A stretch of DNA of 55,172 bases from Bacteroidales bacterium (GTDB taxonomy: Bacteria; Bacteroidota; Bacteroidia; Bacteroidales; VadinHA17): NCBI GenBank assembly GCA_029974835.1, contig JARKQN010000058.1, forward strand, positions 1-55,172. Reading direction: 5' to 3'. Position 1 is the first letter of the stretch; every line of letters starts with the position of its first letter. Position numbers and translations under genes: made by a program. Shown here one piece after another: positions 1 through 55,172 of the stretch. A model generated the notes under the pieces. That model saw nothing but the letters and a program-made list of their open reading frames with translations. It made no database searches and was not told the DNA's origin.

Positions 1-1
1 T

Positions 2-3000
2 GCAAGGCCGCAGAGTAACGACAGCGACAGGCGTGGTGTTGTTGAAGCTTTTCTGAGAAGGCAACTGAACCAGGAACTTGTTAAAACATATCTGGGCTTC
101 TTCGATGAATATTACCAGGAGGCACAGGAGAAACAGAAGAAGAGCACCCAGAACCGGCGCACATCTGCCATCGCAGTAAGGGTTCTTAAGATATGCAATG
201 ATATAAACGATCAGCTCACTCAGGACCAGAAGATCATTGTTCTTGTACAGTTACTTGAATTCTGCAAAACAGAAGGTGCGGAGGTCAGCCAGCTGGAACT
301 GGAATTCATACAGGCTGTAAGTGAATCATTCAACGTCGAACCTGATGAATACGAACTTATAAGGAGTTTTATTCTGAATCCCTTTTCTGATGTTCCGGAT
401 AAGCCGGGTATTCTTCTTATCGATAACCGTGAACAGGAGACTGAAACCGGGTACAAGCACCTGTATAACCGGGATGTAAAGGGGCAGATCTGGGTGCTTT
501 ATGTCCATTCCGCCCAGATGTATTTTGTGAGATTTACACAAACCGGCGAACTTTACATGAACGGTCAGCTCCTTCAGGAGGACAAGGTTTATCCTTTCAA
601 CCCCGGATCATCACTCAGGGATCCAAAATCCTCTCCGATATATTACAGTGATGTGATAAAGCAGTTTTTCAGGGATGAACTGCAGGAATCGAGGGTTGTA
701 TATAAGGTTACGGATCTTGAGTACCGTTTCAAGGGAGGTAAAGTAGGCATCCACCCAATGAGTTTTGAGGAGGAATCGGGACGAATGGTTGGGATTATGG
801 GGGCAAGCGGAGCGGGAAAATCTACCCTGCTGAGTGTTCTGAACGGTCTTAACCCGCCATATGCCGGCGCTGTTACCATTAACGGAGTAAGTATCCATAC
901 CGGTGATGAAAGAACAAAGGGTCTGATCGGCTACGTATCGCAGGATGACCTGCTTATTGAAGAGCTGACCGTCTTTGAAAATCTTTATTACAATGCCAAA
1001 CTCTGTTTTGACAATCTTACAGAGGAAGAAATCAAGCAGAAAGTTGACAATACTCTGCGCAACCTTGGATTGTATGAAATCCGCGACATGAAAGTCGGAA
1101 GTCCCCTTAACAAGAAGATCAGCGGCGGACAGCGAAAGAGGCTCAATATCTCACTGGAGCTAATCCGCGAACCCGCGATCATGTTTCTCGATGAACCCAC
1201 ATCGGGTCTCTCGTCGAGGGATTCTGAGAACATACTCGATCTTCTGAAGGAACTTGCCCTTAAAGGAAAACTGCTGTTTGTTGTAATTCATCAACCCTCT
1301 TCCGACATATTCAAGATGTTCGACAGGCTTCTTATCCTCGATACAGGGGGGTACCTTATATACAACGGCAACCCTGTCGATTCGATCGTATATTTTAAAA
1401 AACTGATTCACCATGCAAATTACAACGAAAGTGAATGTCACGTCTGCGGAAATGTAAACCCTGAACAGGTCTTTAATATTGTTGAAGCAAGGGTGCTCGA
1501 CGAATACGGCAAGCCTACCGACACACGTAAAATATCACCAAAGGAATGGGGTGAATTTTACAAAAAGGAGCTGGCCGGAAAAGAGGCGCCGCTTGAAGAA
1601 GGAAAAGGAATTCCCGAAATCAACTTCAAAACACCTGGGAAACTGAAACAATTTATGGTGTTCACAAAACGCGACATCCTCTCAAAACTGGCAGATACAC
1701 AGTATCTTATCATCACGCTTCTTGAAGCACCGGTGCTTGCATTCTTCCTTGCCGTGCTGATTAAGTATTTTGATGCAAGCGCCACCGAAGCAAAATATAC
1801 GTTTTTCGACAATGAAAACCTTCCGGTATATATTTTCATGTCGGTGATAGTTTCAATCTTCATGGGACTTACAGTCAGCGCTGAGGAAATAATCAAAGAC
1901 AGGAAAATTCTCAAGAGGGAGGCTTTTCTTAATCTTAGCTGGAACAGCTATCTGATGTCGAAAGTGGGAGTTCAGTTTCTCATTTCGGCAATACAGGCTC
2001 TTACTTTTGTGATAGTAGGCAACCTGATAACCGAAGTAAGAGGTATGTGGTTTCAGTACTGGCTGGTTCTGTTCTCGTGCTGGGCATCGGCTAACATGCT
2101 TGGACTGGTGATATCAGACAGTTTCAAGGCTGTGGTTACTATTTACATTCTGATACCGTTCCTTGTCATTCCGCAGATTATTCTCAGCGGTGTAATGGTA
2201 AAATATGAAAAACTGAATCCAAACTTTTCTTCTCCCGTGGCTATACCGTTTTACGGGGAACTTATTACAGCTCGCTGGGGATATGAAGCATTGGCAGTTG
2301 AACAGTACATTAACAACAAATACGAGAGGCAGTTCTACACATACGACCAGGTGATGAGCAATGCCAACTTTATGAAGCAGTACTGGAACGAAAAAATAAA
2401 TGAAAGAATCACCAGTCTTGACGGCGCACTGGCCTCTGGCGTGAAGGATGAAGCCTATATTGAAGATCTTGAGCTTTTAAATTATGAGATCAACAAACAG
2501 CTTAAGAAGCTGAATGATCCTGATTTTAAGTATGCTGACTACCTTACGCCCGACAAATTCAACAGGGAAGTGCTTGATGCAACAAAAAAATATGTAGACC
2601 GCGTAAGGCAGTATTACATCGATCTCTGGAACAGGGCTTACAGAGCCAAGGATAAAATAGTGATGGAAGAACAGGCACGCGACAAGGCTGCCTTTATGGA
2701 TATGAAGAACAAGTACTTTAACGACAAGCTTGATGAATTTGTAAAAAACAGAAATGATTTAAAGAAGGTTATAGTTTACAAAAACAGGATTTATCAGAAG
2801 ACCGAGCCGATCTTCATGGAGCCTTCAGGGAATTTTGTAAGGGCACACTTCTATGCTCCTTTTAAAAAGGTATTCGGAAAGCCTGTCAGAACACTGGTTG
2901 TCAATGTAATAGTGCTGTGGTTAATAACCATCTTCTTCTACTTTGCACTCTACTTCAGGCTTTTAAAGAAACTGCTCGATTCGGGAGAGATCCTTATGAA

Positions 3001-3025
3001 GAAATTCGGAAACCAGTCTGATTAA
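2..3025 (+). CDS. ABC transporter (ABCG-like ATPase fused to permease), 5' partial
   Basis: The reading frame is open from base 2 to the stop at 3023-3025, so the start lies outside the window; the internal GTG at 494 is not the true start. The first ~120 visible codons form a helical segment resembling a TerB-like domain. An ABC ATPase follows: Walker A GASGAGKS (bases 800-823), signature SGGQ (1121-1132), Walker B IMFLDEP followed by TSGLSSRD, and an H-loop VVIHQPSS. The C-terminal half is a permease with several hydrophobic helices (for example VLAFFLAVLI and AVVTIYILIPFLVIP), a soluble insertion of about 200 residues rich in charge and tyrosine, and a last helix near the end. The layout (ATPase first, membrane domain second, one chain) matches ABCG/ABC-2 half-transporters common in Bacteroidota. 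The substrate is unknown. A convergent gene pair follows downstream. Confidence 0.9.
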   Translation, partial: ARPQSNDSDRRGVVEAFLRRQLNQELVKTYLGFFDEYYQEAQEKQKKSTQNRRTSAIAVRVLKICNDINDQLTQDQKIIVLVQLLEFCKTEGAEVSQLELEFIQAVSESFNVEPDEYELIRSFILNPFSDVPDKPGILLIDNREQETETGYKHLYNRDVKGQIWVLYVHSAQMYFVRFTQTGELYMNGQLLQEDKVYPFNPGSSLRDPKSSPIYYSDVIKQFFRDELQESRVVYKVTDLEYRFKGGKVGIHPMSFEEESGRMVGIMGASGAGKSTLLSVLNGLNPPYAGAVTINGVSIHTGDERTKGLIGYVSQDDLLIEELTVFENLYYNAKLCFDNLTEEEIKQKVDNTLRNLGLYEIRDMKVGSPLNKKISGGQRKRLNISLELIREPAIMFLDEPTSGLSSRDSENILDLLKELALKGKLLFVVIHQPSSDIFKMFDRLLILDTGGYLIYNGNPVDSIVYFKKLIHHANYNESECHVCGNVNPEQVFNIVEARVLDEYGKPTDTRKISPKEWGEFYKKELAGKEAPLEEGKGIPEINFKTPGKLKQFMVFTKRDILSKLADTQYLIITLLEAPVLAFFLAVLIKYFDASATEAKYTFFDNENLPVYIFMSVIVSIFMGLTVSAEEIIKDRKILKREAFLNLSWNSYLMSKVGVQFLISAIQALTFVIVGNLITEVRGMWFQYWLVLFSCWASANMLGLVISDSFKAVVTIYILIPFLVIPQIILSGVMVKYEKLNPNFSSPVAIPFYGELITARWGYEALAVEQYINNKYERQFYTYDQVMSNANFMKQYWNEKINERITSLDGALASGVKDEAYIEDLELLNYEINKQLKKLNDPDFKYADYLTPDKFNREVLDATKKYVDRVRQYYIDLWNRAYRAKDKIVMEEQARDKAAFMDMKNKYFNDKLDEFVKNRNDLKKVIVYKNRIYQKTEPIFMEPSGNFVRAHFYAPFKKVFGKPVRTLVVNVIVLWLITIFFYFALYFRLLKKLLDSGEILMKKFGNQSD

Positions 3026-3056
3026 AAAAGAAATGAGGCTTGGAAGAGCCTCATTT
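3023..3056 (-). terminator. Intrinsic terminator of siaB-siaC
   Basis: A perfect 10-bp inverted repeat, AAATGAGGCT (3031-3040) and AGCCTCATTT (3047-3056), encloses a 6-nt loop. Read on the minus strand the stem is followed by CTTTTTTAAT, a good U-tract, so it terminates the siaB-siaC transcript. On the plus strand the stem is followed by CCCG and would work poorly. It overlaps the stop codon of the ABC transporter. Confidence 0.8.
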
Positions 3057-3086
3057 CCCGACCGATCTGTTATAGAGAACAATCAG

Positions 3087-3464
3087 CTATTCCGTCACAA
3101 TCATCTTGAAAGGGACCCTGATTATGGATTCATAGTCTTCGCCGGCTTCAAGCATATCTTCATCATCCTCTTCGTAATACCAGTTAATCTGCACTTCATT
3201 TTTTGCTTTATGGATAGCCTCCAGCTTTTTGAAGACATCCAGAATGCATTTTGAGGAACTGGTATTGAAATACTCAAGCTTAATGTTTACCTCGGTTTTT
3301 TCGAGCGGATTCTCCTTGTACTGTTCCAGCCAGTCGACCAGTGGTTTATAGAATTCGACAGAATTCTCGGGAATTGAGCGTCCCTTAATTTCAAAAATCT
3401 TTGCATTAGCATCAAACCTGACGCTGGGTGTTTTTGCTGTTCCTTCAATGATGATCGGTTCCAT
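3087..3464 (-). CDS. siaC: SiaC family regulatory phosphoprotein (DUF1987)
   Basis: This 125-residue protein matches DUF1987/SiaC in length and pattern. The family hallmark FNTSSSK is present and its Thr falls at residue 68, the position that I recall being phosphorylated in Pseudomonas aeruginosa SiaC. In that system the SiaB kinase phosphorylates SiaC, and unphosphorylated SiaC activates the diguanylate cyclase SiaD. Here the gene lies 17 nt downstream of a SiaB-type kinase gene on the same strand, so kinase and substrate are co-transcribed. Neither a SiaD cyclase nor a SiaA phosphatase lies nearby, so the partner is unknown. The C-terminus is acidic (YYEEDDEDMLEAGEDYE). The protein should be cytoplasmic. 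Confidence 0.85.
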   Translation of the reverse strand: MEPIIIEGTAKTPSVRFDANAKIFEIKGRSIPENSVEFYKPLVDWLEQYKENPLEKTEVNIKLEYFNTSSSKCILDVFKKLEAIHKAKNEVQINWYYEEDDEDMLEAGEDYESIIRVPFKMIVTE

Positions 3465-3481
3465 TTTATACAGTTTTTCGG

Positions 3482-4042
3482 TTATTTTTCATTATCGTTT
3501 ACATGAATATCCAGATAGAAGAAAGAATAATCTGTATTGTATTCCCTGAAAGCATACTCAAGCTTGTTACCTGTTTTCCTTGCAATATCGACAAGACCGA
3601 GTCCGCCTCCTCCCTTGTTTGTAATTCTCTGGTGATTAAGAATAAACTTGTAGAGTTCCTTAATCTCCTCCTGGCTTGACCTGTTTATTCGTTTGATCTT
3701 TTCCTCAAGCCTTTCTATGTTGTCTTTTCTGATAAAGTTTCCGGTAATTATTTTGTATCCATCCTCTATCTTTCTTATCTGTAGAAGCCCATATCTCTCC
3801 GACGACTGATCTTCGAAGTCTCCCGGGACCCTGTCAACATGATGATAAAGGTTCTGAAGACTTTCAACAAGCACGTTGTAGACCTTTTTTCTGAGTTTGG
3901 GATGTTCGTTACCTGCGACAAGCTTATCTTCAACCGTATCGAGTACATGGTTTATAACATCGGAATCAATGTTACCTTTATAATAAAGAATAACATCTCC
4001 GTTGCTGTGCTCCGAAAGGTAACTCTCTACATCAAAGCCCAT
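3482..4042 (-). CDS. siaB: SiaB family protein kinase (DUF6272, HATPase-like)
   Basis: This 186-residue protein has a GHKL-type ATP-binding layout: an N-box-like helix (VLVESLQNLYHHVD) near residue 60 and a glycine-rich lid (GGGGLGLVDIARKTG) near residue 145. SiaB proteins are small HATPase-fold Ser/Thr kinases related to anti-sigma factors. The gene directly precedes siaC, its likely substrate, with a 17-nt gap. A candidate promoter lies about 40 nt upstream of the ATG, separate from the larger operon upstream. The family assignment rests on the HATPase motifs together with the linked DUF1987 gene. Confidence 0.85.
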   Translation of the reverse strand: MGFDVESYLSEHSNGDVILYYKGNIDSDVINHVLDTVEDKLVAGNEHPKLRKKVYNVLVESLQNLYHHVDRVPGDFEDQSSERYGLLQIRKIEDGYKIITGNFIRKDNIERLEEKIKRINRSSQEEIKELYKFILNHQRITNKGGGGLGLVDIARKTGNKLEYAFREYNTDYSFFYLDIHVNDNEK

Positions 4043-4079
4043 TTAAGCTTCCTTTTGAAAAAAAATTTATTTGCGGTAA

Positions 4080-4110
4080 CAAATATAATAAAAATCCAAA
4101 GTAACTAAAA
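4080..4110 (-). promoter_or_regulatory. Candidate promoter of siaB-siaC
   Basis: On the minus strand TATATTTG (4087-4080) matches the Bacteroidota -7 consensus TAnnTTTG. A T-rich TTTTAG lies 19 nt upstream (minus-strand TTTT at 4110-4107) in place of the -33 TTTG. It sits about 40 nt before the siaB start codon in an AT-rich gap of 143 nt. Confidence 0.5.
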
Positions 4111-4185
4111 TTCCGGTATCCTCAACCAAATAATTACAAATAATTTGACGAAAATATAAAAATTGTACTTCAAATGCACTATTTA

Positions 4186-5340
4186 TTACGTGATATTTCT
4201 GTTTTTCAGTTTCTTACTGCCTTCATAAAGTTCAAATACAAGCAGATGACATTCTATCGGGCCATTGTAGAGCCGGTACCTGGCCGAGGGTTTGAGCCCG
4301 ATTCTCTTAACCGGTCCTGCAGAGGGGGATAAGACACATGCCTTGTAATTTCCGAAATGGTATTTCAGGTGCTGTCCTGTCCTCTCATAAAACAGGGTTA
4401 AGTCTTCGTTTTTCATCCTTTCACCGTAGGGCGGGTTAAATATCAGATACCCTGATGGTGCCTCAGGCAGGAGTTCCATGAAATCTTTCTGTTCCGCCGA
4501 AATGATCTCTTCAAACCCGGCTGCCTTAATGTTTCTGCGTGATGTATTTACAGCTTCGGCTGATATGTCATACCCTTTTACCCGGATATTTTCGGGCACT
4601 TTAACGGCTTTATTGCTTCTCTCCCTTATTTCAGCAAAGAGCGCTTCATCATAATCTTTCCACCGCATGAAGCCGTAGGATTTCCGGAAGTACCCTGCAG
4701 GCATTGAAGAGGCATACATCACCGCCTCCATAAGGATGGTTCCTGAGCCGCACATGGGATCTATTAAAATGTCATTCGTATTCCAGCCCGAAAGTCTTAT
4801 AACTGCCGCTGCGAGCACCTCGTTTAAGGGTGCCGGTCCCGTTCCTTTCCTGTAGCCCCGTTTGAAAAGCGGTTCTCCCGATGAGTCGAGAGAAACGGTA
4901 ACACTACTTCCGCTGATATGAAGGTTTACAATTATGTCGGGTGATTCCCTGTCGACAGAGGGTCTTATACCGCTCTTCTTTCTGAAATAATCGGCAATGG
5001 CATCTTTGAGCTTCAGCCCTGCAAATCCGGAGTGTCTGAATATGCCTGAATCAACCACGGCGGACACGGAGATAGTGTCTGAAGGTGACATATAAGAATC
5101 CCACCCGATATCGAGGGATTTCCGGTACAGGTCGTTTTCATCCCTGATTGAGAATCCTGCTATCTTACTAAGTACCGATACTGAGAATCGTGAAAGGTAA
5201 TTAATCCTGTAAAGGGTCGACTTGTCGCCTGAAAAATATACAGCTCTCCTGGCTGGTGTGACATTACGGGCCCCTGTATTCCTGAGCTCGTCTGCCAGAA
5301 TATCCTCCAGCCCCGGGAAGGTCTTTGAGATAAACTCCAT
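4186..5340 (-). CDS. THUMP domain class I SAM-dependent RNA methyltransferase (RlmL/YcbY-like)
   Basis: This 384-residue protein has an N-terminal ferredoxin-like/THUMP region (about 1-155) and a C-terminal Rossmann methyltransferase. The SAM-binding motif appears as LIDPMCGSGTILMEA and the catalytic motif as LIFNPPYGERM, the NPPY form used by N2-guanine methyltransferases. This layout equals the N-terminal half of E. coli RlmL, which makes m2G2445 in 23S rRNA; the RlmK half is missing, as is usual in Bacteroidota. It is the last gene of the rpsA-led minus-strand run, 39 nt after the S41 protease gene. The exact target nucleotide cannot be read from sequence. Confidence 0.88.
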   Translation of the reverse strand: MEFISKTFPGLEDILADELRNTGARNVTPARRAVYFSGDKSTLYRINYLSRFSVSVLSKIAGFSIRDENDLYRKSLDIGWDSYMSPSDTISVSAVVDSGIFRHSGFAGLKLKDAIADYFRKKSGIRPSVDRESPDIIVNLHISGSSVTVSLDSSGEPLFKRGYRKGTGPAPLNEVLAAAVIRLSGWNTNDILIDPMCGSGTILMEAVMYASSMPAGYFRKSYGFMRWKDYDEALFAEIRERSNKAVKVPENIRVKGYDISAEAVNTSRRNIKAAGFEEIISAEQKDFMELLPEAPSGYLIFNPPYGERMKNEDLTLFYERTGQHLKYHFGNYKACVLSPSAGPVKRIGLKPSARYRLYNGPIECHLLVFELYEGSKKLKNRNIT

Positions 5341-5379
5341 GGAAGCCTTTTTACACCTTAATATTTAAGGCATTATTAT

Positions 5380-6978
5380 TTATTGCAATCCAAGCGTTTT
5401 CCGGTATTCACGGGGGTCGGCAAGAAGTTCAAGCGCCCGTTTGATTTCATAATCGTCATCATTGACTATTCTGAAATACTCGGTTGTCTGCCAGTAATTA
5501 TTGGCCACCAGGGCTTTCAGAATTTTCAGGATTTCGTTTTTTGAGACTTCAAACTGGTCTTTGTCAAACTTTACGCCTGCCTCCTCTCCCATTCTGATAA
5601 AAGCAGAGATTTCTTCCTCTGAAAACTTAAATCTGTTTTTAAAATCCTCGAAGGTTTTATATTCTGACAATATTTTCTTTCTGTTTTTATCAGAATATTC
5701 AAGCGTGAAAGAATTGAATAATCCTTTACGTGAGAGCTCTCCGTAGTAGTTAGTATACCATGATGTATCAATGGCAACAAATATATCTGGCATAATGCCG
5801 CCTCCGCCGTAAACGGCTCTTTTTGTGAGAAGAGTATAATACCTTAGGGAATCGGGCAGCCTGACACTGTCGGCGCTGAATCTCTCACCGTTCCTGAGCC
5901 TTTCCCTGAAGTTTTCATAGTATTTATCGTAGCCGTCCTTGTATGGGCTCTGAATCGACCTGCCTGTCGGAGTGTAATATCTTGCAATTGTGAGCCTTAT
6001 CTGCGAGCCGTCATTAAGTGTAAATCCGTTCTGAACGAGTCCCTTCCCGAAAGATCTCCTTCCCACGATCACTCCCCGGTCCCAGTCCTGGACAGCACCG
6101 GCAAATATTTCGCTTGCCGAAGCTGACCCTTCGTTAGTAAGAACTACTAATCTGGCTGAACTCAGCAGGCCCCGTCCGTTTGACTTAAAATCCTCTCTGG
6201 GAGTCCTTCTTCCCTGCATATAGACGACAAGTTTTTCTCCCTCAAGAAACTGGTTTGCGAGGGCTACTGCTGCCAGCATGTAACCTCCGGGGTTGCTTCT
6301 GAGGTCTATGACAACATTTTTAATGGCTTTAACATTCATTGACGTCAGGGCGTCGATAAACTCCTTTTCGGTGGTGGCAGCGAACTTGTTAAACTTGAAG
6401 TAGGCCGTTTCATTATCAAGCATATATGCGGCATCAAGGCTGTTTATGGGAATCTTGTCACGAGTAATGATAAATTCAAACAAGCTCTTATACCCTGGTC
6501 TGAAAATGGTGACATTCACCTTTGAACCTTTCGGTCCCATTAACCTTGTCCTGACACCTGTTGTGGTTATACCAATACCGGCTACATTTTCGTTATTAAT
6601 TTTAACAATCCTGTCCCCGGCAAGGAGTCCGACTTTTTCGGAGGGTCCGTTTTTAACAGGTTCAATGACAACTATGGAATCGTGAAGTATGTTAAACTGA
6701 ATCCCGATACCTTCAAAATTTCCGAGGAGAGGCTCATTCATTTCCTTCACGTCTTTTGCCGATATATATGAAGAATGGGGGTCGAGTGATTTCAGCACTT
6801 CAACTATTGCCTGTTCCGTGATTCTGTTCATGTTAACGGTGTCAACATAGAAAGCATCTATCAGGGTGAGAGTCCTTGCAATTTTAAAAGTGTTTTCATT
6901 GAGCATCTGTGCTTTTCCTGTTACGGGTATTAAGCCGTAAATCAGGAGGAACACGCCAATCCGTAAAGTTTTTCTCAT
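5380..6978 (-). CDS. S41 family C-terminal processing peptidase
   Basis: I place the start at 6978, giving 532 residues beginning MRKTLRIGVFLLIYG, a typical signal peptide. The open frame extends back to 7077 but that would overlap the guaA end (7028), and the extra residues do not look secretory; ATG 7011 is a second option. After the signal come a short helical region, a PDZ domain (GPSEKVGLLAGDRIVKIN) and the S41 protease core. The catalytic Ser lies in GSASASEIF and the Lys in SFGKGLVQ. The C-terminal ~180 residues are an extension typical of Bacteroidota CtpA/tail-specific proteases. The enzyme should act in the periplasm, trimming or degrading exported proteins. Confidence 0.9.
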   Translation of the reverse strand: MRKTLRIGVFLLIYGLIPVTGKAQMLNENTFKIARTLTLIDAFYVDTVNMNRITEQAIVEVLKSLDPHSSYISAKDVKEMNEPLLGNFEGIGIQFNILHDSIVVIEPVKNGPSEKVGLLAGDRIVKINNENVAGIGITTTGVRTRLMGPKGSKVNVTIFRPGYKSLFEFIITRDKIPINSLDAAYMLDNETAYFKFNKFAATTEKEFIDALTSMNVKAIKNVVIDLRSNPGGYMLAAVALANQFLEGEKLVVYMQGRRTPREDFKSNGRGLLSSARLVVLTNEGSASASEIFAGAVQDWDRGVIVGRRSFGKGLVQNGFTLNDGSQIRLTIARYYTPTGRSIQSPYKDGYDKYYENFRERLRNGERFSADSVRLPDSLRYYTLLTKRAVYGGGGIMPDIFVAIDTSWYTNYYGELSRKGLFNSFTLEYSDKNRKKILSEYKTFEDFKNRFKFSEEEISAFIRMGEEAGVKFDKDQFEVSKNEILKILKALVANNYWQTTEYFRIVNDDDYEIKRALELLADPREYRKTLGLQ

Positions 6979-7027
6979 CTTTTTATTTTTTTTCAGCCCA
7001 TCAGCTGGCATTTCTTTTATTATAACG

Positions 7028-8560
7028 TTATTCCCACTCAATTGTTGAAGGAGGTTTGGAACTGATATCAAAGACAACCCGGTTAATACCTTTTACCCTG
7101 TTAATAATTTCATTTGCGACGAGACCCAGGAAATCGTGGGGCAGATGGGCGAAGTCGGCCGTCATACCGTCAGTTGAGGTTACTGCTCTGAGAACGACAG
7201 CATTTTCGTAGGTTCGCTCGTCACCCATTACACCGACGCTTTGCACGGGAAGCAAAATTACTCCGGCCTGCCATACCTGATCGTAGAGTGAATGTTTCCG
7301 GAGGTTCTCAATAAAAATATCATCAGCCTCCTTCAGAATTGAGAGTTTATCGGGTGTTACGTCTCCCAGTATTCTTATGGCAAGGCCCGGCCCCGGAAAA
7401 GGATGACGGTTAAGGATTGTTTCCGGAACATTCAGGGCTTTTCCCACTTTTCTTACCTCATCCTTAAAGAGAAGTCTGAGTGGTTCAATTACTTTAAGAT
7501 TCATTTTCTCCGGAAGGCCGCCCACATTATGGTGCGATTTTATGGTAGCGGAAGGGCCGTTCACTGACACTGATTCAATTACATCGGGGTAGATAGTACC
7601 CTGAGCAAGCCATTCGGCACCCTGTATTTTTAAGGCTTCAGCTTCAAATACCTCAATAAACGCCGAGCCGATGGCTTTTCTTTTTGCCTCAGGTTCGCTG
7701 ATACCCTTCAGCCGGCTCAGGAAAAGGTCTGAGGCATCAATACCCCTGACGTTCAGCCCCATGCCGATGTAAGAATCGAGGACTTTACGGAATTCATTTT
7801 TTCTCAGCAGGCCGTTATCGACAAAAATGCATATCAGGTCGCTTCCAACCGCCCTGTTAAGAAGGGAGGCAGCAACGGTTGAGTCGACGCCGCCGGAGAG
7901 ACCGAGAATTATTTTTCCCGATCCGGCAGTTTTTTCCCTGATCTCATTAACAGTTGATTCTATAAATGATTCGGGAGTCCATTCGCCGCGGCACCCGCAT
8001 ATATTCAGCACAAAATTGCCAAGAATGGTCTTTCCCTCAGCGGTATGGTATACTTCCGGGTGAAACTGGATACCCCATGTCGGCTCATCCTGTATTCTGA
8101 AAGCCCCGTTCAGGACATCTGACGTAGAGCCTGTAACAATAAAATTATCAGGGATATTAACTATAGTGTCGCCGTGTGACATCCAGACCTGTGTTCCGTT
8201 CTTTACATTCTTAAAAAGCGGATCCTCAATGTCATGGATATTTAAGTAAGCTCTTCCGTACTCCCTTGATTCTGAAGGCAGTACCTCTCCGCCCGATGAG
8301 TGGGCCAGGTACTGGGCCCCGTAGCAGATTCCCAGCAAAGGTATCCTCCCTTTAATATCTTTAAGGTCGGGAAATGGAGCATTGTAATCACGAACCGAGT
8401 AGGGGCTTCCGGAAAGTATCACGCCCTTTACTTTATCATCTGCAGCTTTTGTCTTGTTAAAAGGAACTATTTCGCAGTAAACATTTAGTTCCCTTATCTT
8501 CCTGGCTATCAACTGCGTATATTGAGAACCAAAATCGAGGATCAGAATCTTCTCATGCAC
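7028..8560 (-). CDS. guaA: GMP synthase (glutamine-hydrolysing)
   Basis: This full-length 510-residue enzyme converts XMP to GMP using ATP and glutamine ammonia. The N-terminal class I amidotransferase carries the nucleophile Cys in [12 protein letters not shown] and the His/Glu pair in [11 protein letters not shown]. The ATP pyrophosphatase P-loop is [13 protein letters not shown] near residue 215. The C-terminal dimerisation domain ends in the conserved [11 protein letters not shown]. It is the fourth gene of the minus-strand run, 58 nt after rnz and about 50 nt before the protease gene. Confidence 0.97.
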
Positions 8561-8618
8561 GGGTGACCTTATTTAATAGATGCTGTAAATATAACCAAGT
8601 TTGGCAAGCTTTTGATAC

Positions 8619-9524
8619 CTATATGTTATATGATACCCCCTCTTCGGCAATATATGTTTCAGGAAAAATCTTTCTTGCCTGTTCGAGCAGTACACCTGCA
8701 TCCTTATACCTTGAAGAGAAATGGCCAATCAGGAGAGTTTTTACTCCTGCAGCGACGGCCACTCTGGCAGCTTCGGAGGCAGTTGAATGGCCCGTAACCG
8801 GGGCTAAGCCGGCATGATCGTCGCCGAATGTGGCTTCGTGATAGAGAACATCCACCTCCTTCAGGTATGAAGGGAGGCGGCTGAAATAGCTGGTATCACT
8901 GCAATAAGCATAAGTCCGAGGCTTTGGGGGAGGAATGGTCAGGTCTTCGTTCCGGATTACGGTTCCGTCATCCTTCACAAAATCCTCACCTTTCTTGATA
9001 CCCGGAATTTTTGAGACAGGGATATTATGTTTAACGATCATTTCCCTGACTATTTTGCGCAACTCTTCCTTTTCCCGGAACAGGAAGCCAAAAGATGGTA
9101 TACGGTGCCTGAGCGGGAAAGCTTTAACGGTAAGGTGTTTATCTTCAAGAACGGTCTGAATTTTTTTTCCTTCAAGGGGCTGGAAGACAATATCGAATTC
9201 AGGATAAATATCGAAATCGTTCAGGTGTGAAATAAACATCTTTTCATAATTTGCCGGTGCATATATATGGAGAGGTATCTGCCGGCCCATAAGGCTGAAT
9301 GTTGATATCAGCCCATAGAGGCCGAATACATGGTCACCGTGAATATGGCTTATGAAAATATGATTTATTTTTCCAAACCTGATTCTGAATCTTCTCATCT
9401 GCATCTGTGTTCCTTCCCCGCAATCTATTAAAAACAACCGCTCATGTACATTAAGCACATGAGCGGAAGGATTTCTTGCAGATGTCGGTAATGCAGAACT
9501 GCTACCCAGGATGGTAAGTTTCAT
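8619..9524 (-). CDS. rnz: Ribonuclease Z (tRNA 3' endonuclease)
   Basis: This 301-residue metallo-beta-lactamase-fold nuclease cleaves tRNA precursors after the discriminator base. The metal motif HIHGDH occurs in FISHIHGDHVFGLYG near residue 60, followed by YCSDTSY, LYHEATF and LIGHFSSRY, all standard RNase Z positions. This agrees with the tRNA-Asp gene in this window, which does not encode CCA and therefore needs 3' maturation. The gene lies 22 nt downstream of a STAS gene, a pairing I have seen in other Bacteroidota. Confidence 0.95.
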   Translation of the reverse strand: MKLTILGSSSALPTSARNPSAHVLNVHERLFLIDCGEGTQMQMRRFRIRFGKINHIFISHIHGDHVFGLYGLISTFSLMGRQIPLHIYAPANYEKMFISHLNDFDIYPEFDIVFQPLEGKKIQTVLEDKHLTVKAFPLRHRIPSFGFLFREKEELRKIVREMIVKHNIPVSKIPGIKKGEDFVKDDGTVIRNEDLTIPPPKPRTYAYCSDTSYFSRLPSYLKEVDVLYHEATFGDDHAGLAPVTGHSTASEAARVAVAAGVKTLLIGHFSSRYKDAGVLLEQARKIFPETYIAEEGVSYNI

Positions 9525-9546
9525 CTCTTTCCTGAGAGTCCGGCAC

Positions 9547-9885
9547 TTATGATATCATTTTTTCAGCTTCATCCACTGTTCCGGTAATTGTAAGCACAGT
9601 GTCGAGCTGAGAGATGGTAATAAGCCGTTCAACAGCCTCGTTAAGGCCGCAAAGAACGAAAGTACCACCAGCGTTTTTGCATAACCTGTTTGCCACAAGT
9701 ATAGCACTCAGACCGGAGGAATCACAGTACGTGCATTTACCAAGGTCAAGGATAATATTCTTTTCTCCTTTTCCTGACACCAGTACCAGTTCAGATTTCA
9801 GAGCCGGAGCTATGTGAGTATCAAGCTTTTCCGTCTGAACCTGTATTAATGTACCTTTGTTGCGGCTTTCAATATTGAAATCCAT
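9547..9885 (-). CDS. STAS domain anti-sigma factor antagonist
   Basis: This 112-residue single-domain STAS protein resembles SpoIIAA/RsbV. The phosphorylatable serine motif is present as DSSGLSAIL around residue 55, preceded by the beta strand IILDLGKCTYC. Such proteins take part in partner switching with HATPase-type kinases. A small HATPase kinase of the SiaB type lies about 5.5 kb downstream on the same strand, but its expected substrate is SiaC, so a link to this STAS protein is speculative. It lies between rpsA and rnz and is probably co-transcribed with both. Confidence 0.88.
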   Translation of the reverse strand: MDFNIESRNKGTLIQVQTEKLDTHIAPALKSELVLVSGKGEKNIILDLGKCTYCDSSGLSAILVANRLCKNAGGTFVLCGLNEAVERLITISQLDTVLTITGTVDEAEKMIS

Positions 9886-9921
9886 AGGCAGAATTTTAAA
9901 GCTTAAATTTAAAGCTTTTTT

Positions 9922-12003
9922 CTATTTCTTGGAACTTTTTTTCTGTTTTTCTTCCATTTCTTCCTTTATGGCCGCCAGATCGGTGATATCACCCAGAGTC
10001 GTTTTTTCCATTCCGCTTCTTGATTTCTTTTCTGCTTTCTTTCTGGATTCCGCAGCAGACTTTTTGGCCGCAGTTTCAGCAGGTTTCTTTTCTTCCTCGA
10101 ATACACGGCTGTGAGATACGATAATCTTTTTGGCCGACTTGTTGAACTCAATGACTTTGAACATAAGTTTTTCATCGGCTTTGGCCATAGATCCGTCCTC
10201 CTTAACAAGGTTTTTGGGAGTTGCAAATCCTTCCACGCCGTACGGCAGGGAAATTATGGCGCCTTTTTCAAAAACTTCGATAATTGTACCTTCGTGAACT
10301 GAATCGGGTGTGAAGATAGTTTCGAATACATCCCATGGATTTTCTTCCAGCTGCTTATGGCCAAGGCTCAGCCTTCTGTTTTCCTTATCAATTTCCAGAA
10401 CGACAACCTCTATCTCCGCATCAATCGCCGTAAACTCGGCAGGGTGTTTTATCTTCCTTGTCCACGACAGGTCTGAAATATGAATTAATCCGTCAACGCC
10501 TTCCTCAATTTCAACAAACACGCCGAAATTGGTAAAGTTTCTGACTTTTGCCGTATGGCGGGTACCAACAGCATATTTTTCTTCAATTTTCTCCCATGGG
10601 TCCGGTTTAAGCTGTTTCATTCCGAGCGACATCTTTCTTTCCTCCCTGTCGAGAGTAAGAATTACAGCTTCCACTTCCTCTCCTACTTTCAGGAATTCCT
10701 GGGCGCTGCGCAGGTGCTGCGACCATGACATCTCGGATACATGGATAAGACCCTCAACTCCGGGTGCTATTTCCACGAAAGCGCCGTAATCGGCAAGAAC
10801 GACAACTTTTCCTTTTACCTTGTCGCCCACTTTCAGGTCGGAATTGAGTGAATCCCATGGGTGTGGCGTAAGCTGTTTCAGACCCAGAGCTATTCTCTTT
10901 TTCTCATCATCAAAATCGAGAATGACGACATTGAGTTTCTGGTCGAGCTGCACAATTTCTTCAGGGTGATTAATCCTTCCCCATGAAAGATCGGTAATAT
11001 GAATAAGTCCGTCAACGCCGCCAAGGTCCATAAATACTCCGTAGGAAGTAATATTTTTCACGATACCTTCGAGTACCTGGCCTTTTTCGAGACGGGCAAT
11101 GATTTCCTTCTTCTGCTGTTCAAGTTCGGCCTCAATAAGTGCCTTATGGGATACCACCACGTTTTTGAATTCCTGATTTATTTTCACAACCTTGAATTCC
11201 ATGGTCTTACCTACAAATACGTCATAATCGCGTATAGGTTTAACGTCGATTTGTGATCCGGGGAGGAAAGCTTCGATTCCGAAAACATCGACAATCATTC
11301 CGCCTTTCGTGCGGCATTTTATATATCCTGTAATAATTTCATCATTTTCAAGGGCAGCATTAACCCTCTCCCATGAATAGAGAGCCCTGGCCTTTTTATG
11401 CGACAGGACCAGCTGTCCCTTCTTGTCTTCCTGGCTTTCAACATACACCTCAACCACATCCCCTACCTTCAGGTTAGGATTATAGCGGAATTCGTTAAGG
11501 CTGACAACCCCTTCCGATTTATAGCCAATATTAATAACAACCTCACGGTTGGTCATCTGGATTACCGTTCCTTTTACCACCTGGTCGACGGCAATGGTTG
11601 AAAGGGTTTTGTCGTAAATAGCTTCATATTCGGCAAATTTCGGAGATGTACGTTTTTCTTCAGCTTCAAAATCATCCCAGTTAAACTCCTCAGTTTTTAC
11701 TGCAGGCTCTGCATTTGAAATGGTTTCAGCCTCAGCATCTGTCTCTTTTTCCCCTTTTTCGCCTGTACTTTTCCTGCCCTTCCTGGCAGTTACTTTTTTC
11801 TCAGCGCCGGATTTTTTTGTTTCCTGTGCTGCATGATCTTCAACGGCAGGTTCCTTCGCCTCTGCCTTGACACTTTCAGTCTCTTCAACCGACCCCGGTT
11901 TTACCTCTCCGGCAATATCCGGCGACTGTTTTTCGCTCTTCGCATTTTTTACTTCCATACCGGCACCTTCAATGCCTTCTGTTTTTTCTTCCTTTTTAGT
12001 CAT
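9922..12003 (-). CDS. rpsA: 30S ribosomal protein S1
   Basis: This 693-residue protein has six S1/OB-fold repeats starting near residue 138 (VKGTVIQMTNREVVINIGYK). Repeats 3-5 show the strongest consensus, GVFVEIEEGVDGLIHISDLS and close variants. The first ~115 residues are a low-complexity Glu/Lys/Ala segment, and the C-terminus is a Lys/Glu/Ala-rich tail, making the protein longer than the 557-residue E. coli S1. S1 delivers mRNA to the 30S subunit and is thought to matter especially in Bacteroidota, where Shine-Dalgarno use is weak. It heads the minus-strand gene run and has its own promoter. Confidence 0.95.
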   Translation of the reverse strand: MTKKEEKTEGIEGAGMEVKNAKSEKQSPDIAGEVKPGSVEETESVKAEAKEPAVEDHAAQETKKSGAEKKVTARKGRKSTGEKGEKETDAEAETISNAEPAVKTEEFNWDDFEAEEKRTSPKFAEYEAIYDKTLSTIAVDQVVKGTVIQMTNREVVINIGYKSEGVVSLNEFRYNPNLKVGDVVEVYVESQEDKKGQLVLSHKKARALYSWERVNAALENDEIITGYIKCRTKGGMIVDVFGIEAFLPGSQIDVKPIRDYDVFVGKTMEFKVVKINQEFKNVVVSHKALIEAELEQQKKEIIARLEKGQVLEGIVKNITSYGVFMDLGGVDGLIHITDLSWGRINHPEEIVQLDQKLNVVILDFDDEKKRIALGLKQLTPHPWDSLNSDLKVGDKVKGKVVVLADYGAFVEIAPGVEGLIHVSEMSWSQHLRSAQEFLKVGEEVEAVILTLDREERKMSLGMKQLKPDPWEKIEEKYAVGTRHTAKVRNFTNFGVFVEIEEGVDGLIHISDLSWTRKIKHPAEFTAIDAEIEVVVLEIDKENRRLSLGHKQLEENPWDVFETIFTPDSVHEGTIIEVFEKGAIISLPYGVEGFATPKNLVKEDGSMAKADEKLMFKVIEFNKSAKKIIVSHSRVFEEEKKPAETAAKKSAAESRKKAEKKSRSGMEKTTLGDITDLAAIKEEMEEKQKKSSKK

Positions 12004-12066
12004 AAAACAATTTTAAAAAACTAATAATTAGTAAGTTAGACATTATGTTAATTTAAAACAAGTGTG

Positions 12067-12074
12067 CAAAGATA
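12067..12074 (-). promoter_or_regulatory. rpsA: Candidate rpsA promoter (-7 element)
   Basis: The minus strand reads TATCTTTG (12074-12067), an exact TAnnTTTG match, about 63 nt upstream of the rpsA ATG. The -33 side is only T-rich (TTTTA about 21 nt upstream). The predicted transcript would have a 55-60 nt AT-rich leader. Confidence 0.55.
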
Positions 12075-12135
12075 ATCTATTTTTTTAATTGAGCGTAAAA
12101 TATCATTCAGATTTTCACACATATCCGCATTAAAC

Positions 12136-12159
12136 TTCCGGTTGAAGATAATACCGGAA
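12136..12159. promoter_or_regulatory. Inverted repeat between divergent rpsA and ugd promoters
   Basis: TTCCGGT (12136-12142) and ACCGGAA (12153-12159) form a perfect 7-bp inverted repeat separated by 10 nt. It lies between the two divergent -7 elements in the 259-bp gap. It could be an operator or simply a hairpin; no factor is known. Confidence 0.3.
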
Positions 12160-12200
12160 AGGGTGTTTAACAAAGCGTTGGATCCTATCGGAAGAACGGG

Positions 12201-12231
12201 TTTCGGTAATTAAACTGTTATGTTATCTTTG
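12201..12231 (+). promoter_or_regulatory. Candidate promoter of the ugd-rfb operon
   Basis: TTTC at 12201-12204 is followed after 19 nt by TATCTTTG at 12224-12231, matching the Bacteroidota -33/-7 arrangement. The -7 sequence is the same as the one proposed for divergent rpsA. The ugd start codon is at 12263, giving a leader of about 25 nt. Confidence 0.6.
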
Positions 12232-12262
12232 CAATAATTTGGTTAATTAAAGACAAGTATTG

Positions 12263-13579
12263 ATGAAAATAGCTGTTGTCGGTACAGGTTACGTAGGCCT
12301 GGTAACAGGCACTTGTTTTTCCGAAACCGGAATTACAGTTACCTGTGTTGATGTTGATAAGGCAAAGGTGGAAAGCCTTAAACAGGGACATGCCACACTT
12401 TATGAGCCCGGACTGGAGAATATGATTAAAAGGAACATCGAGAAAGGCAGACTCTTCTTTACGACCAGCCTTGAAGAGAGCCTGGACGGGTCGGATGCGG
12501 TGTTTATTGCAGTGGGTACTCCCCCGGGAGAAGACGGAAGCGCCGATCTGGGACATGTCCTGAAAGTAGCTTCGGAAATAGGTAAAGTGATTAATTCCTA
12601 CATAGTTGTAGTTGTTAAAAGCACTGTTCCGGTAGGAACCTCCGGCAGGGTGAAAAAAGTTATTGAAGAGGAATTGAAGAAGAGGAAAGCGGATATCCCC
12701 TTCGACATGGCATCCAACCCGGAGTTCCTGAAGGAGGGGTCAGCTGTTGAAGATTTTCTCAAGCCGGAAAGGATTGTAATAGGAACATCCACAACCAGGG
12801 CTGCGGAGATAATGAGCCGGCTTTACAAGCCGTTTCTGCTCAATAATCACCCAATCCTGTTTATGGACATCGCATCAGCCGAGCTGACCAAGTACGCGGC
12901 AAATTCGATGCTCGCCACAAGAATCAGCTTTATCAATGAAATTGCAAATCTGTGCGACCTGCTCGGTGCCGACATTAACCAGGTCAGAAAAGGCATCGGA
13001 AGCGACTCAAGGATAGGCAGTAAATTTCTTTATCCCGGACCGGGGTACGGCGGCTCGTGCTTCCCGAAAGATGTTAAGGCACTGCTCCATACTGCCAAAG
13101 AGCACGGCTACGATATGAAAGTGATAAAGGCTGTCGAAACTGCCAATGAATACCAGAAAGATGTTCTCTTCCGCAAAATACAGAAACATTTTGGCAATAA
13201 TACCGAAGGCAGAAAAATTGCAGTGTGGGGACTATCATTCAAACCTCATACGGACGACATACGCGAGTCGTCTTCAATCCACCTGATTAAAACATTATTA
13301 AATCATAAAGCATCTGTCTGTGCATACGATCCTGCCGCCATGAAGGAAACCGAAAAAATATTGGGAAACAGCATTGACTACGCGGCAAACCCCTACGATG
13401 CTGCCCGCGGCGCCGACGCCCTCGCTGTGGTTACAGAATGGCCCGAGTTCAGGATCCCTGATCTTAAAACGTTGTCTGAAACGATGAAGAGCAGGGTAAT
13501 TTTTGACGCCCGGAATATTTATGAACCCGACGATATGAAGAATGCAGGCTTTATTTATTATGGTATAGGAAGAAGATAA
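12263..13579 (+). CDS. ugd: UDP-glucose 6-dehydrogenase
   Basis: I use the ATG at 12263 (438 residues, MKIAVVGTGYVGLV) rather than the TTG one codon earlier, because family members begin at this ATG. The N-terminal NAD-binding Rossmann motif is GTGYVGLVTG. The catalytic Cys lies in PGPGYGGSCFPKD near residue 260, and the C-terminal UDP-binding domain shows WGLSFKPHTDDIRES. The enzyme oxidises UDP-glucose to UDP-glucuronate for capsule, O-antigen or exopolysaccharide. It leads a plus-strand operon of nucleotide-sugar genes, with 63 nt to rfbA. Confidence 0.95.
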   Translation: MKIAVVGTGYVGLVTGTCFSETGITVTCVDVDKAKVESLKQGHATLYEPGLENMIKRNIEKGRLFFTTSLEESLDGSDAVFIAVGTPPGEDGSADLGHVLKVASEIGKVINSYIVVVVKSTVPVGTSGRVKKVIEEELKKRKADIPFDMASNPEFLKEGSAVEDFLKPERIVIGTSTTRAAEIMSRLYKPFLLNNHPILFMDIASAELTKYAANSMLATRISFINEIANLCDLLGADINQVRKGIGSDSRIGSKFLYPGPGYGGSCFPKDVKALLHTAKEHGYDMKVIKAVETANEYQKDVLFRKIQKHFGNNTEGRKIAVWGLSFKPHTDDIRESSSIHLIKTLLNHKASVCAYDPAAMKETEKILGNSIDYAANPYDAARGADALAVVTEWPEFRIPDLKTLSETMKSRVIFDARNIYEPDDMKNAGFIYYGIGRR

Positions 13580-13642
13580 AAGCGGCAGCATGCAGATTAA
13601 GAGAGATTGTTGCATTAAACCGAACTTAAATACCGGCTTATT

Positions 13643-14536
13643 ATGAAAGGAATTATACTCGCAGGCGGCTCAGGAACAAGACTCTATCCCATTACGAGTG
13701 CAATCAGCAAACAAATTCTTCCGGTTTATGACAAGCCAATGATTTATTACCCTCTGTCGGTGCTGATGCTGGCAGGCATCAGGGAAATACTCATAATATC
13801 CACACCCCGTGATCTGCCGGTTTTCAAATCTCTTCTCGGGGACGGATCAACTCTGGGCCTTGTCCTTAACTATGCCGAACAGCCCCATCCGGGAGGTCTG
13901 GCACAGGCCTTCCTGATAGGAGAAGATTTTATCGGATCAGATACTGTAAGTATGATCCTGGGGGACAATATTTTCTACGGTCATGGTTTCGGGAACATCC
14001 TTCTTGAAACGGCAAAACTCAAAAAGGGAGCCTGCATCTTCGGATACTACGTAAACGACCCTGAACGTTACGGCGTGGTTGAATTCAATGAAAAGAGGGA
14101 ACCGGTAAGTATAGAAGAAAAACCGGCAAAACCAAAATCGAATTATGCCGTTACAGGACTCTACTTCTATGATAACACCGTTGTTGCAAAAGCAAAGTCA
14201 CTGAAACCGTCCGCCAGAGGCGAACTGGAAATAACAGATCTTAACAGGCTATATCTTAACGAAGGAACGCTTAAGGTCAGACTAATGGGACGAGGCATGG
14301 CCTGGCTTGACACAGGAACACATGAGAGCCTTCTGCAGGCATCAAATTTCATCGCAACACTTGAACAGCGCCAGGGACTAAAAGCTTCATGCATAGAAGA
14401 GATTGCCTATATGAGAGGTTTCATTACAAGAGATCACCTTGAAGAGCTTGCAGCAAAATACGCAAACAGCCAGTATGGCGATTACCTGAGAAAAATTGCC
14501 AGCGAAGAAATAAATGTTCTTGGAGACTTAAAATAA
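13643..14536 (+). CDS. rfbA: Glucose-1-phosphate thymidylyltransferase
   Basis: This 297-residue enzyme joins dTTP and glucose-1-phosphate to give dTDP-glucose. The nucleotide-binding start [13 protein letters not shown] and the metal site [10 protein letters not shown] near residue 110 are diagnostic, as is [12 protein letters not shown] further on. The length is typical of RmlA. It sits 9 nt before rfbC in the operon. Confidence 0.96.
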
Positions 14537-14545
14537 ATAATACCA

Positions 14546-15094
14546 ATGCAGTTCAAACTGACCGGGTTTGCCGGATTGATTATTATAGAACCTGCTGTTT
14601 TCTCTGATGCCAGAGGATATTTTACCGAAACCTTTAACCAGGAAGTTTTTAAAAAGGCAGGAATTTTATTTAATCCCGTGCAGGATAATGAATCAAAGTC
14701 GGTAAAGGGCGTAATAAGGGGACTCCACTACCAGATGAGGCCTTTCGAACAGGCCAAGCTTATCAGAGTGACCAAAGGCAGGATTTTTGACGTGGCCGTC
14801 GACCTGAGGAGGAATTCCGGAACATTCGGAAAATGGTTCGGAACCGAACTGGATGCTGAATCAATGAAGCTTCTCTTCATCCCAAGAGGTTTCGCCCATG
14901 GGTTTTCTGTACTGAGCGAAACAGCAATAGTGCAGTACAAATGCGACAATTTTTACAGGCCTGCATCTGAAAGAGGCATTCTTGCCACTGATCCGACCAT
15001 CGGTATAGACTGGAAAATCAACATCGGGGAGGCTATAATAAGTGAAAAGGACCTGAAGCACCCTTATCTCAGAAATGCCGAAATAAATTTCTGA
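14546..15094 (+). CDS. rfbC: dTDP-4-dehydrorhamnose 3,5-epimerase
   Basis: This 182-residue cupin-fold enzyme carries the catalytic His in VIRGLHYQ and the conserved segment IPRGFAHGFSVLSE. It epimerises C3 and C5 of dTDP-4-dehydro-6-deoxyglucose in dTDP-rhamnose synthesis. Its stop codon directly abuts the rfbD start codon, indicating translational coupling. Its substrate comes from RfbB, which is not encoded in this window. Confidence 0.95.
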   Translation: MQFKLTGFAGLIIIEPAVFSDARGYFTETFNQEVFKKAGILFNPVQDNESKSVKGVIRGLHYQMRPFEQAKLIRVTKGRIFDVAVDLRRNSGTFGKWFGTELDAESMKLLFIPRGFAHGFSVLSETAIVQYKCDNFYRPASERGILATDPTIGIDWKINIGEAIISEKDLKHPYLRNAEINF

Positions 15095-15988
15095 ATGCAA
15101 AAAAATATGTCTGTAATTCTTGTTACCGGAGCGAACGGCCAGCTTGGAAGAGAGCTTAAAAGATTATCGGGAAATTTCCCGGGATACAGGTTTATCCTTA
15201 CCGATTATCCTGAATTGGATATAACCAGACCTGAGTCAATCAGAAAACATCTGGATCTTTACCGGCCGGGATGGATTATAAACTGTGCCGCATATAATTT
15301 TGTCGACAGGGCAGAGAGTGAGGCTGAAAAAGCATTCAACGTCAATAGCCTGGGTGTCAGAAACATTACTGAAGCAATGGGTGACTCTCTGTGCAGGCTC
15401 ATTCATTTCTCCACCGATTACGTGTTCGACGGCAAAAAGAGCGCCCCCTATACCGAATCTGATAAACCTGCCCCGCTATCGCGTTACGGTGAATCAAAAC
15501 TTGAGGGCGAGAAATATGCAATGAAGCATCCATGGAGTATGGTCATACGAACGTCATGGCTCTATTCCGATACAGGCAGCAACTTTGTTAAAACAATTAT
15601 CAGAAAGGCAAAAGAAGAAGGATCGCTGAAGGTAGTAACCGATCAGATTGGTTCACCTACCTGGGCTGCCGACCTGGCTTCAGCGCTTATGACGATTATT
15701 TCATCGGTCGACAGACAGGATAAAGCGTTCAACGGAGGCATTTATCACTATTCGAACAAAGGATCATGCAGCTGGTTTGAGTTTGCCGGGTCAATTGTCC
15801 GTCTTGCCGGCATTGAGTGCAGTATCGCCCCGGTTGAATCAACTCTCTATCCTTCCGCAGCAGTCAGGCCATCCTTTTCCGTTCTCGATACGAAGAAAAT
15901 CACCGACAATTACGGCATTATTATGCCTTCATGGGAAGAGAGTCTTGCAAAGTGCATCAGGCTGATGAAAAGAAATAAACTAATCTGA
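15095..15988 (+). CDS. rfbD: dTDP-4-dehydrorhamnose reductase
   Basis: This 297-residue short-chain reductase performs the last step to dTDP-L-rhamnose. The NAD(P) motif GANGQLGREL is near the N-terminus, FSTDYVFDG follows, and the catalytic YxxxK appears as RYGESKLEGE. The ATG at 15095 lies directly after the rfbC TGA; an ATG four codons later is an alternative. The next gene begins 14 nt downstream. Confidence 0.94.
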   Translation: MQKNMSVILVTGANGQLGRELKRLSGNFPGYRFILTDYPELDITRPESIRKHLDLYRPGWIINCAAYNFVDRAESEAEKAFNVNSLGVRNITEAMGDSLCRLIHFSTDYVFDGKKSAPYTESDKPAPLSRYGESKLEGEKYAMKHPWSMVIRTSWLYSDTGSNFVKTIIRKAKEEGSLKVVTDQIGSPTWAADLASALMTIISSVDRQDKAFNGGIYHYSNKGSCSWFEFAGSIVRLAGIECSIAPVESTLYPSAAVRPSFSVLDTKKITDNYGIIMPSWEESLAKCIRLMKRNKLI

Positions 15989-16002
15989 AAATTTATACCG
16001 CC

Positions 16003-17736
16003 ATGATAAACATTGAAGAAATAAGGAAAAAAGCCGCAGGTTGGCTTAGTGATGAATTCAATGAAGAAACGAGGAAAGAAGTGAAGGCTTTGCTTGAAGG
16101 TGACGAGAACAGACTTATCGATGCCTTTTACCAGGACCTTGAGTTCGGTACCGGAGGGCTTCGCGGCATCATGGGCGCCGGAACCAACAGGATGAACATT
16201 TATACGCTTGGTATGGCAACGCAGGGACTCTCAAATTATCTGATCAGGAATTTCCCGGGAAAAGATATCAAAGTGGCAATAGCTCACGACTGCCGAAACA
16301 ACAGCAGATATTTCGCCGAAACAACGGCTGACATTTTTGCCGCAAACGGATTTACCGTTTACCTGTTCGAATCACTAAGACCCACCCCCGAACTCTCTTT
16401 TGCCATCAGACACTTCAGATGCCAGAGTGGTGTGGTAATTACTGCCTCCCATAATCCGCCCGAATACAATGGCTATAAAGCATACTGGGATGATGGCGGA
16501 CAGGTTGTTCCGCCGCATGATAAGGGAATTATAGATGAAGTCAGAAACATCAAATCGGTAAAAGAGATAAGATTCGGCGGTGACAGGAGCCTTATCAGAA
16601 TAATCGGGAAAGAGACCGATAAATTGTTTCTTGAAGAAGTGCTTAAAATGAGAATCAACAAGGATGCCATTGATAAACACAACGACATGGGCATTGTCTA
16701 TACACCCATCCATGGTACAGGCATAATGCTTATTCCCGAAGCACTTCGGCTTTTCGGTTTTACCAATATAATCAATGTACCGGATCAGGATGTTATTGAC
16801 GGAAACTTTCCCACCGTAAAGTCACCAAATCCCGAGGAGGCAGGGGCTCTCAGGATGGCTATTGAAGCTGCCCGGAAGGCCGGTGCTGAACTTGTTATGG
16901 CCACCGACCCGGATGCTGACAGGCTGGGCCTTGCCGTAAAACTGCCGGATAATGAGTTCCGACTTCTCAACGGAAACCAGACGTGTGCCCTGCTGATGTA
17001 TTACACCCTTTCCCAGTACAGCGCTAAAGGATTGCTGAAGGGAAATGAATATGTTATAAAAACCATTGTCACATCCGATCTGCTCGACAGAATCGCCGAA
17101 GGATTCAAAGTGGAATGCTATAACGTTCTTACCGGGTTTAAATACTTCGCCGAACTTATCAGAAAACTGGAAGGTAAAAAGAAATATATAGGAGGCGGCG
17201 AAGAGAGTTACGGTTATCTGCCCGGTGATTATGTCAGGGATAAGGATGCAGTCGGTTCATGCGCACTTACTGCCGAAGCCGCGGCCTGGGCAAAAACCCG
17301 GGGAATGTCGCTTTTTGACATGCTGACTGAAATTTATATGAAATTCGGATTTTACCATGAGAGGCTGGTAAATATCGTGCGAAAGGGAAAAGAGGGAGCC
17401 GATGAAATAAAAGCAATGATGAAAGTATACAGGAACAATCCCCCGGAAAAAATCAACAACAGCAGGGTGGTCAGAATTGATGACTATGAAACACTGGTGT
17501 CGAAGGATCTGCTTACAGGTGCAGGTTCAAAAATAGATCTGGTAAAATCGGATGTGCTTCAGTTCTTCCTCGAAGATGGTTCAAAGATCTCCGTAAGACC
17601 CTCCGGAACGGAACCAAAAATCAAGTTTTATTTCAGCGTCAGCACAAGACTTGACTCTCCTTCGGCGTTCTCCGAAACAGAAAAACTGCTCAATGAAAGG
17701 ATTAACGGAATAATTAATGACCTTAAACTGAGTTGA
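16003..17736 (+). CDS. Phosphoglucomutase/phosphomannomutase (alpha-D-phosphohexomutase)
   Basis: This 577-residue enzyme of the long PGM2-like group carries the phosphoserine loop in [15 protein letters not shown] near residue 147, the metal-binding loop [11 protein letters not shown] near 305, the sugar-binding loop [13 protein letters not shown] near 405 and the phosphate-binding [12 protein letters not shown] near 528. All four functional loops are intact. It interconverts hexose 6- and 1-phosphates and so feeds RfbA and the UDP-glucose used by Ugd. The stop codon lies 2 nt before the yjbQ ATG. Glucose versus mannose preference cannot be decided here. Confidence 0.93.
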
Positions 17737-17738
17737 CA

Positions 17739-18155
17739 ATGAAATCGTACAGGAAAGAGCTCTGGTTTGAAGCCCCTTCCAGAAGGGCATTTATAAATAT
17801 CACCCCGCAGGTGGAGAAATGCCTTGCAGAAAGCGGTATTAAGGAAGGATTATGCCTTGTCAATGCCATGCACATCACAGCAAGTGTCTTTATCAATGAT
17901 GATGAGAGCGGACTGCATCATGATTTTGAAGTATGGCTTGAAAAGCTGGCTCCGGAAAAACCTCACAACCAGTATATGCATAACGGTTATGAAGACAACG
18001 CCGACGCACACCTGAAGCGTCAGGTAATGGGCCGCGAGGTTGTTGTTGCGGTGACCGGCGGCAGGCTCGATTTCGGCCCATGGGAACAGATCTTCTATGG
18101 CGAGTTCGACGGTAAAAGACGAAAAAGGGTCCTCGTAAAGATTATCGGGGAATAA
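17739..18155 (+). CDS. yjbQ: YjbQ/UPF0047 family protein (secondary thiamine-phosphate synthase)
   Basis: The start is ATG 17739 (138 residues, [13 protein letters not shown]); an upstream TTG at 17733 would overlap the preceding stop and add nothing recognisable. UPF0047 landmarks are present: [29 protein letters not shown] and [14 protein letters not shown]. Family members have weak thiamine-phosphate synthase activity in genetic assays, but the main role is unclear. It is the last gene of the plus operon. Its final 14 nt overlap the end of the convergent helicase gene. Confidence 0.9.
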
Positions 18156-19560
18156 AAAAGTCATCACTGAAATTTACCAGGTAAACCTTTCCAGTCGCCC
18201 TTGTCAGTGCGGTATAAAACCACCTGAGGTAATCGATTGATACTTCGGCACGGTTAAACATCCCCTGGTCTATAAAAACCCTCTCCCACTGACCGCCCTG
18301 TGCCTTATGACAAGTTACTGCATATGCGAATTTGATCTGAAGGGCATTGAAATATGGGTCTTCGCGTATAGCTTCGTATCTTTTTCTTTTAATCCTGATA
18401 CTGCCGTATTCTTCCAGCAGGGCGTTAAACAGTTCCGTACTCTTCTCAGCAGGCAGAGCAGGGGAATCGAGATGCAGAACATCGAGCATCACAAGCGTTT
18501 CGACCTCCATTTCATAGTCGGGAAACCTTAGTTCCATTACTGCAAACCTGAATCCATAACGCTCCTCGTACTTTCTCACTTTAAGCACTTCGGCAATATC
18601 GCCGTTTGCGATAAACCGGTATGGGTCTTCCTCGTCGGCAAGAGAATAATTGTTTTTTACCACCATTACCATATCACCGGGGCCAATCTCTTCTTCCCTG
18701 AAGAAAATCCTGCTCCTTATGCCCTGGTTATACCTGTTGGCCTGTTTGTTTGAATTAACAACTATAATTGTACCATCCGGTCCACACCTGTCATAAGCTA
18801 CGGCCAGTTCCTCAAGAAGGTCATTTCCCTGCAGCCTGACGATGTCGTCAAACCCGCCGCAATCGAGGGAAGGCCGCGAGAGGTCCCCTGACATAATCTG
18901 TTCTCTCACCCGGGTTGCATTGACCAGTATTCCCGATGAGAGACTCTGCCTCAGAACCTCTCTTAGTTCGGCAGATTCAACCCCGAAATTGAAATTTTTT
19001 ATCACTTCAGAATCCAGTGCAGGGCTGACAGCTGAACCTACCGGCGGAAGCTGGGCGGTATCGCCGACTAGCATGAGCCGGCAGTTTTGACCTGAGTAGA
19101 CATATTCGATCAGATCTTCAAGCAGGCGGCCGCTTCCAAAAAGAGAAGTGTCTCCCGGATTATTTGAAACCATCGAAGCTTCGTCAACAATAAAAATGGT
19201 ATCCCTGGCAAGGTTACGGTCGAGTACAAATCTGCCGAACGGGTCTTTTGAGGTTTTCTGCCTGTAAATCTTTTTATGGATTGTGTTGGCCTGGTGGCCG
19301 GTAACTGATGTAAGAACCTTGGCTGCCCTGCCCGTAGGGGCCATAAGAACCGTTTTACGCCTCAGCAGTCCAAGGGTTTTTACAACTGAGCTTATAAGGG
19401 TTGTCTTTCCCGTACCAGCATAACCGGTCAGCAAAAAGATGACATCACCCTCTGTGAGGCTTAGGAAAGAGGCTATTTTCTTCAGAGCCGAATCCTGGTC
19501 GGCAGTCGGTACATTATCCAGATGACGAACCAGTTGATTGTATATCAATGTTTCACGCAT
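18142..19560 (-). CDS. RecD-like/PIF1-type superfamily 1 DNA helicase (AAA_30 ATPase)
   Basis: This 472-residue ATPase has Walker [16 protein letters not shown] near residue 45, Walker [13 protein letters not shown] near residue 125, motif [15 protein letters not shown], and a C-terminal motif [20 protein letters not shown] followed by YTALTRAT. The Q-rich motif III and the KAQG motif place it with RecD2/PIF1-type SF1B 5'-3' helicases. It lacks the N-terminal helical domains of full RecD2 (about 720 residues), so it is a short form common in Bacteroidota. It converges with yjbQ with a 14-nt overlap. Confidence 0.88.
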
Positions 19561-19608
19561 TTATCCCGAAGGCAGCTTAAAGAATGTAAACATAATCAAT
19601 CTTTGATT

Positions 19609-19616
19609 TATATTTG
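19609..19616 (+). promoter_or_regulatory. Candidate promoter (-7 element) of DUF3822-rsmD
   Basis: TATATTTG matches TAnnTTTG in the 122-bp gap between the divergent helicase and DUF3822 genes, about 67 nt before the DUF3822 ATG. No convincing -33 TTTG lies at the right distance. Confidence 0.4.
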
Positions 19617-19682
19617 TAATCAGAGTAAAACAGAAATGAGATCGGGATGCCGGTACTGAAACCCCTGTATTAAAAAAAATTT

Positions 19683-20528
19683 ATGCCTCTTACCGATATA
19701 TTTGACGAAACTCTTGACATAAATTCGACATCAGATTATGTTCTGGTATTTCAGGCCGGATATGAAGAACTTACATTCACTATTCTTGATGCGGTAAGGA
19801 ACAAATATATTTTTCTGAGGTCATATACACCCGACGAAAAGATCAGGTTCAGTCCCGATGAAGTAAGAGAAATCATTGAAAAGGATGATTTCCTGCTGAA
19901 AAAATACAGGAAAACGTTCATTCTATCGGCAACAGGATTGTTCACCATGGTCCCGGCATCTCTGTATGATCCGGGGAAGAAGGATTTGTATTTTAAGCTT
20001 AACCACGGCAATGTTGAGAACCACAGTATACTTAACAACATGATTCAGGAAGCAGATTCGGTACTATTGTACGGAATATCTGCCCCGCTTTATGAAAATC
20101 TTAAGAGTCATTATCCCTCCGCCCTGTTTTACCACCAGATAAAGCCTCTTTTCTGTTTTATGGACAAGGAAATGAGGAAATTATCCGGCCCCTACCTACA
20201 TGTGAATATTGAAAACGATTACTTCTGTATGGCTCTTTTCAACGACTATTCCCTGAGGTATCTGAATTCTTTTCCGTACAGGAATATCACGGATATAGTT
20301 TATTACATCCTGAATGTAATCAGGTTTTCCGGTGCCGGTGAAATCCAGTCTGTTCACCTAAGCGGAAGCACTGAACGGTTTGATGAACTTACTTCGCTGC
20401 TAACGCTCTATATAAAAAGTATCCGGTTTGCTGCACCTGCAGGTAATTTCTCTTTCAGTTATGTTTTTAACGATACAGAGCTGCACAGGTATCTGTCACT
20501 TTTCACTGCTGTAAATTGCGAATCATAG
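19683..20528 (+). CDS. DUF3822 family protein
   Basis: This 281-residue cytoplasmic protein has no signal peptide or membrane helix. Its sequence (start MPLTDIFDETLDIN, then DYVLVFQAGYEELTFTILD, SILNNMIQEADSVLLYG and SVHLSGSTERFDELT) fits the Bacteroidota-specific DUF3822 family, which I associate with an ASKHA/actin-like fold by its alternating strands; that fold call is tentative. The gene overlaps rsmD by 13 nt, so the two are translationally linked, an arrangement I recall from other Bacteroidota. The function is not known. Confidence 0.8.
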   Translation: MPLTDIFDETLDINSTSDYVLVFQAGYEELTFTILDAVRNKYIFLRSYTPDEKIRFSPDEVREIIEKDDFLLKKYRKTFILSATGLFTMVPASLYDPGKKDLYFKLNHGNVENHSILNNMIQEADSVLLYGISAPLYENLKSHYPSALFYHQIKPLFCFMDKEMRKLSGPYLHVNIENDYFCMALFNDYSLRYLNSFPYRNITDIVYYILNVIRFSGAGEIQSVHLSGSTERFDELTSLLTLYIKSIRFAAPAGNFSFSYVFNDTELHRYLSLFTAVNCES

Positions 20529-21067
20529 GAGGGAAATACAGGGGAAGGCAGATTAATCCGCCTTCTGGTTTCAGAGCCAGGCCTACAACCGACTTTGCAA
20601 GGGAGAGTCTTTTCAACATACTTACCAACAGGCTGGTTTTTGAGGGTCTCGAGGTGCTTGATCTCTTTGCGGGTACAGGGAGCATTGGAATTGAATTTGT
20701 ATCGAGGGGGGCGGAATTAGTGCATCAGGTTGATATTGACAGGAGGAATATCGGGTTTATCAGGAAGATTGCCGGTGAGCTTAAGATAAACAATATCAAG
20801 GCAATGCATATTGATGCAAGAGATTTTCTGAAAACCTGCAGGCATAGATACGATATTGTATTTGCAGATCCGCCGTACGACCTGCCATGGCTCGGTGAGA
20901 TTCCGGATTTGATACTTGGCGCGGGTATCCTGAAGGATGACGGGAAGCTGATACTGGAGCATCCTGCCGGGTATTCATTTAATGGTCATCATTGCTTCTC
21001 GGAACAAAGGAAATACGGCAGGGTCAACTTTTCTTTTTTCACCTCCGTGCCCCGGCCGCTTCCCTGA
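20516..21067 (+). CDS. rsmD: 16S rRNA (guanine(966)-N(2))-methyltransferase
   Basis: This 183-residue Rossmann methyltransferase methylates G966 of 16S rRNA. It starts at the rare TTG at 20516: the product begins MRIIGGKYRGRQINPP, exactly the family N-terminus, and no ATG is available nearby. The SAM motif is LDLFAGTGSIGIEFVSRGA and the catalytic motif is FADPPYDLP. Residues RPTTDFARESLFNIL are also typical of RsmD. The start overlaps the end of the DUF3822 gene by 13 nt; coupling plus a weak start may keep expression low. Confidence 0.93.
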   Translation: MRIIGGKYRGRQINPPSGFRARPTTDFARESLFNILTNRLVFEGLEVLDLFAGTGSIGIEFVSRGAELVHQVDIDRRNIGFIRKIAGELKINNIKAMHIDARDFLKTCRHRYDIVFADPPYDLPWLGEIPDLILGAGILKDDGKLILEHPAGYSFNGHHCFSEQRKYGRVNFSFFTSVPRPLP

Positions 21068-21087
21068 AATACCGGCGGCTGTTTTTT
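21055..21087 (+). terminator. Candidate terminator at the end of rsmD
   Basis: GCCGC (21055-21059) and GCGGC (21075-21079) can pair across the rsmD stop codon and are followed by TGTTTTTT. The loop is long (15 nt), so the element is moderate at best. Confidence 0.35.
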
Positions 21088-21202
21088 ATTTTGATACTTT
21101 TTTGTATATTTGAACTATCTGGTTGTGTAAAGGTTAAGTCAGCCGGGCAACCATTTCGCATTAAGGCTGGTCAATAGAAAAACCGGTTAAAATTTCCGGC
21201 AT

Positions 21203-21376
21203 ATGAAGAAAGACTGGTTTATTCTTGAGCTCATAAGGAGCTTCCCGTTCAAGGTTCTTGTTTTCCTTGTGGTTTTTATTTTTGCGGGAGTTTATATCTC
21301 ACGCTGCAAGGAGAGGCAAAAGAAAGTTCAGATGAAGGAGGACGTGCTGTACATTCATCCGAAGCCGAAAATATAG
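21203..21376 (+). CDS. Small single-pass membrane protein, 57 aa
   Basis: ATG 21203 opens a 57-codon frame ending in TAG 21374-21376. The product begins MKKDWFILELIRSF, continues with one strong membrane helix (VLVFLVVFIFAGVYIS, about residues 18-32), then a basic patch CKERQKK and a short polar tail ending HPKPKI. A helix followed by positive charges suggests an N-out or re-entrant small inner-membrane protein. It is on the same strand as rsmD, 135 nt downstream. A TATATTTG at 21105-21112 could be a -7 element for it. I do not recognise the family; the coherent hydrophobic/charged layout argues for a real gene. Confidence 0.5.
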   Translation: MKKDWFILELIRSFPFKVLVFLVVFIFAGVYISRCKERQKKVQMKEDVLYIHPKPKI

Positions 21377-21443
21377 GCGGCTAAACTGTTGCTAAAGGTT
21401 TCTCTGTCAGAACCGGGATCTCCTGACAATTTCAACGATATTG

Positions 21444-22409
21444 TTAAGTGAAATAAGTAAAAATCTTATCCGTTTCCTCAAATCCTGCCCTTATACCATT
21501 TCCTGAGAAAACTATCTTATCTTTTTCCCTCAGTTCTGTAAAGACATCTGAATTAATGCTTTCCCTGATAACATTTCTCATAGATCCTTCCTCAGGTGCC
21601 TTCAGGAATCCGGTACCTCTGCCGGTGATTCTTGATGTGAAGAGCAAATCTCCCTTTTTTATTACCACTTCGCTGATATTGCCGTCCCTCTTAAGCGATA
21701 CTATCTTTGCCCCGTTATAATTAGCAAAAATCCTCAGGGCACCGTTAATCGAAATGAATGAGATGAAACCGATAAAGAAGCTCCTTCTCCAGGGAATCTT
21801 TGCCACAGAGATCATTACCGAAACATTCTCCGTATCGAAATTATTGCATTGCATCCATATCCACGATTCCGGAAATGATATGCCCCAGTCTTTTTCAATA
21901 TACCCTCTTCCGTTGTCATAATGGCTTTCTTTGCCGTTAACCCTAAGCCACCCCGACAGTTTATGATCGACCGATACAACACCATGGTTGCACTCCATTG
22001 TCGGAACAAATGAATACCACCCCATTATGCCGGGGGAAAGTATGGTTCGGGGAAGTCTGATAATGTCCGAATATTTAATGTGACCTTCTATCTTAAATTC
22101 CTCATTTTCAAGATCAATCTCAATAGTGTCGTGTCTGAATCGCGATTTTCCTATTTTTATATCGAGCCTCGTCCGGTCGTAATCGAATTCATTTAACGGA
22201 TAAGTGAAATAGCCTGTTTTACCGGTTGTACCATCGATAAATTGTATGAATGAATGACTGTCCTCCGACAATGAAACGCCGGGAATGACTGCAAACGCCT
22301 TATCTCCGGACTCTGAGACATGCTTGAAATACCATCCTTCGAAATATCGCTTCTTTTTCAAAGATCCCTGAAAAACTTCCGGATGGAATAATTTATTTAA
22401 TAACCTCAT
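21444..22409 (-). CDS. Tocopherol cyclase-like family protein
   Basis: This 321-residue protein has no signal peptide. Its N-terminal hallmark, the HPEVFQG-type start followed by RYFEGWYFKHV, and the later EKDWGISFPESWIWMQCN match the tocopherol cyclase-like family, a two-domain lipocalin-type beta barrel. Plants use this fold to close the chromanol ring of vitamin E; bacterial members outside cyanobacteria have no established substrate, and tocopherol synthesis is not expected here. It lies 6 nt after the SRPBCC gene, so the two probably act on, or bind, the same hydrophobic ligand (inference). Confidence 0.75.
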   Translation of the reverse strand: MRLLNKLFHPEVFQGSLKKKRYFEGWYFKHVSESGDKAFAVIPGVSLSEDSHSFIQFIDGTTGKTGYFTYPLNEFDYDRTRLDIKIGKSRFRHDTIEIDLENEEFKIEGHIKYSDIIRLPRTILSPGIMGWYSFVPTMECNHGVVSVDHKLSGWLRVNGKESHYDNGRGYIEKDWGISFPESWIWMQCNNFDTENVSVMISVAKIPWRRSFFIGFISFISINGALRIFANYNGAKIVSLKRDGNISEVVIKKGDLLFTSRITGRGTGFLKAPEEGSMRNVIRESINSDVFTELREKDKIVFSGNGIRAGFEETDKIFTYFT

Positions 22410-22415
22410 AATTAT

Positions 22416-22931
22416 TTACCTGAATATCTCATTAATTTTTTCAGACCTGTACCTGAAGATTTCAAGGACCCTCGGTTCAATGATGAGTCTGCCCAGGTAT
22501 CTGCCAATAATGCCAAAAGGAAATTTAAAGGTAACAATATCTTTCATAATGGTCCTGTTCCCGTCACTGGTAAACTGATGCCGGTGATGCCAGAATTTAT
22601 AGGGGCCGAACCTCTGCTCGTCGGTGAATGAATGGAGCTCTGTCAGGTGTGTTATTTCCGTTACCCAGTTGACCTTTAACCAATTGAAAGGATTCAGGGA
22701 ATATGAAATTATCTGTCCGGCATAGGATTTTTTATCATGATCGGTTCCGGTTATAATGAATTTCATTTCAGTCGGAGTTATCAAACCAAGGTTCTGCGGC
22801 GATGAGAAGAAATTCCACACTTCTTCAAGTGACGCATTAACAAGCTGCTCCGTTTCAAGAACCGATAAACCTGAATACCTGCTTAATCTTATCATTTTTA
22901 TTTTCAAAAAATTTTCCCTGATATTTTGCAT
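22416..22931 (-). CDS. SRPBCC (START/Bet v1-like) ligand-binding protein
   Basis: This protein has up to 171 residues and the START-like pattern: LVNASLEEVWNFFSSPQNLG near the N-terminus, a helix-grip core, and the segment RFGPYKFWHHRHQF typical of the SRPBCC/cell-division-inhibitor-like group. A second ATG at 22895 (MIRLSRYSG) gives a length closer to the family and follows an A-rich stretch, so it is an equally good start. It precedes and is probably coupled to the tocopherol cyclase-like gene. The ligand is unknown. Confidence 0.78.
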   Translation of the reverse strand: MQNIRENFLKIKMIRLSRYSGLSVLETEQLVNASLEEVWNFFSSPQNLGLITPTEMKFIITGTDHDKKSYAGQIISYSLNPFNWLKVNWVTEITHLTELHSFTDEQRFGPYKFWHHRHQFTSDGNRTIMKDIVTFKFPFGIIGRYLGRLIIEPRVLEIFRYRSEKINEIFR

Positions 22932-23047
22932 TTCTGTACTTACATCATATTAACACTAAGGTTCAATCAAAGGTTCACAAAGTTTTTATTAAGAGACCAT
23001 TTTATAGGCAAAAGACGATTATTTTACTTTTAATTATGCTGCAAACG
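22932..23047. other. AT-rich upstream region of the SRPBCC gene
   Basis: No gene is visible in this start of an 865-bp gene-free stretch that continues to the tRNA. It should hold the promoter of the SRPBCC-cyclase pair, but I find no clear TAnnTTTG on the minus strand. Confidence 0.3.
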
Positions 23048-23079
23048 AGGGTGTCTCAGAAGGACATCCTTTCTTTTTT
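23048..23079 (+). terminator. Orphan intrinsic terminator
   Basis: AGGGTGTC (23048-23055) and GACATCCT (23063-23070) pair over 8 bp with one G-U and a 7-nt loop, followed by TTTCTTTTTT. No plus-strand gene precedes it for more than 1.6 kb, so it may end a small RNA or be the remnant of an insertion sequence end. Some Bacteroidota insertion sequences carry similar GGGTGTCTC ends (from memory). Confidence 0.55.
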
Positions 23080-23508
23080 AGTTATGTTGCTTTCTTTTGA
23101 TTCACCCGGAGAACCGAGCCTCTTGTAAAACATAGTTTTGAAAGGAGCAAGCCCGGCAAAGTTAAAGCCTGATCTACAAACTTATCGCTCCTACGGAGCT
23201 TTTCCCGGTTAATACATTCTGCCACGGTTTAAAGGAGCGGCCTGTCTGTAGCCGGGGGCAACCACACACAGAGGCTAAGGGAAGGAAGACTCAATAGTAA
23301 ACGAAACTTCCGTACCCGGCGCAACCGGATCAGATACACATCAGGAGGCTCCTGTGCAACTTATGTTGGTTTTAAGATTATGTTCAGCACCTTCAGTGCT
23401 GCACATAGCGGCTTCCTGCTCCCGGCTTCACCGGAAGTTACTCATATTATGCTCTTTCAGAGCAGTTTAACAGACGCTACCGGAGCAAAGGTTTATTTTT
23501 GTTACTTT

Positions 23509-23598
23509 CATGTTGCCTGCCTTCAACATACCCTAAAACAAAAACCCGATGATCTCTCATCGGGTTTTGTATCTCCTGCGGTGCGGACGGGACTCGAA
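23509..23598. repeat. 90-bp direct repeat, copy 1 (tRNA-Asp 3' fragment plus terminator)
   Basis: This stretch aligns without gaps to 23727-23816 at an offset of 218 bp, with about 84 of 90 positions identical. It contains the last 20 nt of tRNA-Asp (minus strand, 23598-23579: T-loop, T-stem 3' strand, acceptor 3' strand and discriminator) and the tRNA terminator. Identity stops abruptly inside the T-loop. The tRNA fragment has no 5' half and cannot be functional. Confidence 0.85.
23541..23568 (-). terminator. Perfect 12-bp hairpin terminator in repeat copy 1
   Basis: AAAACCCGATGA (23541-23552) and TCATCGGGTTTT (23557-23568) form a perfect stem with loop TCTC. Both strands have flanking T-runs, so it can terminate in either direction. 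It duplicates the tRNA-Asp terminator at 23752-23786. Confidence 0.7.
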
Positions 23599-23726
23599 TG
23601 CTGACCCTTACGGTCAGCACCCTGACTTACGCCTCCGGCGTAAGGTCAGTGGCCCGCGACAAACCAGTTTAAAAAACCGCTGTTTTCATTTCTGCCCGGT
23701 GAATTGCAAAAAACCATGCTCCTAAT

Positions 23727-23816
23727 CATGTTACCTGCCTGTAAAATACCCAAAAACAAAAACCCGACGATCTCTCATCGGGTTTTGTATCTCCTGCGGT
23801 GCGGACGGGACTCGAA
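23727..23816. repeat. 90-bp direct repeat, copy 2 (contains the 3' end of intact tRNA-Asp)
   Basis: This is the partner of 23509-23598. It covers the downstream flank, terminator and last 20 nt of the complete tRNA-Asp gene. The six differences from copy 1 all lie in the flank and the terminator stem; the tRNA part is identical. Confidence 0.85.
23752..23786 (-). terminator. Terminator of tRNA-Asp
   Basis: On the minus strand AAAACCCGATGA (23786-23775) pairs with TCGTCGGGTTTT (23770-23759) through one G-U wobble, with a 4-nt loop and a following TTTTGTTTTTG tract. In the plus-strand RNA the same position is a C-A mismatch, so it favours minus-strand termination. It lies 10 nt past the tRNA end. 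Confidence 0.8.
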
Positions 23817-23871
23817 CCCGCGACCCCCGGCGTGACAGGCCGGTATTCTAACCAAACTGAACTACCGCACC
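23797..23871 (-). tRNA. tRNA-Asp (GTC anticodon)
   Basis: The minus strand folds into a complete cloverleaf. The acceptor stem is GGTGCGG/CCGCACC with discriminator G; the D-stem is GTTC/GAAT; the anticodon stem is CCGGC/GCCGG around loop CTGTCAC (anticodon GTC); the T-stem is GCGGG/CCCGT around TTCGAGT. The total is 75 nt and CCA is not encoded. A terminator follows directly. Confidence 0.96.
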
Positions 23872-23986
23872 CTGCTTAAAAGCGATGCAAAAATAATTGA
23901 TTTTTCTTTTATGCCAAATAAAATAGTATTTCAATAATAAAAAACAGTATAAAAAGGCTTCCCTGACTTATTAGCAGCGACCTCTG

Positions 23987-24835
23987 CTACACTGCAGCCA
24001 CTCCTTTAAAATAACCAATCGATTCTGCAATTCCTGCCAGCGGATCGTTCATATCCTTCTCAAACTCAAGGCTGCACATACCGCTGTATTTTATCTTTCT
24101 CAGAGTGGCTATAAAACGGGGAATATCAATTATACCCCTGCCCATTTCAATTGTTTTGCCTTCTTTGGCGGCAGCCGTTACATCCTTAATGTGAATATCA
24201 AACAGCCTGCTCCGGTATCGCTCGGCATCGACCGACGGATCCGCACCGTCGCGAGTTGTATGACCTATATCGAGGCAGATACCCAAACGCTGGTCTCTGT
24301 CTTTAATATTATTCCAGATATCTGTGGCGTTCGGAAACAGAGTATTGTCGGGTCCGTGGTTATGAATTGCAATTCTTATATCATATTCCTTAACCTTTTT
24401 CTCAACATAAGGCAGAAGTTCATAATTGGGGGCACCTATCATCATTTTAAGCCCTGCCATCCTCGTATATTCAAAGGCCTGGTCAACCGCCTGCTCGCTT
24501 TTCATATAGATAACTCCTACGGTGTAAACAGTTATGCCCTCTGCCCTGAATCTTTCAATTACCGATTTAATGGTGGCCTCATTGCTGTTCATGGGCAGAT
24601 ACACATCTTTCAGGGAAAGGTTAAGAACATTGATCCTTTTCATAATTTCAATGGCCTTTTCGATGGGAACACGGGCAAATGTGTACCCGGCGATGCCTAT
24701 ACCAAACAGATCTTTTTTCTTTTCCTCCTGCGATAACGGGAAGGAACTACCGGTCTCCCTTCCAAAGACAGGTGCAAGTCCTGAATACATTGCGCCTGCA
24801 CCAGCGAGTTTCATGAAATCACGACGTCGTACCAT
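23987..24835 (-). CDS. Tat-exported sugar phosphate isomerase/epimerase-like TIM barrel protein
   Basis: This 282-residue protein begins with a twin-arginine signal, RRRDFMKLAGAGAM. The mature part is an AP-endonuclease-2-type TIM barrel: metal-site residues appear in AIHNHGPDN, LGICLDIGHTTRDG, RLFDIHIKDV and CSLEFEKDM, the usual Glu/His/Asp set of xylose-isomerase-like enzymes. Exported members are numerous in Bacteroidota and often act on keto-sugars or sugar lactones, but the substrate here is not known. The gene stands alone between tRNA-Asp and the LtaS-like gene. Confidence 0.85.
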   Translation of the reverse strand: MVRRRDFMKLAGAGAMYSGLAPVFGRETGSSFPLSQEEKKKDLFGIGIAGYTFARVPIEKAIEIMKRINVLNLSLKDVYLPMNSNEATIKSVIERFRAEGITVYTVGVIYMKSEQAVDQAFEYTRMAGLKMMIGAPNYELLPYVEKKVKEYDIRIAIHNHGPDNTLFPNATDIWNNIKDRDQRLGICLDIGHTTRDGADPSVDAERYRSRLFDIHIKDVTAAAKEGKTIEMGRGIIDIPRFIATLRKIKYSGMCSLEFEKDMNDPLAGIAESIGYFKGVAAV

Positions 24836-24954
24836 TTATAATAGATTTTATTGGTTTCTTTATTGGCAAATAAAAGTAGGAATTATAATCCTTATTTAAT
24901 CACACTCCAGAGACATTTTTTTTCTGATTTATTCCTGTTCTTTCAGTTGGGTTA

Positions 24955-26892
24955 TTATTTCACAACCAGATCATTGTCGAGAAGCCTCCTGTTATATGTC
25001 TGTATCACGGCCCGGAGCTTTTCTTCCATCCTTTGCCTTAGTTCCGGAAGCTCTTCAACCAGGTTATTTTCGAAATACCTGTCAGCCTTGTAATTAATAA
25101 GCCTTGTACTTCTGTTATCTATCATTTCAAGAAGATGGTTGTCCATAAACAAATAATAATTGCTTCCGATGGTATTAAAGGCAAAGGAATCAGAACTGTT
25201 GTCAAAGAGATTATTTCCAAACGCGATAAATTCCTGGTCGAAGTTCAGAAAACCAAGTACGGAAGGCATAATATCTATCTGCTGCGCAATACGCTCTTTT
25301 GTTCCCCTGAGGGGGCTCCTGTTCATGAAAAAGGCAACGGGAACGCTGAAATGGCCAAGGGTATTATGATATTCTTTTGAAATGATTTCATTTGTATGAT
25401 CGGCAGTAATAACAAAAAGAGTGCTGTCGAACCAGGGTTTGTCTTTCACCGCATCAAAAAAGCGTCTTAGGGCGTAATCACTGTAACCGATTGTTTTGCA
25501 GATAGGAGCCGGGCCTTCATGGAATTTACCTTTGTATTTTGCCGGGACCTCGAAAGGATGATGCGATGAAATTGTGAATACTGTGGCAAGGAAAGGTTGC
25601 CTGAACCGGTTCAGTCTCTCTGCAAAGAACTGCAGAAAAGGTTCATCCCATAGTCCCCACATGCCGTCAAAATCCTTTTTACCGTCAGGATACTCGTTCT
25701 TCCCGAAATAATCATCAAACCCGGCCATTCGGGCAAAGGCATCAAATCCCATCGAGCCGTTAGGTGCCCCGTGGAAGAAAGCGGTATAATAACCTTTCTT
25801 CTTCAGAAGTGATGGAAGCCCGTTTATTGTATTGTTGGCATAATGAGAGATTATGTATGGCGTCTGAAGCGAGGGCAGGGAAGCAATTATGGAGGGCATG
25901 GCATCGATCGACTTGTTACCGTTGGCCAGACTTACATCGAATGTGAGGCTTTCCGACAACAGAGAATCCAGAAAAGGTGTATATCCTTTGTATTCATCAG
26001 AAGATTTATCCCTGTTATAAAAACCAATGTATTCCCTGCCGAAACTTTCCAGAATAAGTATTACCACATTCAGCTTACGGAATTCGCCTGCAGGTGAGGG
26101 TTTATAGTGAGGGTCATAAATCCTTCTGAGATCCTCTTCCTTAAAAAACTCATAACGGATAAGTTCCTTCTTCCCCCATGTTCTCAGAATGCTGAAGGGA
26201 GTATTAAGAACCACTCCCACATTCTGAGGGTTTGAAACATATCGTGCCGCGTTGCTGATTGTTATGGGGCGTGTTGAATGTTTATACCCTCCCCTTGCTG
26301 CTCCGACAACAAGAAAGATAATTACCGGCAGTGTTAATAAATTAACAGAATGATAAACCAGTTTGCCGGCAGGTCGGGGCTTTACTGGTCGCACCTTATT
26401 TCCGAGCCAGACAAAAAGTGCAATAAGAAAAATTGTAAACAGGGTCACATACCAGTAATCGGCCATGAAACGGAAAAACAATTTAACCAGGTTTGATTCA
26501 TTGCTGAATGTGCAAAATACGTCTGCTGTGACTCTTTTCCCAAGGAACCTGTAATAAACATAATCGCAGCCGTTCATTGCAAGCATGATAAAACCGGTTA
26601 TGAAAAATATCCATCTAGAGGCAGCCTCATAAATACGGTTATATCTGATGTCGAAAGGCAGGCTATGGAGCAGGATAAAAAGCATACCATAATATACCGA
26701 AGCCGAAAGGTCAAATACAATTCCTCCCCTGAGAGCTTTTATCAGTTCGGTAAAATTCATATCGGGGAACATAGAATGGTTGAAAGCATAAAACCCGATG
26801 CGGGAAAGAGTAAGCATGAGCATCAGTAGCATGAACCGGTAAATCAGAACCGCATGTATGCTTTTTATTTTCAAGATACCCGGCCTTTTCAT
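24955..26892 (-). CDS. LTA synthase family protein (membrane sulfatase-fold phosphoglycerol/phosphoethanolamine transferase)
   Basis: This 645-residue protein has five N-terminal membrane helices (to about residue 205) and an extracytoplasmic sulfatase/alkaline-phosphatase-fold domain. Visible metal and active-site segments are ILESFGREYIG, the nucleophile region NGNKSIDAMPSI (Ser where Gram-positive LtaS has Thr), FTISSHHPFE and VITADHTNE. Gram-negative relatives move phosphoglycerol or phosphoethanolamine onto periplasmic glucans or lipids. The gene starts 1 nt after the stop of the CBM48 lipoprotein gene, so the product may act on the glycan that protein binds (inference). The acceptor is unknown. 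Confidence 0.87.
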   Translation of the reverse strand: MKRPGILKIKSIHAVLIYRFMLLMLMLTLSRIGFYAFNHSMFPDMNFTELIKALRGGIVFDLSASVYYGMLFILLHSLPFDIRYNRIYEAASRWIFFITGFIMLAMNGCDYVYYRFLGKRVTADVFCTFSNESNLVKLFFRFMADYWYVTLFTIFLIALFVWLGNKVRPVKPRPAGKLVYHSVNLLTLPVIIFLVVGAARGGYKHSTRPITISNAARYVSNPQNVGVVLNTPFSILRTWGKKELIRYEFFKEEDLRRIYDPHYKPSPAGEFRKLNVVILILESFGREYIGFYNRDKSSDEYKGYTPFLDSLLSESLTFDVSLANGNKSIDAMPSIIASLPSLQTPYIISHYANNTINGLPSLLKKKGYYTAFFHGAPNGSMGFDAFARMAGFDDYFGKNEYPDGKKDFDGMWGLWDEPFLQFFAERLNRFRQPFLATVFTISSHHPFEVPAKYKGKFHEGPAPICKTIGYSDYALRRFFDAVKDKPWFDSTLFVITADHTNEIISKEYHNTLGHFSVPVAFFMNRSPLRGTKERIAQQIDIMPSVLGFLNFDQEFIAFGNNLFDNSSDSFAFNTIGSNYYLFMDNHLLEMIDNRSTRLINYKADRYFENNLVEELPELRQRMEEKLRAVIQTYNRRLLDNDLVVK

Positions 26893-26893
26893 T

Positions 26894-28330
26894 CTAGTTT
26901 TCTATCCATATAACCGAATTTCCTGTCCCCCACTCGTTTTCCTCCCAGATGCTGTTGGCGGGGTCCAGAATCCACTCACCATCCACAATATATTTATACA
27001 GGTATTTTCCCGGCTTCAGGTATGCATGGAAAATCCATAATTCTCCCTTCCTGACCATTCTGTATTTCCCTGGATCCCAACCTGTAAAGGTACCTGTAAC
27101 AATCACTTCACGTGCATTTTCATGACCCTTCAGCTCGAATCGGTGATTTGGCATTACAGCGATAACTGAATTGGTGAAGCTGCCGCTTCCGGCAGTAAAG
27201 GGATTTTCAGGGTCTGTGAGCCAGTATCCGTCGGCGATGAATTTATATTCATACATTCCGGGAGAAATATGATACCTCAGGCTCCATCCTGTGGTTGTTT
27301 TATTCATTAAGAGTTCATTCCGGTCCCAGTTGTTAAAAGTGCCGGTCAGAATTACCTGTTCAGCTCCTGTATATCCATTGAGGGTGAAAGTAACTGCATT
27401 GCCGATACCTATAAACGAGTTCAGGTTACCGTTACTATCCTGCCTGACATCGGGGTTGGCTGGGTCAGGCATCCATGTGCCGTCAGCAATGAACTTATAT
27501 GCATAGGTTCCGTCACGCAGATAAACGGGAAGATACCATCTGCCGTTTTCTTTAAGCATCGGTATTCCTCTCCTGTTCCATTGAATAAAGTTTCCGGTAA
27601 CCACAACCTCCTTTGCATCCGGCTTTGAATTAAGCTCAAAAGTATAGTCCGGAACATAAATAACAGATGCATTGCCAATATCCCTGTCGCGTTTTCTGAG
27701 ATTATTTCCCGGGTCAATAATCCACCTTCCGTCGACGATATATTTATATAAATATTTGCCAGGCAGTAGTTTTAATTTCACCATCCAGCCTGAATCAGTT
27801 TTGGTAAGGGAATTTAGCATTGAGTTCCAGTTATTGAAAGTACCCGCAATGAATACAGACGAAGCCTCCAGGTGATTTTCGAGGAAAAACAATGCAGTGT
27901 CTTCCCCGAATGCAACAGTTTCTCTGTTTTTCAGATTATTGACACCAAAAACATCCTGTGTCCTGATGTCAGCATAAAGCAGAGTATCTGAAGGTTCATC
28001 AAACATAAGGACATCCCTTCTGTCTGCTCCCAATTCGTCAGAGATGACTGCTGTTGCTTCTGTAATATACTGGTCTATTCTTTTCAGTTCCCACTTTCTG
28101 TTATCGGTTTCGACAGTACTCAGGCCTTCATCTGCTGCCCTGAAAAGAATTGAATCCAGCCCGAATCTAAGCATGAATTCTTTTTTCACCGAATCGTTCC
28201 ACCTGTTATCAATCCTGACGATTATCATACCCTCATCCACCCTTGCAATCCTGTTAATTCTCCCCCTGCCGCAGGAAATAAGCACTGCAGTGACTAAAAT
28301 TACAGAAGCATATTTTATACAGAGTCTCAT
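26894..28330 (-). CDS. Lipoprotein with four tandem glycogen-binding (AMPK-CBM48) modules
   Basis: This 478-residue protein begins with a lipoprotein signal, VLISCGRG (Cys 20). An N-terminal region of ~140 residues contains the segment DVLMFDEPSDTLLY. Four CBM48/AMPK-type E-set repeats follow. Each has the pattern xVxVxGTFNNWN, then GxYxYKYIVDGxWIxDP; good examples are VFIAGTFNNWN, VVVTGNFIQWN, VILTGTFNNWD and VIVTGTFTGWD, paired with KYLYKYIVDG, TYAYKFIADG, MYEYKFIADG and KYLYKYIVDG. The aromatic and DG residues that contact alpha-glucan are kept in all four. The gene overlaps the retropepsin gene by 4 nt upstream and precedes the LtaS-like gene by 1 nt. It should be a membrane-anchored periplasmic or surface alpha-glucan binder. 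Confidence 0.85.
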   Translation of the reverse strand: MRLCIKYASVILVTAVLISCGRGRINRIARVDEGMIIVRIDNRWNDSVKKEFMLRFGLDSILFRAADEGLSTVETDNRKWELKRIDQYITEATAVISDELGADRRDVLMFDEPSDTLLYADIRTQDVFGVNNLKNRETVAFGEDTALFFLENHLEASSVFIAGTFNNWNSMLNSLTKTDSGWMVKLKLLPGKYLYKYIVDGRWIIDPGNNLRKRDRDIGNASVIYVPDYTFELNSKPDAKEVVVTGNFIQWNRRGIPMLKENGRWYLPVYLRDGTYAYKFIADGTWMPDPANPDVRQDSNGNLNSFIGIGNAVTFTLNGYTGAEQVILTGTFNNWDRNELLMNKTTTGWSLRYHISPGMYEYKFIADGYWLTDPENPFTAGSGSFTNSVIAVMPNHRFELKGHENAREVIVTGTFTGWDPGKYRMVRKGELWIFHAYLKPGKYLYKYIVDGEWILDPANSIWEENEWGTGNSVIWIEN

Positions 28331-29301
28331 TGCTGGTTTTTATTAAACCACAGGCTTACCTGCCCGCTGGCAAAGTTAATACTGATTACCGTTTCCCGAA
28401 GGAAGTTATAACCCAGCATTCCGTCCGTTTTTATTCCGTAGACTTCACTCAGGTCGTCGAGTCCGGCCACTATTGCTTCAAAATTCCTAAGTGAGCGTGA
28501 GCCGAAACGTATTTCATCAAGTTTTCCGTGCATTACCTGAGTAGTGTTTAGTCCGGCACCCTTCAGTGTTACCTTTTGGTTTACGGTGAAAGTCCTGAAC
28601 ACCTGCTTAGGGCAATGACTCGAAATGACACTCATTTCAGCACCGGTGTCAAGGCAGAAAAGAAGGGAGGAGCCTGCTATCTCACCACGCATAAATATGA
28701 TATTTTTCCTTATCTCAGCTTTCAATATTACATCCGGTTTACCTCTTTTCTCTTCCCGCGAAACAGAACCTTCAGGATTAAGCTCCATCAGGTTATTGAC
28801 TGCGTCAATGGTTACTTCGTAACCCTTCAGCAATTCAAATCCAAAAAGTCCGGTTATCTTAACCCCCCTCCTGTTCTCTATGTGGCTGAGATCGGTAAGC
28901 GAAGCATCAATTCCTTTGAGTTCCAGACCCGGAAGATTTATTACTCCCAGATGCACTTTTTCGACATCCCCCACATTACCTGTTATACCTTTCTGTCCTG
29001 CTGTTCCGGTTCGGATATGATTCCTGAAATAAGTGCGGTTTAACACAATTTCGGAAGCCCCTGAATCGAATACAAGATTCCCGGTCACTCCGTCAATGAC
29101 GGCATCTGTAATAAGCAGTCTTCCGGCATTTTTAAAAGGCAACAGAATGGAATTACCGGTTTCAGTTTTAGAGTCAGTAACACGATTGTTTGAATCCTGA
29201 CGATCCGTTTCATTCTGATTACCATTAAACATAAGTATCAGTACCGGTAGAAATAATGGCAGAACAGCAGGAACAATATTTAATAATCTCCGGATTGACA
29301 T
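28327..29301 (-). CDS. Two-domain retropepsin-like aspartic protease, membrane-anchored
   Basis: This 324-residue protein has an N-terminal hydrophobic anchor (IVPAVLPLFLPVLILMF) followed by a polar, Asn/Asp-rich linker. Two retropepsin-like domains follow, with active-site motifs FDSGASEIVLN near residue 80 and LDTGAEMSVIS near residue 216. Having both DSG and DTG in one chain allows a pseudo-dimeric, pepsin-like active site without a second subunit. It is first in a three-gene operon with the CBM48 lipoprotein (4-nt overlap) and the LtaS-like transferase. A strong promoter lies just upstream. Confidence 0.83.
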   Translation of the reverse strand: MSIRRLLNIVPAVLPLFLPVLILMFNGNQNETDRQDSNNRVTDSKTETGNSILLPFKNAGRLLITDAVIDGVTGNLVFDSGASEIVLNRTYFRNHIRTGTAGQKGITGNVGDVEKVHLGVINLPGLELKGIDASLTDLSHIENRRGVKITGLFGFELLKGYEVTIDAVNNLMELNPEGSVSREEKRGKPDVILKAEIRKNIIFMRGEIAGSSLLFCLDTGAEMSVISSHCPKQVFRTFTVNQKVTLKGAGLNTTQVMHGKLDEIRFGSRSLRNFEAIVAGLDDLSEVYGIKTDGMLGYNFLRETVISINFASGQVSLWFNKNQQ

Positions 29302-29311
29302 AATTATCCGT

Positions 29312-29344
29312 CAAATTTATGGTTTTTAAGATTATTTCTTCAAA
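29312..29344 (-). promoter_or_regulatory. Promoter of the retropepsin-CBM48-LtaS operon
   Basis: On the minus strand TTTG (29344-29341) is followed after 21 nt by TAAATTTG (29319-29312), an excellent Bacteroidota -33/-7 pair. The start codon is at 29301, so the predicted leader is only about 5-8 nt. Confidence 0.65.
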
Positions 29345-29394
29345 ACAGCCGGTTGATGTTTGTATGCCTGACTTATTATTCAGGGCATATCTCG

Positions 29395-29402
29395 TAAATT
29401 TG
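29395..29402 (+). promoter_or_regulatory. Candidate -7 element of the GDSL lipoprotein gene
   Basis: TAAATTTG matches TAnnTTTG 25 nt before the start codon at 29428. No TTTG lies at the expected -33 distance, so support is limited. Confidence 0.35.
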
Positions 29403-29427
29403 TATATACCTTGTTATAAAAAACATA

Positions 29428-30129
29428 ATGAAAAAGCTGTATTTATGTTTCCTGTTGATTCTTTTTCTGATCGGGTGCTCTGCTCCGGTAAAGACTTTCC
29501 GGGATCGGCCAGAAGTAAGAAGATGGGAGCCGGAGATTGCAATTATCGACTCACTTTCGAAAGCGGAAAATTACCCGGATGATGCGATACTTTTTACCGG
29601 AAGTTCAAGCATCAGGCTCTGGAAAACACTCGCTGAAGACATGGCCCCCTACCAGGTTATACAGAGAGGCTATGGTGGAGCAAAACTGAGTGACTTCGCT
29701 GTCTATTCCGGGAGAATATTTTCACAGGTCAGATGCAGTGCCGCAGTAGTGTTCATAGCAAACGACATAACCGGTTCGCCGGAGGATAAGACACCTGAAG
29801 AGGTCAGAAAATTATTTCTTTTTATACTGAAAACATTCAGAAGATACCATCACGGCAAACCGTTTTTCTGGGTACAGATCACTCCCACACCATCAAGGTG
29901 GAAAGCATGGCCTCAGATAAATCTGGCAAATGAACTTATCAGGAAGGAATGCATGAAACGCCGCAACACCTGCTTCATACAGACAGACTATGCTTTCCTG
30001 GATGGCAACGGTTTACCCAGGGAGGAGCTGTTCATAAGTGACAAACTGCATCTAAACGGTGATGGTTACAGGATATGGAGCGCAATTATTAAGGATTCAA
30101 TTACTAAAGTGAAACAAACATCTGACTGA
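29428..30129 (+). CDS. GDSL/SGNH hydrolase lipoprotein
   Basis: This 233-residue protein has a lipoprotein signal (LILFLIGCSAP, Cys 17). The SGNH serine appears in LFTGSSSIRLW, block II Gly in RGYGGAKLSD, block III Asn in FIANDITG, and block V in DKLHLNGDGYRIW. All four SGNH blocks are present, so it should be an active esterase, perhaps deacetylating a glycan. It faces away from the retropepsin operon, sharing a 126-bp intergenic region. Confidence 0.88.
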   Translation: MKKLYLCFLLILFLIGCSAPVKTFRDRPEVRRWEPEIAIIDSLSKAENYPDDAILFTGSSSIRLWKTLAEDMAPYQVIQRGYGGAKLSDFAVYSGRIFSQVRCSAAVVFIANDITGSPEDKTPEEVRKLFLFILKTFRRYHHGKPFFWVQITPTPSRWKAWPQINLANELIRKECMKRRNTCFIQTDYAFLDGNGLPREELFISDKLHLNGDGYRIWSAIIKDSITKVKQTSD

Positions 30130-30221
30130 CCCGGTTGTTTAATAATTATTATTACATTGCAAAAAGAGAATAATGAATTTTTTCCAAATCATTACAAGTC
30201 ATTGAAAATTTCATAATCATC

Positions 30222-31454
30222 ATGAGCGAACTTATAGATAATTCAGCAGACAGGAAAAAGAAACTTAAAGGACTGATCCTGAAACTTCACGGCGGTGTAC
30301 CTGAAGAAGAAGTCAAAAAGGAATTGTTGACGACACTAAGCAATATACCATACGGTGAAGTTGTTGAGGTTGAGCAGGAGCTTATCGGAGAAGGGCTTCC
30401 GGAAGAGGAAGTGCTGCGCCTTTGCGATGCCCATTCTGCTGTTCTCAAGGGGCATGTGGACCTGTCAGCCGCAAAAAAAATTCCGCCCGGGCATCCTGTG
30501 GATATTATGATAAACGAAAACAGGGAGCTTAAAAAGGTAGCCGGAGAGATAAAAGAGGCAATAGCAGGGATAGCCGGCGGAGGAGAAAAAGATCTTTCAG
30601 TGAAAATTCTCAGGCTTCGTGGTTTGTTCAACAACCTTATGGATGTTGACAAACATTACCAGAGAAAAGAATACCTGATATTTCCATATCTCGAAAGGAA
30701 AGAGATCACCGGCCCTCCAAAGGTTATGTGGGGAAAACATGACGAGATCCGGGAGCTCATTAAAGGAAGTCTGGAAGTGCTCAAAGCTGACATAAAGGAA
30801 GCTGACGAACTCCTGGCATCGGCTGAGATACTGATGCTACCTGCAGTTAACGGCGTAATTGAAATGACAGTGAAGGAAGAAGAGATACTGTTCCCGATGA
30901 CTCTCGATAACCTTTCGGATGCCGAATGGAATGAAGTGAACAGGCAGTCGCCCGAAATTGGTTTCTGTTTATATGATCCGCCGGTTGAGTGGAAACCGCC
31001 GAGAGAGGCAGGAGAAAAAGAGGATGGGAATGTAACCGCCGGCGGAAGAATCCAGCTACCCACAGGAAGTTTTACCTTAGAGGAACTCACAGCTTTGCTG
31101 AACCATCTGCCTGTCGATATAACATTTGTTGACCGCAACGACAGGGTAAAATACTTTTCAATGTCGAAAGAGAGAATCTTCCAGCGAAACAGGGCTATCC
31201 TTAACCGCGACGTCAGGCATTGCCACCCGCCGGCAAGTGCACATATCGTTGACCGGATTATAGAAGACTTCAGAAGCGGCAAAGCCTCGAGCGCCCCTTT
31301 CTGGATTAATATGGGCGGAAAAATGATCCATATTGAATATTTTGCCATTCGGAATGAAATCGGTGAATACCTGGGTACACTTGAAGTGTCTCATGACATA
31401 TCCGGATACAGGAAACTGGATGGTGAACAGAGAATCTTATCATATAAACTTTAA
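30222..31454 (+). CDS. DUF438 protein: DUF438 helix domain, hemerythrin domain, PAS domain
   Basis: This 410-residue cytoplasmic protein starts with the DUF438 domain (1-75, GVPEEEVKKELLTTLSNIP). A hemerythrin-like four-helix domain follows (about 85-235) with candidate iron ligands in HPVDIMINE, VDKHYQRKE, WGKHDEIRE and KEEEILFPM. A PAS domain lies at about 290-405 (VDITFVDRNDRVKYFS, MIHIEYFAI). Proteins of this build occur in anaerobes and are linked to O2 or NO sensing and iron-sulfur repair; the exact role is not fixed. The next gene follows after 2 nt and encodes DUF1858-DUF2249, a frequent partner. Confidence 0.88.
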   Translation: MSELIDNSADRKKKLKGLILKLHGGVPEEEVKKELLTTLSNIPYGEVVEVEQELIGEGLPEEEVLRLCDAHSAVLKGHVDLSAAKKIPPGHPVDIMINENRELKKVAGEIKEAIAGIAGGGEKDLSVKILRLRGLFNNLMDVDKHYQRKEYLIFPYLERKEITGPPKVMWGKHDEIRELIKGSLEVLKADIKEADELLASAEILMLPAVNGVIEMTVKEEEILFPMTLDNLSDAEWNEVNRQSPEIGFCLYDPPVEWKPPREAGEKEDGNVTAGGRIQLPTGSFTLEELTALLNHLPVDITFVDRNDRVKYFSMSKERIFQRNRAILNRDVRHCHPPASAHIVDRIIEDFRSGKASSAPFWINMGGKMIHIEYFAIRNEIGEYLGTLEVSHDISGYRKLDGEQRILSYKL

Positions 31455-31456
31455 AA

Positions 31457-31975
31457 ATGGAAAAGGAAAAACATATCATCACTCCCAGGTCGAAGGTGAT
31501 GCAGGTTATTGAAGCATACCCTCAGTTAGAAGAGGTTCTGATATCTTATGTCCCTGCATTCAGCAAACTGAAGAATCCCGTTCTGAGAAACACAGTTGCA
31601 AGAATAGCAACTCTTCAGCAGGCTGCAGCTATCGGGAATGTTAAGGTTGAAGAACTAGTGAACAGGTTAAGGAATGAAGTCGGACAGGGCAGCATGGAAA
31701 TTGCCGAACACGAAAAGTTTGTTACCGAGAAGCCGGCATGGTTCGACAGGTCAAAGATTATCTTCAGCCTGGACATAAGAAAGATGCTTGAAGCCGGCGA
31801 GCAGCCTGTTAACCAGGCAATGTCCGATCTTAACAATCTCGGTGACGGAGATATATATGAGGTCATTGCACCATTCATTCCGGCACCGCTTATCGATAAA
31901 GCGGCAAGCCTCGGCATCAGGCACTGGATTAACAAGGAATCTGCCGAACTCTTTTACGTCTATTTCATGAAATAG
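31457..31975 (+). CDS. DUF1858-DUF2249 domain protein
   Basis: This 172-residue protein has an N-terminal DUF1858-like helical domain (KVMQVIEAYPQLEEVLISY) like that of the Hcp/ScdA neighbourhood, and a C-terminal DUF2249 domain (RKMLEAGEQPVNQAMSDLN, then YEVIAPFIPAPLIDKAASLG). The DUF2249 fold is TusA/SirA-like, but the usual Cys is not visible. It starts 2 nt after the DUF438/hemerythrin gene and is surely co-transcribed. The pair probably serves a nitrosative or oxidative stress response in anaerobic metabolism. Confidence 0.83.
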   Translation: MEKEKHIITPRSKVMQVIEAYPQLEEVLISYVPAFSKLKNPVLRNTVARIATLQQAAAIGNVKVEELVNRLRNEVGQGSMEIAEHEKFVTEKPAWFDRSKIIFSLDIRKMLEAGEQPVNQAMSDLNNLGDGDIYEVIAPFIPAPLIDKAASLGIRHWINKESAELFYVYFMK

Positions 31976-32029
31976 CATTCCATTGGGAATATTTATAGTT
32001 CTTCCATTTTCTGCCATCCGGTAAAATAA

Positions 32030-32167
32030 ATGAGCAGCAGCGGTAATTATATATTTCAGCAGGATTATTATGGTTGCTTACCCGGTACGGTTGTAACAAT
32101 AGAAAATAATATCATCAGAAGTTTTTTGCCGGAAGAAAAAGCAATAATTTTACAGCCTGGTATTTAA
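32030..32167 (+). CDS. Possible small protein, 45 aa, upstream of the MFS gene
   Basis: ATG 32030 follows an A-rich AAAATAA stretch and opens a 45-codon frame ending in TAA 32165-32167, 8 nt before the MFS start codon. The product begins MSSSGNYIFQQDYYG and ends EEKAIILQPGI; it has no signal or membrane helix. Position and spacing suit a translated leader or small operon member, but composition alone does not prove coding and I recognise no family. Confidence 0.3.
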   Translation: MSSSGNYIFQQDYYGCLPGTVVTIENNIIRSFLPEEKAIILQPGI

Positions 32168-32175
32168 AAAGAAAG

Positions 32176-33348
32176 ATGGACAGCGGCTATAAGACGGCTT
32201 TGAAATTTGTCGTAATGCTTGGCCTTGTGAGCCTCTTTTCCGACATGACTTATGAAGCTGCCCGGGGCATAAACGGCTCATTTCTTCAAAAGCTTGGTGC
32301 CTCAGGAACCGCTGTGGGACTGGTAGCCGGTATCGGAGAACTGATCGGATACGGCCTTCGCTTTTTCTCAGGCTATCTGGCCGACAGAACAAAAAAATAC
32401 TGGACAATACTAATAGCAGGTTACCTGATAAATCTGCTATCTGTGCCTTTACTGGCACTTGCAGGCTTCTGGCAGGTTGCGGTAATTCTCATAATCGCTG
32501 AACGTACAGGTAAGGCGCTGAGGGCTCCGGCACGTGATGCGGTTCTTTCTTTCGGAACTGAAAAAACAGGGAGGGGATGGGGCTACGGTCTTCATGAGGC
32601 CCTGGATCAGATAGGTGCCATTGCAGGTCCTCTCCTTGTAAGCGCTGTACTGCTATTCAGAAATCAGAACTACAAAATGGCCTACGCTGTGCTGGCTATC
32701 CCTGCTCTCATTGCCATAAGCCTGCTTCTGTATTGCAGATATCTCTACCCGAGACCGGGAGATCTTGAAATCAAAAAGACCGGCGTTTCGACTAAGGGTT
32801 TCACGAAAAGATACCGTATATACCTGCTTGCCGTCATACTAATTGCGGCCGGCTATGCCGACTTCCCGCTTGTTGCTTTTCACTTTAAATCGGAGTCTCT
32901 TATGAGCGATTCTGCAATCCCGGTTTTTTATTCCGCAGCCATGGCTGCAGATGCACTGGCAGCTCTGGTATTCGGAAAACTGTTTGACAAACTGGGAATA
33001 CGTGTGATAATTGCTTCCGTATTGCTATCGTCCTTTTTTGCCCCGATGGTATTTACGGGAGGTTTCGGTTTTGCCCTTGCCGGAATGATATTATGGGGAA
33101 TAGGCATGGGAGCACAGGAATCGGTTATAAAGGCGGAGATTGCCATGATGGTCCCGCAGGAAAAGCGGGGTACCGCTTTCGGCACATTCAATGCGGCATA
33201 CGGAATATTCTGGTTTGCAGGAAGCGCAATTATGGGGTTTCTTTACGATAAATCTGTTACCGGTCTGATAGTTTTTTCAGTATTGACACAACTTTTTGCC
33301 GCTTCGGTTCTTATATTTATCCTTAAGACTGAAAAAAGAAATGAGTAA
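32176..33348 (+). CDS. MFS transporter
   Basis: This 390-residue protein has about 12 hydrophobic helices in two halves. The loop between helices 2 and 3 carries GYLADRTKKYW, a variant of the MFS motif GxLxDRxGRR, and the second half repeats it as GKLFDKLGIR. The segment RTGKALRAPARDAVLSF is typical of a Bacteroidota/archaeal MFS subgroup of unknown substrate. It may be co-transcribed with the DUF438 pair, 200 nt upstream, through the small frame at 32030. Confidence 0.85.
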   Translation: MDSGYKTALKFVVMLGLVSLFSDMTYEAARGINGSFLQKLGASGTAVGLVAGIGELIGYGLRFFSGYLADRTKKYWTILIAGYLINLLSVPLLALAGFWQVAVILIIAERTGKALRAPARDAVLSFGTEKTGRGWGYGLHEALDQIGAIAGPLLVSAVLLFRNQNYKMAYAVLAIPALIAISLLLYCRYLYPRPGDLEIKKTGVSTKGFTKRYRIYLLAVILIAAGYADFPLVAFHFKSESLMSDSAIPVFYSAAMAADALAALVFGKLFDKLGIRVIIASVLLSSFFAPMVFTGGFGFALAGMILWGIGMGAQESVIKAEIAMMVPQEKRGTAFGTFNAAYGIFWFAGSAIMGFLYDKSVTGLIVFSVLTQLFAASVLIFILKTEKRNE

Positions 33349-33430
33349 AAACCGATGAATAAAACAGAATAGGAATCTTTACATACCGAATAATCTGCTT
33401 CATTTTATCGTACATATTTTTAAAATAAAT

Positions 33431-33438
33431 TATATTTG
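33431..33438 (+). promoter_or_regulatory. eno: Candidate eno promoter (-7 element)
   Basis: TATATTTG matches TAnnTTTG and lies 62 nt upstream of the eno ATG in an AT-rich region. The -33 element is not clear (TTTTA at 33403 is too far). Confidence 0.45.
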
Positions 33439-33500
33439 ACGTCTCAATAAAAAACAAGATAACATAAAAGACAAAATATCATTAACTAAAAAAACTGTAT

Positions 33501-34781
33501 ATGAAAATTATTGAAGTATCAGCTCTGGAGATTCTCGATTCGAGAGGCAATCCGACTGTTGAAGCGAATGTGACCCTTGAAGATGGCACACAGGCAAGAG
33601 CCATGGTACCAAGCGGTGCATCCACGGGTGAACGTGAGGCTTGCGAATTGCGCGACGGCGACAAGAAACGCTATGGAGGTAAGGGTGTCCTGAAAGCCGT
33701 AGAAAATGTAAATACAATTATTGCCAGGGCTATCACCGGAAAAGACTTCGGCAACCAGCGCGAACTCGACTATGCAATGATTGAACTCGACGGCACTCCA
33801 AACAAATCAAAACTCGGAGCAAACGCGATACTCTCAGTTTCAATGGCATATGCCAGGGCCGAAGCCGAGAGTGCGGGAATTCCCCTTTATCAGTACCTTG
33901 GAGGAGCAAATTCACACGTCCTTCCGGTTCCCTGCCTCAACATTATCAATGGCGGTAAACATGCTGACAACAATGTTGACTTCCAGGAATTCATGATTGC
34001 CCCGCATAACGCTCCTTCATTCACAGAATCGATCAGAATGGGCGTCGAGGTTTTCCATTCGCTTAAATCTGTTCTGAAAGGAAAAGGTTACAGTACCGGC
34101 GTCGGCGATGAAGGAGGTTTTGCACCCGACCTTAAATCGAACGATGAAGCCGTTGAGGTTATTCTTGAGGCAATAACAAAAGCCGGTTACAAACCCGGAA
34201 CTGATGTCAGCATCTGCCTCGATCCTGCCGCAAGCGAAATGTGGGAAGATGGCAAATACAAGCTTTTCAAGAGCACAGGTAAGCTTCTTTCAAGCGATGA
34301 ACTGATTAAGCTGTGGGAGAACTGGGTAAAACAGTACCCTATAATTTCAATCGAAGACGGTCTTGCTGAAAATGACTGGCCCGGCTGGCAGAACATGACA
34401 AGAACAATGGGTGGAAAGATTGAAATTGTCGGCGACGACATTTTCTGCACCAACAAAGCAATTCTCACAGAGGGTATCGCCAAAGGTGTTGCTAACTCAA
34501 TCCTTATCAAGCTCAACCAGATTGGTACTGTTTCTGAAACACTTGAAACAATTGAACTCGCTTTCAGAAACAATTACAACATATTTGTCTCACACAGAAG
34601 CGGTGAAACTCCCGACAGCTTCATATCAGATCTTACTGTTGGGGTGAATGCAGGGAAGCTCAAAACAGGAAGCGGCTGCAGAGGAGAACGTATAGAGAAA
34701 TTCAACCAGCTTATGAGAATTGAGAATATGCTTGGCAAATCGGCAAAATTTGCAGGAATAAAAGCATTCAAGAATGCATAA
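33501..34781 (+). CDS. eno: Enolase
   Basis: This 426-residue glycolytic enzyme interconverts 2-phosphoglycerate and phosphoenolpyruvate. Family landmarks are [16 protein letters not shown] at the start, the metal loop [11 protein letters not shown], the general-acid region [11 protein letters not shown], metal ligands in [12 protein letters not shown] and VGDDIFCTN, catalytic Lys in [11 protein letters not shown], and the signature [12 protein letters not shown]. It is a single-gene transcription unit with its own promoter and a strong terminator. Confidence 0.98.
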
Positions 34782-34793
34782 AATTTTAAAGAT

Positions 34794-34824
34794 AAAAAAG
34801 CGGCTATGGGCCGCTTTTTTTTTT
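34794..34824 (+). terminator. Strong intrinsic terminator after eno
   Basis: AAAAAAGCGGC (34794-34804), loop TATGG, and GCCGCTTTTTT (34810-34820) form an 11-bp stem. The T-run extends to 34824, ten T in total. It begins 12 nt past the eno stop. Confidence 0.92.
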
Positions 34825-34937
34825 ACTTTTTCTAAACTTTTTAAAAATTCAGAAACAACCAATAGAATAATTTCTTTAATTTGCGGGCGAAAATAAATCC
34901 ATAGCATGGACGATTATCATTTATGCCGTTGAACCCG

Positions 34938-34980
34938 ACAGAGGTCTGCATTTTCAGCCTCTGTTGAAAATTACTGGAGG
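34938..34980 (+). promoter_or_regulatory. Structured corA leader with unusual Shine-Dalgarno
   Basis: ACAGAGG (34938-34944) pairs with CCTCTGT (34958-34964), extended by CTG/CAG past one bulged T. An alternative stem, TTTTCA (34951-34956) with TGAAAA (34965-34970), excludes it. The Shine-Dalgarno sequence CTGGAGG (34974-34980) lies 8 nt before the ATG, rare in this window, and its GAGG could pair with the CCTC of the first stem. The arrangement could regulate translation. Confidence 0.4.
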
Positions 34981-34988
34981 ATTGTATT

Positions 34989-35912
34989 ATGCGGACTTTC
35001 TACAAAAACTCAACCGGAATTGTTCCATGTGCCGAGTGGGAACCAGGATGCTGGATTCACATTGAGTGCCCGGTGGCAGACGATAAGGAATTCCTCGAGA
35101 AATATGATTTTCCCGCCTCTTTCCTGAATGACCTTGAAGATATTGATGAACGTCCGCGTATCGAATTCGAAGACGGTTGGTATTTTATCCTGCTCAGGGT
35201 ACCCTACCGAAACGGCAACCCAAAACTGCCGTTTTCCACTGCACCGCTGGGACTTATCTTCAAGGAAGACATCTTTATCTCTATCTGCCACGTCAAAACG
35301 GAACTGATTCCTGATTTTATCAACTATTCTGTCAGAAAGAACATAAACTACAAGGATTACTTTGATCTTGTTCTGCGACTTATTCTCAACTCTTCGGTCT
35401 GGTTCCTGAAATACCTTAAACAGATAAACCTGCATATCAAGACAGCGGAGTCCGAACTCGAAAAATCCGTCAGGAACGAAGATCTTCAGCGCCTTCTCCA
35501 GATTGAAAAATGCCTTGTCTATTTCACAACCTCCCTGAAGGGAAACGATGTACTTATCAACAGGCTGAAGAATATAAAGAACCAGAGAGACAGTTATGAC
35601 GAGGAGCTTCTTGAGGACGTTGAAATCGAAACCAAGCAGGCCCAGGAAACAACAAACGTTTACAGCGACATTCTCAGCGGGATGATGGACGCTTATGCTT
35701 CGGTAATATCGAACAATCTGAACATCATAATGAAAAGGCTTACCTCAATCTCGGTTATCCTTATGATCCCCACACTGATCGCAAGCCTTTACGGAATGAA
35801 TGTTCCGAACGGACTGGAAGATTTCCCGATGGGCTTCTGGCTGGTATTCCTGATTTCTCTCGTATTTTCGGTTATCGGCATGCTTTTCCTAAGAAGTAAA
35901 AGATGGTTCTGA
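34989..35912 (+). CDS. corA: CorA family magnesium/cobalt transporter
   Basis: This 307-residue protein has a large N-terminal cytoplasmic domain, a long helix (about 150-240) and two C-terminal membrane helices. The signature GMN occurs as YGMNVPNG between the helices ISVILMIPTLIASL and FWLVFLISLVFSVIGML. CorA forms pentameric Mg2+ channels in the inner membrane. It is the only gene here preceded by a clear Shine-Dalgarno sequence and has a structured leader. Confidence 0.93.
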   Translation: MRTFYKNSTGIVPCAEWEPGCWIHIECPVADDKEFLEKYDFPASFLNDLEDIDERPRIEFEDGWYFILLRVPYRNGNPKLPFSTAPLGLIFKEDIFISICHVKTELIPDFINYSVRKNINYKDYFDLVLRLILNSSVWFLKYLKQINLHIKTAESELEKSVRNEDLQRLLQIEKCLVYFTTSLKGNDVLINRLKNIKNQRDSYDEELLEDVEIETKQAQETTNVYSDILSGMMDAYASVISNNLNIIMKRLTSISVILMIPTLIASLYGMNVPNGLEDFPMGFWLVFLISLVFSVIGMLFLRSKRWF

Positions 35913-35979
35913 TTTTTTTTATTTTTACTTGCCGGGCTTTTTACATCAGTAGCAGTTAAAATATAAACAGAATTCCGGT

Positions 35980-36627
35980 ATGGAGATTTTTCTGCTGATT
36001 ATTATTGCTCTTCTCGCCGCTTACATAGTTATCCTCCACATAAAGCTTTCGAAAAGAGATATTCTACTGGGAAAACTTATTGAGAAAAGACCGGGTCACA
36101 ACATCTCAAAAGAATATTCATCCCTGGCAGAAGAAAAGATACTGGATGAAAAGGTACTTGATTTCATTTTCAGCGATATCCCTGAAGCCCGCGTTTACCT
36201 GCACTATACGAAGAGAAAAGAGGACGCTGAAAATATACTCAGGGAGGGTTTCAGGTTTGCAGATTCATTTTACAAAACTGCTTTTCAGATAACGCCGGAC
36301 CGGCTTGAACTGATTGTAAAGCACAACAGCAAAAAGTATTTCGGAGAGTTCGTTGTTGTAATATGTATTGCGGAAAACATTATAAGATTTTACAATGACG
36401 AGATTTCAAAGGCCGGAGTGAAAAACTGTCATTTCGAAAACATCCTTACCGAACGCCCGCCTGATAAGAATGACAATGCAGATACGATTTATATACTTCC
36501 TCCAAAATATATAAAGGGCTTTATAAACTATTCAACAGGTGAAATTTTCTCCAATCCCTTATATAACTACAATTACACTTCGCCCTGGTTTAGTATCAAC
36601 CTCAAAAAGATTAAAAGAAACTGTTAG
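35980..36627 (+). CDS. Membrane-anchored protein of unknown family
   Basis: This 215-residue protein begins with one membrane helix (IFLLIIIALLAAYIVILHI, residues 3-21) and a short basic linker, then a soluble domain. I do not recognise the family. The soluble domain opens with YLHYTKRKEDAENILREGF, a pattern (H-Y-T, then an I-L-x-x-G-F helix end) seen in ADP-ribosyltransferase-like folds, and later has YILPPKYIKGFINYSTGEIF. The resemblance is short and only suggestive. It lies between corA (67 nt upstream) and the DUF3078 gene (50 nt downstream) on the same strand. Confidence 0.75.
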   Translation: MEIFLLIIIALLAAYIVILHIKLSKRDILLGKLIEKRPGHNISKEYSSLAEEKILDEKVLDFIFSDIPEARVYLHYTKRKEDAENILREGFRFADSFYKTAFQITPDRLELIVKHNSKKYFGEFVVVICIAENIIRFYNDEISKAGVKNCHFENILTERPPDKNDNADTIYILPPKYIKGFINYSTGEIFSNPLYNYNYTSPWFSINLKKIKRNC

Positions 36628-36677
36628 TTTTTTGTTATACTTTTTAGCTACCTTTATATTGTTTAATTTCTGAAATC

Positions 36678-37631
36678 ATGAAATCTAAATCATTGCTAAG
36701 TTTTTTCTTGCTGGTTCTTTCAGCAGGTATTGTTACTGCACAGGTCACAGATGCCGAAAAAGCCCTCAGAACCCAGAGAGCCGATTCCACTCAGGGCTGG
36801 AAGTACGGAGGTATATTCTCTGTCAGCCTGTCCCAGACTTCTCTTAAAAACTGGTCGGCCGGCGGACAGAACTCTATAGCTGTGAACGGTCTTTTAAGCC
36901 TTTTTGCCAACTACCGGAAAGGCAAATCTGTCCTCGACAATTCACTCGATGTAGGATATGGTCTGCTGAAACAGGGGAAGAATGCTGATTTCATTAAAAC
37001 CGACGATAAAATTGATTTTCTTTCCAAATACGGACGTGAAGCTTTCAAAAACTTTTATTATGCCGCACTTTTTAACCTGAAAACCCAGATGACGCCCGGG
37101 TACAAATATCCCGATGTTTCCAAAAAAATATCTGATCTGTTTGCTCCGGCTTACATCCTATTTGCCGCCGGAATGGATTATAAACCAAACGCTTATTTCA
37201 GCGCATTTCTTGCCCCTTTCACCGGTAAGTTTACAATTGTTGCCGATGATTCCCTTTCGGCAGCCGGGGCTTTCGGGGTAACCCCGGGTGACAAATTCAG
37301 GGGTGAAACGGGAGGATACCTGAGAATTATTTATTCAAAAAATGATTTTAAATCCGAATTCCTTAAAAATGTTTCTTTTACCTCAAAGCTCGATCTCTTT
37401 TCCAATTACCGCGACAAACCTCAGAATATAGATGTCAGCTGGGAGACGCTAATTGCTCTTAAAGTAAATAAGTATATTTCAGTAAGCTTCAACACACACC
37501 TCCTGTATGATGATAATATTCTGATACCTATCGACCGTAATGAAAACGGGACCGTTGATCCTGGAGAGGCTCCCGGCAAAAGAATTCAATTCAAGGAAAT
37601 CTTTGGCGCAGGTTTTTCATATAAATTCTGA
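36678..37631 (+). CDS. DUF3078 domain outer-membrane protein
   Basis: This 317-residue protein has a signal peptide (LLSFFLLVLSAGIVTAQ). The mature part starts GWKYGGIFSVSLSQTSLKNW followed by SAGGQNS, the DUF3078 hallmark, and continues with alternating amphipathic strands ending GAGFSYKF, a C-terminal aromatic as in outer-membrane barrels. The family is Bacteroidota-specific and of unknown function. A TTTG (36631-36634) 20 nt before a TATATTGT may be its promoter. A perfect 14-bp palindrome, TTAATGATCATTAA (37632-37645), follows the stop. Confidence 0.85.
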   Translation: MKSKSLLSFFLLVLSAGIVTAQVTDAEKALRTQRADSTQGWKYGGIFSVSLSQTSLKNWSAGGQNSIAVNGLLSLFANYRKGKSVLDNSLDVGYGLLKQGKNADFIKTDDKIDFLSKYGREAFKNFYYAALFNLKTQMTPGYKYPDVSKKISDLFAPAYILFAAGMDYKPNAYFSAFLAPFTGKFTIVADDSLSAAGAFGVTPGDKFRGETGGYLRIIYSKNDFKSEFLKNVSFTSKLDLFSNYRDKPQNIDVSWETLIALKVNKYISVSFNTHLLYDDNILIPIDRNENGTVDPGEAPGKRIQFKEIFGAGFSYKF

Positions 37632-37663
37632 TTAATGATCATTAACCAACCAATTTATAGCTT

Positions 37664-38071
37664 ATGAAAATAATTGATGAATTCAAAGCCTTCGCAATGA
37701 AGGGCAATGTTATCGACATGGCTGTCGGTATTATCATTGGTGCTGCCTTCGGAAAAATAGTGTCTTCGATGGTAAGCGATATTGTAATGCCTCCTCTGGG
37801 GCTTCTGATCGGCGGTGTAAATTTCACCGATCTTAAGCTGGTAATGAAAGCTGCAGCAGACGGGAACCCAGCCGTGACCTGGAATTACGGCAATTTCCTT
37901 CAGGTTTGCTTCGACTTCCTGATCGTTGCCTTTGCCATTTTCCTTCTGATCAAGGGTATAAACGCTGCCAGGAAGAAGGAAGAAGCCAAACCTGCGGCTC
38001 CTCCCGCCCCGCCTGAACCGACTGCCCAGGAGAAACTCCTTGCCGAAATAAGGGATCTTCTTAAAAAATGA
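37664..38071 (+). CDS. mscL: Large-conductance mechanosensitive channel
   Basis: This 135-residue protein is a typical MscL: the N-terminal helix [20 protein letters not shown], the pore helix [17 protein letters not shown], the second helix around [18 protein letters not shown], and a charged C-terminal bundle. It opens under membrane tension to release solutes during hypo-osmotic shock. It lies 32 nt after the DUF3078 gene and ends facing the cytochrome cluster. Confidence 0.95.
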
Positions 38072-38080
38072 AGAAACATT

Positions 38081-38112
38081 AAGGGTGGTCCTCAAAAACA
38101 GGAGCCACCCTT
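38081..38112. terminator. Candidate bidirectional terminator between mscL and the cytochrome cluster
   Basis: AAGGGTGGTCCT (38081-38092) and AGGAGCCACCCTT (38100-38112) pair over 12 bp with one bulged C and loop CAAAAAC. Flanking T-runs are weak on both sides. The position between convergent genes supports a terminator role. Confidence 0.5.
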
Positions 38113-38150
38113 ATATCATTTATCCGTCAGGGATTTGCCGGAAGCATATT

Positions 38151-39344
38151 TCAGAATGCCGCGACAAATCCAAGGCTTAATTTGCCGTATTTTTCCTCTC
38201 CCTCAAGCCATGTATATTCTGAAATCAGCCTTACATTTCTTCTCAGCACGTGCCCCACATGGAGAGTGGCCGATTTGTAATCCAGCGGATCGTAGTCCGA
38301 CTCAAGCCAGTTAAGCAGCCCTGTAAAATACCATTTGCTGATATCACCCCTGGGTGTAAATATTGCCTCAAGATATGCACCCCTGGTATTGCATGAGAGT
38401 AACCAATCGTCGTTGTCAGGATCAAAAATCCTTGAGTCGGCCCTGAAAATATATTGAGAGTTTATTTTTAACCGTTCATTTAAATTCAGGTTTACTGCCG
38501 GACCATACATTCTTATTTTGTTATCAAATGAAAAGGGGGCATCTGAAATCAATTCCCTGCCTGAATATCCCATAAGTCCTACTTTCAGACTTTTACCCAC
38601 AGGCTGTGAAAGATATATCAAAAGGTTTTTGTATTTGTCCTTGTCGAAAAGGAATTCTTCTCCCCCGTTGCCAATACCGTTTCCGTTAAGTACTTCCAGA
38701 ACAATGCCTGTATTGAGTCCGGGTATTTCATAGTCGAAGAAAACGCCTCTTTCATACTTAAGAGAAGACTGAGATGTACCCGGGAGGGCCTGGAGAACAG
38801 CAATATCTTCAAGAGTCAGCCGCAGTTCCCTTTTATAAAACGGATCGCAGGCCTGGAACTGCCCGCCCGAAACATTTATGCCGGTACCGAACAGATTATT
38901 GTAAGTCAGAAAAGCATCCTCTATGCCTACTATGTCGCCGCCTTCGCTCATAAAGAAATAGAAGTAATACGAAAGCTTATCCGATAGTTCTCCACCCGAA
39001 AGAAGTTTGACACCGGAAGGTGCTCCGAAATCAAACCTTTTGCTTTTGCCTGAGTTGTATGTAGCAATACCGTCAATTCTTATGGCAAGTGGTACTTCAC
39101 GGAGGAGCGATAATTTATCATCTCCTGTATTGATGAAGTATCTGGGTGATTCATATTCCGTAAGCCTGTAGCCATTGGCGGCGAATTCCTCTCCAAATGG
39201 TTTAAGATGCGGAACGGGTGAATGACATACCTGGCAGCTTATCTGGTATTTACGTGCAAATGCAGGAATGGCCGAAATATCGTTCGCAAAAATAAATGGC
39301 AGTAAATAAACGATAAATGTAACGATGATACCATGCTTTTTCAT
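38151..39344 (-). CDS. Monohaem c-type, barrel-like outer membrane protein
   Basis: This 397-residue protein has a signal peptide (FIVYLLPFIFANDISA). One haem-attachment motif, CQVCH, lies near residue 37 and is followed by SPVPHLKPFGEEFAANGYRL. The remaining ~330 residues show alternating strands with aromatic girdles (YYFYFFMSE, ISGGQFQACD-type turns) and a C-terminal Phe (LSLGFVAAF), as in outer-membrane beta barrels. A haem-carrying barrel next to a multihaem cytochrome suggests electron transfer or a redox-linked porin. It ends a three-gene run on the minus strand. Confidence 0.75.
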   Translation of the reverse strand: MKKHGIIVTFIVYLLPFIFANDISAIPAFARKYQISCQVCHSPVPHLKPFGEEFAANGYRLTEYESPRYFINTGDDKLSLLREVPLAIRIDGIATYNSGKSKRFDFGAPSGVKLLSGGELSDKLSYYFYFFMSEGGDIVGIEDAFLTYNNLFGTGINVSGGQFQACDPFYKRELRLTLEDIAVLQALPGTSQSSLKYERGVFFDYEIPGLNTGIVLEVLNGNGIGNGGEEFLFDKDKYKNLLIYLSQPVGKSLKVGLMGYSGRELISDAPFSFDNKIRMYGPAVNLNLNERLKINSQYIFRADSRIFDPDNDDWLLSCNTRGAYLEAIFTPRGDISKWYFTGLLNWLESDYDPLDYKSATLHVGHVLRRNVRLISEYTWLEGEEKYGKLSLGFVAAF

Positions 39345-39363
39345 AAGAATCAGCTTTTAAAGG

Positions 39364-40767
39364 TTAGGGAAGTATTGAAATGAATGTGGTGTGGTCGTTA
39401 ACCACAATGATAGCAGATTCCTCTTCAGGTACATTGAGAAAATCAGCAACAGGCTTAACAAGAAGCTGGTAGTTGAGTGTAGCTGTTACCTTCATTTGCC
39501 CGGGAGATACATTGGCAGGTATTCTGAAAGTAAATTTCTCGGTTTTTGTTTCTCGCGGGCCGATACGGTAATCAACCCCCAGCTTTGCAGTGTTCCATTG
39601 CATAATAGTCATTCTTCCTTCAGGGTCGAAATAAGGCATTCTGAAAATCCTGTTGCCGGCAGGTATACCGTCGCGCTGTACTCCTTTGAAATCATTTATT
39701 TTCTTCGGTATTCCCATATCCTGGTAAGCAAGATAATCGCCCGAAATGGTATATTCCTCGCCATCGAAGCCTTTTTTATCAACGTTCAGATGATACACTT
39801 TTCCTTTGGAGTCGGTAGCTTCCACATTCAGCCATAGAATTCTGTCCTCAACAGATCCTGTCGGGAATTTATGGCCGGTCTTTGCATTGAAGAGGGCGAC
39901 AGTAAATTTTACCGTTTCGCCGGGCTCTGCTTCCCTTACGTCGGGCTCAATTCTTACTTCGACCGTACCTCTGACTTTTCCGGGGTCATGTGCCCCGTGA
40001 AAAAGATGGAGACGAGCATCGTCATAAGGCTTTCCCATAATTGCGTTCAGGTAATGACCCCTGGGCATATGGCAATCCTGGCAGGGAACACCCTGTGTGG
40101 CATATGGACCCTCTTTCCATTCAAGCTGCGTGCTCTTGACCCAAACGCCGAAAGGATTCTTTTCATTATGACAGTTGCCGCAGAATTCGGTTGTACGGAA
40201 AATATCCTTCACAACTATTTTATGGGCCGGTGATTCAACAGACGGATTCCGGCCTGCGAACTTGGTCATGCCGGGTTCAATAAAATAGCTGAAATTAACT
40301 GGAGGTTCACTGGTAGAGGATTGTATAAGGTGACACACCTCGCAGGAAACAGATTCGTTGGCCATTGTTTTCTCTGACGGCCTGGCCGGAGGAAACTTTC
40401 CGTTCATGAATGCAAGCGGAGTGTGACATCCGTTGCAGCCGTCGATAACATCGCGAATGGCAGGGACGGCATCGGCATGTGCTTCGGCAAGGTCGAAATA
40501 TTCAATTTCATCCCAGTGATGAGTGTATGCCTGCGACATCATTGACTGCGACCATTGTTCATAAATGCCGGGGTGACACGTCCTGCACTTCGAGGCACTT
40601 TCAAATTTCTTGTACGGATAAGCACCTTTCAGGTTATTGTTCTCGACCATTACCTTATAGGCGGAAGCTGAAACTAGAAAAAGAAGCAACAAAGCCACTG
40701 TAAAAACCGCAATAATGCTTTTTTTCTTTCCCGCGGATTTAATAATTTTTAACATATAACATTTCAT
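39364..40767 (-). CDS. Pentahaem cytochrome c family protein
   Basis: This 467-residue protein has an N-terminal membrane helix (IIAVFTVALLLLFLVSASA), which may be an uncleaved anchor. Five CXXCH motifs occur in the first ~260 residues: CRTCH, CNGCH, CEVCH, CGNCH and CQDCH, with candidate distal histidines in THHWDE and HGAHDPG. The order resembles cytochrome c554/NrfB-like folds. The C-terminal ~200 residues are a haem-free beta-rich domain (TVEVRIEPDVREAEPGETVK). It should be periplasmic and tied to anaerobic respiration. ATG 40755 is an alternative start. It lies 19 nt before the monohaem barrel gene. Confidence 0.88.
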   Translation of the reverse strand: MKCYMLKIIKSAGKKKSIIAVFTVALLLLFLVSASAYKVMVENNNLKGAYPYKKFESASKCRTCHPGIYEQWSQSMMSQAYTHHWDEIEYFDLAEAHADAVPAIRDVIDGCNGCHTPLAFMNGKFPPARPSEKTMANESVSCEVCHLIQSSTSEPPVNFSYFIEPGMTKFAGRNPSVESPAHKIVVKDIFRTTEFCGNCHNEKNPFGVWVKSTQLEWKEGPYATQGVPCQDCHMPRGHYLNAIMGKPYDDARLHLFHGAHDPGKVRGTVEVRIEPDVREAEPGETVKFTVALFNAKTGHKFPTGSVEDRILWLNVEATDSKGKVYHLNVDKKGFDGEEYTISGDYLAYQDMGIPKKINDFKGVQRDGIPAGNRIFRMPYFDPEGRMTIMQWNTAKLGVDYRIGPRETKTEKFTFRIPANVSPGQMKVTATLNYQLLVKPVADFLNVPEEESAIIVVNDHTTFISILP

Positions 40768-40773
40768 TTTGGC

Positions 40774-41541
40774 TTATTTTGCGTCAGCCAGCCTGGCTTC
40801 CTTAATCCAGATCATAACCGGTGCCGGCGCAGGCTGGGAGGATGGCTGCATTCCTCCTCCGGAAGGCGGCGCCATGCCACGACCACCACCACCAGGTCTG
40901 CCTCCCGAGGGCGGTGCCATTCCTCCTCCTCCCTGCGGGAATCCCTGGGGGCCACCTGCTGGCATCTGCGGAGGAGCTCCGATCTCAATTCCGAGAGTCA
41001 GAGGTTTCCCGGCGGCATTTTTAAGTTCAGCGAAGGAATCAAACGGAATTACCAGACTGTAGATAAGGTTGCCGTCATTATCGTAATATACCTTGCCTCT
41101 GAGTCCATCAGCATTATCTGAAGACACCCTGCCACGGCCTCCGAGATCAAAACCCACCAGTTGTATCGTGTTTGCCATTGAGAGAGGTGTTTGCTGTGTA
41201 CCGGTAGCCCGCCTTCCCGGACCTGAATAATCAGATCCAATCGGAAACCTTATACCGGTTTTCTTCCTTGACTTTCCCTCGGTGTCAATCCAAAGTGTAA
41301 GACCGGTTTTCAGGATTCTTGCCTGCTCTGCACTTTCTGTGATCTTCATATGAAGAAATAAGCAGGTATTATCGTTGGAGAAACAGTAGTTTATTCCTCC
41401 TTTTTTTGTTGTAGTATACCAATCTCCTGGAATTTCCCTGTCAGACTTATCACCCTGCCACCTGAACTGGTAACCCTTCTGCGCTTCCGCATTCAGAGCT
41501 AACCCTGAAATAATAATCAATAGAAGTGTTCTCATTTTCAT
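40774..41541 (-). CDS. Secreted protein with Gly/Pro-rich low-complexity C-terminal region
   Basis: This 255-residue protein has a signal peptide (TLLLIIISGLALNAEAQ). Residues ~20-185 look like a CBM9/DOMON-type beta sandwich (TGLTLWIDTEGKSRKKTGIR, IQLVGFDLGGRG). Residues ~190-235 are low complexity with repeats of MAPPSGG and runs of Gly, then a short conserved-looking end, PVMIWIKEARLADAK. CBM9/DOMON-like folds can bind haem or sugars; next to cytochromes a haem-related role is possible. It leads the three-gene cytochrome run, ending 6 nt before the pentahaem gene. Confidence 0.72.
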   Translation of the reverse strand: MKMRTLLLIIISGLALNAEAQKGYQFRWQGDKSDREIPGDWYTTTKKGGINYCFSNDNTCLFLHMKITESAEQARILKTGLTLWIDTEGKSRKKTGIRFPIGSDYSGPGRRATGTQQTPLSMANTIQLVGFDLGGRGRVSSDNADGLRGKVYYDNDGNLIYSLVIPFDSFAELKNAAGKPLTLGIEIGAPPQMPAGGPQGFPQGGGGMAPPSGGRPGGGGRGMAPPSGGGMQPSSQPAPAPVMIWIKEARLADAK

Positions 41542-41722
41542 ACTTTCGGATTTATGGATTAAAATTAGGCTGAAAATTTACAGATTGTTCAATGACAGTA
41601 AAATTTTTCTGCCGCTTAACAATACTTAACAGACAGATAAATGACCAAAATTATTCCATAAACGATAATTCCACCTGCAGGGTAAATTTACAGTTCCGGC
41701 TCCCGGGAAAATTATATCAACT

Positions 41723-42367
41723 TTATTGGAGATCCTTCAGAATTTCACGGGCGTCCTTGTTGTACTCCCTGAGGAATTTTGAAGCTTTACGCGATGCTGC
41801 TATTGATGTAATGCTGAAAAGAACCATTATTACAGCCAGCACTATGAGAACTATTCTTGCTGTACTCTCCCCGCCTTTAAGCGCGGCAGTTAGTCCGTGA
41901 TACATAATCCAGAGCGCATAGAGTGAGACGAGTATGCTTACAATAATCCCAAGTGTAAGATTAATTCCCATCGCAAAGCCAAGCAATGCAGATACGGGCA
42001 TGATAACCATTACCGATGCCGTGACTCTTAAGTTTGCCTCATAATCGGTGTTACCCTTGCATATTGCAGAAATTACAAGCATGATAACAGCCCCGATAAA
42101 CAAACCTATAACCGCTCCGATCAGCATACTGATTAAAGCCATTATACCAACTGCTCCTCCAAGCATGCCAAATCCAGAAGCACCGATCTTAAGGAAACCC
42201 CAGATCATATAAATAAGACCTGCCACACCACCGTAAATAACAGCCTTAATAAGCGGCTCGACCATGCCGCCACCGGTTTTCATGGAAGTGAAATAACTTT
42301 TGGGATTCAAAAGTGTCTCCTTCGATTCGTTAAGGAAGACATTGAAATCGAATGTTCCGTTGCTCAT
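41723..42367 (-). CDS. YIP1 family membrane protein
   Basis: This 214-residue protein has a short cytoplasmic N-terminus (FNVFLNESKETLLNPKSYF) with the family-typical pattern of a Pro-aromatic turn before the first helix. Five hydrophobic helices follow, rich in Gly and Ala (GGVAGLIYMIWGFL, IALISMLIGAVIGLFIGAV, YALWIMYHGL). YIP1-domain proteins are common in Bacteroidota, with unknown function. The protein ends in a charged tail containing REYNKDAREILKDLQ. CAAAAATA at 42496-42503 gives a minus-strand TATTTTTG that may be its -7 element. Confidence 0.83.
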   Translation of the reverse strand: MSNGTFDFNVFLNESKETLLNPKSYFTSMKTGGGMVEPLIKAVIYGGVAGLIYMIWGFLKIGASGFGMLGGAVGIMALISMLIGAVIGLFIGAVIMLVISAICKGNTDYEANLRVTASVMVIMPVSALLGFAMGINLTLGIIVSILVSLYALWIMYHGLTAALKGGESTARIVLIVLAVIMVLFSITSIAASRKASKFLREYNKDAREILKDLQ

Positions 42368-42553
42368 TTTTTTATGTATTTAGGTTCGACATTAAAAACA
42401 GTCTCAATTAACAATACTCTTGAGATTCAGATTTATTAATTCCGGCAGATGATAAGGTTTTAGAATCTTAAAAATAACAATAAAGTTTATTTTTACAAAA
42501 ATATTCTTATGATTATACAACCTTAATTTAAATAACTTAAATGAATCGGCCAT

Positions 42554-43612
42554 ATGCAAAGGATTATAAAGTGTAGTTTACCTCTCCGTACGCTTTTAAT
42601 TATTATGTCCCTATTCATACCAATAAAGGCCGCTACGCAGGAATATGCCATTGGAGCTGACCTTTCATTTTTAAAGAGTGCGGAGGATCAGGGTTTTGTT
42701 TTCAGAGAAAACGGAAGCCCGAAAGACGGCCTGACTATTTTCAGGGATCATGGCTATAACTGGATCAGGCTCAGACTGTTTCATACACCTGCACGACTGC
42801 CCAATAATCTGGGTTACACTATTGCCCTTGCCAGGAAAGCTAAAGAAATGGGTTTTAAATTCCTTCTTGATTATCATTATTCAGATACCTGGGCAGATCC
42901 CGGAAAGCAATACACCCCGGCTGCATGGGAAAAGATGTCGCATCGTGAGCTGACGGAAGCCGTTTATGAATATACGCGCAGCACCATGGCTGCATTCCGC
43001 GAAGCAGGAGCAATGCCCGACATGGTACAACCTGGCAACGAAGTTATAAACGGAATGATGTGGCCCGACGGCAAGCTGCCGGAAAACTGGGATAATTTCG
43101 CTGATCTTCTGAAATCAGGCATAAGGGGAGTCTATGCTTCCTGCCCTGAAGGTGTTACTCCTCCCAAGATCATGATACATATCGACCAGGGAGGCAACAT
43201 TGAAAAAACAAGGTATTTTTTCGACAAAATAAAATCATATAACATAGACTATGATGTCATTGGCCAGTCATATTACCCATGGTGGCACGGAACATTGCTC
43301 GAACTGAGAGCCAACATGATATTTATGGCTGAAACATACCGTAAACCTGTTATCCTGGTTGAAGTGGCTTACTGTTCGGAACCGGCGGAGTATAAAAATC
43401 GTGCCGCACCATTCGCTGAATCACCTGATGGGCAGAAAGAATTTCTTGATGAGGTTAACCGCATCGTGCTCGCAACTCCCGGAAACATGGGTGCAGGAAT
43501 ATTCTGGTGGGAACCCGCAACCTACGGAGGCAGGTCGGCAAGAGATTACTTTGATGAAGCCGGAAATGTACTCCCGGTCATCACTGTATTTGATAAGTTT
43601 ACCAGAAAATGA
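42554..43612 (+). CDS. Arabinogalactan endo-beta-1,4-galactanase (GH53)
   Basis: This 352-residue enzyme has a signal peptide ending near KAATQ. The GH53 barrel starts with IGADLSFLKSAEDQG and YNWIRLRLFHTP. The acid/base Glu lies in VQPGNEVINGMMWP and the nucleophile Glu in KPVILVEVAYC; FWWEPATYGG completes the barrel. It cleaves beta-1,4-galactan of type I arabinogalactan (pectin side chains). No SusC/SusD pair lies nearby, so it is not in an obvious utilisation locus. Confidence 0.93.
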   Translation: MQRIIKCSLPLRTLLIIMSLFIPIKAATQEYAIGADLSFLKSAEDQGFVFRENGSPKDGLTIFRDHGYNWIRLRLFHTPARLPNNLGYTIALARKAKEMGFKFLLDYHYSDTWADPGKQYTPAAWEKMSHRELTEAVYEYTRSTMAAFREAGAMPDMVQPGNEVINGMMWPDGKLPENWDNFADLLKSGIRGVYASCPEGVTPPKIMIHIDQGGNIEKTRYFFDKIKSYNIDYDVIGQSYYPWWHGTLLELRANMIFMAETYRKPVILVEVAYCSEPAEYKNRAAPFAESPDGQKEFLDEVNRIVLATPGNMGAGIFWWEPATYGGRSARDYFDEAGNVLPVITVFDKFTRK

Positions 43613-43635
43613 TTATGTCAGTATAAGTGCCTGTC

Positions 43636-43749
43636 CTATTTGTACTTCTTTTCCTCCTTTTTGGCTTTCTTGGCGGCTCTTTTTTCTTTCAGGCTCTTGG
43701 TAGCTTCCTTTTTGTTTTGAACCTGTCCTTTTGCTTTTTCGTGTGACAT
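43636..43749 (-). CDS. Small lysine-rich basic protein, 37 aa
   Basis: The minus strand encodes a 37-codon frame starting MSHEKAKGQVQNKKEATKSL and continuing with alternating KK/AA/EE to a TAG at 43636-43638. Composition is about 40 percent Lys, with no hydrophobic core, suggesting a disordered nucleic-acid or ribosome binder. I recall similar very short Lys/Ala/Glu proteins in other Bacteroidota but cannot name a family. It lies alone between the convergent galactanase and pgl genes. Confidence 0.6.
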   Translation of the reverse strand: MSHEKAKGQVQNKKEATKSLKEKRAAKKAKKEEKKYK

Positions 43750-43848
43750 AGCTCTGACGTTTTAATGTTAACCTTTTACAAAATTATTATTTTATCATTT
43801 CAACTTTTAAGTTGAAAAAAGACAAATTATAAACAATTCCGGATACTT

Positions 43849-44586
43849 TTAAGCAAATTGTGTAAGAAGTGAGGCAGCTTCAAGGTCGAGATGCCAGGTC
43901 AAAACACCCGACAAAGGTCTTACCAGTGAGGCAGGGTACATGCCCGATGAAGGATTCTCCAGTATTTCTGCAACAATCTCTGCCTTATTTCTGCCCGATA
44001 CCGCGAAGATAACCCTGGCTGCATTATTGATCACAGTCCCTGTCAGAGTTATTCTTTTCTGCCCCGTTGCAGGGTGAACAGCAACCTCGCAGATCCGCGA
44101 TGAATCAAACAAATCGAGATTTCCGGGAAAGATTGACGCAGTATGCCCGTCCTCCCCGAGGCCCAGGCAGACAATATCGAATCTTGGAATTCCGAGCCTT
44201 AGTGTAACATTTTGAAGAATTTCTGAAGAGTATCTTTCAGCTTCCTGCCAGGGCTCATTCTCTCCCATTATCCTGTAAATATTTCCGGGAGGAACCGCAG
44301 CCTTATCAAAAAAAACCTCCTTAGCCGTTTTGTAATTGCTTTCCTGGCTGTCAGGAGGCACGCAGCGTTCGTCACTCCAGAAAAATAATGTATTCTGCCA
44401 GCCTTCGTAATCTCTGTAAAGGTTACCCAGCACTGAAAAAAACTGTCTTGGTGTATTTCCCCCTGACAGAGCCAAAGCAGCTTTTCTGCCTTCCGAATGT
44501 ACCGGTTTCAGAGTGTTCACAAGGTCGAGGGCAATTTCCATTGCCATTTCGTGATTATCTCTTGAGACTTTGACAATCTGTTCCAT
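43849..44586 (-). CDS. pgl: 6-phosphogluconolactonase
   Basis: This 245-residue enzyme hydrolyses 6-phosphogluconolactone, the product of Zwf. Landmarks are ALSGGNTPRQFF, FFWSDERCVPPDSQESNY and the signature LGLGEDGHTASIFPG. It lies 6 nt after zwf on the same strand, so the two oxidative pentose-phosphate steps are coupled. No gnd gene is in the window. Confidence 0.95.
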   Translation of the reverse strand: MEQIVKVSRDNHEMAMEIALDLVNTLKPVHSEGRKAALALSGGNTPRQFFSVLGNLYRDYEGWQNTLFFWSDERCVPPDSQESNYKTAKEVFFDKAAVPPGNIYRIMGENEPWQEAERYSSEILQNVTLRLGIPRFDIVCLGLGEDGHTASIFPGNLDLFDSSRICEVAVHPATGQKRITLTGTVINNAARVIFAVSGRNKAEIVAEILENPSSGMYPASLVRPLSGVLTWHLDLEAASLLTQFA

Positions 44587-44592
44587 AAGGTA

Positions 44593-46119
44593 CTAAAGTT
44601 CACAATAAAGGCCGTCATCCGCCAGGTTTCTGCATGGGTATCTCCATGTTAGGCCTTCCCCCTCAATAAGTTTGTCAGCATTTTCAGGCCCCCATGTTCC
44701 TGCAGGGTAGCCGAAAATCTTTATATCCAGGTTGGTTGCCCATGCAGTCTGGACGGGTTCAATAAATTTCCAGGCTGTTTCTACGATATCGTCGCGTGCA
44801 TAAAGTGTTGAATCCCCGTTAAACACATCGCCCAGCAATCGTTCATAAGCTGTTGGTACTCTTGTATTACCGAGGCTCGAATAATGAAAATCCATATTTA
44901 CATTCTCAACACTGTACCCGCCACCAGGTTTCTTGATTCCGAATTTAAGCAGGATGCCCTCATCTGGCTGAATCCTTATAATCATTTGATTGACTGCCTT
45001 GTTCATGTCGTCAACATGAAAAAGGAAATGGGGAGTAGGTTTAAAATGGACAACTATTTCAGTAACTTTAACAGGAAGACGTTTGCCGGTACGCATGTAA
45101 AACGGAACGCCTCCCCAGCGCCAGTTATCAATGAAGAACTTAATGGCCACATAGGTTTCAGTCCGTGAATTCGGGTCGACACCCGGTTCCTGCCTGTATG
45201 ACGGCAGGCACTGACCTCTGACAACCGAAGCAGTGTATTGTCCTCTGATAACATTTGAAGCAACCTCTTCTTCTTTAATAGGGTGGAGCGACTGGAAAAC
45301 CTTAAGTACCTCATTTCTGACAGCATCCGGATTAAGAGATGAAGGAGGCTCCATCGCTGCCAGGCCGGCAATCTGAAGAAGGTGATTCTGAACCATATCA
45401 CGCAAAGCTCCGGCCGTTTCGTAATAACTTCCCCTGTTTTCAACACCAATACTCTCAGCGGATGTAATCTCGATATGATGAATGTAGTTCCGGTTCCAGA
45501 GAGGTTCAAACATTCCGTTCGAAAACCTTGTAACAAGGATGTTCTGGACAGTCTCCTTGCCGAGGTAGTGATCTATCCTGTAAATCTGACTCTCGTTAAA
45601 AAGGGAATGAAGCTTCTGATTCAATTCCCTGCACGACCACAGATCGTAACCAAAAGGTTTCTCATAAACAAACCGCCTGTAGCCGTTATCCTCCCGGCCT
45701 AATCCCGACTCATAAAGCCTTTCGGAGATTACGGTATACATTCCGGGGGGTACAGCAAGGTAAAAAATACAGTTCAGCTTTTCTGCAGGCTTATCGTCAG
45801 TTTTTTCAACCAGCTCTTTCAACAACCGGTAATCTGCAGGAGAGCTCATATCAGAAGAAAAGTAAGTTAACCTTGAAAGAAATTTATCCACAATATTTTC
45901 TTCGGGTTTAATGCCTTCCGAAAACAAGTCAATGCCTTCTCTCATCCTTGCATTTAAATCTGACTGTGATATTTTCTTCCTTCCTGTTCCGATTATCTCC
46001 AGGTTCTCCGGAATAAGTTGCCGGGCATAAAGGGAATAGAGTGCAGGGATAAGTTTCCTGTAGGTCAGGTCGCCTGTAACTCCGAAAATGACAAATACAT
46101 TTTTTTCCGAACTATCCAT
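44593..46119 (-). CDS. zwf: Glucose-6-phosphate 1-dehydrogenase
   Basis: This 508-residue enzyme makes NADPH from glucose-6-phosphate. The NADP motif is FGVTGDLTYRKLIPAL, the substrate site is YRIDHYLGKETVQNIL, and PFYMRTGKRLP is also conserved. It heads the zwf-pgl operon. A minus-strand TACATTTG (46131-46124) lies directly before the start codon; used as a -7 element it would give an almost leaderless mRNA. Confidence 0.96.
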   Translation of the reverse strand: MDSSEKNVFVIFGVTGDLTYRKLIPALYSLYARQLIPENLEIIGTGRKKISQSDLNARMREGIDLFSEGIKPEENIVDKFLSRLTYFSSDMSSPADYRLLKELVEKTDDKPAEKLNCIFYLAVPPGMYTVISERLYESGLGREDNGYRRFVYEKPFGYDLWSCRELNQKLHSLFNESQIYRIDHYLGKETVQNILVTRFSNGMFEPLWNRNYIHHIEITSAESIGVENRGSYYETAGALRDMVQNHLLQIAGLAAMEPPSSLNPDAVRNEVLKVFQSLHPIKEEEVASNVIRGQYTASVVRGQCLPSYRQEPGVDPNSRTETYVAIKFFIDNWRWGGVPFYMRTGKRLPVKVTEIVVHFKPTPHFLFHVDDMNKAVNQMIIRIQPDEGILLKFGIKKPGGGYSVENVNMDFHYSSLGNTRVPTAYERLLGDVFNGDSTLYARDDIVETAWKFIEPVQTAWATNLDIKIFGYPAGTWGPENADKLIEGEGLTWRYPCRNLADDGLYCEL

Positions 46120-46304
46120 AAAACAAATGTAAGAAACTAAAATGAAGTCAGAGATTAATTGATAAATTTTATATCTGACAGTAAAATATGTGCACTATAC
46201 AGGGAGGTTTGTATTAAACAAGTTCATACGGGCATAGTTTCATCATTTCCCGGGATGTCAGAAAAAGAGGAAAGAATGTTAATAAGTATTTTTTATAAAT
46301 TTCT

Positions 46305-46334
46305 TTTGTTTTTAAAGTAGAAGTGTTATTTTTG
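46305..46334 (+). promoter_or_regulatory. Promoter of the gltB leader and gltBD
   Basis: TTTG (46305-46308) followed after 18 nt by TATTTTTG (46327-46334) fits the Bacteroidota -33/-7 consensus well. Transcription should begin near 46340, giving a ~180-nt leader before gltB and only about 12 nt before the leader peptide ATG. Confidence 0.65.
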
Positions 46335-46352
46335 TCAAAATTTATAAGACAG

Positions 46353-46415
46353 ATGAGATTAAATTTACTTAATAAATCAAACCTTATTGTTCTCAGGAGG
46401 TATATATCAGGCTGA
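46353..46415 (+). CDS. Putative gltB leader peptide, 20 aa
   Basis: ATG 46353 opens a 20-codon frame ending in TGA 46413-46415. The product begins MRLNLLNKSN and continues LIVLRRYISG. Codons 11-14 (bases 46383-46394) are four consecutive branched-chain codons, CTT ATT GTT CTC. They lie at the leading side of attenuator arm 1 (46390-46396), and the stop codon lies inside arm 2 (46412-46418), exactly where ribosome position would choose between alternative stems. The two AGG codons after them are also slow-codon candidates, and AGGAGG resembles a Shine-Dalgarno sequence. Coding is inferred from this fit, not from conservation. Confidence 0.6.
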   Translation: MRLNLLNKSNLIVLRRYISG

Positions 46416-46475
46416 GAATGGTAGTTTCATGATTGTTCAAAAACCGTTCTCAGCAAAAGAGAACGGTTTTTTTTT
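46390..46475 (+). promoter_or_regulatory. Attenuator with alternative stems upstream of gltB
   Basis: Three stems compete. Arms 1:2 are TTCTCAG (46390-46396) with CTGAGAA (46412-46418), 7 bp. Arms 2:3 (antiterminator) are GCTGAGAATGG (46411-46421) with CCGTTCTCAGC (46444-46454), 11 bp with one G-U. Arms 3:4 (terminator) are AAAAACCGTTCTC (46439-46451) with GAGAACGGTTTTT (46459-46471), 13 bp with loop AGCAAAA and T-run to 46475. Forming 2:3 prevents 3:4. The gltB ATG is 46 nt past the T-run. Confidence 0.75.
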
Positions 46476-46520
46476 AAGTATCAATCTCAAATGCTTTAAT
46501 AAAATTTAACCGATAAAAGA

Positions 46521-49500
46521 ATGAGACCTGTAAACAGAGGACTTTATCTGAGCGAAGCTGAGCGCGACAGTTGCGGAATAGGATTTGTCGCTCACATCAA
46601 AGGGAAAAAATCGCATTCAATAATCTCAAAGGGACTTGAAATCCTGTGCAACATGAGCCACAGGGGTGCTGAAGGAGCCGACAGTAAGACTGGCGACGGA
46701 GCAGGGATAATGATCCAGGTGCCGAGAGATTTCTATCTAATCCAGGGTTATGCATTGCCGCCGGCAGGATGTTTCGGGACAGGAATTATTTTTCTGCCCA
46801 CCGACCCTGCCGATGCAGAAGCATGTGAAGGTATATTTAAAGACATCATCCTGGAAGAGGGACTTAAAATTTCAGGCTACCGCGACATTCCAAGGAATAA
46901 TTCTGTTCTGGGAGAAGTAGCCCTCTCCACCGAACCTTTCATGAAGCAGATCTTTATTGAAGGGGATCTTCAGGATTCAGATCTTGAACGAAAGCTCTAT
47001 ATAATCCGCAAAAGAACTGAAAAACAAATCAGGGAATCATCGATCAACCAGAAAGACTATTTCTACATACCCAGTCTGTCAACCAGAGTGCTTATTTACA
47101 AGGGTATGCTCACATCACACCAGTTAAAGGATTATTATTACGACCTTCAGGATGAGAGGATGCAGAGCGCAATTGCCCTGGTGCACTCCAGGTTCAGTAC
47201 AAACACATTCCCAAGCTGGGATCTTGCACAGCCTTTCAGGTTTCTCGGCCATAACGGAGAAATAAACACCATTAAGGGCAACAGGATCTGGATGGAAGCA
47301 AGGGAATCCCTTCTCAAATCGGATGTATTGGGTGATCTTTTGAAGATTTACCCTGTGATAGAACCTGGCAAGAGCGATTCAGCCTCACTCGACAATGTTC
47401 TTGAATTCCTTGTAATGAGCGGAAAATCCCTTCCCTATGCGATGTCAATTCTTATTCCGGAATCGATAAACATCCGCAATCCCATGCCTCAGGCACTAAG
47501 AGATTTTTACCATTACCATGCAACCTTTATGGAACCGTGGGATGGCCCGGCCTCACTCATCTTTTCAGATGGAAGATATATCGGCGGTATGCTCGACCGG
47601 AATGGTCTGAGGCCCTCCAGATATGTTATCACCTCAGGCGACCTTATAGTAATGAGTTCCGAAACCGGAGTCCAGAAATTTGAACCATCGGAAGTAATGG
47701 CAAAAGGTCGTCTTAAACCGGGTAAGATTCTTCTGATCGATACGGAAGAGGGGAAGATAATGTATGATGAAGAAATAAAATCAAAGCTGGCAGCCGAACA
47801 GCCTTACGGCAAGTGGATTGAGCAAAACCAGGTAAACCTTGAAGATATCGAGACCGGTCACGAAGTCCTTCCCGATATGGGTGAAGATTACAACAGGTAC
47901 CTGGTTTCATTTAATTATTCGAAAGAAGATATCGAGAAAATAATCCTGGAGATGGCAGCCACGGGGAAAGAGCCACTGTCAAGTATGGGAAACGATGTTC
48001 CGTTGGCTGTTCTATCCCAGAAACCCTACAGGTTATTCAATTATTTCAAACAACTCTTTGCTCAGGTTACAAATCCGCCGATAGATCCCATCAGGGAAGA
48101 ACTTGTTATGACCCTGTCGGGTTACCTTGGTTCTCTGCAGCAGAATCTGCTGGAAACCACACCCGACCATGTCAAAATGGTAAAGTTCAAAATACCCGTT
48201 ATTAATAATACCAGTTTTAACTTAATAAAAAACTTAAGATACAAAGGTTTTTCGTGTGTTACACTCAAAATGCACTTTGAGACAGCAGGTGGGGCGGAGG
48301 CACTTGTTTCGGCTGTTGAAAGACTCTGTTCCGAAGCCGAACGGGCGGTGGATGAAGGAAAGAATTACATTATTCTGTCCGACAGGGGTATTGATAAGGA
48401 TCATGCACCTGTTCCGTCACTTATGGCAGTATCTGCCGTTCATCACCACCTTGTGGCTAAGCGCAAGAGAATGCAGATCGACATAATTGTTGAATCGGCC
48501 GAGCCAAGGGAAGTGATGCATTTTGCTCTTCTTTTCGGATACGGGGCAAGTGTGATAAACCCTTACATGAGTTTTGCCATTATTGAAAAGCTTGTTAAGG
48601 AGAAAGCCATTCAGCTAAACTACAAAACGGCTGAGGAGAATTATATTAATTCCATCAGCAAAGGAATTCTGAAGATTATGTCCAAGATGGGAATAAGCAC
48701 TCTCAGAAGTTACCGGTCATCACAGATATTTGAAGCTGTAGGTCTCAGCAGTGAGGTTACCGAAAGATATTTCTCAGGCACTCCTTCAAGGATTGAGGGT
48801 ATTGGCTTTGAGGAGATTGCACGTGAAGCATCGATTCCTCACAGCAAGGCATTCAGCCAGGAAACACTCCCGGAAATCCTTACAGAAGGTGTGTACTCAT
48901 ATCGTAAGTACGGGGAGCACCATGCCTGGAATCCTGAGACAATTGCCCTTCTGCAGATGAGTACAAGGACTAATGACTACAACAAATTCAGGGAATTCTC
49001 GGCAAAGGTCAATGCAGACACTTCAAAACCCTCGTTTTTAAGGGGCATGTTTAAAATCAGGGCAGGTAATCCCGTACCGCTGGCCGAAGTTGAACCTGCT
49101 TCCGATATTATGAAGAGGTTTGTAACAGGAGCTATGTCGTTCGGATCAATAAGCCGCGAAGCCCATGAAACCATTGCCATTGCAATGAACAGGATAGGCG
49201 GCAGAAGCAACACAGGTGAGGGCGGGGAAGATCCTGAACGATTCCGGCCCGGGAAAGACGGGGTGAGCACCAGAAGCGCCATCAAGCAGGTAGCCAGCGG
49301 CAGGTTCGGGGTAACAGCTGAGTACCTTGTCAATGCGGACGAAATCCAGATAAAAATTGCACAGGGAGCCAAACCCGGTGAAGGAGGCCAGCTCCCGGGT
49401 CATAAAATAGACAAAATTATCGCCCGCACAAGATACTCCATTCCGGGGATAACACTGATCTCTCCCCCGCCCCATCATGATATATATTCTATCGAGGACC

Positions 49501-51053
49501 TTGCTCAGCTGATTTTTGATCTCAAAAATGTCAATCCTGACGCAAAAATAAGTGTCAAACTTGTCTCCGAAAGCGGAGTGGGTACAATAGCAGCAGGCGT
49601 TGTAAAAGCCAAAGCTGATATAGTTACCATCAGCGGATACGAAGGAGGAACGGGTGCCAGTCCCGCCTCATCAATTAAACATGCAGGATTACCTCTTGAG
49701 ATGGGTCTTGCCGAAACACAGCAGACCCTTGTGATGAACAATCTCAGAAAAAGAGTGGTGCTTCAGGCCGACGGGCAGCTGAAAACCGGCTTCGATATAG
49801 TAATGGCAGCAATTATGGGAGCCGAGGAATATGGTTTTGCAACGGCCGCCCTGGTAGTGCTTGGATGCGTGATGATGAGAAAATGCCACCTGAACACCTG
49901 TCCTGCAGGAATAGCAACTCAGAACGAAGTATTAAGAAAAAGATTCCTTGGCAAAGCTGATTTTCTCGTAAACTACTTCACCTTTCTTGCAGAAGAGGTT
50001 AGGGAAATACTTGCCTCTGCAGGCTACAGGTCGCTCAATGAAATTATCGGAAGGTTTGACCTTCTGGAAAGAAACCACGATGTTGATCACTGGAAGACCA
50101 GAAAACTTGATCTTACCGCATTTACCCGGATGCCGGAGGGCTCGTCAGTAAATCCTTTGCGTTGTGTTGAAAAACAGAAGCATCCGGTTGATGAGGTTCT
50201 CGACAGGGAACTTATTTCACTATGCAATGAAGCTATTGAGGAGAGGAAGCCTGTTAACATTGAGAAAGAGATAAAAAACACCGACCGGGCGGTGGGTGCA
50301 ATGCTCTCGGGCGTAATAGCTAAAAAATACGGCAATGAAGGGTTGCCCGAGGGTACTGTTAAATGTCATTTCAGGGGCTCGGCCGGACAGAGTTTTGGTG
50401 CATTCCTTGTAAGAGGTGTTGAGTTCAGGCTTGAAGGTGATTCGAATGATTACCTGGGCAAGGGACTTTCCGGCGGCAGGATCATTGTCGTGCCACCTGC
50501 AGGAACACGGTTTGAGCCGGATAAAAATATAATTATCGGAAACACTGTCTTATACGGTGCAACAGGCGGCGAGGTGTATATATCAGGCATGGCCGGTGAA
50601 AGATTTGCGGTAAGAAACAGCGGAGCAATTGCAGTCATAGAAGGCGTGGGAAATCACTGCTGCGAGTACATGACCGGAGGAAGGGTAGTAGTACTCGGCT
50701 CGACGGGCAATAATTTCGCAGCGGGTATGAGCGGAGGCATTGCGTATGTATATAACGAGACCGGCAATTTTGATTATTTCTGTAACATGAGCATGGTTGA
50801 GCTTTCCCTTGTTGAGGAGATAAGTGAGGCACATGAGTTGCGCAGGCTTTTGTCGATGCATCACTATTACACCGGCAGCAGTAAAGCCAGGAAGATACTG
50901 GATGACTTTGACAATCAGCTTGGTATGTTTATCAAGGTTATACCCTATGATTACAAGAAGGTTTTGCAGGAACAGAAGCTGGAAGAGATAAAGAAGAAAA
51001 TCGCCGGAGTTGAATTGGATGTTGAGTTTGGTTCGGGAGGGCATCATCATTGA
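46521..51053 (+). CDS. gltB: Glutamate synthase large subunit
   Basis: This 1510-residue enzyme makes two glutamates from glutamine and 2-oxoglutarate. A 17-residue propeptide precedes the catalytic Cys18 (AERDSCGIGFVAHIKG). The class II amidotransferase domain spans about 18-400, the central domain about 470-750 and the FMN domain about 800-1190, with GGEDPERFRPGKDG, the ISGYEGGTGASPASS loop and 3Fe-4S cysteines in CVMMRKCHLNTCPAG. A C-terminal beta-helix (GGRVVVLGSTGNNFAAGMSG) completes the protein. Expression probably passes through the attenuator upstream. gltD lies 269 nt downstream beyond a tandem repeat array. Confidence 0.97.
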   Translation: MRPVNRGLYLSEAERDSCGIGFVAHIKGKKSHSIISKGLEILCNMSHRGAEGADSKTGDGAGIMIQVPRDFYLIQGYALPPAGCFGTGIIFLPTDPADAEACEGIFKDIILEEGLKISGYRDIPRNNSVLGEVALSTEPFMKQIFIEGDLQDSDLERKLYIIRKRTEKQIRESSINQKDYFYIPSLSTRVLIYKGMLTSHQLKDYYYDLQDERMQSAIALVHSRFSTNTFPSWDLAQPFRFLGHNGEINTIKGNRIWMEARESLLKSDVLGDLLKIYPVIEPGKSDSASLDNVLEFLVMSGKSLPYAMSILIPESINIRNPMPQALRDFYHYHATFMEPWDGPASLIFSDGRYIGGMLDRNGLRPSRYVITSGDLIVMSSETGVQKFEPSEVMAKGRLKPGKILLIDTEEGKIMYDEEIKSKLAAEQPYGKWIEQNQVNLEDIETGHEVLPDMGEDYNRYLVSFNYSKEDIEKIILEMAATGKEPLSSMGNDVPLAVLSQKPYRLFNYFKQLFAQVTNPPIDPIREELVMTLSGYLGSLQQNLLETTPDHVKMVKFKIPVINNTSFNLIKNLRYKGFSCVTLKMHFETAGGAEALVSAVERLCSEAERAVDEGKNYIILSDRGIDKDHAPVPSLMAVSAVHHHLVAKRKRMQIDIIVESAEPREVMHFALLFGYGASVINPYMSFAIIEKLVKEKAIQLNYKTAEENYINSISKGILKIMSKMGISTLRSYRSSQIFEAVGLSSEVTERYFSGTPSRIEGIGFEEIAREASIPHSKAFSQETLPEILTEGVYSYRKYGEHHAWNPETIALLQMSTRTNDYNKFREFSAKVNADTSKPSFLRGMFKIRAGNPVPLAEVEPASDIMKRFVTGAMSFGSISREAHETIAIAMNRIGGRSNTGEGGEDPERFRPGKDGVSTRSAIKQVASGRFGVTAEYLVNADEIQIKIAQGAKPGEGGQLPGHKIDKIIARTRYSIPGITLISPPPHHDIYSIEDLAQLIFDLKNVNPDAKISVKLVSESGVGTIAAGVVKAKADIVTISGYEGGTGASPASSIKHAGLPLEMGLAETQQTLVMNNLRKRVVLQADGQLKTGFDIVMAAIMGAEEYGFATAALVVLGCVMMRKCHLNTCPAGIATQNEVLRKRFLGKADFLVNYFTFLAEEVREILASAGYRSLNEIIGRFDLLERNHDVDHWKTRKLDLTAFTRMPEGSSVNPLRCVEKQKHPVDEVLDRELISLCNEAIEERKPVNIEKEIKNTDRAVGAMLSGVIAKKYGNEGLPEGTVKCHFRGSAGQSFGAFLVRGVEFRLEGDSNDYLGKGLSGGRIIVVPPAGTRFEPDKNIIIGNTVLYGATGGEVYISGMAGERFAVRNSGAIAVIEGVGNHCCEYMTGGRVVVLGSTGNNFAAGMSGGIAYVYNETGNFDYFCNMSMVELSLVEEISEAHELRRLLSMHHYYTGSSKARKILDDFDNQLGMFIKVIPYDYKKVLQEQKLEEIKKKIAGVELDVEFGSGGHHH

Positions 51054-51126
51054 AAATAAACTTATGCGGGAAGAGAATGAAGTTGGACCGGGGAAGATAG
51101 ACTGACGGTGAGAGAGCTTCTGAATG

Positions 51127-51322
51127 ACAGAATTTTTCAGGTAGTAAGAATTACTAAATAAGAATTTTTACAAGATGATAAAAATTATCAGGTAATAAAA
51201 TTTATCAGGTAATAAAAATTATCAGATGATAATAATTATCATGTAATAAAATTTATCAGATAATAAAAATTATTAATTGATATATTTTCTAAATTGATAA
51301 AAATTACTAAAAGATAAATATC
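51127..51322. repeat. AT-rich tandem array, 17-bp period, about 11.5 units
   Basis: Units align end to end from 51127 to the base before the gltD ATG. The core units at 51178, 51195, 51212, 51229 and 51246 follow ATAAAAATTATCAGGTA, with changes at few positions; outer units (51127, 51144, 51161, 51263, 51280, 51297) are more diverged, and 51314-51322 is a partial unit. One junction forms a perfect palindrome, ATGATAAT-A-ATTATCAT (51226-51242). There are no spacers, so it is not a CRISPR array. Confidence 0.9.
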
Positions 51323-52741
51323 ATGGCCGACCCTACAGGATTTCTGAAAGTAAAACGTAAAGAGGCTGGCAACAGACCTGTGAACGAAAGAATATGCGAT
51401 TTCAGCGAGGTTGAACAGGTGCTCAACAGCGACGACCGCATGCTGCAGGCATCAAGATGCATGGACTGCGGTATTCCATTCTGCCACTGGGCCTGCCCCG
51501 TCGATAATCTTATACCCGAATGGAACGACCTGCTCTACAAGGGAGACTGGAAAAAAGCATACGAAAGACTTAACCAGACAAATAACTTTCCGGAATTTAC
51601 AGGCAGAATCTGCCCGGCTCCCTGCGAACACGCCTGCGTACTAAATATTGGTGAAGAGCCGGTTACCATTCGCGAAAACGAAGTGGCCATAACCGAAAAA
51701 GCCTTCTCGGAGGGGTATATCAAACCAAAACCTGCCCGTAAAAAATCAGGTAAAAAAGTCGCTGTTATAGGAAGCGGACCCGCCGGAATGGCAGCTGCCG
51801 ACCTCCTTAACAAATGGGGACACTCCGTTACACTGTTCGAGAAAGACCCGAAAGCCGGAGGTCTCCTAAGGTACGGCATCCCTGACTTTAAACTAAGCAA
51901 GTCAACCATCGACCGACGTCTTGACTTAATGACATTCGAAGGTCTGGAGATAAGAACCGGAACCGAAATCGGAAAAGATATTCCCGGAAAGGTCCTTCTT
52001 AACATGTACGACGCAGTATGTATCGCCATTGGGGCCATGAAACCGCGCGACCTGAATATTGAAGGCAGAAACCTTAAGGGAATTCATTTTGCTATGGATT
52101 TTCTAAAACGGCAGAACCGTATAAATGACGGCGAAATTTTGCCTCCTTCCGACCGTATTTCGGCCGAAGGTTTGAAAGTCGTCGTTCTTGGCGGCGGCGA
52201 CACCGGATCAGACTGTGTGGGTACAGCTATAAGACAAAAAGCTGCAAGTGTTACACAGATCGAGATCATGCCCAGACCTCCCGAGAAACGTCTACCTGCC
52301 AACCCATGGCCCTTTGTTGCTAAAACTCTTAAAACAAGCACATCACATGAAGAGGGTTGCGAACGACTATGGAGCGTTTCCACTTTAAGATTCATTGGCA
52401 ATGACGGATATCTGACCGGCCTTGAAATTGAAGATGTCGAATGGAAAAATGAAAATGGAAAACTTTCAATGATCCCCCTTCCGGATACGCGAAGGATTGT
52501 GCCTGCCGATATGGCGCTGCTGGCTCTGGGCTTTGTCCATCCCGTAACTGAAGGTCTTGTCAGTGAACTGGGTCTTGCGCTCGACAACCGTAACAACATC
52601 AGAACTGACGAATGCTGCAGGACTAATGTTACAAAAGTATTTGCAGCCGGCGATTCCGTTTCCGGCGCAAGCCTGGTTGTGAATGCCATCGCATCCGGCA
52701 GAAAAGCCGCCAGGGAAATTGACAGGTTCCTGAAAGAATAA
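51323..52741 (+). CDS. gltD: Glutamate synthase small subunit
   Basis: This 472-residue FAD/NAD(P)H oxidoreductase passes electrons to GltB. Two cysteine clusters for 4Fe-4S centres are CMDCGIPFCHWACPVDN and CPAPCEHACVL. The FAD motif is AVIGSGPAGMAAADLL and the NAD(P) motif VVLGGGDTGSDCVG. A closing FAD segment reads KVFAAGDSVSGASLVVNAI. Its start codon directly follows the 17-bp repeat array, so the array also forms its translation-initiation region. Confidence 0.96.
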   Translation: MADPTGFLKVKRKEAGNRPVNERICDFSEVEQVLNSDDRMLQASRCMDCGIPFCHWACPVDNLIPEWNDLLYKGDWKKAYERLNQTNNFPEFTGRICPAPCEHACVLNIGEEPVTIRENEVAITEKAFSEGYIKPKPARKKSGKKVAVIGSGPAGMAAADLLNKWGHSVTLFEKDPKAGGLLRYGIPDFKLSKSTIDRRLDLMTFEGLEIRTGTEIGKDIPGKVLLNMYDAVCIAIGAMKPRDLNIEGRNLKGIHFAMDFLKRQNRINDGEILPPSDRISAEGLKVVVLGGGDTGSDCVGTAIRQKAASVTQIEIMPRPPEKRLPANPWPFVAKTLKTSTSHEEGCERLWSVSTLRFIGNDGYLTGLEIEDVEWKNENGKLSMIPLPDTRRIVPADMALLALGFVHPVTEGLVSELGLALDNRNNIRTDECCRTNVTKVFAAGDSVSGASLVVNAIASGRKAAREIDRFLKE

Positions 52742-52768
52742 AGGTGGTATCTCCGCTTGATACCACCT
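52742..52768. terminator. Hairpin after gltD
   Basis: AGGTGGTATC (52742-52751) and GATACCACCT (52759-52768) form a perfect 10-bp stem with a 7-nt loop right after the gltD stop. No T-run follows on either strand, so it may stabilise the mRNA end rather than terminate alone. Confidence 0.5.
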
Positions 52769-52862
52769 CCTGCTGATTATCGGTTCATGTCACCTCTTTT
52801 CCCGGTAAAGGAGAATTTATATTGTTACGGGATTTAAAGATCTACCATCAGATTCGGGTTTG

Positions 52863-54740
52863 CTACTCAGGCAGACCCGAACTTTTCATCCCCTTCGCAC
52901 TCTTAACCATCCTTATAAACTCGGCTCTGTAACCTTCCTCATCCTCGCCCCTTGCCGAGCCGGCCAGCACAATGACTTTTTCAAAATCAGAATTTCCCTT
53001 GAATTCAGAATCGCGCAGCAGCATACCGAACTCAGCCACCGCCGCAGCAAACCTGATGTTTTCCGATGCCTCCTCAATCTTCTTTCCATTTCCCGAAACA
53101 GGTTTCTCCATAAGAATGCTGGTTTCATTACCGGGCACCTTATACCGAACCTTTACTGTAAGTAATTCATTCGACTGCCCGCTTTCCGGCGCAGAGGAGA
53201 CCTTCTGGTATTTCAGCGGATCGATTGAAGGTACTCTTTCGTCAGCGCCTGCCGGTATTATCTCATACAGAGCTGTTACATTATGCCCCGATCCCATCTC
53301 CCCTGCATCTTTTGTGTCATTATTGAAATCTTCATCATTCAGCAGTCTGTTCTCATATCCTATGAGCCTGTATGACGACACTCTTGCAGGATTGAATTCA
53401 ATCTGAAACTTGACATCATTAGCAATTGTAAAAAGAGTACCGCCAAATTCCCGCACCAGGACGCGTCTTGCTTCCTGTAGGTTGTCTATATAAGCATAGT
53501 TGCCGTTGCCCTTGTCGGCTATAATCTCCATCTTGTCATCCTTGTAATTTCCCATGCCAAATCCGAGTACAGTTATATAGACTCCCGATTTTCTTTTCTC
53601 CTCAACAAGCCTTTCCATCCCTCCGTTGCTCGATTCACCAACATTGAAATCACCATCTGTAGCAAGAATTACCCTGTTATTTCCGCCGTCGATAAAGTTC
53701 TTTTCTGCCACGGAATAGGCAAGCCTCAGCCCTTCTCCTCCTGCTGTTGAGCCGCCTGCACGGAGGTTGTCAATAGCCCTCATTATCTTATCCTTCTGGT
53801 CGCCCGTGGTGGAGCCGAGCACCAGACCGGCGGCACCGGCATAGACAACTATGGCAACCCTGTCTTGAGGTCTGAGTTCATTTACAAGCAATCCGAAGGC
53901 TGATTTCAGCAGCGGAAGCTTGTTCGGGTCATCCATTGAACCAGACACATCGATCAGAAACACAAGGTTTGACGGAGGAAGGGTGGACTTATCAATGCTT
54001 TTTCCCTTAAGGCCAACCTGGAAAAGCAGATGCCTGTTATTCCATGGGCATACTGCGACTTCGGTATATACGGCAAACGGATGCCTTCCCGAAGGCTCAG
54101 GGTATGAATACCTGAAGTAGTTAATCATCTCCTCGATTCTCACCGCATCGGCAGGCGGAAGCTGCCCCATATTGATAAACCTGCGGATGTTTGAATAGGA
54201 AGCATTGTCAACATCGATTGAAAAAGTCGACAGAGGGTTATGCCTTACGTTTTTGAATCCGTTCTCATTAACCGGAGAATAGCCTTCCGTATTGAAATTA
54301 TAGTTGTATCGGTTTATTCTTCCGCCCCCCTGCAAATTATAGCCGGCAATTGACGGGGCTGCAGCATACTCTGCCGCAAACCTTGCATCAGCTTTTGCAG
54401 TCCGGAAGGTTTTTGATGAATTAAGATCATCTTCCATAACCATCAGTTCCGATACAAGCCTTATATTTATTATGCTCCGGTTACCCGCTTTTATTTCAGT
54501 GGCAATATAACCAGACAATGAGAATCTTAACAGGTCTGCTCCGGAGCTCACCTGGATTTTGTATGAACCATCCGAAGCGGTGTAAACCTTTGCGCCGGTG
54601 GTTTTATTGTTAACAAGTACCCCGGCAAGGGAATTACCCTTTTCATCGGTGACCTTGCCTGTTACTGTTCCTGATTCAACGAATGACAATATGATGCCTG
54701 TAAGAACCAGTATTCCGAAAATTTTCAATACGTTTTTCAT
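52863..54740 (-). CDS. VWA domain protein of the YfbK type with carboxypeptidase-regulatory-like domain
   Basis: I choose ATG 54740 (625 residues, MKNVLKIFGILVLTGIILSF, a signal peptide); the frame is open to 54842 but the upstream residues are not signal-like. A carboxypeptidase-regulatory-like domain follows (GKVTDEKGNSLAGVLVNN). Next come the YfbK N-terminal domain (NPLSTFSIDVDNASYSNIRR), the VWA domain with the MIDAS motif FLIDVSGSMDDPNKL near residue 255, and a C-terminal DUF3520 domain. Such proteins are exported and often involved in surface adhesion or envelope complexes; the exact partner is not known. It is alone on its strand. Confidence 0.88.
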   Translation of the reverse strand: MKNVLKIFGILVLTGIILSFVESGTVTGKVTDEKGNSLAGVLVNNKTTGAKVYTASDGSYKIQVSSGADLLRFSLSGYIATEIKAGNRSIINIRLVSELMVMEDDLNSSKTFRTAKADARFAAEYAAAPSIAGYNLQGGGRINRYNYNFNTEGYSPVNENGFKNVRHNPLSTFSIDVDNASYSNIRRFINMGQLPPADAVRIEEMINYFRYSYPEPSGRHPFAVYTEVAVCPWNNRHLLFQVGLKGKSIDKSTLPPSNLVFLIDVSGSMDDPNKLPLLKSAFGLLVNELRPQDRVAIVVYAGAAGLVLGSTTGDQKDKIMRAIDNLRAGGSTAGGEGLRLAYSVAEKNFIDGGNNRVILATDGDFNVGESSNGGMERLVEEKRKSGVYITVLGFGMGNYKDDKMEIIADKGNGNYAYIDNLQEARRVLVREFGGTLFTIANDVKFQIEFNPARVSSYRLIGYENRLLNDEDFNNDTKDAGEMGSGHNVTALYEIIPAGADERVPSIDPLKYQKVSSAPESGQSNELLTVKVRYKVPGNETSILMEKPVSGNGKKIEEASENIRFAAAVAEFGMLLRDSEFKGNSDFEKVIVLAGSARGEDEEGYRAEFIRMVKSAKGMKSSGLPE

Positions 54741-54842
54741 AACATTATGTTTTTGGTTAAACTTCATCAACATGATGCGGAGCTTTATGAAATTCCATAA
54801 AATATTTTCAATTCCCTTATTATTAATGATTTCGGCAACCAT

Positions 54843-55172
54843 TTTAAAGTCTTGCCGTCATTTCGGAGCGAAACAACAGACAGTCGTCAGGGCTTAAAGA
54901 CATTGTAGTGTAAAGACAGCTGTATGGCGTAATGGCCATTTAACATAACCATAAATCTGGTTGATATTCCATTAATAACCAGGTTCCAATCTCTGGTCTA
55001 AACAAAAAAGCCATTCGTCAAAAATATTTGACTGGTATTTGTTTTATTCCTACTTTGTAATCTGATTTAATTACAGTTAATTATTTAACCCCAGGTTGCC
55101 TGTCAACGGATTTCTAATATCACGATCTACATTGCCATTCAGCCTGAAAAAAATAAGAATTTAACCCGCAGA
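54843..55172. other. Intergenic region upstream of the VWA gene to the window edge
   Basis: No gene is visible in this 330-bp AT-rich stretch. An inverted repeat, GTCAAA-AATA-TTTGAC (55017-55032), overlaps a minus-strand TATTTTTG (55026-55019) that could be the -7 element of the VWA gene, though no -33 partner is clear and the leader would be ~280 nt. Nothing else stands out. Confidence 0.4.

Follow-up and report, generated by a model that had tools for sequence, protein, structure and literature searches.

The leader upstream of gltB

The window, meaning the whole stretch of 55,172 nucleotides analysed here, encodes the large subunit of glutamate synthase, gltB (46521-51053, plus strand; NF008730, 1808.9 bits), and its small subunit, gltD (51323-52741, plus strand; TIGR01317, 606.6 bits). 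The region before gltB contains a leader whose features all lie on the plus strand. An open reading frame (ORF) of 20 codons, MRLNLLNKSNLIVLRRYISG, extends over 46353-46415 and ends in the stop codon UGA at 46413-46415. Its codons 11-14, CTT ATT GTT CTC (46383-46394), which are codons -10 to -7 when counted from the stop, encode Leu-Ile-Val-Leu, a run of four branched-chain codons at the proposed stalling position, and are the candidate control codons. Arm 1, TTCTCAG (46390-46396), is the partner of arm 2, CTGAGAATGGT (46412-46422, with the core GAGAAUGG), which overlaps the stop codon and makes the 5' arm of an antiterminator. Arm 3, ACCGTTCTCAG (46443-46453), makes the 3' arm of the antiterminator, with 11 pairs including one G-U, and part of the 5' arm of an intrinsic terminator hairpin of 13 pairs, which the terminator scan places at 46439-46471 and which is followed by a U-run. 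Mutually exclusive pairings 1:2, 2:3 and 3:4 are present, as possible pairings, together with the terminator. The preliminary description of this DNA had listed the ORF, the Leu-Ile-Val-Leu codons, arm 1, an 11-bp antiterminator and a 13-bp terminator, and all are read in the sequence as claimed; arm 2 exists as well, one base away from the position 46411-46421 given for it.

The promoter that had been claimed takes a different form from a sigma-70 promoter. A sigma-70 scan found no site immediately 5' of the ORF, the nearest on the same strand lying at 46159-46187. A pattern match predicts a Bacteroidota-type promoter at 46305-46334 on the plus strand, made of TTTG (46305-46308) and TATTTTTG (46327-46334), an assignment by what we take to be the promoter consensus of Bacteroidota. 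In 27 of the 29 dissimilar leaders from the window's genus, a TAnnTTTG-like box occurs no more than 50 nt from where the ORF begins, compared to a rate of 0.21 in mononucleotide shuffles, and its median distance to the ORF start in genus leaders is 26 nt. The Bacteroidota-type promoter fits the leader better than a sigma-70 promoter.

The fold of the whole leader is equalled in none of 200 dinucleotide shuffles (z -3.74); the terminator scan by itself performs at chance level, with two sites found and 2.0 expected. At Rfam gathering scores the leader region has no match, and the whole window returns only a tRNA at 23797-23871. Footprint folding, with the ribosome edge assumed 14 nt beyond the A-site codon, predicts that the antiterminator forms when the ribosome stalls at codons 11-14 and that the terminator forms when it stands at codon 16 or at the stop, in agreement with the behaviour proposed in the preliminary description. 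With no ribosome on the RNA, 1:2 plus terminator is the fold of the full leader, and 2:3 is that of an RNA ending at arm 3. The outcome without translation would thus hinge on kinetics, because 2:3 is the predicted pairing at the moment when polymerase reaches the end of arm 3. Assignment of the terminator to a neighbouring gene was rejected, as transcription of zwf, the gene upstream (44593-46119, minus strand), leads away from it.

Recurrence of the element and its pairings

Among the first 16 loci ranked by GltB similarity (L002-L017), the element was recognized by eye in 14, independently of any RNA model; it was not seen by eye before gltB in L005 and L016, nor in L018-L024. A covariance model, R1, was built from 15 leaders with the terminator as its structure. 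Searches with R1 gave matches in 80 of 117 family genomes (E up to 0.1), where 90 of 108 listed places were examined. An order-level sample of 393 genomes gave 77 with matches (E up to 0.01), and 60 of 114 listed places were read; the remaining places of both searches were weaker-scoring, antisense or already in the set. At the level of the class, 32 of 395 genomes matched (E up to 0.003), and gltB was not seen among 28 of the 34 listed places, which were assigned by downstream motif. The order-level places, 89 family matches, the window and ten loci selected by GltB make up a set of 160 leaders. By downstream gene these comprise 79 gltB, 44 ilvD, 15 leuA, 8 hisG, 1 ilvB and 13 unclassified leaders, where the counts other than gltB are lower bounds because R1 misses ilvD leaders in the window's genus and detects the hisG leader of the window's own genome only at E 0.2.

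Of 62 genomes from the window's genus, 48 contain the element 5' of gltB, with 50 leaders in total. Twelve of the 14 genomes lacking it show no match to the first 400 residues of GltB (E 1e-30); these assemblies are 69-100% complete, so some are incomplete. The other two, G073 and G063, have gltB without the leader, the G063 gene being divergent (57%). By eye, this divergent leaderless gltB (L305) seems to lie directly 3' of an asnA-like gene. Beyond weaker cases, gltB leaders occur in five families (f1, f8, f15, f43 and f65). A hairpin scan of 600 nt at the 79 other GltB loci with a usable start found this terminator in close relatives only, a weak negative since the scan also missed five of the 14 leaders recognized by eye (L007, L008, L009, L010 and L013).

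An ORF of 12-36 codons that ends near arm 2 is present in 75 of the 79 gltB leaders, and in 66 of those 75 the stop lies directly at arm 2. The leaders where none was found are L093, L096, L116 and L195, while L127 contains runs of N; codon statistics therefore cover 74 gltB leaders, 46 from the genus and 28 from elsewhere. Removal of leaders at least 75% identical, including the duplicate pair L015/L197, left dissimilar sets of 29 genus leaders (window included) and 22 from elsewhere. Arm 2, the terminator and the 26 nt before arm 2 are partly selected features in these sets, because the model used for finding the leaders includes them. The element before gltB is confirmed as real, and a chance origin is rejected by its recurrence before gltB in many species.

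The pairings differ in how far sequence variation can speak for them. For covariation, 76 of the 79 gltB loci were aligned by fitting to the terminator structure (one of the 77 rows is an antisense match). Changes on both sides of a terminator pair occur in 32 cells, compared to 9.4 in shuffles, and none of 500 shuffles reaches 32. Arm 2 is nearly invariant over 75 distinct rows, and the antiterminator pairing 2:3 is possible in 97.9% of alignment cells. No covariation of arms 2:3 is demonstrable within gltB leaders, because these arms hardly vary. Of the compensatory changes foreseen in the preliminary description, those of the terminator pairs (3:4) are found, and arms 2 and 3 are too constant within gltB for those of 2:3. 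Antiterminators of at least seven pairs can form in 67 of 79 gltB, 26 of 42 ilvD, 12 of 15 leuA and all eight hisG leaders, whose arm sequences are different.

Arm 1:2 pairing is stronger than in shuffles as a group property. Mean values for pairing between the upstream portion of the ORF and arm 2 are -9.15 vs -7.36 for gltB in the genus, -7.20 vs -5.96 for gltB elsewhere, -12.28 vs -9.00 for ilvD and -12.55 vs -9.12 for leuA. None of 100 shuffles matches the group mean of either gltB group, of ilvD or of leuA, and one of 100 matches that of hisG (three leaders). Single leaders fall in the best 10% of their own shuffles in 11 of 29 cases for genus gltB, 6 of 22 for gltB elsewhere, 16 of 24 for ilvD, 8 of 11 for leuA and 2 of 3 for hisG. 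For the window, two of 100 shuffles pair equally well. Arm 1 is weak in many single gltB leaders.

Leaders of ilvD, leuA and hisG

Leaders before ilvD, leuA and hisG in related genomes contain the promoter box, the ORF and the arms in the same order as the gltB leader. In genomes outside the window's genus, the GAGAAUGG core also occurs in many leaders of ilvD and leuA, whereas ilvD leaders within the genus have arms of different sequence from those of gltB. The peptides are of textbook composition. The share of Ile, Leu and Val is 0.587 in ilvD peptides (shuffles 0.301; 24 dissimilar leaders) and 0.528 in leuA peptides (shuffles 0.319; 11 dissimilar leaders), that is 59% and 53% compared to 32% for gltB in the genus. 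The hisG peptides have runs of His, with a His share of 0.308 compared to 0.089 in shuffles, from only three dissimilar leaders.

The window's own genome encodes an ilvD leader, MNKGLLLIISIIIILLLEKR, with Ile, Leu or Val at 12 of 19 residues, and a hisG leader, MNYFFTHHHHYGKCPQARM. Both have competing arms whose sequence is unlike that of the gltB arms. These leaders, of textbook attenuator form, belong to one ilv-leu-his cluster (L271, G000:C28:1000-20000). Across the genus, 26 of 30 ilvD loci could be parsed and 24 have such an ORF, with 90% Ile, Leu or Val at codons -10 to -7, a figure uncorrected for kinship. Attenuation of gltB is very likely because its element recurs and because leaders of the same build, with textbook peptides, lie before ilvD, leuA and hisG in the relatives sampled.

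Several further leaders and motifs were seen. In L296, from another family of the class (match 1501-1590), an Asn-rich ORF, MMNFYFNNNFNYATPPGGD, and a terminator precede asnA (1628-2662), which encodes aspartate-ammonia ligase; this leader is a candidate asparagine attenuator. In L275, L277, L278 and L282, ORFs such as MKNTILLVVIIIHSPG and a terminator precede genes resembling ilvE (branched-chain aminotransferase), an identity checked on a protein fragment for L275 only. A stretch resembling AAUGGURUG follows the ORF stop in gltB, ilvD, leuA and hisG leaders (AAUGGUAGU, 46417-46425, in the window), lies outside the pairing arms in hisG leaders, and is possibly a polymerase pause site. Many gltB leaders in the genus (L094, L114 and L120 among them) have the sequence GGATTAGGGAT directly before the terminator, and it is missing from the window, G049, G081 and some other genus leaders.

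Leader codons and the proposed switch

At codons -10 to -7 of the 29 dissimilar genus gltB leaders, 61 of 116 codons encode Ile, Leu or Val in frame, compared to 25 and 11 of 116 in the other two frames (0.53 vs 0.22 and 0.09). The block was tested after the per-position table had been viewed, and its statistics come from related species. Permutation of codons within leaders gives a mean of 36.9, and none of 5000 permutations reaches 61. The count is 57 of 112 without the window and 51 of 96 in the 24 leaders below 58% identity. The bias is weaker than in ilvD (87 of 96) or leuA (33 of 44), and it is absent from gltB leaders outside the genus, with 20 of 88 in frame compared to 26 and 16 of 88 in the other frames. 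Codon -8 in the genus has T as its second base in 21 of 27 leaders, while its first base varies freely among all four. Two near relatives as judged from GltB, G049 and G081, retain VIL and IVL in codons 12-14.

Over whole peptides, the excess of Ile, Leu and Val in genus gltB leaders is small (0.318 vs 0.266, reached by one of 300 shuffles), so that these residues do not dominate the peptide; outside the genus the share is 0.229 vs 0.240, with Lys and His raised. The window peptide, with 8 of 19, is equalled by 21% of its own shuffles, and the pooled count for the window, G049 and G081, 24 of 57, is reached in 16 of 1000 shuffles. Substitutions in genus gltB ORFs are spread nearly evenly over the codon positions (734:779:822), and their synonymous share, 167 of 697 (0.24), is close to the neutral value of 0.264, compared to 125 of 247 in ilvD and 75 of 189 in f8-type gltB leaders. 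From the even substitutions and the neutral synonymous share it follows that the genus gltB peptide as a whole is unconserved. Sensing of branched-chain amino acids, as put forward in the preliminary description, is partly supported, by the block in the genus and not beyond the genus. That description had held that homologous leaders with a terminator and no Leu, Ile or Val codons would speak against it, and in other families leaders that keep the terminator and the ORF without such a block do exist. The short ORF it expected before gltB in relatives is there in general; the block is restricted to the window's genus.

Other amino acids were considered as signals. Glutamate sensing was rejected because gltB leaders show a deficit of Glu, Gln and Asp codons (genus 0.051 vs 0.094, elsewhere 0.061 vs 0.109), a weak argument since ilvD leaders are depleted as well. 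The window has AGGAGG at 46395-46400 (plus strand). Almost all gltB leaders of the genus have an AGG that starts 19 nt ahead of the arm 2 core. It is found in 27 of 29 dissimilar genus leaders, the exceptions being L138 at -20 (out of frame) and L141 at -18; it occurs in 4 of 22 leaders elsewhere and has no fixed place in ilvD and leuA leaders. In the three genes used for codon counting, AGG is not rare; with 20 per 1000 codons it is the Arg codon used most. Arg was rejected as control amino acid because AGG holds its distance to arm 2 even where the stop comes earlier (L105 and L117), and the conserved AGG looks like an RNA-level feature.

The block may owe its composition to the arm rather than to the amino acids. 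In an unspecific form of the switch, translation-coupled all the same, the ORF would report translation speed or overall amino-acid supply, and the Ile/Leu/Val bias would be a by-product of arm 1 (AUUCUC = Ile-Leu) and base composition. Part of the block signal does arise in this way, because arm 1, as the complement of GAGAAU, itself reads Ile-Leu in the leader frame: the 12 leaders whose block pairs with arm 2 have 32 of 48 Ile, Leu or Val, while the bias is weaker, 29 of 68, in the 17 whose block does not. Glutamate as universal amino donor would suit a general signal, as would gltB peptides that are unconserved in the genus and of different make-up in other families. Even the leaders without arm 1 in the block favour the frame, however (29 vs 18 and 6 of 68), and pairing would not demand the T at the second base of codon -8 while the first base is free. 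We regard the unspecific form as possible but rather unlikely.

Three further readings fare worse. The GAGAAUGG core varies less than pairing would allow, down to the U of a G-U pair, as might be expected if a protein or small molecule read the terminator-antiterminator switch and the ORF were incidental; the ORF in 75 of 79 gltB leaders, the ORFs coding for His or Ile/Leu/Val in the same architecture at hisG, ilvD and leuA, and the absence of an Rfam match in the region at gathering scores make this very unlikely. Arrest of the ribosome by the nascent peptide itself, upon sensing a metabolite, is brought to mind by the motif E-[L/F]-x-G-L-T-E, seen by eye in five gltB leaders of a different kind, L133, L180, L181, L182 and L195. 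The different synonymous codons that encode it suggest selection on the peptide (L195 being without a called ORF), but peptides of the window's genus are unconserved and the motif was not seen among those listed, so that such arrest is highly improbable here. Terminator-like sites are common by chance in the region, as would suit a plain or partial terminator without regulation; with a competing antiterminator arm and an ORF kept across families, such a terminator is scarcely credible.

The reading of the leader as a ribosome-mediated attenuator, offered in the preliminary description, is upheld by the frequency of the ORF, the position of its stop at arm 2, the competing pairings and the shared architecture at ilvD, leuA and hisG. 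That gltBD carries a ribosome-mediated transcription attenuator is very likely on this comparative evidence. The fuller proposal, that 46327-46475 is such an attenuator with a control block that is branched-chain-biased but diluted in the genus, is probable. RNA polymerase would start near 46340, with a ribosome following on the leader ORF. A ribosome that reaches UGA at 46413 would cover arm 2, the terminator would form and transcription would end at about 46475. A ribosome slowed at codons 11-14, as upon starvation, would cover arm 1 and leave arm 2 free to pair with arm 3, blocking the terminator so that gltB is made. In the absence of translation, the full leader would favour 1:2 plus terminator. 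Slow translation of the leader would therefore switch glutamate synthase on. Because the genus block is biased but diluted, the switch probably responds jointly to the supply of branched-chain and of other amino acids, and the odds lean somewhat toward branched-chain amino acids as the main signal in the window species.

Most interesting is that the switch persists in gltB leaders across families whose leader codons differ in content. A tentative reading, which we consider less than even in its chances, is that the gltB switch has been kept in several families of the order while the sensed amino acids were exchanged between lineages. Under the same tentative reading the contents would be branched-chain in the window's genus, and Lys/His-rich or a recurring peptide motif elsewhere. 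Attenuation usually lets one amino acid control its own pathway; with exchange, it would report the demand of groups of amino acids to glutamate synthesis rather than the operon's own product. In either case, with a working attenuator here, the enzyme that gives the amino group for nearly all amino acids would be tied to amino-acid supply. The gltB, ilvD, leuA and hisG leaders of relatives form a jointly testable set, in which the ilvD and hisG leaders of the window's own genome are built-in positive controls.

Leader-peptide attenuators control branched-chain operons in proteobacteria and actinobacteria; ilvBNC of Corynebacterium glutamicum is reportedly one such operon. Like these, the gltB leader has a short ORF with Leu, Ile and Val codons, alternative hairpins and an intrinsic terminator. 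It differs in that gltB is the presumed regulated gene, the control block is diluted and the promoter is of Bacteroidota type. The proposed gltB attenuator would act like the ilv/leu type, but its peptide is not dominated by branched-chain residues as in that type. The control amino acid is usually, though not necessarily, the product of the operon, and gltBD makes glutamate. In E. coli, gltBD is regulated by Lrp and ArgR. We found no leader-peptide attenuator of gltB in the open-licence literature searched, and older comparative studies may cover ilv, leu and his leaders of Bacteroidota. In the same phylum, structured 5' elements are described in Flavobacterium psychrophilum before amino-acid operons, including pheA and hisG, where the authors report strong clues for leader-peptide attenuation; the main text of that report names neither gltB nor glutamate synthase (PMC9723704). 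The gltD motif, as described in PMC8632094, is a riboswitch candidate of Selenomonadales and Veillonellales in which a hairpin appears to occlude the ribosome-binding site. Like the leader in the window, it is a candidate for RNA control of a glutamate synthase gene, and it differs from that leader in being a riboswitch candidate (PMC8632094).
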